Virus record (IMG/VR): IMGVR_UViG_3300047557_003039
Span: 1-41,025 of that record
DNA: 41,025 bases
Strand: one strand, 5' to 3'
Source: a virus
A program made the position numbers and the translations under genes. Shown one piece after another: positions 1-41,025 of this stretch (its first letter is position 1; every line of letters starts with the position of its first letter). The notes beneath the pieces were generated by a model. It worked only from the letters and a program-made list of their open reading frames with translations. It did no database searches and was not told the origin of the DNA.

Positions 1-805
1 TGCAGAAGTATTAACAGTTCCATAGTCTTCTGCTTCAGATCCAGGAAGTATAGATCCAAGATTATAGGAATCAGTATTCTTCTCTTCAAGAACTCCACTG
101 TTGTCAATAGATCCTGATGCAATATAACTTGCTGGAGAGAACCTATTTCCGGCAGACCCAGAAACATTAAAGAGACCGAATGGAATAATTCTTGGATACA
201 AGAATCCATAAAGATCAACTTCGGTTACAGAAGAAATTATTAATCCATAATCTTCCGTATTATCTACAGAGTCACTAATGATTCCATAACTAGTAGAAAA
301 TTCAACAAAAGTATCAATTGAATCTGAATCAACTCCATAGAACTTGGTGATTGCTTCTCCAGAAACTCCATTGGCAGTAATAGAACCAGAACCTTCTTGA
401 GTAAACCGAATCTTGAGTTCATTGAAGGAAGCACCAGAAACCTGAATGGTTCCATAAGGATATACAGTCTCTCCAGCAGTATAGAATACATAATGATAAT
501 CTTCTGCTTGATCTACAGGAGCACTTAGTAATCCATAAGAATCGGATTCTGTTGCAGAAGTATTAACGGTTCCATAATTTTCTGAAGAATCTCCAAGGAG
601 TATAGATCCAAGATTATAGGAATCAGTATTCTCTTCCTCAAGAATACCTGTAGGAGTAATAAATCCAGAACCAGCAAATGCAGGTTTGAAAGATTGTTCA
701 GCAGATCCAGAAACATTAAAGAGACCGAATGGAGTGATTAACGAGTATAGGAATCCATAAGAATCAACTTCAGTTACAGAAGAAATTATTAATCCATAAT
801 CTTCA
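1..805 (-). repeat. Two copies of a ~183-codon super-repeat
   Basis: Near-identical DNA recurs about 549-552 bp apart inside the DYG-repeat gene. The stretch at 1-90 matches 553-645, and 164-245 matches 713-805. The protein equivalents share PFGLFNVSGSA, NTDSYNLGSI and YGTVNTSA. The spacing is a whole number of codons, so the repeat has grown in frame. The left copy is cut by the window edge. Confidence 0.8.
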
Positions 806-1806
806 ATCTCATCTATAGTTCCTTGACCCGATATTGATCCATAATCAGTATATTCATTTGCAGGAAGAGCAACCGATACTGAACCGTAATCAGTATATTG
901 ATTTGCTGGAAATGGATAAGATACTGATCCATAATCAACATAATTCGGGAATACACTTCCATAATTAAGTAAAGATTCGATATAAGTATTGATGCCAACA
1001 GAATTTATTCCATAAAAATCTGTGATTGACTCTCCTTGGAGACCTGAAGCAGAAATTGTTCCAGAACCAACTGCTGTTGCTGGAGTAAATCTTTCTTTTG
1101 CAACTCCCGAAATAACAAACTTACCATATGGATAGACTGTTTCATTATATCCATAGATCACTTGACCATAATTTAATATTTCATTATATGGATTCTGTAA
1201 CAATCCATAGTCAATATTTTCTGAAGAGACACTTGAGATTAATTCATAGTCATCTGGAGATTGTGGATATAAAATAGAATCTTCAGAATATCTTGTTGTC
1301 TTACTTGTTGTTCCATATGAATAGATTGGAGTGGAAATCAATCCATACGGATCTACTTCGGTAACAGTTTCAACAATTAATCCAAAATTCTCCGTTTCTG
1401 TTAATCTAGACTGAAGAATTCCATAGTCCTCAGAGACATCTACTTTGTCTGTTCTATAACTGAGTTTTGATGGTGGATTTGACTCAAGAACAACTCTTCC
1501 AAAATCTACAACATCAGTTAGATACAAATCTCCATAATCTTCTGTCCCATCAAGTATTTGTATCTTTAATACGGGATCAATTAATGTCCCATAGTCCCAA
1601 TAATAAACTGGGCGAGACGTTATAAGTCCATATGAATCTGTTGATGGAATTTCTGGGGCCGAGGTGGTGATTAAACCTAAATTATCATATGTATCGTATG
1701 ATGAAGTAATAGACCCAAGATCTTCATTTTTTGCGTATCCGTATCCAGCTAAAATATTTCCGTTATCTACTTGACTATATCTGTCGGGATAAATGAATAT
1801 ACTCAT
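1..1806 (-). CDS. Giant repetitive 'DYG' structural protein, 5' part (runs off left edge)
   Basis: Starting at the ATG at 1806, the minus strand is open for 602 codons with no stop to the window edge. Only the N-terminal 602 residues are visible. The protein is built from short units with an E/T/V-D-Y-G-[SL]-[IL] core (EDYGLI, TDYGSV, SENYGTV, DSYGLL) every 15-25 residues, separated by Ser/Thr/Val-rich linkers. A larger unit of about 183 codons recurs. The start overlaps the stop of the preceding gene (ATGA). Low-complexity repeats next to virion-type genes suggest an extended fibre or other virion protein; this is inference. No enzymatic motif is seen. It could instead be a surface adhesin-like protein. 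Confidence 0.85.
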   Translation of the reverse strand, partial: MSIFIYPDRYSQVDNGNILAGYGYAKNEDLGSITSSYDTYDNLGLITTSAPEIPSTDSYGLITSRPVYYWDYGTLIDPVLKIQILDGTEDYGDLYLTDVVDFGRVVLESNPPSKLSYRTDKVDVSEDYGILQSRLTETENFGLIVETVTEVDPYGLISTPIYSYGTTSKTTRYSEDSILYPQSPDDYELISSVSSENIDYGLLQNPYNEILNYGQVIYGYNETVYPYGKFVISGVAKERFTPATAVGSGTISASGLQGESITDFYGINSVGINTYIESLLNYGSVFPNYVDYGSVSYPFPANQYTDYGSVSVALPANEYTDYGSISGQGTIDEIEDYGLIISSVTEVDSYGFLYSLITPFGLFNVSGSAEQSFKPAFAGSGFITPTGILEEENTDSYNLGSILLGDSSENYGTVNTSATESDSYGLLSAPVDQAEDYHYVFYTAGETVYPYGTIQVSGASFNELKIRFTQEGSGSITANGVSGEAITKFYGVDSDSIDTFVEFSTSYGIISDSVDNTEDYGLIISSVTEVDLYGFLYPRIIPFGLFNVSGSAGNRFSPASYIASGSIDNSGVLEEKNTDSYNLGSILPGSEAEDYGTVNTSA

Positions 1807-2147
1807 CGTACAGTACCCCCAGTCAGATATGGAGATACTATTCTTTCACTCCCATTATTAAGCTCAAATAGAGTTCCAAATCCAATCCAAACTAAAACAA
1901 CACCAAAGAAAACAATACTTACATCATTAAGATCAAGATATGGTACAAATTCTTTAGTAACAAACTTACTTTGAGATTTTCCCTTTAAAGATCCACAAGA
2001 ACCATTTGAAACATATGTAAAAGTATTGACAATATTAATGCTACCAAGGTTTTCTGAAAAAAATAAAACACTAGAAATTGTCCCGCAGCTAATAACTTCT
2101 GCAGGACAATCCAAAATACTTCCGTAGTTTTCAGAAAACTCTACCAT
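1803..2147 (-). CDS. Small protein sharing the DYG-type repeat motif
   Basis: This 114-residue protein has an N-terminal half with the same short motif as its giant downstream neighbour (SENYGSI near residue 5, SENLGSI near 31, then CGSL). A hydrophobic stretch lies around residues 76-93 (VSIVFFGVVLVWIGFGTLF). The ATG at 2147 has a good ribosome site (AGAGG, 6 nt upstream). Its stop overlaps the start of the next gene by ATGA, so the two are probably translationally coupled. I do not recognise the family. The shared motif suggests it acts in the same virion structure, perhaps as an adaptor or short paralogue. Confidence 0.75.
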   Translation of the reverse strand: MVEFSENYGSILDCPAEVISCGTISSVLFFSENLGSINIVNTFTYVSNGSCGSLKGKSQSKFVTKEFVPYLDLNDVSIVFFGVVLVWIGFGTLFELNNGSERIVSPYLTGGTVR

Positions 2148-2164
2148 TTTAACCTCTTTTGATT

Positions 2165-2200
2165 AAAAAAGGGGGGCGCTTTTAATTAAGCAATCCCCCC
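2165..2200 (-). terminator. Intrinsic terminator after the 357-aa structural gene
   Basis: On the minus strand a six-pair G/C stem (2195-2200 with 2171-2176), with an inner GCTT/AAGC pairing, is followed by six T. It sits 26 nt past the stop of the gene at 2227-3300 and just before the ribosome site of the 114-aa gene. Confidence 0.75.
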
Positions 2201-2226
2201 AAAATCAAATAATATATGGTTTTATA

Positions 2227-3300
2227 TCACTCAAGACTTACGTTGAGGGTAACTTTGATTTCGTCACCTGGGTTTTGAATGTTGTAAGGACCGTTTGTGA
2301 ATCTTTCAGAGTAGAAGATGCTGTTGAACAGAGTTGCGGAACCAGCCCCATGGAATGAAGGAGTGGTGTAAAACTCATTAGCATTGGGAACTGCATATAC
2401 AGTATAACTATCTGCTACTGAGGTGCATCCTTGTCCAACAGGAGATGCAGTGTTGGTTGCATTTGGAGCAATATAAATTACGTCACCAGGATTAAGTCTA
2501 TGTGCGGAAGATCCAGTGCTTACTTTAGAATAAACGAATCTGACCGTTGATCCAGTAGCAACCTGAATGTTAGCAAGAAGAGGAGAATCGAGATAAACTC
2601 TATTGGTGCTTCTATCGACACCAACAACTCTTGCAGTAGATGCAATACCAACAGTTTGCCCGCCAAGAGCAAGGTGTGTTACGCCCATTCCAGTTGTAAC
2701 ATCATTAAGATTAATGCTACTATCTACAGTAAAGTAGTCATTTCCAACAATTCCAATTGTTGGGAAAGAATCATTACCCTTATTAACTGCTGTTCCGATC
2801 GCAACAGTAGCTGCATCAGTAACTCCAAGTAGACCTAGAGGAAGATTATTTGCTCTAGTCAAGTAATAACCATAAATATTTCCTGCATTGGTATTTGAAC
2901 CAGTGCTTCCAGTAAAGGTGAAGGTTTGTTCTGGATATGTTGCGGTAACTGTGGTTCCACCAGCTCCAGAATTAACAATTCTCCAACGAGATCCGTTCAA
3001 TAAAATACCATACGCATTACTAAAGTCTTGATCCGTTCTACAATTTCCTACTAGTGGATATCCAGTAACAGGAAGAGTTCCATATCCACAAGATAGAGAT
3101 GCAGTTGCTCCACCAGCATATGGTTCAAAGTAAGCACTTCTACTAGGAACATCAGCGTCTGCTGGATTAGTATTTGAAGAATATAGTTTAAGAATTAAAT
3201 TTCTAGGGTTGGTAGCAGCTAAATCAAGAACATGATTATTTGCACCGATAAGATATCTAAGAGATTCTTCCTCACCAATTGCTGGTACTAAAAGTGCCAT
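2227..3300 (-). CDS. Putative virion structural protein (357 aa)
   Basis: This protein has 357 residues, is rich in Gly, Thr, Asn and Ser, and has no signal peptide, membrane segment or catalytic motif. It begins MALLVPAIGEEESLRYLIG. The composition is that of a beta-rich virion or fibre-associated protein. The ATG at 3300 is preceded by GGAG 8 nt upstream and by a late-promoter motif (GATAAATA, 3333-3340). A strong terminator follows. Own late promoter plus own terminator makes it a discrete late transcription unit, as expected for an abundant structural protein. Exact role in the particle is unknown. Confidence 0.8.
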   Translation of the reverse strand: MALLVPAIGEEESLRYLIGANNHVLDLAATNPRNLILKLYSSNTNPADADVPSRSAYFEPYAGGATASLSCGYGTLPVTGYPLVGNCRTDQDFSNAYGILLNGSRWRIVNSGAGGTTVTATYPEQTFTFTGSTGSNTNAGNIYGYYLTRANNLPLGLLGVTDAATVAIGTAVNKGNDSFPTIGIVGNDYFTVDSSINLNDVTTGMGVTHLALGGQTVGIASTARVVGVDRSTNRVYLDSPLLANIQVATGSTVRFVYSKVSTGSSAHRLNPGDVIYIAPNATNTASPVGQGCTSVADSYTVYAVPNANEFYTTPSFHGAGSATLFNSIFYSERFTNGPYNIQNPGDEIKVTLNVSLE

Positions 3301-3332
3301 CTACGATCTCCGTGTACGTTTATAACTAAATT

Positions 3333-3340
3333 TATTTATC
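3333..3340 (-). promoter_or_regulatory. Late promoter motif GATAAATA
   Basis: GATAAATA on the minus strand, about 33 nt upstream of the ATG at 3300, matches the T4-type late -10 element (consensus TATAAATA). It overlaps the 3' end of the upstream gene. Confidence 0.55.
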
Positions 3341-4052
3341 ACAGTTTTACTTTTAGGGCAAGCAAAAATCTCTTTATACCTATCGAATAATCCACATCAA
3401 ATCTTAGAATATCTCCAGCACGTATAGCAGTGTCCCACGTAGATAAATTGTCACTAAATGCTTTATTACTCGAAGTAATTTGAGGTCTAGTATTTGTCAC
3501 TCCAGCTCCACATACTGTCGTAAAACTTGGATATGTATTGAAATCTGATTTCAATACATTGATTCTTAGACCACCAGTTTCCTCAGAAACTAAAGTCCAT
3601 GATTGTATTATTCCACTGACATCTATTGTCAAATAACCTTTTGTTCCTGATGTCATATCAACATTACCACTATCAAGAATAAAATTAATTGTTCTTGTTA
3701 GATCTGCAGTGGTAACAAGAGCAATGATAAAAATATCATCGGTAGATTGTGGTGGAGTTGTGAAGATTATACTAGTACCAGATACAGTATAATCTTCAAC
3801 TGGTTCTAAAAGTAAATTGTTTTTACTAACCAATATCTGCTGATCATTTAAGGGTGCATAAACATTTGCACCATCATATAATGCAAAGGTTTGTCCAATC
3901 CCATTATAACCAGGAGATGTAGAAAGTATGATATTAGTATATTGTATTGCCTTAGGAGCAATCTGATAACTAACATCTAAATCATATTTTGCAGGAGGAT
4001 CACGGTCTACTCTTTTTCTATTCTGAGAGACAATGACATTATACTTTGTCAT
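3339..4052 (-). CDS. Putative virion/tail protein (237 aa)
   Basis: A 237-residue protein with alternating polar and hydrophobic stretches typical of beta-sandwich phage tail or fibre proteins. The middle segment (about residues 60-110: DQQILVSKNNLLLEPVEDY... followed by IIFTTPP and DDIFIIAL) resembles the repeat units seen in phage tail-fibre and baseplate proteins. The C-terminus is basic. Its start overlaps the stop of the 111-aa gene upstream (4049-4052, ATGA), so the two are co-translated. No enzyme motif is seen. The structural role is inferred from composition and neighbours. Confidence 0.78.
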   Translation of the reverse strand: MTKYNVIVSQNRKRVDRDPPAKYDLDVSYQIAPKAIQYTNIILSTSPGYNGIGQTFALYDGANVYAPLNDQQILVSKNNLLLEPVEDYTVSGTSIIFTTPPQSTDDIFIIALVTTADLTRTINFILDSGNVDMTSGTKGYLTIDVSGIIQSWTLVSEETGGLRINVLKSDFNTYPSFTTVCGAGVTNTRPQITSSNKAFSDNLSTWDTAIRAGDILRFDVDYSIGIKRFLLALKVKL

Positions 4053-4384
4053 AGAGTAACTCCAGGACTAACGATTATGTTTCCTTGAACTACTCTTGTC
4101 CTAACATTTGTGGGGGAAGTTAAGGTAATATCATAAACATATCTACCCTCGGATATTAAACTAGTATCCGATCTTCCCATAGAAATACTTATTTCGCCAT
4201 TAATCCTATCTACAAAATTCACATCGAAAGGATAGGAAGTATTGGAACTATATGTTTTCTTCATTATACTAGAAGAACCATATCCAGTAAGATTTAATCT
4301 AGTCCCATCGTCATTTCTGATAGTAAAGTCTACCTCATAATCAGTTCCCTGTTCTAGTATCAGATTAACGTTAATCGCAGACAT
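4049..4384 (-). CDS. Small baseplate/fibre-type protein with Ig-like fold pattern
   Basis: A 111-residue protein. The pattern 'LILEQGTDYEVDFTIRNDDG', a Leu/Thr-Gly turn, a K-K-T strand, and then a late 'GRYVYDITLTSP...VVQGNIIVSPGVT' strand pair follows the layout of BppU_N-type or Ig-like domains found in baseplate and fibre attachment proteins. That is a fold-level resemblance, not proof. The start at 4384 lies 27 nt downstream of a late-promoter motif (4411-4418). It is the first gene of the short late operon 4384-3339. Confidence 0.75.
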   Translation of the reverse strand: MSAINVNLILEQGTDYEVDFTIRNDDGTRLNLTGYGSSSIMKKTYSSNTSYPFDVNFVDRINGEISISMGRSDTSLISEGRYVYDITLTSPTNVRTRVVQGNIIVSPGVTL

Positions 4385-4410
4385 CTTACGTCACACTATT
4401 CCTTATTGAT

Positions 4411-4418
4411 TATTTATT
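4411..4418 (-). promoter_or_regulatory. Late promoter motif AATAAATA
   Basis: AATAAATA on the minus strand within a TAAATAAATAAT run, upstream of the 4384 start. It matches the T4-type late -10 element and would drive the two-gene structural operon. Confidence 0.5.
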
Positions 4419-4605
4419 TAAATCCTTTAGACTCTTTTTTGTCTAAGACTTCAATCAATCCAAGCATTTCTAGAGGTGCTTGCATCCATTCCATTTGGGC
4501 TTCTTCATAACATTCAAAGATTTTATATGTTCCGTCAGAATAAACAAACTTATAATTATGTTTATCGTATAGGAGATTTGATGTTTGAGTGAATGGTTTT
4601 GTCAT
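4414..4605 (-). CDS. Conserved-looking small phage protein (63 aa)
   Basis: I take the ATG at 4605 (MTKPFTQTSN...) as the start. An upstream in-frame ATG at 4668 would add a 21-residue extension lying wholly inside the overlapping 44-aa frame. The protein is acidic at its C-terminus, with Trp and Tyr scattered, and ends KESKGFK. No known motif is seen. It follows gnd and the 44-aa ORF on the same strand, so it is probably part of the talC-gnd transcript. Function unknown. Confidence 0.6.
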   Translation of the reverse strand: MTKPFTQTSNLLYDKHNYKFVYSDGTYKIFECYEEAQMEWMQAPLEMLGLIEVLDKKESKGFK

Positions 4606-4696
4606 TTTCTTTAGATAAATTTGTTGGGCGATAAAGATTTGGCCAAGTATCTCTAATAACTTCTGCAAGTTTATAAGGTGTTTCTGAAGTGATCAT
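4562..4696 (-). CDS. Tiny ORF coupled to gnd (44 aa)
   Basis: This 44-residue reading frame (begins MITSETPYKLAEVIRDTWPN) is too short for most gene finders. Its ATG overlaps the TGA of gnd (ATGA), which is the coupling arrangement used throughout this region. Its 3' end overlaps the next small gene by 44 nt in another frame. The sequence looks protein-like (amphipathic, with Trp and Pro). No function is recognised. The start overlap is the main argument that it is real. Confidence 0.5.
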   Translation of the reverse strand: MITSETPYKLAEVIRDTWPNLYRPTNLSKENDKTIHSNIKSPIR

Positions 4697-5727
4697 CTAA
4701 CGTGGTGTCCTCCGAACATATAACGCATCCCATTCAAGATCTTTGCTCCGAACGATCCGAGATTGCGTGAGTTAAATCTTTCAAATAGTGCAGTAGTAAT
4801 GACAGGAGCGGGAACCCCCAGATCCACAGCGGCAGAAACAGTCCAACGACCCTCACCGCTGTCGGATACGCCTCCAGAGAACTGCTCAAGGCGACCATCC
4901 CTGCGTAGCACATCAGCAGTAAGATCGAGTAACCAACTGCCAACCACGCTACCACGGCGCCATAACTCAGCAACCTCAGCAACATCAATATCATAGCAGT
5001 AACTTTCTGGATCTGCCATAGGGGCAACCTCTGCATCACCTTCTCTAACATACTGAGCACCTGCATTAGCGTTCTTGATGATGTTAAATCCTTCTGCGTA
5101 TGCTTGCATAATACCATACTCAATACCATTATGCACCATCTTCACAAAGTGTCCAGCACCAGGACCACCACAATGCAACCAACCATGTTCAGCAGAAGTT
5201 ACATCAGATGTTGGATCCGTTCTATGGCAGGAGTGAATATCTGGGGAGAGGGCGGAGAATATCTTTGCACAAGTGGCGACTGCAGTATCTCCACCTCCAA
5301 CCATAAGACAGTATCCACGATCCAAACCATAAACACCACCAGAAGTACCGCAATCAATATATTCGATACCAAGTTTTGCCAATCGTTCTGCTCTCTTCCG
5401 ACTGTCTTTAAAATTGCTATTGCCATGATCAATAATAATATCTCCTTCACTACAATATCGTAGTAACTCATTGATCGTCTCCTCTACTGTTTCGGCAGGA
5501 ACTACCATCTGAAAAATTCCTGGTTGCATTTTGCCAATTTTATTCTGTTTAACTACTTTAACAAGGCTTTGTATAGAAGTTGTAACGCCATTAACATATC
5601 CGTTTTCATATGCTTCTTGTGCTTTTTCATAGTTTCTCCGATAACCCCAAACCTCTATTCCCGCCTTCATCATACGACGAGACATTCCTTCGCCCATTCG
5701 TCCTAATCCGATTAATCCTACTTTCAT
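4693..5727 (-). CDS. gnd: 6-phosphogluconate dehydrogenase (decarboxylating)
   Basis: Converts 6-phosphogluconate to ribulose 5-phosphate, CO2 and NADPH in the oxidative pentose phosphate pathway. Visible features are an N-terminal Rossmann nucleotide site (GLIGLGRMGEG, residues 3-13), the signature around CGTSGGVYGLDRGYCLMVGG, and the catalytic GAGHFVKMVHNGIEYG segment with its lysine. At 344 residues it is the short form, lacking most of the long C-terminal all-alpha domain of the 470-residue enzymes. It directly abuts the 68-aa gene and follows talC, a set that would supply ribose phosphate and NADPH for phage DNA synthesis. Confidence 0.95.
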   Translation of the reverse strand: MKVGLIGLGRMGEGMSRRMMKAGIEVWGYRRNYEKAQEAYENGYVNGVTTSIQSLVKVVKQNKIGKMQPGIFQMVVPAETVEETINELLRYCSEGDIIIDHGNSNFKDSRKRAERLAKLGIEYIDCGTSGGVYGLDRGYCLMVGGGDTAVATCAKIFSALSPDIHSCHRTDPTSDVTSAEHGWLHCGGPGAGHFVKMVHNGIEYGIMQAYAEGFNIIKNANAGAQYVREGDAEVAPMADPESYCYDIDVAEVAELWRRGSVVGSWLLDLTADVLRRDGRLEQFSGGVSDSGEGRWTVSAAVDLGVPAPVITTALFERFNSRNLGSFGAKILNGMRYMFGGHHVR

Positions 5728-5934
5728 TTAACCCTCCCAAGATTCGTACTGTTGTCTAAAATAAGTATCAACTTTTCTCAAATCATCCAAATGAACATCA
5801 CAAGTATAATTATGTTCATCGCACCATTCTAATGCAAATGCATGAATTCTTTCATCACTTCTAATTTTTGGTACTCCGTAAATTCTAGCAAAAGAAGACA
5901 TTACGAAATGCCAACACTGGTGTTCAGATTTCAT
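5728..5934 (-). CDS. Hypothetical protein between talC and gnd (68 aa)
   Basis: A 68-residue protein beginning MKSEHQCWHFVMSSFARIYG, with four Cys/His-rich spots (C7, H9, C39, C46 by rough count). Its ATG overlaps the talC stop (ATGA) and its stop abuts the gnd start, so it lies in a coupled talC-X-gnd operon. In many cyanophages the Calvin-cycle inhibitor gene cp12 sits near talC, but this protein lacks the paired-cysteine CP12 pattern (see rejected list). The operon position suggests a role in carbon metabolism, but nothing in the sequence proves it. Confidence 0.75.
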   Translation of the reverse strand: MKSEHQCWHFVMSSFARIYGVPKIRSDERIHAFALEWCDEHNYTCDVHLDDLRKVDTYFRQQYESWEG

Positions 5935-6590
5935 TTTTTATTATCTAAAACGGATTCCCAATCCTTCTGAAAAAGTTCTAAACCTTTATCAGTCATAATA
6001 TTCTTATACATTGCCCAGAATACAATAGGGGGAATTGTGACAACATCAGCACCACAAAGAGCAGATTGTTCTACCTGTCTTACATCACGAAGAGATGCTG
6101 CAAGAATTTGTGTAGATGTTCCAGAGTAATCAAATGCCTTGCGGATGTTTTTGATGAGTTCAATTCCATCAATAGAATTGTCTATCCAACGACCAACAAA
6201 AGGTGAGATATATGTTGCTCCTGCTTTTGATGCAAGAATTGCTTGTGCTACTGAAAATACTAATGTTACATTAACTCGAATTCCTTTATCAGAAAGAAAT
6301 TTACAAGCCTTGAGTCCTTCAACTGTGCAAGGAACTTTGATAGTAACTGCTGGTGCAATTGTATAATATTTTTTCGCTTGTGAAAGCATTTCTTCTGAAG
6401 TATCTGCAACAACTTCTGCAGAAATGCTTTGTAAATTTGGGAAGTCTTTTGCAATTTCTTGAATGACTTCTAAAAGTTGTCTGCCGCTCTTAAGAATTAA
6501 AGTCGGATTTGTAGTAACTCCATCCAATAGTCCAGTCTCATATGCCGGAATAATCAGTGAAACGTCTGCGGTATCTAAAAAGATTTTCAT
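5931..6590 (-). CDS. talC: Transaldolase (TalC / fructose-6-phosphate aldolase type)
   Basis: A 219-residue short transaldolase that interconverts pentose phosphate and glycolytic sugars. The N-terminus MKIFLDTADVS, the TTNPTLI motif (about residues 26-32) and the Schiff-base lysine in TIKVPCTVEG (about residues 82-91) identify the family. The GRWIDN segment and the C-terminal LRDVRQVEQSALCGADVVTIPP complete it. It is much shorter than the host's roughly 330-residue enzyme, as usual for phage copies. It has its own sigma70-like promoter, and a long hairpin ends 6 nt before the ATG. No Shine-Dalgarno sequence is visible. Confidence 0.95.
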   Translation of the reverse strand: MKIFLDTADVSLIIPAYETGLLDGVTTNPTLILKSGRQLLEVIQEIAKDFPNLQSISAEVVADTSEEMLSQAKKYYTIAPAVTIKVPCTVEGLKACKFLSDKGIRVNVTLVFSVAQAILASKAGATYISPFVGRWIDNSIDGIELIKNIRKAFDYSGTSTQILAASLRDVRQVEQSALCGADVVTIPPIVFWAMYKNIMTDKGLELFQKDWESVLDNKK

Positions 6591-6596
6591 ATAAAA

Positions 6597-6633
6597 AATA
6601 AGAACTCATTTGTAATTATAATGAGTTCTTATT
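6597..6633 (-). promoter_or_regulatory. 14-bp hairpin abutting the talC start codon
   Basis: On the minus strand 6633-6620 and 6610-6597 pair perfectly over 14 bp around a 9-nt loop. A short T-run and then the talC ATG (6590) follow at once. In mRNA reading through from psbD the start region would sit at the base of this hairpin, or the hairpin plus U-run could terminate transcription. The -10 box of the talC promoter lies in the loop, so transcripts starting there would lack the 5' arm. Confidence 0.7.
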
Positions 6634-6643
6634 AGGGTGTTAA
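6615..6643 (-). promoter_or_regulatory. Sigma70-like promoter for talC
   Basis: TTAACA (6643-6638), 17-bp spacer, perfect TATAAT (6620-6615) on the minus strand. The predicted start near 6608 gives a leader of under 20 nt before the talC ATG. Confidence 0.65.
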
Positions 6644-6669
6644 ATTTTGTTATGAATTGAAGACATAAT

Positions 6670-6692
6670 AAAAAAAGATCCCGAAGGATCTT
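6670..6692 (-). terminator. Intrinsic terminator after psbD (UUCG loop)
   Basis: Minus-strand stem AAGATCC/GGATCTT (6692-6686 with 6681-6675), stable TTCG tetraloop, then seven T. It lies just past the psbD stop at 6699. Confidence 0.9.
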
Positions 6693-6698
6693 ATAAAA

Positions 6699-7760
6699 TC
6701 AAAGAGCATTACCTCTCGGAAGCACTTCCTCTGGGAACACAAACTGTTCATGAGGTTGATCTACTGGAGCCATCCATGCTCTAAGTCCCTCATTAAGAAG
6801 GATATTCTTCGTATAGAAAGTTTCAAATTCAGGATCCTCCGCAGCACGAATCTCCTGAGAAACAAAATCGTAAGCACGAAGATTAAGGGCAAGACCAATA
6901 ATACCGATACTGGAGGTCCAGAGACCCATAACAGGCACAAACAACATAAAGAAATGAAGCCAACGCTTGTTACTAAAAGCAATACCAAAAATCTGAGACC
7001 AGAATCTATTAGCAGTAACCATAGAATAGGTTTCTTCCTCTTGTGTTGGTTCAAATGCTTTGAAAGTGTTTGCTTGATCACTATCTTCAAATAGAGTGTT
7101 TTCTACAGTTGCTCCATGAATTGCACAGAGCAATGCTCCTCCCAGTATACCAGCAACACCCATCATATGGAAGGGATTGAGTGTCCAGTTGTGGAAACCT
7201 TGTAGGAAGAGCAGGAAACGGAAGATTGCTGCCACTCCAAAAGAAGGTGCGAAGAACCAACTGGATTGTCCCAGTGGATACATCAAGAATACAGAAACAA
7301 ATACTGCGATAGGACCAGAGAATGCAATTGCATTATAAGGACGGATACCTACCAGACGAGCAATCTCAAACTGGCGAAGCATGAATCCAATCAAACTAAA
7401 TGCCCCGTGGAGTGCCACAAAAGTCCAGAGTCCCCCAAGTTGGAACCACCTGACGATATCCCCTTGAGCCTCAGGACCCCAGAGCAGAAGAAGAGAATGA
7501 CCCATAGCATCTGCTGGAGTACTAACTGCTGCAGTAAGAAAGTTTGCACCCTCAAGATAGGAACTTGCCAACCCGTGAGTATACCAACTCGTAACGAAAG
7601 TCGTCCCAGTAAGCCAACCACCAAGAGCAAGGTAAGCAGTGGGAAAAAGAAGAAGTCCAGACCAGCCAACAAAAACGAAACGGTCTCTCTTAAGCCAGTC
7701 ATCGAGTACATCAAACCATCCCCTCTGTGAAATTGGTTGTGAAAGTGTTGAAGAAGTCAT
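6699..7760 (-). CDS. psbD: Photosystem II D2 protein
   Basis: A 353-residue D2 reaction-centre protein, full length. It shows the family's five-helix layout, the quinone and iron ligand region around [19 protein letters not shown], and the C-terminal segment [17 protein letters not shown]. In the thylakoid it pairs with D1 to bind the reaction-centre chlorophylls, pheophytins and plastoquinone QA. A phage copy keeps photosystem II supplied while host expression falls. The ATG has a strong AGGAGG site, very close upstream. It has its own promoter (7782-7815) and terminator, so it can be expressed independently of psbA. Confidence 0.98.
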
Positions 7761-7781
7761 AACCTCCTATGTTATTTCTCA

Positions 7782-7815
7782 TATTTATCTTAACATTCCT
7801 TAATAAAAAGGTCAA
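7782..7815 (-). promoter_or_regulatory. psbD promoter with overlapping late motif
   Basis: TTGACC (7815-7810), 17 bp, TAAGAT (7792-7787) on the minus strand. The -10 runs straight into GATAAATA (7789-7782), a T4-type late element, so early and late polymerase could both start here. Confidence 0.65.
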
Positions 7816-7828
7816 TAGAGATTTCTAC

Positions 7829-7951
7829 CTATCCCCAATAAATTGTTCCAAGAGTGAATAAAACAAACACAAGAACTGTGAATACCATCATACCTACACC
7901 TGCCCAGATTACCCAGTTAGGCATAGGTTCGTTTTGAGTATTATGAGACAT
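7829..7951 (-). CDS. Small single-span membrane protein between psbA and psbD (40 aa)
   Basis: A 40-residue frame beginning MSHNTQNEPMPNWVIWAGVG, with a polar N-terminus and one long hydrophobic span (about residues 13-38), ending YWG. The shape is that of the many one-helix photosystem and cytochrome b6f subunits. Its position between psbA and psbD fits a photosynthetic-membrane role, but I cannot match it to a named subunit. Its ATG follows directly on the T-run of the psbA terminator hairpin, with no Shine-Dalgarno sequence. It depends on read-through of that terminator. Confidence 0.65.
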   Translation of the reverse strand: MSHNTQNEPMPNWVIWAGVGMMVFTVLVFVLFTLGTIYWG

Positions 7952-7978
7952 AAAAAAAGAGGGTTGTTATACCCTCTT
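7952..7978 (-). terminator. Intrinsic terminator after psbA
   Basis: Minus-strand stem AAGAGGGT/ACCCTCTT (7978-7971 with 7964-7957), 6-nt loop, then a T-run that leads straight into the ATG of the 40-aa gene at 7951. Confidence 0.85.
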
Positions 7979-8003
7979 AATTATATCAGTTATTTAATTT
8001 TTA

Positions 8004-9086
8004 TCAACCGATGGCAGGTGCGGTGAGAGCAATAGGAGTGCTTTCAGCAGCAGCAAGATCCAGAGGGAAATTGTGAGCATTACGTTCATGCATCACTTCC
8101 ATACCAAGACCAGCGCGGTTTAGAACGTCTGCCCAGGTGTTAATAACTTTACCTTCAGAACTCATGATGGACTGGTTGAAGTTGAAACCATTCAAGTTGA
8201 ACGCCATGGTGCTAACACCAAGAGCAGTGAACCAGATACCAACAACAGGCCAAGCAGCAAGGAAGAAGTGCAGCGAACGCGAGTTATTGAACGATGCGTA
8301 CTGGAAGATCAGACGACCGAAGTAACCGTGAGCAGCTACGATGTTGTATGTTTCTTCTTCTTGTCCGAACTTGTAACCGTAGTTTTGGGATTCGTTTTCT
8401 GTCGTCTCACGAACGAGACTAGAGGTGACGAGAGATCCGTGCATAGCAGAGAAAAGAGAACCACCGAAGACACCAGCAACTCCCAGCATGTGGAAAGGAT
8501 GCATAAGAATGTTGTGTTCTGCCTGGAAAACAAGCATGTAGTTGAAAGTTCCCGAAATCCCAAGAGGCATTGCGTCACTGAAGGATCCTTGACCAAAGGG
8601 ATAGACCAGGAACACTGCAGAAGCAGCAGCAACGGGTGCAGAGTAGGCAACACAAATCCAAGGACGCATACCAAGTCGGTAAGAAAGTTCCCATTCGCGA
8701 CCCATGTAGGCATAGATACCAATCAGAAAGTGGAAGACGACCAGTTGGAAAGGTCCACCGTTATATAGCCACTCATCTAGGGAAGCAGCTTCCCAAATTG
8801 GATAAAAGTGCAGTCCAATTGCATTGGACGAAGGAATTACAGCACCAGAGATGATGTTGTTTCCATACATGAGTGAACCAGCAACGGGTTCACGGATACC
8901 ATCAATGTCCACAGGGGGAGCACCGACGAATGCGATGATGAAACAAGTTGTAGCAGCAAGCAGGCAAGGAATCATCAAGACTCCGAACCACCCGACATAA
9001 AGACGGTTATCGGTTGAAGTTACCCAGTTGCAAAACTGTTCCCAAATATTCGATTGTGATTGTTGACGTGAAATTGTAGCAGTCAT
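8004..9086 (-). CDS. psbA: Photosystem II D1 protein
   Basis: A 360-residue D1 protein, intact and without an intron. It shows [49 protein letters not shown], the SLVRETTE loop and the C-terminal [13 protein letters not shown], where the short tail is normally removed. D1 carries the quinone QB site and ligands of the Mn cluster and is the fast-turnover subunit of photosystem II. Residue 131 is Glu. The N-terminus is one residue longer than standard D1, so this corresponds to Glu130, the high-light isoform state. It has its own promoter, a leader of about 165 nt and a terminator. Confidence 0.98.
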
Positions 9087-9252
9087 TTGTTAAGAGTGTT
9101 AGATAAGAGTTCGGGGGGCGAACTGGTATCGTTATGCTCCACACCACCCTCCAGTGTGGATATGAGAGACGTGATTTATACACCCATAGGTCTCGGTTAG
9201 CGGGTGTTTAACAATGTTAAGAATTATGAGAGATCCTTAACATTTGTTTACC
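9087..9252 (-). promoter_or_regulatory. Long structured 5' leader of psbA
   Basis: The predicted psbA start near 9251 lies about 165 nt before the ATG. The leader holds several short inverted repeats, including GTTAAG/CTTAAC near 9208-9240, CACAC/GTGTG near 9150-9170 and GTTCG-CCCCC-CGAAC near 9107-9125. No gene fits here. The structures could control mRNA stability or translation, but no known riboswitch was recognised and no clear Shine-Dalgarno sequence precedes the ATG. Confidence 0.5.
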
Positions 9253-9286
9253 TATTTATCATAGCACCGTTAGGAAACGCTGTCAA
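9253..9286 (-). promoter_or_regulatory. psbA promoter with overlapping late motif
   Basis: Perfect TTGACA (9286-9281), 17 bp, TATGAT (9263-9258) on the minus strand. The -10 is fused to GATAAATA (9260-9253), as at psbD. Confidence 0.75.
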
Positions 9287-9312
9287 TAGGTCCAATTGCT
9301 CAGGTGGAACAG

Positions 9313-9340
9313 TATAAATAAGAACCGTTTTCCCTAAATA
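9313..9340 (+). promoter_or_regulatory. Late promoter motifs for the plus-strand genes
   Basis: Plus-strand TATAAATA at 9313-9320 is a perfect T4-type late element, and CTAAATA follows at 9334-9340. They lie 26-53 nt upstream of the first plus-strand gene, divergent from psbA. Confidence 0.6.
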
Positions 9341-9365
9341 TCATTGTATCATCTGGGACGGTGCA

Positions 9366-9479
9366 GTGGCAAAGTCTGCAAACAAAGGTAAGAAGGGTTC
9401 TGCTGGTGGAAAGCAATCCAAACAAAATCAAGGTAATGCGACTGCGAAAAAAGCAAAAAACGGTGGCAAAAAGAAGTGA
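9366..9479 (+). CDS. Tiny lysine/glycine-rich basic protein (37 aa, GTG start)
   Basis: Read from GTG at 9366, the product is a 37-residue peptide made almost only of Lys, Gly, Ala, Asn, Gln and Ser (begins AKSANKGKKG after the start, ends GGKKK). There is no hydrophobic core, so it is probably disordered and strongly cationic, fit to bind nucleic acid or a virion surface. It lies just behind a late promoter and 6 nt before the next gene, whose ribosome site overlaps its stop (TGAGGT). Function unknown. No in-frame ATG is available. Confidence 0.6.
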   Translation: MAKSANKGKKGSAGGKQSKQNQGNATAKKAKNGGKKK

Positions 9480-9485
9480 GGTTAT

Positions 9486-9677
9486 ATGCCACGCGAATGG
9501 AACACTCCCAAGCGTGAACCTTGGAACGCACCGATACATAACATTTTAAAAACGATAGACAATCACACTCATGAGTATTTTAAGAGTGGTGATATTTGGC
9601 ATCTTCAAAAAGCAGATCAACTCAGGCAATATTTACATGAGTTGAAAACTTGGATCCACAAACAAGAAGGAAGATGA
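9486..9677 (+). CDS. Hypothetical phage protein (63 aa)
   Basis: A 63-residue protein (begins MPREWNTPKREPWNAPIHNI) rich in Trp, His and Pro, with a C-terminal amphipathic helix (about residues 42-60). The ribosome site GAGG lies 6 nt before the ATG, and its stop overlaps the ATG of the next gene. No motif is recognised. The operon partner is a small membrane protein that faces the lysis-type locus. Confidence 0.75.
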   Translation: MPREWNTPKREPWNAPIHNILKTIDNHTHEYFKSGDIWHLQKADQLRQYLHELKTWIHKQEGR

Positions 9678-9919
9678 AAAATCTAAAACTAATTGACAAA
9701 TTAATTGTCACTATTGTAATTAGTACTCTTGGATATGTTGGCGTTACTTTTTTCAATTGCAACTTTATGATTCCAGGTTCAATGGAAAGAGCAGACGCAT
9801 TAGGAGGATTAGTAAATCCCCCACCCTTAGATTGCAAAGAATCTGAGAGCAGGGGATATAATGCTTTGTTTACTTTGTTTACTGCCCTGTTGGGTCTAAA
9901 AGCGAAGATGGATGATTAA
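9674..9919 (+). CDS. Small membrane protein, holin/spanin-like layout (81 aa)
   Basis: The ATG at 9674 overlaps the upstream TGA (ATGA), so I prefer it to an upstream in-frame ATG at 9650. The protein has one clear membrane span (about residues 9-28), a middle region with two Cys and a PPPL turn, and a second moderately hydrophobic segment (about residues 68-80: NALFTLFTALLGL). Two-span small proteins next to lysozymes are often holins. Here the lysozyme frame is convergent, and the two genes share stop-codon bases (9916-9919). Lysis function is an inference from shape and position. Confidence 0.65.
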   Translation: MKNLKLIDKLIVTIVISTLGYVGVTFFNCNFMIPGSMERADALGGLVNPPPLDCKESESRGYNALFTLFTALLGLKAKMDD

Positions 9920-10398
9920 GAAACCCAGAGTTTACCTTCAGCAATACGTCTTCTAAGTAATCCCGCCTCTACACTGCTACCAGGATTGCGATACAACTTC
10001 AGGGTTTCTGGAATTGCTTTCCAATTTTTCTCACGTAAATTGCGAGAGATAGTATTGAAATTGCTTGAATTGTAAAACCCAGCACCAAGATTGTAAGCAA
10101 AGGATAGAAGTGCTCCGCGTTGCTTGTCATTCATTTCGCCCCAATAGGGAATTTTTTGTAGTGATGGAAGGAATCTTTGTTCAAGATCAAACAGTAATAA
10201 CTTATCTGCATACTCTTGGGTAATCTTTCTCCTCATTTTGAATGGCTGACCATTAAAATCTTTAGTACTACCCCAACCTATCGTAATAGGAAGTCCACCC
10301 GTTAATGGATCGGGATAAGAATTTAAGTGACATCCCTCAAACTCTTTAATTAAATCAACACCACATTGAGGAATTTTTTGTTGTGATGTTGATTCTAC
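9916..10398 (-). CDS. Phage lysozyme (GH24-type) domain, probably expressed by -1 frameshift from the peptidase ORF
   Basis: This 160-codon frame carries a complete muramidase domain: LIKEFEG with the catalytic Glu, SYPDP, TGGLPITIGWGST (the Asp/Thr part of the active site), and then the helical half ending LSFAYNLGAG and LRRRIAEG. It would cleave peptidoglycan during lysis or entry. No ATG, GTG or TTG lies upstream of the catalytic region; the first ATG (10236) comes after it and would give a dead 106-residue fragment. A TGA closes the frame 9 nt upstream of GTA (10398). The domain joins the peptidase frame at an A AAA AAG slip site. A missing A in the homopolymer is the alternative. Confidence 0.85.
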   Translation of the reverse strand, partial: VESTSQQKIPQCGVDLIKEFEGCHLNSYPDPLTGGLPITIGWGSTKDFNGQPFKMRRKITQEYADKLLLFDLEQRFLPSLQKIPYWGEMNDKQRGALLSFAYNLGAGFYNSSNFNTISRNLREKNWKAIPETLKLYRNPGSSVEAGLLRRRIAEGKLWVS

Positions 10399-10404
10399 TT
10401 TTTT
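10354..10404 (-). promoter_or_regulatory. Predicted -1 ribosomal frameshift signal
   Basis: On the minus strand the slippery heptamer A AAA AAG (10404-10398) is in the peptidase frame and is followed by its stop TAG. Four nt later a 12-bp stem begins (10393-10382 with 10365-10354, one G-U pair, 16-nt loop). A purine-rich GGGGAAG lies 12 nt upstream (10423-10417). This is the same heptamer and layout as E. coli dnaX. The shifted frame continues as lysozyme. Confidence 0.75.
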
Positions 10405-11093
10405 GTTTCAAAAATTCTTCCCCATCCATCATTACCACCAGGAACCCATCTACGAGATAAATCAGATCTCTTATAAACAGCACCTTTACCGTTGGTAACT
10501 GCGCCAGTATAACCATCGTTGAGTGAACCATAAGGATCGTTAACAACATAATCTCCTGCTGGCGTCTTACCAATGACTACAACCATGTGCCCACCAGTAG
10601 GTGCAGATAAAGGACCGCGATGAAGAATCCCGATAACGACAGGTCTCCCAGCGGCAAGCTCACGATCAAGATCAGCAAAAGTAAGATTGTAACTAAAGTG
10701 TGACTCAATACCATAAGAGGCAAGAACTTTGGTCTGAACCAAATGATCAGTAGTGTCACCAATTTGGAAAACTTTTTGTACATAGGCGTCGTCGCCCTTG
10801 GGTCCTTTTAATGTACCAGGCTTAAAATACTCAAGGCACATTGCACAAGCAGATGAGTTGCAAGTTCTATTTGCATCTCTGTAGTTATCTGTTTGTGGAT
10901 AAAAAGGAACTGGTAAAATATTTGCTTGAGGTTTGTCTGATTTGGTTCTATAAATTCTCACCCAATTAGATTCATCTTGCATTAAATCACTTGCCTTTGC
11001 AAGTAAATCCTTTTCAAATTGCTCTACTGCAGCAACATGCTTTGGATTTTTCTCATCAAAGTGTTTAAAGAAGTTGTGAAGATCTATAAGCAT
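10395..11093 (-). CDS. C39-like cysteine peptidase (N-terminal part of a peptidase-lysozyme)
   Basis: This 232-residue ORF has the papain-like C39_2 pattern: PQTDN and TCNSSACAMCLEYF (about residues 67-90, with the candidate catalytic Cys), LAAGRPVVIGI, GGHMVVVIG (catalytic His, about residue 168) and YVVNDPYG (Asn/Asp). It would cleave a peptide substrate, here most likely cell-wall crosslinks because of the linked lysozyme. About 65 N-terminal residues form a helical region. The ATG at 11093 has an AAGG site and a late promoter just upstream. Its stop sits inside the frameshift signal, so both a 232-aa and a 392-aa product are predicted. Confidence 0.82.
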   Translation of the reverse strand: MLIDLHNFFKHFDEKNPKHVAAVEQFEKDLLAKASDLMQDESNWVRIYRTKSDKPQANILPVPFYPQTDNYRDANRTCNSSACAMCLEYFKPGTLKGPKGDDAYVQKVFQIGDTTDHLVQTKVLASYGIESHFSYNLTFADLDRELAAGRPVVIGILHRGPLSAPTGGHMVVVIGKTPAGDYVVNDPYGSLNDGYTGAVTNGKGAVYKRSDLSRRWVPGGNDGWGRIFETKK

Positions 11094-11117
11094 TACCTTT
11101 ATCCAAACCCTGCACAG

Positions 11118-11125
11118 TATTTATT
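11118..11125 (-). promoter_or_regulatory. Late promoter motif AATAAATA for the lysin locus
   Basis: AATAAATA on the minus strand, 25 nt before the peptidase ATG and directly after the T-run of the upstream terminator. Late expression suits a lysin. Confidence 0.6.
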
Positions 11126-11151
11126 AAAAAAGGAGGGATAAACCCTCCTTT
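11126..11151 (-). terminator. Intrinsic terminator after the peroxiredoxin gene
   Basis: Minus-strand stem AAAGGAGGG/CCCTCCTTT (11151-11143 with 11137-11129), 5-nt loop, then T-run. Confidence 0.9.
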
Positions 11152-11153
11152 AC

Positions 11154-11681
11154 TTATGCTGCTACTGTTTCGCGAACAGTAGATTTTACATATTCCAGAA
11201 CTTTATCTGGGGTTGTTTCAGTATAAGGATCATCAACAGAATTATCACACCTACCTGGTTCTTCAAATAGTTTCTCAATGATACCATTATCAATCACAGC
11301 GGCATAACGCCAAGAACGTTCGCCAAAACCAAGATTAGACTTCATTACCAGTTGTCCCATAGAACGGGTGAAGTATGCATTGCCATCAGGAATGAGTTGT
11401 ACATTCTTGATGTTTTGATCTTGTGCCCAAGCATTCATTACAAACCCATCATTAACAGAGACGCAGTAAATAGCGTCGATGCCACTACCAATAAAGTCGT
11501 CGTATTTCTCTTCGAATCCAGGTAACTGATAGGCACTGCAAGTAGGAGTGAAAGCACCAGGCAGACTAAAAATGACCACGCGCTTTCCATCAAAAAGTTC
11601 AGATGATGTACGATTTACAAATTCTCCATTCTCACGAAACACAAATTCTACTTGAGGAACTTCATATTGTTCTTTACGCAT
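11154..11681 (-). CDS. Peroxiredoxin (Prx5-like)
   Basis: A 175-residue thiol peroxidase that reduces peroxides using a reactive cysteine in PGAFTPTCS (Cys48). The following YQLPGFEEKYDDF, the C-V-S-V-N-D segment and the GERSWRYAAVIDNG region with its Arg fit the Prx5/AhpE-like group. The ATG at 11681 is chosen because a strong GGAGG lies 5 nt upstream; longer in-frame starts would run through the upstream hli gene. It follows hli and lies near ferredoxin and photosystem genes, so a role in limiting photo-oxidative damage during infection is a fair inference. Confidence 0.92.
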   Translation of the reverse strand: MRKEQYEVPQVEFVFRENGEFVNRTSSELFDGKRVVIFSLPGAFTPTCSAYQLPGFEEKYDDFIGSGIDAIYCVSVNDGFVMNAWAQDQNIKNVQLIPDGNAYFTRSMGQLVMKSNLGFGERSWRYAAVIDNGIIEKLFEEPGRCDNSVDDPYTETTPDKVLEYVKSTVRETVAA

Positions 11682-11730
11682 TTTAACCTCCATAATATTT
11701 TTCTTTTTCTTAAAAATGTTAAACATCAAT

Positions 11731-11850
11731 TCACCAAATACCCGGAATAATCTGTCCGGTGAGGGCATAGGAACCCATTGCGGCAACAATACCGATCATT
11801 GCCAACCAACCATTAATGCGCTCACTGCGCTCGTTAAAAAGATTTTTCAT
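11731..11850 (-). CDS. hli: High-light-inducible protein, short form (39 aa)
   Basis: A 39-residue one-helix Hli protein. The ERINGWLAMIGIVAAMGSY helix carries the Glu, Asn and Arg/Trp chlorophyll-binding pattern, and it ends in the TGQIIPGIW motif typical of the family. Hli proteins bind chlorophyll and carotenoid in the thylakoid, protecting photosystem II or aiding D1 assembly, so it complements the phage psbA/psbD. It begins with GGAG upstream of the ATG at 11850 and is followed 49 nt later by the peroxiredoxin start. Confidence 0.93.
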   Translation of the reverse strand: MKNLFNERSERINGWLAMIGIVAAMGSYALTGQIIPGIW

Positions 11851-11863
11851 TGTTTGTTCTCCT

Positions 11864-12049
11864 TTAGTTTACTTTAGAATAGATAGATGTTTCACCATAA
11901 TCGCGGTGAATTTTGTAACCAACAACTGCACCCTTAGTATTCATGAGTGCAGGCATAAAGACAATTGTGAAGAATACTGCCGGTGCTCCAATAAAGAGAG
12001 CAGCAACAATCACATAGTAAGTCAGCAATTCAACTAGAGAGTGTTCCAT
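11864..12049 (-). CDS. Small membrane protein (61 aa)
   Basis: Starting at ATG 12049 (MEHSLVELLTYYVIVAALFI), the protein has a long hydrophobic region (about residues 5-33) followed by a polar C-terminus ending YSKVN. It lies between a gene downstream of ferredoxin and hli, in what appears to be a photosynthesis/redox operon. A thylakoid location is therefore likely but unproved. The start overlaps the 3' end of the upstream gene by 20 nt, which argues against the longer in-frame start at 12097. I cannot assign it to a named photosystem subunit. Confidence 0.75.
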   Translation of the reverse strand: MEHSLVELLTYYVIVAALFIGAPAVFFTIVFMPALMNTKGAVVGYKIHRDYGETSIYSKVN

Positions 12050-12311
12050 TATAAGTGTGTTGTTGTTTGAGTTCAGGATTTGGTTGTGAAGGAACAACTG
12101 GATTCCTTGATTTGTTTTTAATTACGATGAAGGCATCGTTTTGATAGGACACTGTTCCAAATGGTTTTGCCCATTTTGGATTTGCAGTTGGACTAGTAGC
12201 AGTTCCTGTGACCGCTACTCCACCAATTTCAACTGAGATGTCATCGTCTTTATCCCATCCAAGTTCTTGTAGAGCAATAGCAAATTGTCCTAGCATTCCG
12301 GGATTGCTCAT
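12030..12311 (-). CDS. Hypothetical protein downstream of ferredoxin (93 aa)
   Basis: A 93-residue soluble protein beginning MSNPGMLGQFAIALQELGWD. The ATG at 12311 is preceded by GGAGGAG, 7 nt upstream; this settles it over the in-frame start at 12344, which would overlap petF. The middle holds an acidic DKDDD and a Gly/Thr-rich strand region (ISVEIGGVAVTGTAT). It starts 30 nt after petF. Function unknown. Co-transcription with petF and hli suggests a redox or photosynthesis accessory role. Confidence 0.75.
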   Translation of the reverse strand: MSNPGMLGQFAIALQELGWDKDDDISVEIGGVAVTGTATSPTANPKWAKPFGTVSYQNDAFIVIKNKSRNPVVPSQPNPELKQQHTYNGTLSS

Positions 12312-12340
12312 AACGCTCTCCTCCGGTTCAAGGTTACCAA

Positions 12341-12634
12341 TCACAGATTCTCTTCCTGTTCAGTAAGAATTACACAATCACTTGTGGGATAAGCAACGCA
12401 AGTGAGAACCCAACCTTCTGCTTGTTGATCATCATCAAGGAACGATTGTTCTTCGTTGTCAACGGTGCCAGAGATGAGTTTACCTGCACAAGCGGAACAA
12501 GCGCCTGCCTTACACGATGAAGGAAGGTCAACGCCTGCCTCTTCTGCTGCTTCGAGAATGTATTGGTCATCAGCACATTCGATAGTGGTTTCAGTTCCAT
12601 CAGGAGATTGAAGAGTGACATTAAAAACGGTCAT
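12341..12634 (-). CDS. petF: Plant-type [2Fe-2S] ferredoxin
   Basis: A 97-residue electron carrier. Cys41, Cys46, Cys49 and Cys79 (pattern C-x4-C-x2-C-x29-C, seen in [13 protein letters not shown] and VLTCVAYP) bind the cluster. The acidic surface is typical of ferredoxins that accept electrons from photosystem I. In infected cells it could feed phage or host reductases, for example for nucleotide or pigment synthesis. Its ATG overlaps the stop of a 28-codon ORF upstream (TAATG). Confidence 0.96.
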
Positions 12635-12720
12635 TAGTAAGTCTCACAAAGTTTTTCTACGGATGCTGCCAACAGAACGAAGAAGGCAACTGAGGTCATT
12701 GTAAACAAGAGTGAAGTCAT
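12634..12720 (-). CDS. Possible micro-protein upstream of ferredoxin (28 aa)
   Basis: A 28-residue frame (begins [20 protein letters not shown]) predicts a single membrane helix with a short polar tail. Its TAA overlaps the petF ATG (TAATG), a coupling arrangement common in this genome. No convincing ribosome site is seen. It could be a real one-helix membrane peptide or only a leader that couples translation into petF. Confidence 0.4.
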
Positions 12721-12722
12721 TG

Positions 12723-13223
12723 TCAAGTTATTTTTGATAGGTTTTCTGTTATGAGTTTTAATTCTTCAAGTGTAGCATCATTTTTTATTTGATTTGCTCT
12801 ATGAGATATAACCCATACATTGTCTGGAGTATATCCTTTTTTACTATCAATTCTATCAAGTGAAGGAGTGTATTCTCTATCACCTTCAATGAGTGTTATG
12901 TTTAATAAAGGACAAGTTTTTGGTATTTCAATATCTTCCACTCGTATAGAAAATTCTAATCCTTTTTTAATAGCACGCTCTTGTGCAGATTTCCACATTC
13001 TATACCTTTTTGTATTTGATATTCCACCAGCAGATGCTCTTTTACATCCACAGGATTTATAACGACCATTATTGAGGTTATATCCCTCAACCTTTACTTC
13101 ATTTCCACATTCACATTCACAAATATAATGAGAACGATTTCTTCCACTTGGGGTAGTGCAAACTGTTTTTCCTTTGATAGTAAGTCGGTGTATTTTATCG
13201 CCGATGTTGTAAAGAGATTTCAT
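12723..13223 (-). CDS. Free-standing HNH homing endonuclease
   Basis: A 166-residue protein. An N-terminal zinc-ribbon (YICECECGNEVKV... KSCGCKR, about residues 34-64) is followed by a C-terminal HNH-type nuclease region with CPLLNI, SLDRIDSKKGYTPDNVWVIS and RANQIKNDAT, the usual arrangement of phage HNH enzymes. Such enzymes cut a homologous site in competing phage genomes and copy themselves. I use the ATG at 13223 (MKSLYNIG). The gene is wedged between hli and the petF group, is AT-rich, and carries its own late-promoter hairpin. It looks like an insertion in the operon. Confidence 0.88.
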   Translation of the reverse strand: MKSLYNIGDKIHRLTIKGKTVCTTPSGRNRSHYICECECGNEVKVEGYNLNNGRYKSCGCKRASAGGISNTKRYRMWKSAQERAIKKGLEFSIRVEDIEIPKTCPLLNITLIEGDREYTPSLDRIDSKKGYTPDNVWVISHRANQIKNDATLEELKLITENLSKIT

Positions 13224-13266
13224 ATACCACACATATATTTTATATTATTTATAATGTATGGTATAT
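13222..13266 (-). promoter_or_regulatory. Start-codon-masking hairpin with late promoter in its loop
   Basis: Minus-strand arms 13266-13254 and 13234-13222 pair over 13 bp (one G-U). The 19-nt loop begins with a perfect TATAAATA (13253-13246). The 3' arm includes the first two bases of the endonuclease ATG and its upstream region. Read-through transcripts would hide the start; transcripts begun in the loop would not. Confidence 0.8.
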
Positions 13267-13277
13267 AAAATTAAAAC

Positions 13278-13487
13278 TCAAATAATACCAAAGAAAAGTT
13301 TTCCAGTAAGAGCATATGAAAGAATTGCTGATACAAATCCAATCATCGCGGTGCGTCCGTTTAAACGCTCCGCCTTCTCAGCATAGGGTTCAATACCATA
13401 ACGCTCAAGATCTTCCTTAGTCATATACATTGAGGGTTCTTTGGCAAACATATTCATCTGCCCAAACTCGTTTTTAGTTACGGTCAT
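13278..13487 (-). CDS. hli: High-light-inducible protein (69 aa)
   Basis: A 69-residue Hli protein: about 35 residues of polar N-terminus (MTVTKNEFGQMNMFAKEPSM...) and then the chlorophyll-binding helix EKAERLNGRTAMIGFVSAIL with its ExxNGRxAM motif, ending SYALTGK. The start at 13487 is chosen because the predicted transcription start from the perfect promoter at 13514-13542 falls near 13507, which excludes the longer in-frame start at 13514. It is the first gene of the hli-HNH-petF-hli-peroxiredoxin run and differs from the 39-aa Hli in its long N-terminus. Confidence 0.93.
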   Translation of the reverse strand: MTVTKNEFGQMNMFAKEPSMYMTKEDLERYGIEPYAEKAERLNGRTAMIGFVSAILSYALTGKLFFGII

Positions 13488-13513
13488 TATCTTATGTAAA
13501 GATTTACAACACA

Positions 13514-13542
13514 ATTATATAGCAAAAAAGAGTGTCTGTCAA
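13514..13542 (-). promoter_or_regulatory. Perfect-consensus sigma70 promoter for hli
   Basis: TTGACA (13542-13537), 17 bp, TATAAT (13519-13514) on the minus strand: no mismatch in either box. The -35 overlaps the loop of the upstream terminator hairpin. Confidence 0.88.
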
Positions 13543-13551
13543 GACACTCTT
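13524..13551 (-). terminator. Intrinsic terminator overlapping the hli promoter
   Basis: Minus-strand 10-bp perfect stem (13551-13542 with 13537-13528), 4-nt loop, then six T. It ends the transcript of the 152-aa gene. Confidence 0.9.
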
Positions 13552-13578
13552 AAGATTTTGTTTAGATTTTCTGACTTA

Positions 13579-14037
13579 TCAACCAAGAATACTTTGTCTC
13601 CACTCTTCACTCATATTCACCATAATTGCTTCTGCTGCTTCTGGTGTTTCCGCATATCCTTCATCAAGAAGGTGTGAAAGAATAATATCATAACCCTCTT
13701 TCATTCCACCCATTCTTTTATTAGCACGAGCACGTCCTTCTCTAGGTCCTCGATAAAAATCTGATCCTAATTTTTCTCTTCTTTCAATTTCATCTTGCAT
13801 TTTTTTTGCTCTATTCAAAGATCTAGTTGCTTTTGCATCTTCAACATTACCTGCTGTAGTTCCTTTTTGCCCCCTAAATCTTGACAGAAATGCTCTCTTT
13901 GTGCCAGAAGCAGCCTGTTTAATAATCTGTCCTCTCATTCTATCAGCAGGAAGTTCTCTATATCCTTCATTAAGTTGCTGGTTTTCAACAACTTCCATAT
14001 ATGCTTCTTGAAGACTACGAAATTCTTGTGCGTCCAT
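13579..14037 (-). CDS. Hypothetical basic protein (152 aa)
   Basis: A 152-residue, Arg/Lys/Glu-rich and mostly helical protein. The middle (about residues 30-112) is strongly basic. The C-terminal 40 residues form an acidic helical module (YDIILSHLLDEGYAETPEAA...MSEEWRQSI) that looks like a separate domain. It has a late promoter (TATAAATA, 14058-14065) 21 nt before its ATG and a terminator behind it. A single-gene late unit suits a virion or DNA-packaging accessory protein. I do not recognise a named family. Confidence 0.78.
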   Translation of the reverse strand: MDAQEFRSLQEAYMEVVENQQLNEGYRELPADRMRGQIIKQAASGTKRAFLSRFRGQKGTTAGNVEDAKATRSLNRAKKMQDEIERREKLGSDFYRGPREGRARANKRMGGMKEGYDIILSHLLDEGYAETPEAAEAIMVNMSEEWRQSILG

Positions 14038-14057
14038 TTTTACAAATACTTTTTAGG

Positions 14058-14065
14058 TATTTATA
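14058..14065 (-). promoter_or_regulatory. Late promoter TATAAATA
   Basis: Perfect T4-type late element on the minus strand, beginning within the T-run of the porin terminator and 21 nt before the ATG at 14037. Confidence 0.75.
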
Positions 14066-14093
14066 AAAAAAGCACCCCAGAATGGAGTGCTTT
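14065..14093 (-). terminator. Intrinsic terminator after the porin gene
   Basis: Minus-strand 10-bp stem with one G-U pair (14093-14084 with 14078-14069), 5-nt loop, then T-run that merges with the late promoter of the next gene. Confidence 0.88.
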
Positions 14094-14115
14094 ACCTCAA
14101 GTTATGAGTAGTTTA

Positions 14116-15582
14116 TCAGAACTTGAACGTGGTCTGGATTACGCCACCCCAATTGGAGGAGTTGCCAGCAAGACGTTGATTGTCACTACCGTAGATGATA
14201 GCAGGAGTGACGCTGATGTTATCGGACACTTGATACTTGTAGAAGATTTCAAGAAGAGTTGACTTCTCAAGATTTTCTCCGGTAGGTGCCTGACCGATAG
14301 CAACACCAGCAGAGTTACCATCGACAAACACATCATCCCAAGTTAGACCGGCAAACCAGGACTGACTGTTGGTAGCATCACTTTGAGTGCCACTTACAGT
14401 GTTCCAACCATAACCTGCTGAGATAGAAGGTGCCCAACCAGATTGAGTTGGTTCCCAGTATGCGTTCACGGCATAACCGTTAGAGGTTTGACCTGGAACC
14501 AGAGCACCTGATGCACCGTTCAGACCGTTATAGGTACGGACACGGGTGCCTTCAGTACCATAACGATAACCGAAAGCAGCACCCCAGTTAGTGCCACGAT
14601 AACCAACTTGCGCCAAGGTATTAAGAGCACCAGACTTGTCAAACTCACCAGTAGAACTATCGGCGCCATTTTGTGCCACATAGTTTACACCAGCTACAAG
14701 ACCTTTCTTGCCATACTGAACACCAAAACCAGAACCAGTTGCCTTGTTATACACACCAGGAGCGCCTGCTACTTGGAAGAAGTCAAGAATGTTCGACTTG
14801 TAAGCAGTAGGCAACCAAGCCATCTCAGTATTACGAACCAGAGCACCAGCAGTCAGGGTTGCTTTGTTATTGAAAGCAGGGAACTGGTAGAACAGACGGT
14901 CGATAACTACATTGTTACCAACTTCACTGGAAGTGTTGTCTGCTTTATCCAGTTTGAAGATTGAAGAACTAGAACCGAAAGGATTGCTGCTGAAGTTAGC
15001 AGAACGCAGACGAGTGCGAAGCAAATCCTTACCGGTGAATGAAGTATCCAGGTTCAAACGCAGATCGTAGTTGAATGCAGTGCGAGTTGAATCACCATCT
15101 TTGGTTAGGTAATCATCAACACCACCAATTACGAAGTTTGCTTCGCCACGTAGTTTAGTAGTGGTGGAGAACTGTTGTGCTTCAAGTGTAGTAACTTGTG
15201 CTTCCAGTTTATCTACACGACCACGAAGAACAGCAAGTTCTTGTGCAAATTCTGCCTGAAGACGCTTCAGTTCATCGGTAACTTCGGTCACGCGATCAAG
15301 GCAAGCATTCAGAAGTGCTGCTGCCTCATAACGGGTCATTGCTTTACCACCACCAAAGGTGCCGTTGGGATAACCAGCAACGCAACCATAACGCTCTACA
15401 AGGTTGCCGAGTGCCTGATATGCCCAATCGGTTGGACGAACATCAGAAAATTGTGTGACACTAGTAACCTGCTCGGAGGAATATTGGTTGACTGCTGCCA
15501 TGTTAAGATCTGCAGCATTCGCAACAGCAGGAGCAAACATTCCCAGAGCAACAGGTGCAAGCATCAGTTGTTTGAGTTTCAT
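14116..15582 (-). CDS. Cyanobacterial-type outer-membrane porin (SLH + OprB/Som family)
   Basis: A 488-residue porin. A signal peptide (about residues 1-23, ending ANA) is followed by an SLH domain (about 45-95: FSDVRPTDWAYQALGNL, GCVAGYPNG, MTRYEAAALLNACLDR), a coiled-coil linker with heptads (about 97-137) and a long beta-barrel of alternating residues ending in the terminal Phe (TTFKF). This is the layout of cyanobacterial Som-type porins, where SLH holds peptidoglycan and the barrel passes small solutes. A complete host-like porin in a phage suggests altered nutrient uptake or receptor masking. It has an early and a late promoter, and its own terminator. Confidence 0.92.
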   Translation of the reverse strand: MKLKQLMLAPVALGMFAPAVANAADLNMAAVNQYSSEQVTSVTQFSDVRPTDWAYQALGNLVERYGCVAGYPNGTFGGGKAMTRYEAAALLNACLDRVTEVTDELKRLQAEFAQELAVLRGRVDKLEAQVTTLEAQQFSTTTKLRGEANFVIGGVDDYLTKDGDSTRTAFNYDLRLNLDTSFTGKDLLRTRLRSANFSSNPFGSSSSIFKLDKADNTSSEVGNNVVIDRLFYQFPAFNNKATLTAGALVRNTEMAWLPTAYKSNILDFFQVAGAPGVYNKATGSGFGVQYGKKGLVAGVNYVAQNGADSSTGEFDKSGALNTLAQVGYRGTNWGAAFGYRYGTEGTRVRTYNGLNGASGALVPGQTSNGYAVNAYWEPTQSGWAPSISAGYGWNTVSGTQSDATNSQSWFAGLTWDDVFVDGNSAGVAIGQAPTGENLEKSTLLEIFYKYQVSDNISVTPAIIYGSDNQRLAGNSSNWGGVIQTTFKF

Positions 15583-15614
15583 AAAAATTGTTTTTAGTAC
15601 TAAACGACAATTTG

Positions 15615-15638
15615 AAGATTTACATCAAAGTAAATCTT
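15615..15638 (-). promoter_or_regulatory. 5'-terminal hairpin of the porin late transcript
   Basis: Minus-strand 9-bp perfect stem AAGATTTAC/GTAAATCTT (15638-15630 with 15623-15615), 6-nt loop, just after the late promoter at 15642-15649. It would sit at the extreme 5' end of the late mRNA and could protect it from decay. Confidence 0.55.
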
Positions 15639-15641
15639 TGC

Positions 15642-15649
15642 TATTTATA
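15642..15649 (-). promoter_or_regulatory. Late promoter TATAAATA for the porin gene
   Basis: Perfect T4-type late element on the minus strand, 60 nt before the porin ATG. Confidence 0.65.
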
Positions 15650-15651
15650 GC

Positions 15652-15671
15652 GTCTTAAGAAAGTCTTAAGA
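15652..15671 (-). repeat. Tandem CTTAAGAC boxes between the porin promoters
   Basis: On the minus strand CTTAAGAC-TTT-CTTAAGAC: two 8-bp direct repeats with a 3-bp gap, 11-bp period. Because TCTTAAGA is palindromic, the pair can also form a hairpin. It lies just downstream of the predicted early transcription start, in operator position. Confidence 0.7.
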
Positions 15672-15679
15672 TTGACAGT

Positions 15680-15708
15680 ATCTTAGATCATTTTTATTCT
15701 CGTGTCAA
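15680..15708 (-). promoter_or_regulatory. Sigma70-like promoter for the porin gene
   Basis: Perfect TTGACA (15708-15703), 17 bp, TAAGAT (15685-15680) on the minus strand. The -35 overlaps the stop codon of the last sugar-operon gene. Confidence 0.65.
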
Positions 15709-16859
15709 TAGTTCTCGCCCAAATCAAGTTGAACACTTGGAAGCATGGTGATAACCACACCTGTATAGTCGGGGCGAAGAGATTGAATAATATAGTCTTT
15801 AAAATTATGAGCCAAAATAATCAGATAATCTGGTTGATCTTTATATAGTCTTTCTCTTGATACAACTTCAAAACCTGTTCCAGGAACAAACATTCCTTGT
15901 TTATTTTTTGTATCATCAACCACATAAGAATTTGGAAAGGTATTCGTATCAATCCCAAGTGCGTTCAAATAAACACATCCCTTGGCAGCAGCGCCAAAGA
16001 AAGCAACCTTACCTTGCAAATTTTCAATCCATTCTTTATCTTTTACAATTTTTTTATGCATCCTATCTGATGCACCAAAAAAATCAAATTCTTTTTCTGC
16101 TTTCAAATACTCATCAGCAGCTCCAGTTGAATTTGAATACTTCTTATGAGCAATCCACAATCGTAAAGTTCCACCATGAATTGTTTGTTCTTCGGTATTA
16201 ATAATACGAAGACCGTATTTGTCAAATAGTTTGACAAGAGGAGTAACCAACCAATAGTAATAATGTTCGTGATAGAACTGATCAAATTGGAGAGTTTCAA
16301 AAGTTCTCAGAGTATAAGGGAACTCAAGGATCCATACGCCATGATGGGAAAGATGTTTTCTAACTGCAGCAAGGAATTTCTCAACTCCAGGTGTATGTTG
16401 GAAAACATTTGTAGATGTAATAATATCTGCTTTCGGAAGTTCTAGATCTTCATTAAAGTAGTCATTTACATACTCAATACCCGCTTCAATATTTTCTTCT
16501 CTAAATGAAGATGATGCATCAACATTAATAAGCTTTAGTGGATCTGTTGTTTGTGATCTAAATGCTTTCAAAAGTGTGCCATCATTTCCACCAACATCAA
16601 CAATAGTATCATGCTTTAAGTGCTTGATACTGTGCCACATTTTTTGGCAGTGATATACGTAGGGTTTATTAACTGCAGAATGATATAGGTATTTCATATA
16701 CAATTCCTCAGATGGAATTGCTAAATCCAATTGAATTTTCAAGTCAGAGTCAATAACAGAACTCATTGGATATTGCTTAGCATCCAAAGATTCTTCTTTA
16801 GTGGGAAAAAGATTATTAACTAGTGGTTGAACACCGAGATCTAAAAGAGTCTTATTCAT
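15705..16859 (-). CDS. Sugar C-methyltransferase
   Basis: A 384-residue SAM-dependent enzyme like those that C-methylate nucleotide-linked deoxysugars (NovU/TylCIII type). Visible are the SAM site IVDVGGNDGTLL (about residues 86-97), FYHEHYYYWLV (about 192-203), GGTLRLWIA (about 228-237), and the C-terminal Rossmann-like domain with FFGAAAKGCVYLNALGI. The N-terminal zinc-binding Cys cluster usual in this family is missing: the protein begins at the segment LLDLGVQPLVNN that normally follows it. It is the last gene of the 22-kb sugar operon and overlaps its upstream neighbour by 8 nt. Confidence 0.88.
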   Translation of the reverse strand: MNKTLLDLGVQPLVNNLFPTKEESLDAKQYPMSSVIDSDLKIQLDLAIPSEELYMKYLYHSAVNKPYVYHCQKMWHSIKHLKHDTIVDVGGNDGTLLKAFRSQTTDPLKLINVDASSSFREENIEAGIEYVNDYFNEDLELPKADIITSTNVFQHTPGVEKFLAAVRKHLSHHGVWILEFPYTLRTFETLQFDQFYHEHYYYWLVTPLVKLFDKYGLRIINTEEQTIHGGTLRLWIAHKKYSNSTGAADEYLKAEKEFDFFGASDRMHKKIVKDKEWIENLQGKVAFFGAAAKGCVYLNALGIDTNTFPNSYVVDDTKNKQGMFVPGTGFEVVSRERLYKDQPDYLIILAHNFKDYIIQSLRPDYTGVVITMLPSVQLDLGENY

Positions 16860-17676
16860 TGCTAGTATTCTCTTCAGGTTGTTGAGGGGTAGCCTCTACC
16901 ATTCTACCCAAATACGGATCGTATTGCATATGATCTCGAATATCTACCATAGCACCATTCTGTTGCCAATACTGATACTGAGCATTGAAATTCCCTTTAT
17001 GAAAAGCATCAATATGCTCGGGATGAATGGACGATCCTAGTTCAGTTTTATAGAGAAGAAGGGGGATAGCATACGTATTACCCGAATTATAAATCAAATC
17101 ATCAGCAACAGGGCGAGGTTTGACTCCATTATCAAGTTTATATTTGTCACCCCTAATATGATGCTTTAAGAGTTTTTCTGCATGATGCCTAGTTATCAGA
17201 TAGCAAGCAGTTGAAAAATCATTGACAAATCTTTTATGAAGTTTTACGTGAATATTACCAGTACAAATAATTGCTATCTGCACAACATCCCAATCATATG
17301 GAATATTTGCATAGAAATCGTCCCAAGAAAAATTCCAATATTTAATAACATCCAAATTACAATCATCTTCCATGAAGATTGCATATGGACTATCTGAGGT
17401 TTCCATCCAATGTTTAATTGCCTTCAGATGTGAAGTAACACATCCAATTTCACCAGAAGACATTTGAGTTGGATATCTGCCGGAGATAATATCGCTAAGA
17501 TCATCTACTCTTCCATCATATGCAGAAATGCGCGTATAATCTTTAATTTCCCAATATTCAAATTGGGATTCCATATACTCACGTCTTTCTGGTTGGTCGT
17601 CTAGATTTAGATAATAAATGGGACCAATATTCTTGAGTTTATAAGTAGATTTATTTTTATCTAATAGTTCATTCAT
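16852..17676 (-). CDS. Glycosyltransferase family 25 (LPS-type)
   Basis: A 274-residue GT25-type transferase. IYYLNLDDQPERREYME near the N-terminus is the family's opening motif. It is followed by SSGEIGCVTSHLKAIKHW, and then the acidic metal/nucleotide-sugar motif FMEDDCNLD (about residue 100). The YLITRHHAEKLL helix and the DDLIYNSG segment complete it. GT25 enzymes commonly transfer galactose or glucose onto lipopolysaccharide. The start overlaps the upstream gene by 4 nt. The tail is Gln/Glu/Asn-rich and probably disordered. Confidence 0.87.
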   Translation of the reverse strand: MNELLDKNKSTYKLKNIGPIYYLNLDDQPERREYMESQFEYWEIKDYTRISAYDGRVDDLSDIISGRYPTQMSSGEIGCVTSHLKAIKHWMETSDSPYAIFMEDDCNLDVIKYWNFSWDDFYANIPYDWDVVQIAIICTGNIHVKLHKRFVNDFSTACYLITRHHAEKLLKHHIRGDKYKLDNGVKPRPVADDLIYNSGNTYAIPLLLYKTELGSSIHPEHIDAFHKGNFNAQYQYWQQNGAMVDIRDHMQYDPYLGRMVEATPQQPEENTSNE

Positions 17677-18785
17677 AGCTCAATCCAAAATACTTCTTCG
17701 CAAGGAATACCCCAAATAATTCTATCATCACATTGAGATTTAACAAGATCATCTACAACATAAACTTTATATCCAAGATTGAGCAAATCATAGCACAAAC
17801 GATATTGCTGACTCTCTTCTAAAATATCAGTTCCTTCTTTGTATGTAATATAATGGAAGCAAAATGGTAGATTATTCGTATTTTTCTTTACAAACCAATC
17901 TACCAAAAACTTCGAGTGCTCGTTATTAAGTTTATCTGTTGTTAGTCCAAGATTATATTCCAACCCCAATTTTTTTGCATACGCTGCAAAGGAGCGATTG
18001 TCTCTTGGGAGGCAAGGTCCACCATATCCGTATCCATATTTTAGATACTTAGATCCAACACGAGTATCTGCACCGATGGCATTTAAAACATCCGTAATTT
18101 CAGATTCTATTCCACTTAAAGCCATCACTTCACCGACCATGTTTGCGTAGGTAATTTTCGTGGTGAGGAAGCAATTGACCGCTAACTTTACAAGTTCAGA
18201 TGAAGTTGTACTTAGTGCATGAATACTTGGTTGAGTAATTTGAATTTTAGAATAAATTTCTTCAATATTTTCTAAATGTTTTCCATTACCACCAATTAAA
18301 ACCATATCCGCATTTTCAAGATCTCTAATAATTGATCCCTGAGCAATAAACTCTGGATTATAGAAAACGTCTACACCATACGCATCAAGTTGATTTTGAA
18401 AGTTAACGCAATCTCCAGGATTTGTTGTACACCCAACAACAAGCGACTTCCCCTCTACAGGGAAATCGCAATCTTGAAAATCTTGCACCACTTGCCAAAC
18501 AGCACTTACATCGTAGTCACCCGAAGGTAGTGATGGTGTTGCAACAAGAGTGTAGATGATATCACACTCTTTGATTACTTCTTTGTTATTTGTTGTTGCA
18601 GATAGATTTTTAGATGATGAAAGTAAACTTTGAACTCGTGGTTCATTCGTCACAATCATTTTTTTATTCAGATCATGAACGTAACTTTCGCGGATATCTG
18701 ACACTAAAACATCGTATCCTGCTTTTTCTAGAAGAAGAGCAAAGCAAATACCAAGCCTTCCTGCTCCAATTAATCCAATTTTCAT
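17673..18785 (-). CDS. UDP-glucose/GDP-mannose dehydrogenase family
   Basis: A 370-residue NAD-dependent oxidoreductase that converts a nucleotide hexose to its uronic acid. The N-terminal MKIGLIGAGRLG is the Rossmann site, FYNPEFIAQGS the substrate segment, and KYGYGYGGPCLPRDNRSF holds the catalytic Cys. The C-terminal third is short and divergent (ordinary enzymes have 400-450 residues), so activity and substrate are uncertain. It consumes NAD+ and lies directly after a NAD synthetase gene, with an ATGA overlap. Confidence 0.85.
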   Translation of the reverse strand: MKIGLIGAGRLGICFALLLEKAGYDVLVSDIRESYVHDLNKKMIVTNEPRVQSLLSSSKNLSATTNNKEVIKECDIIYTLVATPSLPSGDYDVSAVWQVVQDFQDCDFPVEGKSLVVGCTTNPGDCVNFQNQLDAYGVDVFYNPEFIAQGSIIRDLENADMVLIGGNGKHLENIEEIYSKIQITQPSIHALSTTSSELVKLAVNCFLTTKITYANMVGEVMALSGIESEITDVLNAIGADTRVGSKYLKYGYGYGGPCLPRDNRSFAAYAKKLGLEYNLGLTTDKLNNEHSKFLVDWFVKKNTNNLPFCFHYITYKEGTDILEESQQYRLCYDLLNLGYKVYVVDDLVKSQCDDRIIWGIPCEEVFWIEL

Positions 18786-19606
18786 AGTTTAAATGTTGGG
18801 ATAGATAGCATTTTGTGTTTGTTTTGGGTGTTAAATTTTTGATATTGTTTAATCGCAGTCCTTTGGTCTTCCGTCAATTCTTCCCCTTTCCATTTAGTTA
18901 GTTGTTCACTATCATAAGAGGAATTCATAATTTCAGAATCCATCACCCACTCAAGTAGTTCATAAGATGTACCAATCTGATCTTCATCAGATCTACCATC
19001 TTCCCAGAGTCCATCTGTTGGCTTTGCGTCAATAATACGTTGATCTACACCAAGATGCTTTCCAAGTTCCCATACTTCTGTTTTGTAAAGATCTGCGATA
19101 GGAGCAATATCAACTCCACCGTCACCATATTTAGTATAGAATCCTACACCATAATCTTCAACTTTATTTCCTGTACCAACAACAATACCACCAACATTAC
19201 CTGCAACTTGATACAATGCTACCATGCGAATACGTGATTTTGTATTTGCATTTGCAAGATTGTTTGAAGTAAACTCTCCTGCACCAGCCCAGAAATCAAA
19301 TGATTGAACCAATTGATCATATGCAGTTGTCAAATCAATTCGAATCTTTGTTACATTATTATATTTTTCTTCAAGATAACTCGTATGATCGTCCGACAAA
19401 GAATCATTTTCGGAACTTGAATGAAGTGGCATAGAAAGCACATATGTGGACAATCCCGTTTCAGCACAAAGGGTAGAAACTACAGCGGAATCAATACCAC
19501 CAGATACTCCAACAACAAATGATTTGATATTATGCTCTACCACATAATCACCCAACCATTTTATGATTCTATTTTTAAGTTCTTCGTAATTTGCAATTCT
19601 ATTCAT
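18782..19606 (-). CDS. nadE: NAD synthetase (NH3-dependent type)
   Basis: A 274-residue ATP pyrophosphatase. FVVGVSGGIDSAVVSTLCAE (about residues 26-45) is the P-loop. GTGNKVEDYGVGFYTKYGDGGVDIAPIADLYKT is cut here into its two parts: GTGNKVED, and then the GD/DIAPIADLYK segment that binds deamido-NAD. KPTDGLWEDGRSDEDQIG follows. It makes NAD+ from deamido-NAD+. I choose ATG 19606 (MNRIANYE), which overlaps the upstream stop (ATGA), over an earlier in-frame start. Its place among sugar genes suggests it either sustains NAD for the dehydrogenases/epimerases or amidates a sugar acid; the second is speculation. Confidence 0.9.
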   Translation of the reverse strand: MNRIANYEELKNRIIKWLGDYVVEHNIKSFVVGVSGGIDSAVVSTLCAETGLSTYVLSMPLHSSSENDSLSDDHTSYLEEKYNNVTKIRIDLTTAYDQLVQSFDFWAGAGEFTSNNLANANTKSRIRMVALYQVAGNVGGIVVGTGNKVEDYGVGFYTKYGDGGVDIAPIADLYKTEVWELGKHLGVDQRIIDAKPTDGLWEDGRSDEDQIGTSYELLEWVMDSEIMNSSYDSEQLTKWKGEELTEDQRTAIKQYQKFNTQNKHKMLSIPTFKL

Positions 19607-20460
19607 AATACTGTCCAGTCGGGGCAATAAAGATCTTTTGTATCTTTGTCTGCATATGCAGGTCCAAACCACATTTTTGGTGCGATTACTTTTTTATTGG
19701 GGTTAGAAATTAACCAAGCACCCCACCAACTCATGCTGCTATTAGCAATTATAGCATGAGAACAAAGAGACATCAAGCAGAGATCTGCATATGGAGTATA
19801 AGACCCATCTTTATATTTTTCTTGTGGTTCCGAAATTAAAAATCTATCTCCCGAGAAAAATTCTTGTTCCTTAACCCACTCAGGAGAATCTGAAAATACC
19901 ACAACTGGTTGTTCATCGTCAAAATATGAAAGTGCCCTTTCATAGTATTCAATTGGTTGAACTGGATGCTGGTCTCCACATTGAGTATAACTCCACTTAA
20001 ACCCACGGGGATCAACTAAATTGGGATCACCGCGACGAACATGAAGCATGATTGGTTCTTGCCCTTCCAGGCTATCCATCATTTCTTTACACGGACCAAA
20101 GTGCTCATCATGAAATGTAAAGTCTTTACGAATTTCGTCCGAAATATGTTTGAAGTATTTTTCAGACTGAAAAAATCCGTGAAGACTTACATTGTCTGGA
20201 CATTTTTCAAATAGTTCTTCATCAAAATGAAAAAATCTTTCTCCAACATATTGAATGTCTTCGATATATTGAAGATTTTCTTCTTTAACTGACTCAAGTT
20301 TAAAACAATCACTAAGACTATAATTTTCAATTCCTTTCTTATGAAAGGGAGGTATGGTCCAATCGTACCCATGCTTGGAAGCAATACCCCTTACTGCCGC
20401 ATACTCGAACATTTGATTGCCGAGTCTGCCAAGATTTCCAATTTGATTAAACGCTAACAT
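19603..20460 (-). CDS. GT11-type fucosyltransferase-like glycosyltransferase
   Basis: A 285-residue protein. GNLGRLGNQMFEYAAVRGIA near the N-terminus, MLHVRRGD (nucleotide-sugar binding Arg), VVFSDSPEW and MSWWGAWL are the motifs of the alpha-1,2-fucosyltransferase (GT11) family, which uses GDP-sugars. It is clearly related to the gene at 22013-22876. A GDP-sugar donor fits the GDP-mannose epimerase homologue in the same operon. Start at ATG 20460 (MLAFNQIG), 14 nt inside the previous gene; an earlier in-frame start at 20496 would overlap more deeply. Confidence 0.88.
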   Translation of the reverse strand: MLAFNQIGNLGRLGNQMFEYAAVRGIASKHGYDWTIPPFHKKGIENYSLSDCFKLESVKEENLQYIEDIQYVGERFFHFDEELFEKCPDNVSLHGFFQSEKYFKHISDEIRKDFTFHDEHFGPCKEMMDSLEGQEPIMLHVRRGDPNLVDPRGFKWSYTQCGDQHPVQPIEYYERALSYFDDEQPVVVFSDSPEWVKEQEFFSGDRFLISEPQEKYKDGSYTPYADLCLMSLCSHAIIANSSMSWWGAWLISNPNKKVIAPKMWFGPAYADKDTKDLYCPDWTVL

Positions 20461-21262
20461 ATTTTTTAAGATACTCTTGTTTCGAATAATATTCAATCAG
20501 TTCTTCTTTATTCATAGTAGAAAGTTTCAACCATTCATAATGATTCTTTTCCATATGCGGATTATGCGTCCATGAGTTTTCTCCCCTTGCATGTTCCAAG
20601 TGGTAAACTACATCTTGAACTCTCCCGACATTATATCCCAACACCACAAATCTGTAAAATCTTTCTTTATCTTCCGGAGAATATGCAACAAAGTTTTCAT
20701 TCTCCATAAAACCGTCAATATAAACTTGACGATTAAAAAATTGTGCCCAACCAAAATCTGAGGTATGCACATTAGATTTTTCATCAAGAACAGAGTAATC
20801 ACCAGTTTCTAAAAATTTAGAAACTAATGCATCGTCAGCATCAACTTGTCTTTGGTAATTTCCCTGCCCGTATGGGTAGATTACATCGTATGTTTTATCA
20901 AGAATTCCATTATACGCTGCAAGATAAGAATCAATTGGAAGGATAACATCGCAATCGTAATTAACGACCACTTCTGTATTTGCCTCCATCAACATTTCGT
21001 TTAGAACTTTTTGACGATGAAATGCAGGATCTTCACTCCACTCAAAGATGTGCTTGATATTTACATCAACATCAAGAATATCTTTTAATGTTGGAATCAC
21101 ATGTTTAGATATTGGAGAATCTCTGTCAACTTCTTTAATAATAATGTTGGTATCAAAATTCTCTAGAAGAAATGCCGTGGTAGTAACAACATTCCTAAGT
21201 CTGTCTTCGGTTTCAACTCTGACTGGAATAATAAAAGTTGCTTTTGTTAAATCATGTCTCAT
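20447..21262 (-). CDS. GT-A glycosyltransferase (GT2/GT27-like)
   Basis: A 271-residue transferase. TFIIPVRVETEDRLRNV opens a GT-A fold, FHRQKVLNEML and VVNYDCDVILP (DxD-type metal site, about residue 105) form the donor site, and YSPEDKERFYRFVVLGYNV resembles the acceptor/base region of galactosyltransferase-like GT2/GT27 enzymes. The C-terminal 30 residues are charged and helical. It overlaps both neighbours by 11-14 nt. Sugar specificity cannot be read from sequence. Confidence 0.82.
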   Translation of the reverse strand: MRHDLTKATFIIPVRVETEDRLRNVVTTTAFLLENFDTNIIIKEVDRDSPISKHVIPTLKDILDVDVNIKHIFEWSEDPAFHRQKVLNEMLMEANTEVVVNYDCDVILPIDSYLAAYNGILDKTYDVIYPYGQGNYQRQVDADDALVSKFLETGDYSVLDEKSNVHTSDFGWAQFFNRQVYIDGFMENENFVAYSPEDKERFYRFVVLGYNVGRVQDVVYHLEHARGENSWTHNPHMEKNHYEWLKLSTMNKEELIEYYSKQEYLKKYVSV

Positions 21263-22016
21263 CTGGATACTTCCTCAATTCATAAAAATTTGCGTGTTTT
21301 TGGTGCAAGTAATTAATTTCTTCACTATTTACCAACCATTTACGCCCATCATTTCCCTGAAGGACCATATCATAATCTATTCCGCTTACACTAGTTCTTG
21401 CTTCGTGTTCTCTATTCGCAATTAAAATATCAGGAATAACATGCGGTAATCCATTCTCCATTCTCATCCTATGATAAAACTCAGTATCAACCAACAGTTT
21501 CAACTTTCTATCCAGATACATTTTAGAGTCATTCAAAAATGCAATACAAGAAGGACTTCCTAGCAAATTATTTCCCTCCAACAACATATCTGCCCACTCA
21601 GGAACACAATCTCTATGTGTTTCTTTACCATCTGTCGTGTGGGTGAATCCATGAAACAACCACTTACACCCACTCTCATCAAAAGCATTTTTAATTTTTT
21701 CAAGAGATTTATTGTCTACGAACAAATCATCCTGCATAATTAACTTGATGATTCTTCCTTCAGCATTCTCAATCACACAATTAATATTGGAAGCTTGATA
21801 TCCACGATCATTTGGATTTTTCATGTATGTGATAGAAAATTCTTCACTACTTTCTCTACAAAAGTCATGAATAGCATCGTCTTTACTGTGGTCTGAAATA
21901 ACTATTTCAAAGTCTTGAAATGTTTGTTTTCTGAGTCCATCAAAAATCTCTGACAAATATTTCACACCCTCTCCCCTAAACTCATAGGTAGGGATACATA
22001 CCGAAATTTCACTCAT
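21252..22016 (-). CDS. Glycosyltransferase family 2
   Basis: A 254-residue GT-A enzyme with the classical N-terminus ISVCIPTYEFRGEGVKYL, then FEIVISDHSKDD, and KLIMQDDLFVD as its DxD-type metal motif (about residue 97). The C-terminal region lacks membrane spans, so it is a soluble or peripheral transferase. It sits between a GT11-like gene (4-nt overlap upstream) and the DCD-motif transferase. Confidence 0.87.
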   Translation of the reverse strand: MSEISVCIPTYEFRGEGVKYLSEIFDGLRKQTFQDFEIVISDHSKDDAIHDFCRESSEEFSITYMKNPNDRGYQASNINCVIENAEGRIIKLIMQDDLFVDNKSLEKIKNAFDESGCKWLFHGFTHTTDGKETHRDCVPEWADMLLEGNNLLGSPSCIAFLNDSKMYLDRKLKLLVDTEFYHRMRMENGLPHVIPDILIANREHEARTSVSGIDYDMVLQGNDGRKWLVNSEEINYLHQKHANFYELRKYPDET

Positions 22017-22876
22017 TGCTTCGCAACTCCAACTTCCTTTGCCTCTGCTGTTGTAGAAGGACAGTCCGCAAAATCAACCTCAAGATATTTCCAACGGTCA
22101 ACAAACACATCTGTCGGATCTTGTCCATCTGGACCGAACCACATTGTAGGTCCAATAACATTGTCATGTCCAGCCAACCATGCACCCCACCAGGAAAATG
22201 TGGAGTTTGCCATGATACTATGCGAACACATAGACATCATGCACATATCAGTAATATTATCTCCACCTTCCGAAATTAAAAATCTATCGGTAGAGAACAA
22301 TGGTTGCTGAATGCACCACTCTGGATCATCAGAAAAAACAAGAACTGGAAGATCCGAATCAAAGTGTGATAATGCTTCTTCATAATATGACATAGGAAGC
22401 AAAGCATGATAAGTCGGTTTGATTAAATGATCGGTGCGACGAACATGCAAAGATATCGCTTTCCCATCGGGAGCAATATCATCAAAAATTCCTTTACACA
22501 TATTCCACACATCATCGCGCCAAATAAAATCATGACGGATTTCATTTTCAATATGTTTGAAATATTTCTCAGATTGAAAGTATCCGTAAAGATTGATATT
22601 ATCTTCACAGTTATCAAACAAGTCCTGATCAAATGTAAAACTTGCTTCCTGACGATATGGTGCAGGGAAAAGATTGACTTCCTTTATAGATGGAAGTTTA
22701 AACGCCATGAAGAGTTTATGCTGATTCTCTTCATCAGTGAATTCATCGTCAGTTACAGGACCCGGAGGAATACACCAATCATATCCATGTTTAGCAGCAA
22801 TTCCTCTGGTCGCTGCATATTGGAACATTTGATTGCCAAAACGTCCGTTTCTACCTAAGTGATTATGTCCGATCAT
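22013..22876 (-). CDS. GT11-type fucosyltransferase-like glycosyltransferase (second copy)
   Basis: A 287-residue paralogue of the gene at 19603-20460: GRNGRFGNQMFQYAATRGIA, SLHVRRTDHL, VLVFSDDPEW and STFSWWGAWLAG. The second protein differs in its acceptor half and has an extra acidic DDEFTDEENQ insert near residue 43, so the two probably act on different acceptors. Start and stop overlap both neighbours by 4 nt. Confidence 0.88.
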   Translation of the reverse strand: MIGHNHLGRNGRFGNQMFQYAATRGIAAKHGYDWCIPPGPVTDDEFTDEENQHKLFMAFKLPSIKEVNLFPAPYRQEASFTFDQDLFDNCEDNINLYGYFQSEKYFKHIENEIRHDFIWRDDVWNMCKGIFDDIAPDGKAISLHVRRTDHLIKPTYHALLPMSYYEEALSHFDSDLPVLVFSDDPEWCIQQPLFSTDRFLISEGGDNITDMCMMSMCSHSIMANSTFSWWGAWLAGHDNVIGPTMWFGPDGQDPTDVFVDRWKYLEVDFADCPSTTAEAKEVGVAKQ

Positions 22877-23550
22877 AGTTTAGTACCAGGGGGAAGATGA
22901 TAATGGAAACCAAAAGGAGTAATTCCTTCTGTTTCGGGAAGGGGTTTTTCGTGGGAGAATCTAGCAGCAACTTCAATAGGTGCTATTTTACACCCAAGTG
23001 CTTCGTAAATATGGCGATTATGAACGCAGATGATTCCATCCTCGGAGGTAAATCCAACATTCATATGCTTATAAAAGTCTCCCCAATTTACATCAAAATG
23101 AATGTAAGCTCTTTTGGGAACATCAAGAAGTTTTTTACTGCGGAAAGAGAATCCACCATTACCAACTCGATGCCCTTTGCCCCAAGGATCCAGATATGCA
23201 TCAGGAGCAATCATCCAAGGAGCACCAATATAATCATAATTGAACCAATCGTCATCCCACTTATTAGGATTGATTACAAATCCGTCAGGTTGAACAAGTA
23301 AACAATAATCAGTATCAATATGTCGAGAGAGATTGTAGATGCAATAATAGTTGTAATCATGAATCGACTTAATTTCATAAAGTGCTTTTGAAAATTCGAT
23401 TCCCTCAGGAAGATTACCTGGATCTTCATGAGTAATTAATTTAACAGATCCAAAATTAATTCCTTTCATACTATGTTGCAAAGCAAACAGAGCGCCAGGA
23501 ATATTATTTGATGATAAACAAAATAATGTTACATTAGGTAGATTGATCAT
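22873..23550 (-). CDS. DUF5672-type putative glycosyltransferase
   Basis: A 225-residue protein. LPNVTLFCLSSNN, DYCLLVQPDGFVINPNKW (acidic turn in the donor site), FNYDYIGAPW and VGNGGFSFRSKKLL together match the DUF5672 family found in surface-glycan loci, thought to be glycosyltransferases. The C-terminal FSHEKPLPETEGITPFGFHYH is also typical. Activity is untested for most members. The 4-nt overlaps with both neighbours put it firmly in the operon. Confidence 0.83.
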   Translation of the reverse strand: MINLPNVTLFCLSSNNIPGALFALQHSMKGINFGSVKLITHEDPGNLPEGIEFSKALYEIKSIHDYNYYCIYNLSRHIDTDYCLLVQPDGFVINPNKWDDDWFNYDYIGAPWMIAPDAYLDPWGKGHRVGNGGFSFRSKKLLDVPKRAYIHFDVNWGDFYKHMNVGFTSEDGIICVHNRHIYEALGCKIAPIEVAARFSHEKPLPETEGITPFGFHYHLPPGTKL

Positions 23551-24482
23551 AAGTCACCTTGATAGATATCTGAAATTATTTTATACTCTTCCCATTCTAC
23601 CCTACATTGATCAGGTGTGAAAAGATTTCCTTCCCTATCCATATAATGGGTTGGGTAACTATATATGCTTGATCCAAGAGACCACCATCCCCGAGATCGA
23701 TTATGATCAAACCAATACTTTGGTGCAATACAGTGCTCCAAAGTATCACTAGTCCACAACGGCCAGCAAGCAAAAGTAGATGCTCCGCAAATTACATGTC
23801 TTGCATTTTTAATTGCAGCGTAATCCCAAGCAACACTTTGGTGATATGCAGGAAACTCAGGAAGAACATGATTTGCAGTTTTTACATCTTCAGTTACAAT
23901 CGCAAATTCCATTCTTGGATTATATTTAAGCATATTATCAACTGCATTTAACCAATATGATCTAGGCAACCAACACCCAGCATTTCCGATCATATCACTA
24001 CCACGGAAATTAATGATACATACATGTTCGCCATTTGTATCAAAATGATCATATTCAGGTTTGATTTGCAACCACTCTTTTACAAGATCGATCTCATCAT
24101 AAAAATACTCTTCAGACTGAAAGCTTCCATCAATTTTTGTATTGTCAGAGATTTCAAAAAGTTTTTTATCTGTTAATCGAATATCTGTTTGAAGATACGG
24201 ATCAGTATGGAGTCCATGCCGATACTCTCTATAATAGTTGGTGATACTTTCAGGTAGGGTATCTGGAGGTCCTCCGGGTGGACTGGATCCACCCACTACA
24301 TCCTTACCCAAATCGAGATCCATAAAATAAACACCATTATTATTGAATCTCCTGTCGCCAAAATTTTCTAGTCCAGTAAACCCATAATCAAAACCACGCT
24401 TATGTGCGATCATTCTAGTCACAACATAAGCAAATAGTTGATTACCAAATCCCTGTCCGTGATAAAATTCAGTAATAACCAT
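23547..24482 (-). CDS. Divergent GNQLF-type (GT11-like) glycosyltransferase
   Basis: A 311-residue protein. GQGFGNQLFAYVVTRMIAHK has the same G-NQ-F N-terminal motif as the two GT11 genes, VCIINFRGSDM replaces HVRRGD, and CGASTFACWPLW replaces the SWWGAW segment. A Gly/Pro-rich loop (SSPPGGPPDTLP) near residue 70 is unusual. It is probably a GT-B transferase of the fucosyltransferase-like superfamily. I start at the ATG at 24482, which lies 1 nt after the upstream stop; a TTG 9 nt earlier is the only alternative. Confidence 0.75.
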   Translation of the reverse strand: MVITEFYHGQGFGNQLFAYVVTRMIAHKRGFDYGFTGLENFGDRRFNNNGVYFMDLDLGKDVVGGSSPPGGPPDTLPESITNYYREYRHGLHTDPYLQTDIRLTDKKLFEISDNTKIDGSFQSEEYFYDEIDLVKEWLQIKPEYDHFDTNGEHVCIINFRGSDMIGNAGCWLPRSYWLNAVDNMLKYNPRMEFAIVTEDVKTANHVLPEFPAYHQSVAWDYAAIKNARHVICGASTFACWPLWTSDTLEHCIAPKYWFDHNRSRGWWSLGSSIYSYPTHYMDREGNLFTPDQCRVEWEEYKIISDIYQGDL

Positions 24483-24483
24483 A

Positions 24484-25782
24484 TCAACCAATAAACTTTG
24501 TTACCACATGGTCAATATAATCAATCATTGCGGCATTGATTGTTGGGGAGCATCCTAGGAAGAAAACCTTATCTAGAACTTGATTTGCTTTTGGATACTT
24601 TAGTGCATCATCTAGATGAGAATATCCAGGATGAAGAAGAATATTACCTGCAAAGTAATTGCGAGTTTGTACCTTATTCTTTTCAAGATAAGAAACTAGA
24701 GACTCTTTTAATTCTTTGGTATCACAAATTGTAGGAACTCCAAACCAACTAGTTTCTGCCTGAGGAAGTTCATTTACAACACGAACACCAGGAATCTTTT
24801 CAAGAATAGTTTGAATCTTTTCCTTGTTCTGTCTACGTAGATTATGAATCTCCTCAAACTTAGTCAATTGAACAGATCCAACTCCACCTTGAAGATCTAG
24901 AGGCTTGAGGTTATATCCCATATTCGAAAAGATGTATTTGTGATCGACAATTCCATCATAGTTTTTCAACCAACGATCAAAACGCTTTCCACAAGTTCCA
25001 CAAGACAAAAGATTCTGTGCGCCTACGCAATAGCAATCACGTCCCCACCAAGCAAAACTACGAGCAAGATCAACGATTCCCTTTTCATTGGATGAAACCA
25101 TACCACCTTCGATAGTGCAAAGGTGATGCGCAGGATAAAAAGAGCAGGATGCAGCAACTGCATAATCAGTTAGATAATTTCCATTCCACTTACTGCCGAG
25201 ACTATCACAGTTATCTGCAATAACAGCGATGCTCTTTCTCCGACAAAGATCTACAAATTTTCCAATGTCATATGGATTACCAAGAACAGGTGAAGAAATA
25301 GCTGCTACTGTTCGACTTGTAATTTTCCTTTCAATCTGTTCCAAGTCCCAGTTAAGATCATCCCAATTAATATCAACAAAAACTGGTTTCAATCCATTTT
25401 GAACAATTGGCGCAATAGTCGTAGCAAAACCACATGCACATACAATAATCTCATCCCCGTCTTTCCACCCGAAGTGCTTCTTAAGTGCAGCAAACATTAC
25501 AAGGTTAGCAGAACTACCAGAGTTCACCATCACAGAATGATTGAATTTGAACTTCTTTGAAAATTCACGTTCAAATTTATGAACCTTTTCACCAGAAGAC
25601 AACCATTTGCCCATGGTTACTGAGTGAATAATTTCAATAATTTCACTATCATCCCAATAAGGTCCAGAGTAATAAACAGAATCTGTCTCTGGATTAAAAT
25701 TCTTTTTATTTGCAATGAACGGAAAAATATTATCTTCTATCTCTTTAGATGACTCAAGAAATTTTTCGATTAATTGATACAT
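24484..25782 (-). CDS. E1-type (RfbH/AscC-like) sugar 3-dehydrase, PMP/[2Fe-2S]
   Basis: A 432-residue protein of the DegT aminotransferase fold, but with the PLP lysine replaced by His: the usual SFYPxK is SFYPAHH (His219/220). Cys192 (ADNCDSLG), Cys250, Cys252 and Cys264 (CGKRF) follow the C-x57-C-x1-C spacing of the [2Fe-2S] E1 enzymes, with a 4-residue insert before the last Cys. E1 removes the 3-hydroxyl of CDP-4-keto-6-deoxyglucose on the way to 3,6-dideoxyhexoses. Its usual partner reductase (E3) is not in the window. ColD-type dehydratases also have His but lack these cysteines. Confidence 0.87.
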   Translation of the reverse strand: MYQLIEKFLESSKEIEDNIFPFIANKKNFNPETDSVYYSGPYWDDSEIIEIIHSVTMGKWLSSGEKVHKFEREFSKKFKFNHSVMVNSGSSANLVMFAALKKHFGWKDGDEIIVCACGFATTIAPIVQNGLKPVFVDINWDDLNWDLEQIERKITSRTVAAISSPVLGNPYDIGKFVDLCRRKSIAVIADNCDSLGSKWNGNYLTDYAVAASCSFYPAHHLCTIEGGMVSSNEKGIVDLARSFAWWGRDCYCVGAQNLLSCGTCGKRFDRWLKNYDGIVDHKYIFSNMGYNLKPLDLQGGVGSVQLTKFEEIHNLRRQNKEKIQTILEKIPGVRVVNELPQAETSWFGVPTICDTKELKESLVSYLEKNKVQTRNYFAGNILLHPGYSHLDDALKYPKANQVLDKVFFLGCSPTINAAMIDYIDHVVTKFIG

Positions 25783-25829
25783 ATTTACAATTTAACTTAC
25801 TAACAAGATACCATAGTTTTTAATTGCCG

Positions 25830-26633
25830 TCAAGGAGCGGAATTTGTGTGCATAGCGTATTGAGTTTTACTCTTAAGCATTGCACGATGAACATTTTTGT
25901 ACATCAGATAATCCGCAATTCTATTTTCAAATGCACCTCGCCCACCATAAGGAGCAACAGCTTGAATTGAATTGTGTCCAAAAGATTCTTGATAATTAAT
26001 AGATTTCAATTTATCGGTATGTGCCATAAAAATTCCATCCCAAAAAGTTGCGCTACACCAGAAATCTTCAAGTTCTTGTTCTTTTTTAAATCCAGGAATA
26101 TTGATCTGCTCCCACTCTCCTTGACAAGTTACACCCTTTCCATGTATTTGTTCAGACTCCCACGAAGTGAAGGATGGATATCCATGTGTAGACCAATCCT
26201 TTTCCGTCTGTAAAGTTGTGACAATATAATCATTGTCATCGCCCAAAAGACGAATTGATTTTTCAAAAAAACTATCCTTGACGCAAATGTCAACACAACA
26301 ATCAGAACTCACATTAAAAAAGTAAGGAGTTGTGCATGTGTAGATATTCACGAAATAAGGGACGGTATAATTATACCCCAGATCACCCTCCCCTATATTC
26401 AGTTTAAAAAAGTCAATTACTTCATCAGCATAATCACTCACATATACTAACTCAACTTCCTCGGGGTCATACGAGTCATTTAAAATGTCTTCAAATTCCT
26501 GGGTAGATTCTAGATTATTAATCAACAATCTTTTTTTAGTAATATATTTACTTTTGAAATTCCTAAACCAGAGATTTTCTTTTAAATGAAATCGGAAATT
26601 TCCTTCATATAAAATCGTAGTTAAAGTAATCAT
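25830..26633 (-). CDS. Putative glycosyltransferase, unrecognised family (267 aa)
   Basis: A 267-residue soluble protein. The start MITLTTILYEGNFRFHL and the middle segment TTPYFFNVSSDCCVDI (acidic turn, about residue 112) have the look of a GT-A nucleotide-sugar enzyme. The C-terminal half is aromatic-rich and ends NSAP. I cannot name a family. It lies inside the sugar operon, overlaps the next gene by 4 nt and starts a sub-block after a 47-nt gap from the E1-type gene. Glycosyltransferase is the likeliest role by context only. Confidence 0.6.
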   Translation of the reverse strand: MITLTTILYEGNFRFHLKENLWFRNFKSKYITKKRLLINNLESTQEFEDILNDSYDPEEVELVYVSDYADEVIDFFKLNIGEGDLGYNYTVPYFVNIYTCTTPYFFNVSSDCCVDICVKDSFFEKSIRLLGDDNDYIVTTLQTEKDWSTHGYPSFTSWESEQIHGKGVTCQGEWEQINIPGFKKEQELEDFWCSATFWDGIFMAHTDKLKSINYQESFGHNSIQAVAPYGGRGAFENRIADYLMYKNVHRAMLKSKTQYAMHTNSAP

Positions 26634-27376
26634 ACTCTTTCAACCAAATTTTCTGTCCAAATAAAATAAAGAAATCTTTCACATAGATATGATTCTCCAG
26701 ACGTTATAACATGTGGTGGATTTGGAACGTATGAAACAATACTCTGAAGTTTTTGATATAAACTTTTACTATACTTTAAAATATTTTCTTTTGGAACAGC
26801 GTAGTTTCCACCAGGAGCAAATGTAATAACATTTCTTTTTGGAGGATTCACAAAAAAGGCATCGGATATTTCATGAAAGTCCCCAAAATATCTAGTCTCT
26901 ACGTCTCCATTATGATAAAAATTAGCATACTGAACAGGTTGAGAAAAAGTCTCTCCCTCTCCAGACAATGATGTTGGATGATACCTATCAATGGGTAGGA
27001 ATTTATCTGTGCGTAAAGCCTCTGCGAACTTCTCCCTCGTCGTATAATAAAACTCATCAATTTCATATTCCTCTCCAGGTTTTGGATGACTATGAGTTTG
27101 ATTTTTTTTCCTAGAAAATAAATTCCCCTTGATAAAGATACTCATGTCGGGAAGATTTTCATAGTTTTCAACTATGAAACGAAATATATCATAGATGTTT
27201 TCGCCAACATTTGGACTCTTAATATATGTACCAAGGTGAGAAAAATCTTCGTTATATTCATCGGGAGTTCTAGAATATATTACCGTATCCTCAGGTAGAA
27301 TACCATGATCATGAGTAGTTTTTAACCACTCAAGATTGGTACAATAATTTGATACTACTAGTTTTCTACTTGTCAT
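26630..27376 (-). CDS. DUF3431-like putative glycosyltransferase
   Basis: A 248-residue protein. LVVSNYCTNLEWL at the N-terminus, NVGENIYDIFRFIVENYENLPD (about residues 54-76), the FAPGGNYAVPKENIL segment and the late SGESYLCERFLYFIW follow the pattern of DUF3431 proteins, which occur with glycan genes. I use ATG 27376 (MTSRKLVV), 1 nt after the previous stop; an upstream in-frame start would overlap the FkbM gene by 68 nt. Biochemical activity unknown. Confidence 0.72.
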   Translation of the reverse strand: MTSRKLVVSNYCTNLEWLKTTHDHGILPEDTVIYSRTPDEYNEDFSHLGTYIKSPNVGENIYDIFRFIVENYENLPDMSIFIKGNLFSRKKNQTHSHPKPGEEYEIDEFYYTTREKFAEALRTDKFLPIDRYHPTSLSGEGETFSQPVQYANFYHNGDVETRYFGDFHEISDAFFVNPPKRNVITFAPGGNYAVPKENILKYSKSLYQKLQSIVSYVPNPPHVITSGESYLCERFLYFIWTENLVERV

Positions 27377-27377
27377 T

Positions 27378-28127
27378 TTACGAATTTGATAGTGCAAATA
27401 CTTTTTCCGAATGTTCCTTTCTAACCGCGACCAGATTACATCCACTTGCTTCTACCATGTGCTGGCGAATAACTTGATACAGACCTTCATCTAAAGGTGT
27501 GAGGAGATGATTGTTTTGTGGATAATGAGGATGTTCTGGAGAGACTCTGAGTAAGTAAAGATCAAAAATATTTTTATCAAACCATCCAACATAATCTTCA
27601 GGAGAGATTTTTCTATCTAGCATAGTGGAAGCAAATTCAAATTGAATTACTTTTGTTCCGTTATTAAGAATATCTTTTCCACCATTAAAACAATCAATCT
27701 CCATTCCTTCGATATCTACTTTTAGAAAATCAATAGTTTTAATATTTTTTTCTTTACAATATCCATCCAAAGTTTTGATGGGGAATATCATTCCCACATC
27801 TTGCGATGTGGTATGAACTGTTCTAAAAACAAATGATTGCGTATTTGGATAATATGCTAGTTCTCCTTCCTGTTCCCCCAAACCAAATGTATTAAAATAG
27901 ACTTCGTTTTCAATATCATCAGGAGCTTCAAGTTCTTCCAGTTGCTTATAACAACTCAGAACAAAATTAGGATCTGGTTCAAACATATGAAATTGTCTAG
28001 ACCTATCAAAAGAGTTTTTTAGATAATCAATATCATCTCGTAAACCAATATCAAATACTACAGAGATATCTTCTTTGATTTTATTAAAGAACTCAATTTC
28101 GATAGAGTTAAATGGAGAAAAAGGCAT
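27378..28127 (-). CDS. FkbM-family methyltransferase
   Basis: A 249-residue SAM-dependent methyltransferase. VVFDIGLRDDIDYL (SAM loop), FHMFEPDPNF, the strand IDFLKVDIEGMEID (the family's conserved DxxG-E block, about residue 145) and the following ILNNGTKVIQFEF match FkbM enzymes, which O-methylate sugars. The SAM loop is less Gly-rich than usual. One of two FkbM-type genes in the operon (the other is at 29916-30620). It starts 4 nt after the exostosin-like gene. Confidence 0.85.
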   Translation of the reverse strand: MPFSPFNSIEIEFFNKIKEDISVVFDIGLRDDIDYLKNSFDRSRQFHMFEPDPNFVLSCYKQLEELEAPDDIENEVYFNTFGLGEQEGELAYYPNTQSFVFRTVHTTSQDVGMIFPIKTLDGYCKEKNIKTIDFLKVDIEGMEIDCFNGGKDILNNGTKVIQFEFASTMLDRKISPEDYVGWFDKNIFDLYLLRVSPEHPHYPQNNHLLTPLDEGLYQVIRQHMVEASGCNLVAVRKEHSEKVFALSNS

Positions 28128-28131
28128 GAAT

Positions 28132-29064
28132 TTAAATTAAATTATTGGATACAATTTTATTATAAAAGTTTGACAAAATCAACTCATCATGATTCATATT
28201 TTGCACTTGTTGATAAAGATTATCATTAGCAATTAACAATTCTTCGGTGACTTGCGAATAATCATCAACAAAAAGAACAGGATAATCTTTAAACAAAGTT
28301 TCCAAATATGGATGACGTTTCATTACAGGAACTCTCTTCATATAAAGAACTTCCCAGTTACGATGACAATCAATAGCACATCCTCTTGGGCAAAGCATAA
28401 ATTTACATTTTCTTAGATTTGAAAGAAAATCTCCATACTCTACTCTTTGTTTATCTACAATTGCCCATTCTTTATCAACAAACAAAGACTTAATTCCTAC
28501 CCTATCTGAGTGAGAACTTTCATTGTGACTTACATATAGTAAATTAAATTCAGATGGACTTGGAAATTTCATATATTCTATGATATTTTCAATCCTATTA
28601 TCTTGCGGAGACATTCTTCTTTGAACTCCATATGGAGCTGGAATGACTTTGCCACCATGAGAAATAGCATTCACTGCTGAGATGCACAAGACATTCTCAG
28701 GTATTGCGTCAAAGATGTATTCATCAGTCGGAGTGTCTTCTAGATTTGTAAAAATAATAAACTTCATTTCAGGAAAATTTCCACATAAATGAAGCAGATC
28801 ATTTTTTGCGTGAAGTGAATCTACGTAGGGGCGATCAGAATCACTTACCTCAACAATATATCTTTTATATAAACGTATATTATCAATAAACAAAGTCATA
28901 TAATTACGACTTTTCTTTATTTCAAATAATTTAGAAACAAACTCAACATTTGTCAGATTTGCTTCTTTCATAAAAGAAGTATAGATATTTCCCCACTGAC
29001 CAGATTGATCGCCGAAAGAATAATCACAAAGATTGGAGAGAGATACTCCTTCAATCAATTCCAT
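28132..29064 (-). CDS. Exostosin/GT47-like glycosyltransferase
   Basis: A 310-residue protein whose C-terminal half carries a GT-B donor-binding pattern: FMLCPRGCAIDCHRNWEVLYM, then RVPVMKRHPYLETLF and YPVLFVDDYSQVTEELL. This Cys-Pro-Arg-Gly ... aromatic-Glu-Val-Leu run is characteristic of exostosin/GT47-like enzymes in bacterial glycan loci. The N-terminal half is a less conserved acceptor domain. Donor sugar unknown. It overlaps the GT17 gene by 10 nt. Confidence 0.75.
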   Translation of the reverse strand: MELIEGVSLSNLCDYSFGDQSGQWGNIYTSFMKEANLTNVEFVSKLFEIKKSRNYMTLFIDNIRLYKRYIVEVSDSDRPYVDSLHAKNDLLHLCGNFPEMKFIIFTNLEDTPTDEYIFDAIPENVLCISAVNAISHGGKVIPAPYGVQRRMSPQDNRIENIIEYMKFPSPSEFNLLYVSHNESSHSDRVGIKSLFVDKEWAIVDKQRVEYGDFLSNLRKCKFMLCPRGCAIDCHRNWEVLYMKRVPVMKRHPYLETLFKDYPVLFVDDYSQVTEELLIANDNLYQQVQNMNHDELILSNFYNKIVSNNLI

Positions 29065-29912
29065 GATTTAATATATTGGGAGTACTTTTCTTGATTGCCG
29101 ACAATATATTCTGGATACGAATCATCAATCGGGACAACCTGCAATCGATTTGAACGTCCGATAGGATCTAATCCTTCATTTATCCTCTGTTCCATATTAT
29201 CAACGTTCGAAGAAATGTTATTTTCCGTATGCTCATATGAAGCAAGTTTCAAACGAACATTATCAGCATCTCCTAAGAAACTAAAATGCCATCCCGCATT
29301 TTCAATTAGATATGCCTTTCTCCAATCTGTACGAAGACGATCTACTGTAGTCGTTTTAAGATGTTTGAATGTAGAAATTCTAGTCCCTTTCCAATTTTCT
29401 TCATAGAGATAATTGAACTTAAAGTAAAAAGCTCTTTGCAAAGCAACATAATTATGTGAAGGATCAAACCAATCTAAATCTTCAATCACATACGGATTAA
29501 TAATTTCATCGGCATCACTTGTCATAACGATATCATCATCCGTTGCCCCCGCTTTAACAACTCCATATGCACTACATTCCCTATTATAAACAGCTCTTTG
29601 GAAGCGAATGGGAAGATCAATATAACGTGTTCCATTCTCATCTGCAGTTTCATACGCAGTATGGAATGGTCTTTTCACAAGATAATCGTTAAAGTCATTG
29701 GGGATTTCTTCAGTGATGTTGTGGATGATTTTATCATTAAACTTACCGAACCTATCTTTGTTTTCTTGATAGAAAAGTGGTTTTTCATTTCCACTTACTG
29801 TGAAAGGAGATTCTGTAAGGACAAAATAATCGACAACATCATTTAAGATATTAAGTCGCAATTCCAATAAATCCAATTCATTAAAGAAAATAAACGAATC
29901 AAATATTTTCAT
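29055..29912 (-). CDS. Glycosyltransferase family 17
   Basis: A 285-residue GT17-type transferase. The family start MKIFDSFIFFNELDLLELRLN, VDYFVLTESPFTVSG, MTSDADEIINP (DxD metal site, about residue 145) and the NAGWHFSFLGD segment are all present. GT17 is the fold of the animal bisecting N-acetylglucosaminyltransferase III, and many phage and bacterial copies of unknown acceptor exist. It is one of the better-conserved transferases of this operon. Confidence 0.92.
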   Translation of the reverse strand: MKIFDSFIFFNELDLLELRLNILNDVVDYFVLTESPFTVSGNEKPLFYQENKDRFGKFNDKIIHNITEEIPNDFNDYLVKRPFHTAYETADENGTRYIDLPIRFQRAVYNRECSAYGVVKAGATDDDIVMTSDADEIINPYVIEDLDWFDPSHNYVALQRAFYFKFNYLYEENWKGTRISTFKHLKTTTVDRLRTDWRKAYLIENAGWHFSFLGDADNVRLKLASYEHTENNISSNVDNMEQRINEGLDPIGRSNRLQVVPIDDSYPEYIVGNQEKYSQYIKSWN

Positions 29913-29915
29913 ATA

Positions 29916-30620
29916 TCAACTCTTGTAAATGACCTCTAAACAACGCTTTTCTCTATCGTCAGTAAACCCACCTTCAATGTAAGGTGCTACTCTATTCATA
30001 TCCACTGCAGTAGGATCAACCCACCAATCCTCAAAAGGATCATTACCAACGTTTGAAACGTTCTTGGCAATCATCACATACCCAAGAGATTCTAGGAGAT
30101 CAATCTGTTCTTGCTGAACATGCATGTCTTGACCGATGTAAATTGCAGTTTCAAAGCAAATTACAGAAAATCTATAATCACTGTGAGGAATTGCCTTAAG
30201 AGCATCCAAAGTTTGCTGTGCAGGTTCAATATCAACTTGCAAGAAATCAATCTGTTTGGGGAATTTATAATCAACTAAAAGTTTGGCATAGTCTGCCTTT
30301 GTAGCATCTTCGCATAGGCAGGGATTTTTCCTTTTGGATACATACCTATTCCACCCAGGTTCTAGCCATTCAAAAGCAAGTCCCGTCCAATCATATTGCG
30401 ATTCTAGGAGATATGTATTGTTTATTCCAATGCCATCATCGCCACCAATTTCAAGATAGGTGCCATTTCTTTTTCCATTCAAAACACTCAAAGTAAAAAT
30501 GTCTTGAAGAGATTGCGAATAATTTTGCTCTATACTATTCGCAGTATCAAAGTTAACCCTAAGGCGCTCATGATTTTCATTAAAGTAAGTATTCGGATTT
30601 ACATATTCAGGGTTTACCAT
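29916..30620 (-). CDS. FkbM/Methyltransf_21-type methyltransferase
   Basis: A 234-residue SAM-dependent enzyme. SQSLQDIFTLSVL, YLEIGGDDGIGINNTYLLE (SAM site, about residues 54-72), DWTGLAFEWLEPGW and IDFLQVDIEPAQQTL match the FkbM group that methylates glycans. Start at ATG 30620, which overlaps the stop of the epimerase gene (TAATG). It is only distantly similar to the FkbM gene at 27378-28127. Confidence 0.82.
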   Translation of the reverse strand: MVNPEYVNPNTYFNENHERLRVNFDTANSIEQNYSQSLQDIFTLSVLNGKRNGTYLEIGGDDGIGINNTYLLESQYDWTGLAFEWLEPGWNRYVSKRKNPCLCEDATKADYAKLLVDYKFPKQIDFLQVDIEPAQQTLDALKAIPHSDYRFSVICFETAIYIGQDMHVQQEQIDLLESLGYVMIAKNVSNVGNDPFEDWWVDPTAVDMNRVAPYIEGGFTDDREKRCLEVIYKS

Positions 30621-31612
30621 TAGTTTTTCCAATAATCGTAGATGTCTTTTGTAACTTCATAATCCATTCTTTTGACTTTTCGATTGGGTTGTTTCATAGC
30701 CCAAACAAAAACACTTTCTATTAAGTCTTCAAGTTTAGTTTCATCTTTAAATTCTAGCATAGTTTTTGCTTTTGTATGATCACAATATGCGTGCTTAACT
30801 TCATGGCGTGGTTCTCCATGCTCGATTGGCACTTCATATCCATACTTCTTAGCAATCTTTTGAGTTGTTTCTGCAACCTCATTTAAAGAAAAATATTTGT
30901 CTGCGCCAATATTAAAGATTTCATTATCATAATCGGTGAGGAGTTTATCAAAGGGTTCCATGTAATACTTAATATCAGAGAAAGCACGAGTCTGTTCCCC
31001 ATCACCATAAACAAGGATTGGTTCACCATTAAGTGCTTTACGGATAAAAATACCAATTACATTCCGGTATTTGTCCCAGATATTTTGATAGATACCCAAA
31101 ACATTATGGGGTCTAACAATATTATAACGAAGACCAAACTGTTCCTGAGCAAGTTTTAAATCACACTCCACAGCATATTTTGCGATACCATAGGGATCAA
31201 TTGGTTGTGGTTTTTTATCTTCAGTAAAAGGTGGTTCTTGTTCTCCATAAACAGCCATACTAGAAGTAAAGATTACTTTAGTATCATGGGTGATACATTC
31301 GTTAATTAAATTTGCAGAACAAACTAAATTGTTACGGTAGTTATAATTACGAATAAACGGAGAAAGTCCTTCTGCCGCATATGCAGCAAAATGGACAAGA
31401 ACTTCTGGTTTGTATTCTTCAAAAAGTTCTACAACTTTTTTTCTCCGTTCCAGATTCATCTTTACAAAAGTAAAGTTTTCTGCACTAGGAACAAATGCCT
31501 TATATCCCCCAGAAAGATCATCAATTCCAACAACTTGATGTCCTTGACTGATTAAATGTCGTGTATAATTTGCGCCCAAAAGTCCAGCGCATCCAGTTAC
31601 AAAAATTTTCAT
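30620..31612 (-). CDS. NAD-dependent nucleotide-sugar epimerase (GalE-like SDR)
   Basis: A 330-residue extended short-chain dehydrogenase. FVTGCAGLLGANYTRHL (NAD-binding GxxGxxG variant), FTSSMAVYGE with the catalytic Ser, and PYGIAKYAVE with Tyr-x3-Lys (about residues 142-150) are present. YGDGEQTRAFSDIKYYMEPF is the sugar-domain signature of UDP-glucose 4-epimerase-like enzymes. Substrate cannot be fixed from sequence; a UDP-hexose or UDP-HexNAc is usual. It overlaps both neighbours by 3-4 nt. Confidence 0.87.
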   Translation of the reverse strand: MKIFVTGCAGLLGANYTRHLISQGHQVVGIDDLSGGYKAFVPSAENFTFVKMNLERRKKVVELFEEYKPEVLVHFAAYAAEGLSPFIRNYNYRNNLVCSANLINECITHDTKVIFTSSMAVYGEQEPPFTEDKKPQPIDPYGIAKYAVECDLKLAQEQFGLRYNIVRPHNVLGIYQNIWDKYRNVIGIFIRKALNGEPILVYGDGEQTRAFSDIKYYMEPFDKLLTDYDNEIFNIGADKYFSLNEVAETTQKIAKKYGYEVPIEHGEPRHEVKHAYCDHTKAKTMLEFKDETKLEDLIESVFVWAMKQPNRKVKRMDYEVTKDIYDYWKN

Positions 31613-32439
31613 TCTGGTATTTGATATTCTAACATTAACTTTCTTTGTTCGGCGTCATTTCTCCAACTACATGGATAGACTGGAATATAACCTTTAAGTT
31701 CTACCTCGTAAACAGTTATATCTGTATTATACAGCATAGTACAATTTAGATGTTCGGTCAAGTAGATATTTGAAGTATATAAATTTTTAATGTTCTGTGA
31801 ACACAAAGCTGCCGAAACACCAAAAGTTCCTACACCAGAAGTTGCCAAATTCTTAGCCGCCAATAGTGTCGCATAGTCCTCTTCAATAGAGAGGGATTGG
31901 AACTTTAGTCTATCAATTTTTCTAAGTTCTGGGACAACTGGATTATTGTTTTCAGGTTCAACAACGATAATAACTTTTTCAAAGTCCTCAATTAATGCAA
32001 GATAATATGCAAGAGGGTTTTGAACGTAGTTATGTGGTTTTTCTGCAGAATATTCATGAGCGATAATATCACCACCACGAATATGAATTACTAGAGTATC
32101 ATCATCAAGAGGATCTAATTGAGGAACTTTAAGATTGGGGTAAATAAAATTTTTGCATATCCTTCTCATATTTTGATACGCATAATCTTTACTCACTCCA
32201 ATTTCGTTACCACCATCTAATGTTGAATTTTCACAATTGACAATAGGTTCCCAAGTGTAAAATCTACCTTGAATATGCTTACCATCTTGACCGAAGTTAT
32301 GTTCAAATTTATCGATTATTTGGTGATCTAAAACCTGCGAAAAACTATGCCCACAACTTTCTGCCAACATCAAGCAATTTGCTGTTTGTTGAATATTATT
32401 TCCAAGTCTTCCCGACCAATGTGATACTGAATATCTCAT
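31609..32439 (-). CDS. GNQ-type fucosyltransferase-like glycosyltransferase (fourth)
   Basis: A 276-residue protein. VSHWSGRLGNNIQQTANCL corresponds to the GNQMF motif of the GT11-like genes, and VIHIRGGDII to their HVRRGD donor-binding loop (about residue 118). SGVGTFGVSAALCSQ fills the place of the SWWGAW segment. It is probably a GT-B transferase of the same superfamily, using a GDP-sugar. The C-terminal WRNDAEQRKLMLEY is unlike the other copies. ATGA-type overlaps tie it to the neighbouring epimerase and methyltransferase-like genes. Confidence 0.72.
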   Translation of the reverse strand: MRYSVSHWSGRLGNNIQQTANCLMLAESCGHSFSQVLDHQIIDKFEHNFGQDGKHIQGRFYTWEPIVNCENSTLDGGNEIGVSKDYAYQNMRRICKNFIYPNLKVPQLDPLDDDTLVIHIRGGDIIAHEYSAEKPHNYVQNPLAYYLALIEDFEKVIIVVEPENNNPVVPELRKIDRLKFQSLSIEEDYATLLAAKNLATSGVGTFGVSAALCSQNIKNLYTSNIYLTEHLNCTMLYNTDITVYEVELKGYIPVYPCSWRNDAEQRKLMLEYQIPE

Positions 32440-32996
32440 GCAGTTTTCCTAGTAATCAGCAAGCAAAGCATATCGTCGGGATGTTCATACTGCTTAACTT
32501 CAAAGTTATCAAAACATTCTAGAACGTTTTCGACAGTAATTTCTTTCCAATCCTCTGCGTGATCTGTACCAAAGAGACGAAGATCATCGATCAGAATTAA
32601 TCCTTGATCTGGTTTATAGAGTTCATCAATTGCTTTACATTCCTCAAGAAGAGGAACATCTTTATCTCCTTTTGATGTACATCCATTTGAAAAATGCCCG
32701 TCCAACCAAAATACGCATTTTTGGTTTTCATCAAACTCCCGAATAAGTTCTGGAATTACTGCAGAACTGTCCCCAAGATGAATTGTCACATTTCCATAGG
32801 GAGGATGTTCAGCAAGAAACTTCTGATGAAGAAAAGGAGAGATCTCAATCGTATGAAACTGCTCAAAGTAAGGTTGCATATTCCTTACAGTATCACCCAT
32901 ATAGGTCCCAGTTTCTATACAAATTGGATAACCTTCAGAATCAATATCAAAATATTCTACAACGTCATTGAGTTTTTCAACAGTAAGCATTGGCAT
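32436..32996 (-). CDS. Class I SAM methyltransferase-like protein
   Basis: A 186-residue Rossmann-type protein. CIETGTYMGDTVRNM occupies the SAM-loop position, HTIEIS is the acidic strand-2 end, VFWLDGHFSNG and GLILIDDLRLFG follow as strand-4 and strand-5 motifs. The order fits Methyltransf_24-like or related class I enzymes found with glycan genes. No catalytic metal site is evident. Its ATG overlaps the TGA of the upstream epimerase gene. Confidence 0.7.
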   Translation of the reverse strand: MPMLTVEKLNDVVEYFDIDSEGYPICIETGTYMGDTVRNMQPYFEQFHTIEISPFLHQKFLAEHPPYGNVTIHLGDSSAVIPELIREFDENQKCVFWLDGHFSNGCTSKGDKDVPLLEECKAIDELYKPDQGLILIDDLRLFGTDHAEDWKEITVENVLECFDNFEVKQYEHPDDMLCLLITRKTA

Positions 32997-33847
32997 CAGA
33001 TGTATTCCTCCTTCATTTTTTCAAAAACTTTTGCGATACCCTTATCTAGAGTGGTTTTAGGTAACCACCAACCAGTAATATAATTGTCTGCTTCATTCCT
33101 CTTGTCCATCTGAACAGAGTCTTTGGCAATTCCAGGTTTAATTTTTACATCATACATACCAATCAAATTAAATTGTCCTCCAATAAATTCGGCAACTGAT
33201 TTAATTGAATCATTACGGAAAGATGTGATATGAAGAGGATCCGTTGGTTTAAAGTCAGAATAACAATTCATGATAGTTTCCAATGCTTCACAGCAATCTT
33301 CCGCATATAGGAATTGTCTTTCTTCTGTACCGTCCGTGAGCATTTCAAATTGACCTTCTTCAAATCCCTTGCGGATAAAGTCGGTAATAACGTGTGACTT
33401 TTCCCTATCCTTTTCTACACCATAAACGTTCCAGAACTTAACGGTTAATCCATTCAAAGATTTTGTATAAAGTTCACCGACATTTTTTAGAACTCCATAT
33501 GGAGAGTAACTCATGTTACTCATTTGACTGCTTGCAAATACAAAGGGTTTTTTGTATCTTTTTAGATACTCAAACGCATTAACCATTATTTTGCAATTAT
33601 TTTGTAAGAAATCAAAAGTATGCTGATATTTTTTAAGATATCTCGACCCACCAACATCAAATGCTAGAAAGAATACAAAGTCTGATTCTTTAATTTGATA
33701 TTCAAGATTTGAATTAGGTATTTTAGTCATATCTTGATATGGACTATTGACCACATCAAACTCCAAAACAGTATGCCCCTTATCGCGGAGATACTCCGTT
33801 AGATAGGCACCTATCTGTCCACTAGATCCAAGAATAGTTACTTTCAT
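32996..33847 (-). CDS. NAD-dependent epimerase/dehydratase (SDR)
   Basis: A 283-residue extended SDR. VTILGSSGQIGAYL is the nucleotide site, FVFASSQMSNMSYSPYGVLKNVGE carries the catalytic region in two parts (SSQMSN, then Y-x3-K in YGVLK), and FWNVYGVEKDREK and ERQFLYAEDCCEAL are typical of sugar epimerases. It lies directly after the GDP-mannose 3,5-epimerase homologue, so it may act on the same or the next intermediate; this is inference. I use ATG 33847; a TTG 6 nt earlier is the alternative. Confidence 0.82.
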   Translation of the reverse strand: MKVTILGSSGQIGAYLTEYLRDKGHTVLEFDVVNSPYQDMTKIPNSNLEYQIKESDFVFFLAFDVGGSRYLKKYQHTFDFLQNNCKIMVNAFEYLKRYKKPFVFASSQMSNMSYSPYGVLKNVGELYTKSLNGLTVKFWNVYGVEKDREKSHVITDFIRKGFEEGQFEMLTDGTEERQFLYAEDCCEALETIMNCYSDFKPTDPLHITSFRNDSIKSVAEFIGGQFNLIGMYDVKIKPGIAKDSVQMDKRNEADNYITGWWLPKTTLDKGIAKVFEKMKEEYI

Positions 33848-33849
33848 AT

Positions 33850-34965
33850 TCAAACTGGGTGATGAAAAGGAACATAGTTTTTTTGGTTAATTTGAGACTG
33901 AATCCAGTCATAGGTCTTGCGAATTCCATCCTCAAGAGATTGTGAATAATCCCATCCAAGTTTTTCTCGAATTAAATCATTATTTGAGTTTCTTCCACGA
34001 ACACCAAGAGGTGCATCAAGTTTATGTTGCTTCTCAACTTTTTTACCAGCAACCTTAGCAGCAGTATCTACAAGTTGACTAATAGTTACCATCTCTTCAG
34101 AACCAATATTTACTGGTCCAATAAAATCACTATCCATCAATCTACGAGTTGCTTCAATACACTCATCAATATAAAGGAATGAACGAGTTTGTAAACCGTC
34201 TCCCCATACTTCGATTGTTCCCCCATCTTCGGGGAGATTTGCTACCTTACGGCAGATTGCTGCTGGTGCTTTTTCTCTACCACCATCCCAGGTTCCTTCA
34301 GGTCCAAAAATATTGTGGTAGCGGGCAACCCTAACAGGGATGCCATGATTGCGATGGTAAGCAAAATAGAGACGTTCGGAGAAAAGTTTTTCCCATCCAT
34401 ACTCAGAGTCTGGGTTTGCTGGATATGCAGATTCTTCACGGCAATCGGGATTATCAGGATCCAGTTGATTATGTTCGGGATACATGCAAGCAGATCCAGA
34501 ATAGAAAATTTTAGTTTGATAATCCAGAACAGGACGAACACATGCAGTTCCATTTTCAACACCATCAAAAGTTTCATTCAATTGACGTTGTGCTTCAAGA
34601 ACATTCAGATTAATTGATACTGAATTATGCATAATATCTGCATCGTTTTCTCCAGTAAAAACAAATCCTGCTCCTCCCATATCAGCAGCAAACTGATAAA
34701 TTTCATTAAAAGGGCGAATATAACGATAAGGAACTGAATTATAGAAATTTCCCCGATCTCCTTTAAACTCAATCACACGACGAACAAAATTTACATCACG
34801 AAGATCGCCTTGAATAAATTCGTTCGCTTCAGTTTTTGAATACTCAGGATACTTAAGATCTACACCGCGTACCCAATAACCTTCGGCACGAAGTCGCTTT
34901 ACCATATGGCTTCCAATAAAACCACCAGCACCAAGCACAAGTGCTGTCTTTTTATAATCACTCAT
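33850..34965 (-). CDS. GDP-mannose 3,5-epimerase-like enzyme
   Basis: A 371-residue extended SDR resembling plant and bacterial GDP-mannose 3,5-epimerase. LVLGAGGFIGSHMVKRL, FAADMGGAGFVFTGEND, FYSGSACMYPEHNQL (catalytic Cys), the Y-G-W-E-K catalytic Tyr/Lys, RYHNIFGPEGTWDGGREKAP and GLQTRSFLYIDEC are all family hallmarks. The product would be GDP-L-galactose or GDP-L-gulose. No GDP-mannose-producing gene is seen here, so the host would supply the substrate. It has a 34-nt gap to the upstream SDR, one of the few breaks in the operon. Confidence 0.92.
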   Translation of the reverse strand: MSDYKKTALVLGAGGFIGSHMVKRLRAEGYWVRGVDLKYPEYSKTEANEFIQGDLRDVNFVRRVIEFKGDRGNFYNSVPYRYIRPFNEIYQFAADMGGAGFVFTGENDADIMHNSVSINLNVLEAQRQLNETFDGVENGTACVRPVLDYQTKIFYSGSACMYPEHNQLDPDNPDCREESAYPANPDSEYGWEKLFSERLYFAYHRNHGIPVRVARYHNIFGPEGTWDGGREKAPAAICRKVANLPEDGGTIEVWGDGLQTRSFLYIDECIEATRRLMDSDFIGPVNIGSEEMVTISQLVDTAAKVAGKKVEKQHKLDAPLGVRGRNSNNDLIREKLGWDYSQSLEDGIRKTYDWIQSQINQKNYVPFHHPV

Positions 34966-34999
34966 AGATGAATAAATTACTCCTATTATGTATTCTAGT

Positions 35000-35821
35000 T
35001 TATAAACAGATTGTTTGCAAGCCCTCTTCTAGGGAAATACTTTGAGTAAATCCTAGGGACTTAAGTTTATCGGCATTTAGTGCAAAATTCTTTGCCTGAG
35101 CAATCTGATTAAATTTTGGCGTCTCAACTGAAATAAGTTCGCTATCGCTTCCCAAATTATTTTTTACCATTTCTATAATTTGCCTAAAAGGCAAAGCAGT
35201 TCCACTTGCAATATTATATATTGTATCTTCAGAACCCTCGTCAATAACAAGTTTTAATGCCCTACAAATATCAATTACATGCATATAATCTCGTAATTGC
35301 ATCCCATCATCATACAATGTGATTGGTTTATTCTCTCTCATTAAATTAACTAGAAATCCAAGAACATTTTTCTTAGGAGATACTGTTTTATCTTGACCAT
35401 ATACATTTGCAATTCTCAAAATGCGATACTTAACATCAAAAGTTTTGCAAAAAGATATCAAAAGTTGTTCTGCTGCTCTCTTTGTAATTGAATAAAATCC
35501 TCTAGGATCACACAGATCATCTTCTTTTGCATAAAGAATATCTGGACCATAAACAAATCCAGTGCTCACGTAGTTAAAAATAATATCATTATCTTTACAA
35601 TGCTGAAGTACGTCCAAAAGGATACTCAGATTAGTATCAACATCCAAATGTAGATTCTCAAAAACATTATAATTTGAAATTGTACTGATCAAATACAGAA
35701 TATTCTTGGACTCTGGTTCTCTCTGATCTCTAGGAATTTTAATAACTTCTTCCGAAAATAAATCACAAAAGGTGCCACCAATAAATCCAGTAGCACCATA
35801 AACAGAAATCTGATCAGACAT
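35000..35821 (-). CDS. NAD(P)-dependent sugar reductase/epimerase (SDR, RmlD- or abequose-synthase-like)
   Basis: A 273-residue SDR: ISVYGATGFIGGTFCDLF, FNYVSTGFVYGP, FYSITKRAAEQLL (Tyr-x3-Lys) and RILRIANVYGQD. The DDGMQLRDYMHVIDICRAL segment is a sugar-SDR signature. Its place directly after rmlB-rmlC suggests the 4-keto reductase step, but the sequence is nearer general epimerases than classical RmlD. With an E1-type 3-dehydrase in the operon, a reductase making a 3,6-dideoxyhexose is another possibility. ATG 35821 overlaps the rmlC stop by 8 nt. Confidence 0.78.
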   Translation of the reverse strand: MSDQISVYGATGFIGGTFCDLFSEEVIKIPRDQREPESKNILYLISTISNYNVFENLHLDVDTNLSILLDVLQHCKDNDIIFNYVSTGFVYGPDILYAKEDDLCDPRGFYSITKRAAEQLLISFCKTFDVKYRILRIANVYGQDKTVSPKKNVLGFLVNLMRENKPITLYDDGMQLRDYMHVIDICRALKLVIDEGSEDTIYNIASGTALPFRQIIEMVKNNLGSDSELISVETPKFNQIAQAKNFALNADKLKSLGFTQSISLEEGLQTICL

Positions 35822-36353
35822 ATTTTTCACAAGTAATAAACGTTTTTCCAAGTTTATCTTTTGGAGAGAGTATTGGGTCTCCTACTATCCCCCAATCAAT
35901 ATTAAGAACAGTGTCGTTCCACAAAAGAGTTCTCTCATGCTCTGGATAATAATAATCAGTAATTTTATATGTCACTTCGGCTTGATCTGAAATAACATAG
36001 AATCCATGGGCAAATCCAGCAGGAACCCACACTTGCTTATCATTCGAATCAAGTAAAATTTTAGTATGTTTTCCAAAAGTAGGAGAATACACGCGAAGAT
36101 CTACGACTACATCTAAAACAATTCCTGAAGTGCAACGAACCAGTTTACCCTGAGGATTTTCAACTTGATAGTGAAGTCCCCTTAAAACACCTTTAACAGA
36201 TTGCGAATGATTGTCTTGAACAAAATTTTTTACGCCAGTAATTGCTTCAAACTTTTTATCGTTGAAAACTTCAATAAAAAATCCCCTATCATCTTCAAAC
36301 TTTTTGTTTGTGATGATGTATACATCTTTAAGAGTTGTTCCGATTGCATTCAT
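35814..36353 (-). CDS. rmlC: dTDP-4-dehydrorhamnose 3,5-epimerase-like (RmlC)
   Basis: A 179-residue cupin. DDRGFFIEVFND, NHSQSVKGVLRGLHYQ (with the catalytic His), LVRCTSGIVLDVVVDLR, VPAGFAHGFYVI and TYKITDYYYPEHERTLLWND are the standard RmlC motifs, and length is normal for the family. It epimerises dTDP-4-keto-6-deoxyglucose at C3 and C5 or is a close relative acting on another nucleotide. It overlaps rmlB by 26 nt. Confidence 0.93.
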   Translation of the reverse strand: MNAIGTTLKDVYIITNKKFEDDRGFFIEVFNDKKFEAITGVKNFVQDNHSQSVKGVLRGLHYQVENPQGKLVRCTSGIVLDVVVDLRVYSPTFGKHTKILLDSNDKQVWVPAGFAHGFYVISDQAEVTYKITDYYYPEHERTLLWNDTVLNIDWGIVGDPILSPKDKLGKTFITCEKYV

Positions 36354-37260
36354 ACCATTTAATAGTCTTTTCTAAACCTTCTTCAAGATTGAAACGTGGA
36401 GCCCATTTAATTTCATGTCGAATTTTAGTAATACTTGTGGAGTACCTTCGATCATGTCCAGGACGATCTTCAACATATTCTATCATATTTTCACTCATGT
36501 TCAAATAATCAAGAATCATTCTAACCAAATCAATATTCTTTACTTCACACTCACCACCAATATTATATTTCTGACCGATTCTTCCACGACTCCACACCTC
36601 AACAAGTGCTTCACAATGATCCTGCACATATAACCAATCACGGATTTGTTTTCCATCACCGTAGATAGGGACTTTTTTACCATCAAGCAAATTTAAAATT
36701 GTCTGTGGAATTAATTTCTCCTTATATTGTCTAGGTCCATAGTTATTTGAGCAGTTAGTAATAATCACAGGCAATCCATAAGTATTATGAAACGCCTTTA
36801 CAAAATGATCACTTGAAGCTTTTGATGCAGAGTAAGGATTGCGAGGATCATAGTTTGATTTTTCCGTAAAGGAATCTTCATTTATGGTTCCATAAACTTC
36901 ATCGGTTGAAATATGCATAAAGCGATCAATTTCATACTTCAAAGAAAGTTTAAGTAAATTGACTGTTCCAATAATATTAGTATGAATAAATTGAGAACAA
37001 TCTTTAATTGAATTATCTACGTGACTTTCTGCTGCCAAATGAAAAATTGTTTTTGGTTTATATTTTTTAAAGATATATTCGCAGTTATGTTCATCCGCAA
37101 TATCTGTTGTATAAAGTTTGACTGGATCTGGAATATTGTGCCAATCAGATGCGTAGGTCAAATTATCAACACAAATAATTTCATCATCTATAGTATTAAC
37201 TAAATGATGCAAAAGGTTGCTTCCAATAAACCCCGCGCCACCAGTAACTAAAATAGTCAT
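36328..37260 (-). CDS. rmlB: dTDP-glucose 4,6-dehydratase-like (RmlB)
   Basis: A 310-residue extended SDR. ILVTGGAGFIGSNLLHHL, FHLAAESHVDNSI, MHISTDEVYGTINEDSF, NPYSASKASSDHFVKAF (Tyr-x3-Lys), NCSNNYGPRQYKEKLIPQ and YGDGKQIRDWLYVQDHC identify it as RmlB. It converts NDP-glucose to NDP-4-keto-6-deoxyglucose, the branch point for rhamnose and other deoxysugars. No RmlA nucleotidyltransferase is seen in the window, so the activated glucose must come from the host. I use ATG 37260, just after the upstream stop. Confidence 0.94.
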   Translation of the reverse strand: MTILVTGGAGFIGSNLLHHLVNTIDDEIICVDNLTYASDWHNIPDPVKLYTTDIADEHNCEYIFKKYKPKTIFHLAAESHVDNSIKDCSQFIHTNIIGTVNLLKLSLKYEIDRFMHISTDEVYGTINEDSFTEKSNYDPRNPYSASKASSDHFVKAFHNTYGLPVIITNCSNNYGPRQYKEKLIPQTILNLLDGKKVPIYGDGKQIRDWLYVQDHCEALVEVWSRGRIGQKYNIGGECEVKNIDLVRMILDYLNMSENMIEYVEDRPGHDRRYSTSITKIRHEIKWAPRFNLEEGLEKTIKWYECNRNNS

Positions 37261-37262
37261 AA

Positions 37263-37769
37263 TCAATCATTCCTGAGAGAATATTTATCTAACAATTCTG
37301 GAGAATACTGACGAGGAACTTCAATTAACTCCTTCTGTTCTCTTTTATCTTTTTCGAGAGAATAAACTCTATTTCTAAGTTCTGTAGAAGAATACTGATG
37401 CTTTCTCGGATGGTAATACAATTCAATATCATAATCAATGCAATATTGTTTTCCGGTAAAGTCAACATCCTTATACTCTTCACTCAAAAATCGGATATGA
37501 ATTGTTTGAGTTTTTATAAGATTCAGCAAATCTGCCTCAGTTTCATATACAAGAATTTCATCAACATATTTACACGCCTGAAGTTGAACATATCTTTCAT
37601 AAACAGATTGTGTTGGTTTATTTTTTATTCCTGGGCGATCTATTGTAGGGTCAACTTGAAGGGCAACCTTCAAGTGGTCGCAAAGTTCTTTTTCCATTTT
37701 GAGCATGGTAACGTGCCCAGCATGAAAAAGATCAAAAGAACTACAATTAAAACCAATTTTCATATACAA
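37263..37769 (-). CDS. Cytidylyltransferase-like nucleotidyltransferase
   Basis: A 168-residue member of the nucleotidyltransferase superfamily. GFNCSSFDLFHAGHVTML carries the HxGH motif and HQYSSTELRNRV the (I/Y)SST-x2-R motif, as in glycerol-3-phosphate cytidylyltransferase and the ADP-heptose synthesis domain. It would activate a phosphorylated alcohol or sugar with CTP or ATP. A C-terminal charged tail (about 30 residues) is extra. It is the first gene of the 22-kb sugar operon, 16 nt downstream of the -10 box. Confidence 0.9.
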   Translation of the reverse strand: MYMKIGFNCSSFDLFHAGHVTMLKMEKELCDHLKVALQVDPTIDRPGIKNKPTQSVYERYVQLQACKYVDEILVYETEADLLNLIKTQTIHIRFLSEEYKDVDFTGKQYCIDYDIELYYHPRKHQYSSTELRNRVYSLEKDKREQKELIEVPRQYSPELLDKYSLRND

Positions 37770-37777
37770 AAAAACTT

Positions 37778-37933
37778 TTATTTCATTATACTAAAAAAGG
37801 TGGGTTTATGCAACCCACCTCTATAATTCAGGCTCGCCACCAATTCTTTGACTGGAAATTGGAAACCAGGCGGGAGAGAGTCCCATCCGCACCACTTGCT
37901 CTTGAGAGAAGCAAGAAACTCATAAGGGGTCAT
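37778..37933 (-). CDS. Small protein whose 3' end contains the sugar-operon promoter (51 aa)
   Basis: A 51-residue protein beginning MTPYEFLASLKSKWCGWDSL. The start at 37933 has a good GGAG site 7 nt upstream; a longer in-frame version would run into the previous gene. The last 20 codons cross a strong terminator hairpin and a promoter, so its C-terminus (RGGLHKPTFFSIMK) is under DNA-level constraint and may not matter. Function unknown. Confidence 0.6.
   Translation of the reverse strand: MTPYEFLASLKSKWCGWDSLPPGFQFPVKELVASLNYRGGLHKPTFFSIMK
37785..37813 (-). promoter_or_regulatory. Sigma70-like promoter of the sugar operon
   Basis: TTGCAT (37813-37808), 17 bp, perfect TATAAT (37790-37785) on the minus strand. 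The -35 lies in the loop of the terminator hairpin and the T-run is in the spacer. It would start transcription near 37778, a few nt before the first operon gene. Confidence 0.6.
37793..37820 (-). terminator. Intrinsic terminator overlapping the sugar-operon promoter
   Basis: Minus-strand 9-bp stem AGGTGGGTT/AACCCACCT (37820-37812 with 37806-37798), 5-nt loop, then T-run. It lies inside the reading frame of the 51-aa gene. Confidence 0.85.
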
Positions 37934-37953
37934 ATTGACTCCACCACTTAGTT

Positions 37954-38181
37954 TTAAGAAACTAAGAAAAGTTGGATTAACTTTGATATCTCGGTAATAC
38001 CAAAGAATGCACATAAGAAAAGTACATCCCAAAGTTTAAGTTTAATTGCAAAAGGAACTGTGAGTAATCCCCCAACTACTTTTATCATTAAACCATATTT
38101 AAATTCTCCCCACAACATAGTTTGATAACCAATTATGAGTAGAATGTTTCCAATCCACCTAAGTAAATCAGATTTTGACAT
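37954..38181 (-). CDS. Small multi-span membrane protein (75 aa)
   Basis: A 75-residue very hydrophobic protein (begins MSKSDLLRWIGNILLIIGYQ) with about three membrane segments (residues 8-24, 31-48 and 51-72). There is no signal cleavage site or catalytic motif. It precedes the 51-aa gene by 20 nt on the same strand. Function unknown. Small hydrophobic phage proteins of this type sometimes act on the host membrane. Confidence 0.7.
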   Translation of the reverse strand: MSKSDLLRWIGNILLIIGYQTMLWGEFKYGLMIKVVGGLLTVPFAIKLKLWDVLFLCAFFGITEISKLIQLFLVS

Positions 38182-38228
38182 TAGGGGTTTGCTCCCGACC
38201 AGTACTGTTAAAGACCATCCGTGTCTAT

Positions 38229-38474
38229 TTAATCATCTTTTACATAGCAAGGAACGGTATCAGGGTCCAACCATTTGGTATATTCAAAATCTTCCATAGC
38301 AGTCATTAACTGCATTTCATTATCACAGAGATACATATCCCTATAACGACCAGTGTAAGAATCTACTTTTTGAATGCGACAATCGGGTTTACCGTTAATT
38401 TCTAAGATGCCAACTTGAATATAACGGTAGGGAAATCGTTCCATAAGAACGGTTGGTTTCCTAACTACTTTCAT
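38229..38474 (-). CDS. Hypothetical phage protein (81 aa)
   Basis: An 81-residue soluble protein (begins MKVVRKPTVLMERFPYRYIQ) of mixed charge and rich in Tyr and Asp. Its ATG overlaps the stop of the upstream 71-aa gene, so the pair forms a small operon driven by the promoter at 38709-38737. No motif is recognised. The 46 nt between this gene and the next one hold nothing I can identify. Confidence 0.78.
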   Translation of the reverse strand: MKVVRKPTVLMERFPYRYIQVGILEINGKPDCRIQKVDSYTGRYRDMYLCDNEMQLMTAMEDFEYTKWLDPDTVPCYVKDD

Positions 38475-38686
38475 GCTACCTCAACAGATTCCAGATCAGC
38501 AAGAACGTATTCCATAAGCATTTCATAATCATCCAAAGGATCACCAGAGAATACTACACCTTCGTTCTCATAATAACGGCGAACCTTTTTATAAAGTTTC
38601 GGATTCTTTACATCAAGGTAGAATTCACCATTTGCTGCACCACGAAGGGTTTGAACGTCTTTCTTGAATTTTGCTGTGAGAGTCAT
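38471..38686 (-). CDS. Hypothetical phage protein (71 aa)
   Basis: A 71-residue protein (begins MTLTAKFKKDVQTLRGAANG) with a basic N-terminal helix and an acidic C-terminal helix (LDDYEMLMEYVLADLESVEVA). ATG 38686 is chosen because the promoter at 38709-38737 would start the transcript near 38702, excluding the earlier in-frame start at 38737. It is coupled to the next gene by ATGA. Function unknown. Confidence 0.8.
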   Translation of the reverse strand: MTLTAKFKKDVQTLRGAANGEFYLDVKNPKLYKKVRRYYENEGVVFSGDPLDDYEMLMEYVLADLESVEVA

Positions 38687-38708
38687 TGTTTTGAATGTTG
38701 ACCTATGT

Positions 38709-38737
38709 ATTATACAGGTTTGACTTGGAGAAGTCAA
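38709..38737 (-). promoter_or_regulatory. Sigma70-like promoter for the 71-aa/81-aa operon
   Basis: TTGACT (38737-38732), 17 bp, perfect TATAAT (38714-38709) on the minus strand. The -35 is half of a TTGACTT/AAGTCAA inverted repeat with a CTCC loop. Confidence 0.8.
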
Positions 38738-38872
38738 GGCGTCCAGATTGGATTCTGGACTCGGACAGATTGGATTCTGACCGTGCTTTGGACGCTGACC
38801 TAATGGTTACTCTTTCTGCAGAGGGAGGCGTCAGTCTTTTATATCCTAGCAAGCACCTTGCTGGAATCCAAA
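38738..38872. other. tRNA-to-gene spacer with repeats, no gene
   Basis: About 135 bp between tRNA-Met and the promoter. It holds a duplicated 14-mer CAGATTGGATTCTG (38744-38757 and 38766-38779), each able to fold on itself (CAGA/TCTG), and a small hairpin AGCAAG/CTTGCT at 38848-38862. The reading frames here look like noise. Confidence 0.6.
38744..38779 (+). repeat. Duplicated 14-mer with 22-bp period
   Basis: CAGATTGGATTCTG occurs at 38744-38757 and 38766-38779, 8 bp apart, directly upstream of the promoter at 38709-38737. It could be an operator pair or debris of a tRNA-region duplication. Confidence 0.65.
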
Positions 38873-38945
38873 TGCTCCTTGCGTGGATCGAACACGCCTC
38901 AGGCGAATTATGAGTTCGCTGCATTCACCAGATTGCTAAAGGAGC
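38873..38945 (-). tRNA. tRNA-Met (CAU anticodon)
   Basis: 73 nt. Acceptor GCTCCTT/AAGGAGC, anticodon stem GCGAA/TTCGC with loop CTCATAA (anticodon CAU), T arm GCGTG-TTCGATC-CACGC, discriminator A. The anticodon stem lacks the three G-C pairs of initiators, so it is an elongator Met tRNA, or an Ile tRNA needing lysidine at C34. Confidence 0.9.
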
Positions 38946-38949
38946 AAAG

Positions 38950-39037
38950 TACGAGTGGGTGGATTCGAACCACCTCAAAGCCGCTAATCTGGCGGAAAGA
39001 GTTTATAAGACTCCTCTGACTACCAAGTCTCACTCGC
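38950..39037 (-). tRNA. Class II tRNA, anticodon loop CUUAUAA (identity uncertain)
   Basis: About 88 nt. Acceptor GCGAGTG/CACTCGT (terminal G-U), T arm GGTGG-TTCGAAT-CCACC, and a long variable arm with CCGC/GCGG. That makes it class II (Leu/Ser/Tyr type); acceptor and T arm resemble phage tRNA-Leu. The anticodon stem GGAGT/ACTCT gives the triplet UAU, which would read AUA (Ile). The D arm is short and the usual U8 is missing. It may be an altered tRNA-Leu or a decayed one. It lies 4 nt from tRNA-Met. Confidence 0.7.
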
Positions 39038-39076
39038 ATAAATCCAGATCTATTATAGGAGAACTGGAACCCTCTG

Positions 39077-39301
39077 TCAAGAACCTTCTTCGTGATCGGT
39101 GTGGATGCGTATTAATTCGTCATTCACACGAGAATCTATTTCAAACTTTATGGTTTCGTTATAGGGGACAATCACTGCACTATTATCTCCATCCCGTATA
39201 ATAAATGATTCACCATTTTCAACTCTATTCATTAAATTGTCAAAATTAGATTGAAACTCTTCGACTGTAAATGATTGAAGTTCGTTTATTTCTTGATTCA
39301 T
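39077..39301 (-). CDS. Phd/YefM-type antitoxin (no partner toxin seen)
   Basis: A 74-residue protein (begins MNQEINELQSFTVEEFQSNF). The VEEFQSNFDNLMNRVENGESFIIRD pattern, given here in its parts EEFQSNFDNLM and VENGESFIIRD, and AVIVPYNE are the DNA-binding domain hallmarks of Phd/YefM antitoxins. The C-terminal tail, which normally wraps a Doc or YoeB toxin, is short and acidic. No toxin gene is adjacent. A phage-carried lone antitoxin could neutralise a host toxin or act as a repressor. Confidence 0.82.
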   Translation of the reverse strand: MNQEINELQSFTVEEFQSNFDNLMNRVENGESFIIRDGDNSAVIVPYNETIKFEIDSRVNDELIRIHTDHEEGS

Positions 39302-39318
39302 TTTCAATTTTGATTTGT

Positions 39319-39993
39319 TTAAATTTTAACATCAGTTGAGGGAAAGGTCAATCGATACTCATCAAGATTTTTAAACCTAGTCTTAACGTGGGGGAAAAAG
39401 TCTTCCCACACCAAATCCCAACCCAGAGGTCTCCAATGAAAGTACATATTTCTATAATAATCTCCATTGAATGGAGTTAATCTTCCATGTACACATAAAC
39501 TTTCATACAACAACATATCACCGGGTTCAAAAAATACTTTATGATGTTTATGTTCGTGATCAAAAAAATCTAGATGCCAATTTTCTTCTGATTTTTGATC
39601 TATAAAAATAATACAACTCAGAACATGGGTATTGAATTTATCTCTATGCAATTTGAGCATAGAGTTTCTAACATAACTTCTTATCCCATAAGCCATCGTT
39701 TTTTCTACTTTACAATCAGACCATTCCTCTATAATTGGAGTTAGAACTTTATAACACTCATCCTCAAGTTCTTTTTGTAAATCGCAAATTTTTGTATACG
39801 GAAAATTACTTCCTTGTATTGTAATTCCTCCGCAAGTATTTTCGTCCCATTCGGGAGAATACTCAAATTTATCAAATTCCTTTTCAAATGACATTGTAGA
39901 ATAATCATTCATTATTCTTGAATACAATGAATTTGGAATTTTTATTTTTTCGAAAGGTGTTTTTGCAATAATTGGAGGTAAATTTAATGACAT
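39319..39993 (-). CDS. 2OG-Fe(II) oxygenase-like protein (224 aa)
   Basis: A 224-residue protein. MLKLHRDKFNTHVL provides a His-x-Asp metal pair and NWHLDFFDHEH a conserved strand. FFEPGDMLLYESLCVHGRL carries the distal His, and RNMYFHWRP the 2-oxoglutarate Arg, in the order expected for the Fe(II)/2-oxoglutarate double-stranded beta-helix fold. It would hydroxylate an unknown protein or small molecule. The second such gene starts 4 nt upstream, so the two are co-expressed. Cyanophages often carry several of these with unknown substrates. Confidence 0.83.
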   Translation of the reverse strand: MSLNLPPIIAKTPFEKIKIPNSLYSRIMNDYSTMSFEKEFDKFEYSPEWDENTCGGITIQGSNFPYTKICDLQKELEDECYKVLTPIIEEWSDCKVEKTMAYGIRSYVRNSMLKLHRDKFNTHVLSCIIFIDQKSEENWHLDFFDHEHKHHKVFFEPGDMLLYESLCVHGRLTPFNGDYYRNMYFHWRPLGWDLVWEDFFPHVKTRFKNLDEYRLTFPSTDVKI

Positions 39994-39997
39994 AATT

Positions 39998-40573
39998 TTA
40001 TTTTAATTTTGGTCCCAACATCCAAGAAACTAGAGAAATTCTTTTACCTTTAGTTACTGGAGTAACTCTATGTGCTGCCCTTGAATCAAAAATTATTATA
40101 GTACCTTTTAGTTTTGGTAAGGTTAAAACTTGTCCATTATAATCAATAATTTCAAAATCACCACCCTCATATTCTGAAGGATCTGAAAGAAGCAAGGTTG
40201 CACTCAGTTTCCTACTATGACCATTTTTGTCTATAATATCATCTCCATAATCACAGTGCCAATTGTAAAAATCTCCAGGTTCATAAGTAGTAACTTGAAT
40301 TGTTTCAACACTTCTTATATCATATTGCCATATATCATCGTTAAATTTATTGAAATAATAATCAAATATTGAGCAGACCCAGTGACCACTTTTCCACCAA
40401 GAAACTTTTGTACTTCTGACTTTTTTATTCACACTATTATCATTAGCACCGCCAACAGATGCTTCTTCCATATCAGAATCAATAAGGTCTATGTATTCCT
40501 CATACATCAAATCAACTAATTTTGGAGGTATTACTCTTTCAAAACTACCAACGACACAAGTTTCTCTGCCCAT
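39998..40573 (-). CDS. 2OG-Fe(II) oxygenase (prolyl-hydroxylase-like, 191 aa)
   Basis: A 191-residue protein. FYNWHCDYGDD gives the His-x-Asp metal pair, SATLLLSDPSEYEGGDFEI the conserved core strands, and DSRAAHRVTPVTKGKRISLVSWM (in parts: AAHRVTPV and GKRISLVSW) the distal His and the 2-oxoglutarate Arg. This is the PiuC/P4Hc type. It probably hydroxylates a side chain on a protein. Its motifs are closer to canonical than those of its neighbour, so the pair are not recent duplicates. Confidence 0.92.
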   Translation of the reverse strand: MGRETCVVGSFERVIPPKLVDLMYEEYIDLIDSDMEEASVGGANDNSVNKKVRSTKVSWWKSGHWVCSIFDYYFNKFNDDIWQYDIRSVETIQVTTYEPGDFYNWHCDYGDDIIDKNGHSRKLSATLLLSDPSEYEGGDFEIIDYNGQVLTLPKLKGTIIIFDSRAAHRVTPVTKGKRISLVSWMLGPKLK

Positions 40574-40603
40574 TTTAAATTAGAAAAAAAATATTTACAA
40601 AAA

Positions 40604-40677
40604 TCGGGATGATAGGATTCGAACCTACGACCCCTCGCTCCCAAAGCGAGTGCTCTACCAAACTGAGCTACATCCCG
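40604..40677 (-). tRNA. tRNA-Pro (UGG anticodon)
   Basis: 74 nt. Acceptor CGGGATG/CATCCCG, D arm with AGCTCAGTTTGGTAGAGC, anticodon stem CTCGC/GCGAG with loop TTTGGGA (anticodon UGG), T arm GTAGG-TTCGAAT-CCTAT, discriminator A. Complete and canonical. Confidence 0.95.
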
Positions 40678-40681
40678 TTAA

Positions 40682-40957
40682 TCAACTTACGCTCACCTTT
40701 TCCGCCCATTTTGAAAATTCAGAAACCGCATCTTTTAAAAGAAAGTTTTGAACTTCATCAAAGGTTTCGAAAGTCTGAATCTGATCTTCAAATTCAACCC
40801 ACCAATAAACACAATTTTCAGTTTCAAGTTCAACATCTTGTTCAGGAATATCTTCCCTAGAGACACACTCAATTACCATATGAGTTTCAACTCCATGCTT
40901 TTTTTCAGCATCAAGAATTGTTTGGGAGATTGGAAGTTCAGAAAGTAAACGAGTCAT
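40682..40957 (-). CDS. Hypothetical acidic protein (91 aa)
   Basis: A 91-residue strongly acidic protein (begins MTRLLSELPISQTILDAEKK) with a Trp-rich middle (CVYWWVEFEDQIQTF) and a helical C-terminus. It lies just upstream of tRNA-Pro on the same strand and behind the promoter at 40998-41025. No family is recognised. Small acidic phage proteins of this kind sometimes inhibit host enzymes, but nothing here shows that. Confidence 0.75.
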   Translation of the reverse strand: MTRLLSELPISQTILDAEKKHGVETHMVIECVSREDIPEQDVELETENCVYWWVEFEDQIQTFETFDEVQNFLLKDAVSEFSKWAEKVSVS

Positions 40958-40997
40958 TTTTATTTTACAAAATTACTTACTCTTTTTATGTATAATC

Positions 40998-41025
40998 ATA
41001 ATACCAGCAAATGGTACTATTGTCA
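40998..41025 (-). promoter_or_regulatory. Sigma70-like promoter at the right edge
   Basis: TGACA (41025-41021; the first base of the -35 is outside the window), 17 bp, TATTAT (41003-40998) on the minus strand, about 40 nt before the ATG at 40957. The 53 bp at the edge show no convincing gene. Confidence 0.55.

Follow-up and report, generated by a model that had tools for sequence, protein, structure and literature searches.

A predicted programmed -1 frameshift joining a C39-like peptidase to a GH24 lysozyme in cyanomyoviruses

The window analysed here (IMGVR_UViG_3300047557_003039, positions 1 to 41,025; 41,025 nucleotides) carries on its minus strand a gene for a C39-like peptidase followed, in the -1 frame, by a GH24-type phage lysozyme, and this arrangement raises the question of how the lysozyme is translated. 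Ahead of its active site (EGCHLNSYPDP...ITIGWG), ATG, GTG and TTG are all absent from the lysozyme frame, and the earliest ATG in that frame, at 10236, already lies within the lysozyme domain. A preliminary description, made from the sequence alone, had proposed that a programmed -1 frameshift joins the two proteins. Comparison with relatives strongly supports this proposal. In the absence of any expression, reporter or proteomic data, we consider it very likely that a programmed -1 ribosomal frameshift is conserved at this junction among cyanomyoviruses (Kyanoviridae).

The two enzymes and their junction

The 232-aa product of the first open reading frame matched Pfam PF13529 (Peptidase_C39_2, E 2.4e-13) and begins with a helical domain, residues about 1-50, which precedes the C39-like part. 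Cys78, His169 and Asp186 were unchanged throughout an alignment of 39 peptidase sequences, and an AlphaFold model (pLDDT 85) displayed a fold like that of C39/papain-like enzymes, including a pseudomurein endoisopeptidase. With its Cys-His-Asp triad and a papain-like fold, the latter predicted by the model, the first frame meets the criteria for a C39-like peptidase. The frame behind it matched PF00959 (Phage_lysozyme, E 1.6e-21), and the active-site motifs EG..., YPDP and ITIGWG were found in nearly all relatives listed; the domain and its Glu/Asp/Thr active site meet the criteria for a GH24 phage lysozyme. Both genes are under purifying selection, with a lysozyme dN/dS of about 0.14 (128 pairs). 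A single PHROG profile of 405 positions, family 3617, covers both the peptidase and the lysozyme half. The identification as an endolysin rests on PHROG 'endolysin' labels only, so that a role in lysis, rather than as virion enzymes, is likely but inferred from family names without lysis data.

The layout of the junction is collected in Table 1. Across the main genes of the window, 12,171 codons in all, an in-phase A AAA AAG occurs a single time, at the peptidase end, which rules out that the heptamer is merely common in these genes. The layout exceeds what chance would produce, since this in-phase copy is the sole one and 62 of 99 distinct loci, counting the window, share the arrangement. Three parts of the preliminary description held at this point: the start-less lysozyme frame with its full GH24 active site, opening only after a TGA; the peptidase frame ending A AAA AAG TAG in the X XXY YYZ phase; and the reading-frame lengths behind a 232-aa peptidase and a 392-aa fusion. 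That both products are made is inferred, and its terms 'fixed ratio' and 'lysin' likewise remain inferences.

Table 1. Positions of the junction features in the window
Feature	Position	Strand	Remarks
0-frame peptidase ORF	11093-10395	minus	ATG start, 232 aa, ends GAA ACA AAA AAG TAG
Shine-Dalgarno-like GGGGAAG	10417-10423	minus	ends 12 nt upstream of heptamer
TGA closing the -1 frame upstream	10410-10408	minus	sequence
Slippery heptamer A AAA AAG	10404-10398	minus	in phase with peptidase frame
0-frame stop TAG	10397-10395	minus	immediately behind heptamer; terminates short product
Stem-loop, predicted stimulatory	10395-10382 pairs with 10365-10352	minus	RNAfold, 14 pairs, -16.1 kcal/mol
-1-frame GH24 lysozyme	10398-9919, stop TAA 9918-9916	minus	160 codons plus stop

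Elsewhere in the window we observed two photosystem II reaction-centre genes (6699-7760 and 8004-9086), both matching the D1 PHROG, and a PhotoRC-II RNA motif (9219-9124). The minus strand also carries a wcaG cis-regulatory RNA motif (Rfam RF01761; 37826-37923), three tRNA genes, Met(CAT), Ile(TAT) and Pro(TGG), between 38872 and 40677, and a 488-aa open reading frame (14116-15582) without a PHROG match at E 1e-5.

Heptamer and lysozyme among relatives

Relatives were gathered by protein, ignoring the junction, and supplemented with isolated phages, giving 99 distinct loci including the window. An in-phase A AAA AAG lay within the last peptidase codons of 62 loci, and in all 62 a -1-frame lysozyme followed immediately; no heptamer was found without one. 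Among the 37 loci without the heptamer, 35 had no directly following -1-frame lysozyme: it was not found nearby, distant, reversed, fused in the zero frame, or in the -1 frame with its own ATG, the matching domain then starting more than 100 nt away. Counted from the lysozyme side, 64 loci have one directly behind the peptidase in the -1 frame, and 62 of these carry the heptamer, all but L054 and S-CAM7. The preliminary description had named split relatives lacking the slippery site as a finding that would refute it; only L054 is without any slippery motif, but it has its own ATG, and in the three S-CAM7 isolates U UUU UUU replaces A AAA AAG. Where no lysozyme follows, the peptidase mostly ends a few codons earlier and lacks the Lys-Lys. 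On the peptidase tree many changes of state are required, and the pairing of heptamer and lysozyme is borne out by 7 of 8 independent contrasts.

In the reverse direction, we chose 99 distinct loci by the peptidase end plus the heptamer pattern, 94 of them with a recognisable peptidase. An open -1-frame lysozyme was found in 90 of these 94, and in all 90 the 0-frame stop lay no more than 9 nt from the heptamer. Three loci, L204, L247 and L265, have the peptidase end and heptamer with no lysozyme found; L204 was rejected as a frameshift locus and not counted, as its zero frame stays open past the heptamer and its -1 frame soon stops. AAAAAAG also occurs within the zero-frame fusion linkers of L203 and ACG-2014f, and the motif alone is therefore no proof of frameshifting.

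A referee may ask whether the lysozyme is instead a separate protein, translated on its own because ribosomes reinitiate after termination or use a non-standard start. In favour of this reading, the junction of 12 heptamer-bearing relatives (S-SRM01 and others) also contains an ATG or GTG, where a separate lysozyme start is possible, and eight more loci show an ATGA overlap without the heptamer; separate translation thus probably exists within the family. Against it, ATG, GTG and TTG are wholly absent before the lysozyme domain in the window and in 44 of the 90 heptamer-selected loci, an independent start having been a further finding that would have counted against the preliminary proposal. 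In addition, the heptamer vanishes where another arrangement is used, and initiation needs neither a heptamer nor the covarying stem described below. We regard separate translation as a very unlikely explanation of the window's layout.

Own-ATG lysozymes lie just past the peptidase stop, with an ATGA overlap and no heptamer, in L070, L154, L163, L085, L086 and L060. The N-terminal domain of these L070-group lysozymes is of another kind (IKFIDA...LPHQ...HKEILDEF), and hhalign gave no support (probability 3.9%) for its homology to that of the peptidase.

A second objection is that the frame change reflects a sequencing or assembly error, with six A recorded for seven, or a decayed lysozyme. The site is indeed a homopolymer run, and one lineage (L152 and L156) does carry seven A, as a fusion. 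The preliminary description had named raw reads with seven A as a further finding that would refute it. Six A followed by G were found in dozens of independent contigs, and S-PM2 shows the identical A6G-stop layout in both of its sequence records. The lysozyme dN/dS reported above also speaks against decay, and the codon and stem constraints set out next are not expected in an error or a pseudogene, so that this explanation is all but excluded in favour of a genuine frame change.

Constraint on the RNA at and behind the heptamer

In the 62 loci, the codon before AAA AAG was GCA (34), GTA (23), ACA (4) or GAA (1). Its third base is always A, though the residue varies among Ala, Val, Thr and Glu, and in the same genes only 43, 27, 33 and 64% of the codons for these residues, respectively, end in A. 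Likewise, the Lys-Lys at the junction is always AAA AAG, a codon choice seen in 5 of 46 such pairs at other positions of these reading frames. A fixed third base and a fixed AAA AAG alongside changing residues point to selection on the RNA, and the site is conserved beyond the requirement of the protein. Since the loci are related, nominal p-values for this constraint are overstated; the residue switches at the site argue for repeated constraint despite that kinship.

Downstream of the heptamer we found a conserved, covarying stem at short spacing. In the window it begins 4 nt behind the heptamer, where the preliminary description had correctly placed a 12-bp stem (10393-10382 with 10365-10354), and RNAfold extends it to 14 pairs. 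Where the junction has no start, the 70 nt past the heptamer had a mean folding z of -2.6; the corresponding values were -0.6 and -0.2 for the flanking control regions, and -0.6 where a junction start is present. In the window's group both sides had changed in 6 of the 14 pairs, a number reached in 0 of 500 shuffles, and pairing fell from 95% to at most 49% when the partner was shifted by 1-3 columns. The arms differ in sequence across groups (ATCAACATCACA/TGTGGTGTTGAT; CGCCAACTAA/TTAGTTGGCG; AGCTCTACT/AGTAGAGCT), with the right arm within conserved lysozyme codons and the left arm within the variable linker; when arms were exchanged, the folding energy was -8.2 kcal/mol, compared to -18.0 kcal/mol for a locus's own left and right arms. 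A stem of -12 kcal/mol or lower was present in 57 of the 60 scored pattern-selected loci without a junction start, usually 0-8 nt past the heptamer; scoring omitted 18 of the 90 pattern-selected loci, which could not be anchored. Most heptamer loci with a junction ATG or GTG lack a strong stem.

The upstream GGGGAAG fared differently: its position 12 nt before the heptamer held, but its conservation as a stimulator is not supported in the window's class. The general form GGGGNNG lies 12 nt upstream in 58 of 62 loci and 15 nt in the remainder. It encodes Trp-Gly-Arg, and these codons impose the element; Shine-Dalgarno strength did not differ between loci with and without the heptamer (p 0.13). 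The claim that the junction copies the layout of E. coli dnaX accordingly held only in part, for heptamer and stem. A stronger GGGGGAG was found in 8 of the 12 junction-start heptamer loci compared to 4 of the 50 others, and it is possible that such loci, with their mostly weak stem, combine frameshifting with reinitiation.

In the mechanism that we propose, ribosomes translating the peptidase message would arrive at A AAA AAG and pause at the downstream stem-loop. Some would shift back one base on a single host tRNA-Lys(UUU), bypass the adjacent stop and read on into the lysozyme, so that one message would yield a 232-aa peptidase and a 392-aa peptidase-lysozyme with a common N-terminal domain. 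Slippage in vivo, its ribosomal nature and the ratio of the products are inferred. A_AAA_AAG ranks among the most efficient heptamers in E. coli (PMC4066793), and slippage at the dnaX site has been linked to a sole tRNA-Lys(UUU) as its condition (PMC5009743). In Synechococcus RCC307, the sole tRNA-Lys among 41 tRNAs is UUU; this argument rests on one Synechococcus genome, and the host of the metagenomic contig is not known.

Transcriptional slippage offers a third alternative, in which RNA polymerase adds an A within the six-A run and part of the mRNA reads fused. A run of A does sit at the site, the seven-A DNA of L152 and L156 reads as a fusion, and slippage of this kind is plausible at the run of eight T in S-CAM7. 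Six A are, however, short for polymerase slippage. A G invariably ends the run, in the exact X XXY YYZ phase; the stem, conserved and covarying, is still untranscribed when the polymerase passes the run; and the sole tRNA-Lys speaks for slippage on the ribosome, whereas Thermus, which has two tRNA-Lys, relies on polymerase slippage (PMC5009743). Given the fixed phase of the six-A run, the downstream stem and the single tRNA-Lys(UUU), we prefer ribosomal frameshifting and consider the transcriptional alternative very unlikely.

Natural variants, known systems and implications

Several members of the family attach the lysozyme in other ways. L152 (IMGVR 3300028557_000317) and L156 (3300028114_000252) have seven A and a plain fused reading frame, with the pairing sequences retained in the linker; their seventh A lies in a different phase and reads straight into the same fusion protein, which supports the fusion as a functional product. 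L030 also has a run of seven A, where other heptamer loci have six in fixed phase. In ACG-2014f peptidase and lysozyme form one in-frame frame, and in S-CREM1 they are fused in reversed order; together with L152, these in-frame fusions suggest that a fused enzyme is viable.

In S-CAM7 (L167, L171 and L172, from position 1581) the peptidase ends in eight T with the lysozyme in the -1 frame. Slippage at this U UUU UUU could be ribosomal or transcriptional, and the site may have a stem of its own. The 'lysin' genes of S-PM2 (L002, 1557-1775) and S-CAM7 (L167, 1899-2117) are annotated from an internal codon behind the active site, starts apparently misplaced because the predicted frameshift went unrecognised.

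The lysozymes of DSL-LC02 and DSL-LC03 carry their own copy of the peptidase's N-terminal domain, in separate genes where the duplicated domain lies at L003 1821-1970 and L006 1967-2120. A reasonable reading, which remains an inference, is that the lysozyme may need the shared N-terminal domain for targeting, and that frameshifting would supply this domain plus the peptidase.

The closest known parallel is E. coli dnaX (tau/gamma), which likewise combines A AAA AAG, a downstream stem-loop, a sole tRNA-Lys and two proteins with a common N-terminus. Unlike in dnaX, where the shift makes the short protein, the cyanophage shift would make the long one, and the upstream Shine-Dalgarno stimulator of dnaX is not specifically conserved. 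A long product from the shift, with the short one ending just past the site, corresponds to the 'reversed' dnaX arrangement suggested for Chlorobium and a few other bacteria (PMC5009743). In IS3-family transposases, too, two reading frames are fused by a -1 shift, at heptamers of the A AAA AAG type that are helped by structural stimulators (PMC4066793, PMC5009743), but they belong to mobile elements and are unrelated to the cyanophage enzymes. Phage tail assembly chaperones (gpG/gpGT) and capsid proteins pair a short with a frameshifted long product (PMC5009743), but these are structural or assembly proteins rather than enzymes of a cell-wall-degrading type.

Among endolysins, Lys170, CTP1L and LysP7951 yield two isoforms from one gene (PMC9430671, PMC4777826). 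They do so through in-frame internal starts, giving a common C-terminus, in phages of Gram-positive hosts, whereas the cyanophage isoforms would share their N-terminus, arise from predicted frameshifting and belong to phages of cyanobacteria. The earlier statement that no frameshifted phage endolysin of this type was known to be established held in part: a Lactococcus phage lysin encoded by two overlapping genes (Shearman et al. 1994) is cited by PRFect as a frameshift-containing lysin (PMC10885494), from a different phage and host. The literature that we searched, which left out most subscription papers, contained no description of a frameshifted cyanophage endolysin. The type of mechanism is known; what appears to be new is its occurrence in this protein family and this phage group, together with the breadth of natural variation.

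A bolder reading, on which we find the arguments evenly balanced, is that lysis enzymes of this class are widespread among cyanophages and rely on programmed frameshifting to produce their two-enzyme form. The ratio of one- to two-activity products would be set by the strength of heptamer and stem and tuned between lineages, which would switch among frameshifting, reinitiation, in-frame fusion by a single added A and a duplicated N-terminal domain, in every case so as to join the lysozyme to a common targeting domain.

If frameshifting occurs as we predict, public annotations that give S-PM2 and S-CAM7 a 'lysin' without an active site are wrong, and annotation tools should join the peptidase and lysozyme frames. 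The natural variants (six A, seven A, U8, an own start, no stem) would allow the evolution of frameshift signals to be measured. Programmed frameshifting would here be placed in an enzyme gene, as opposed to the usual structural or transposase genes, and phages of Synechococcus-type cyanobacteria would make a cell-wall lysis enzyme by recoding.
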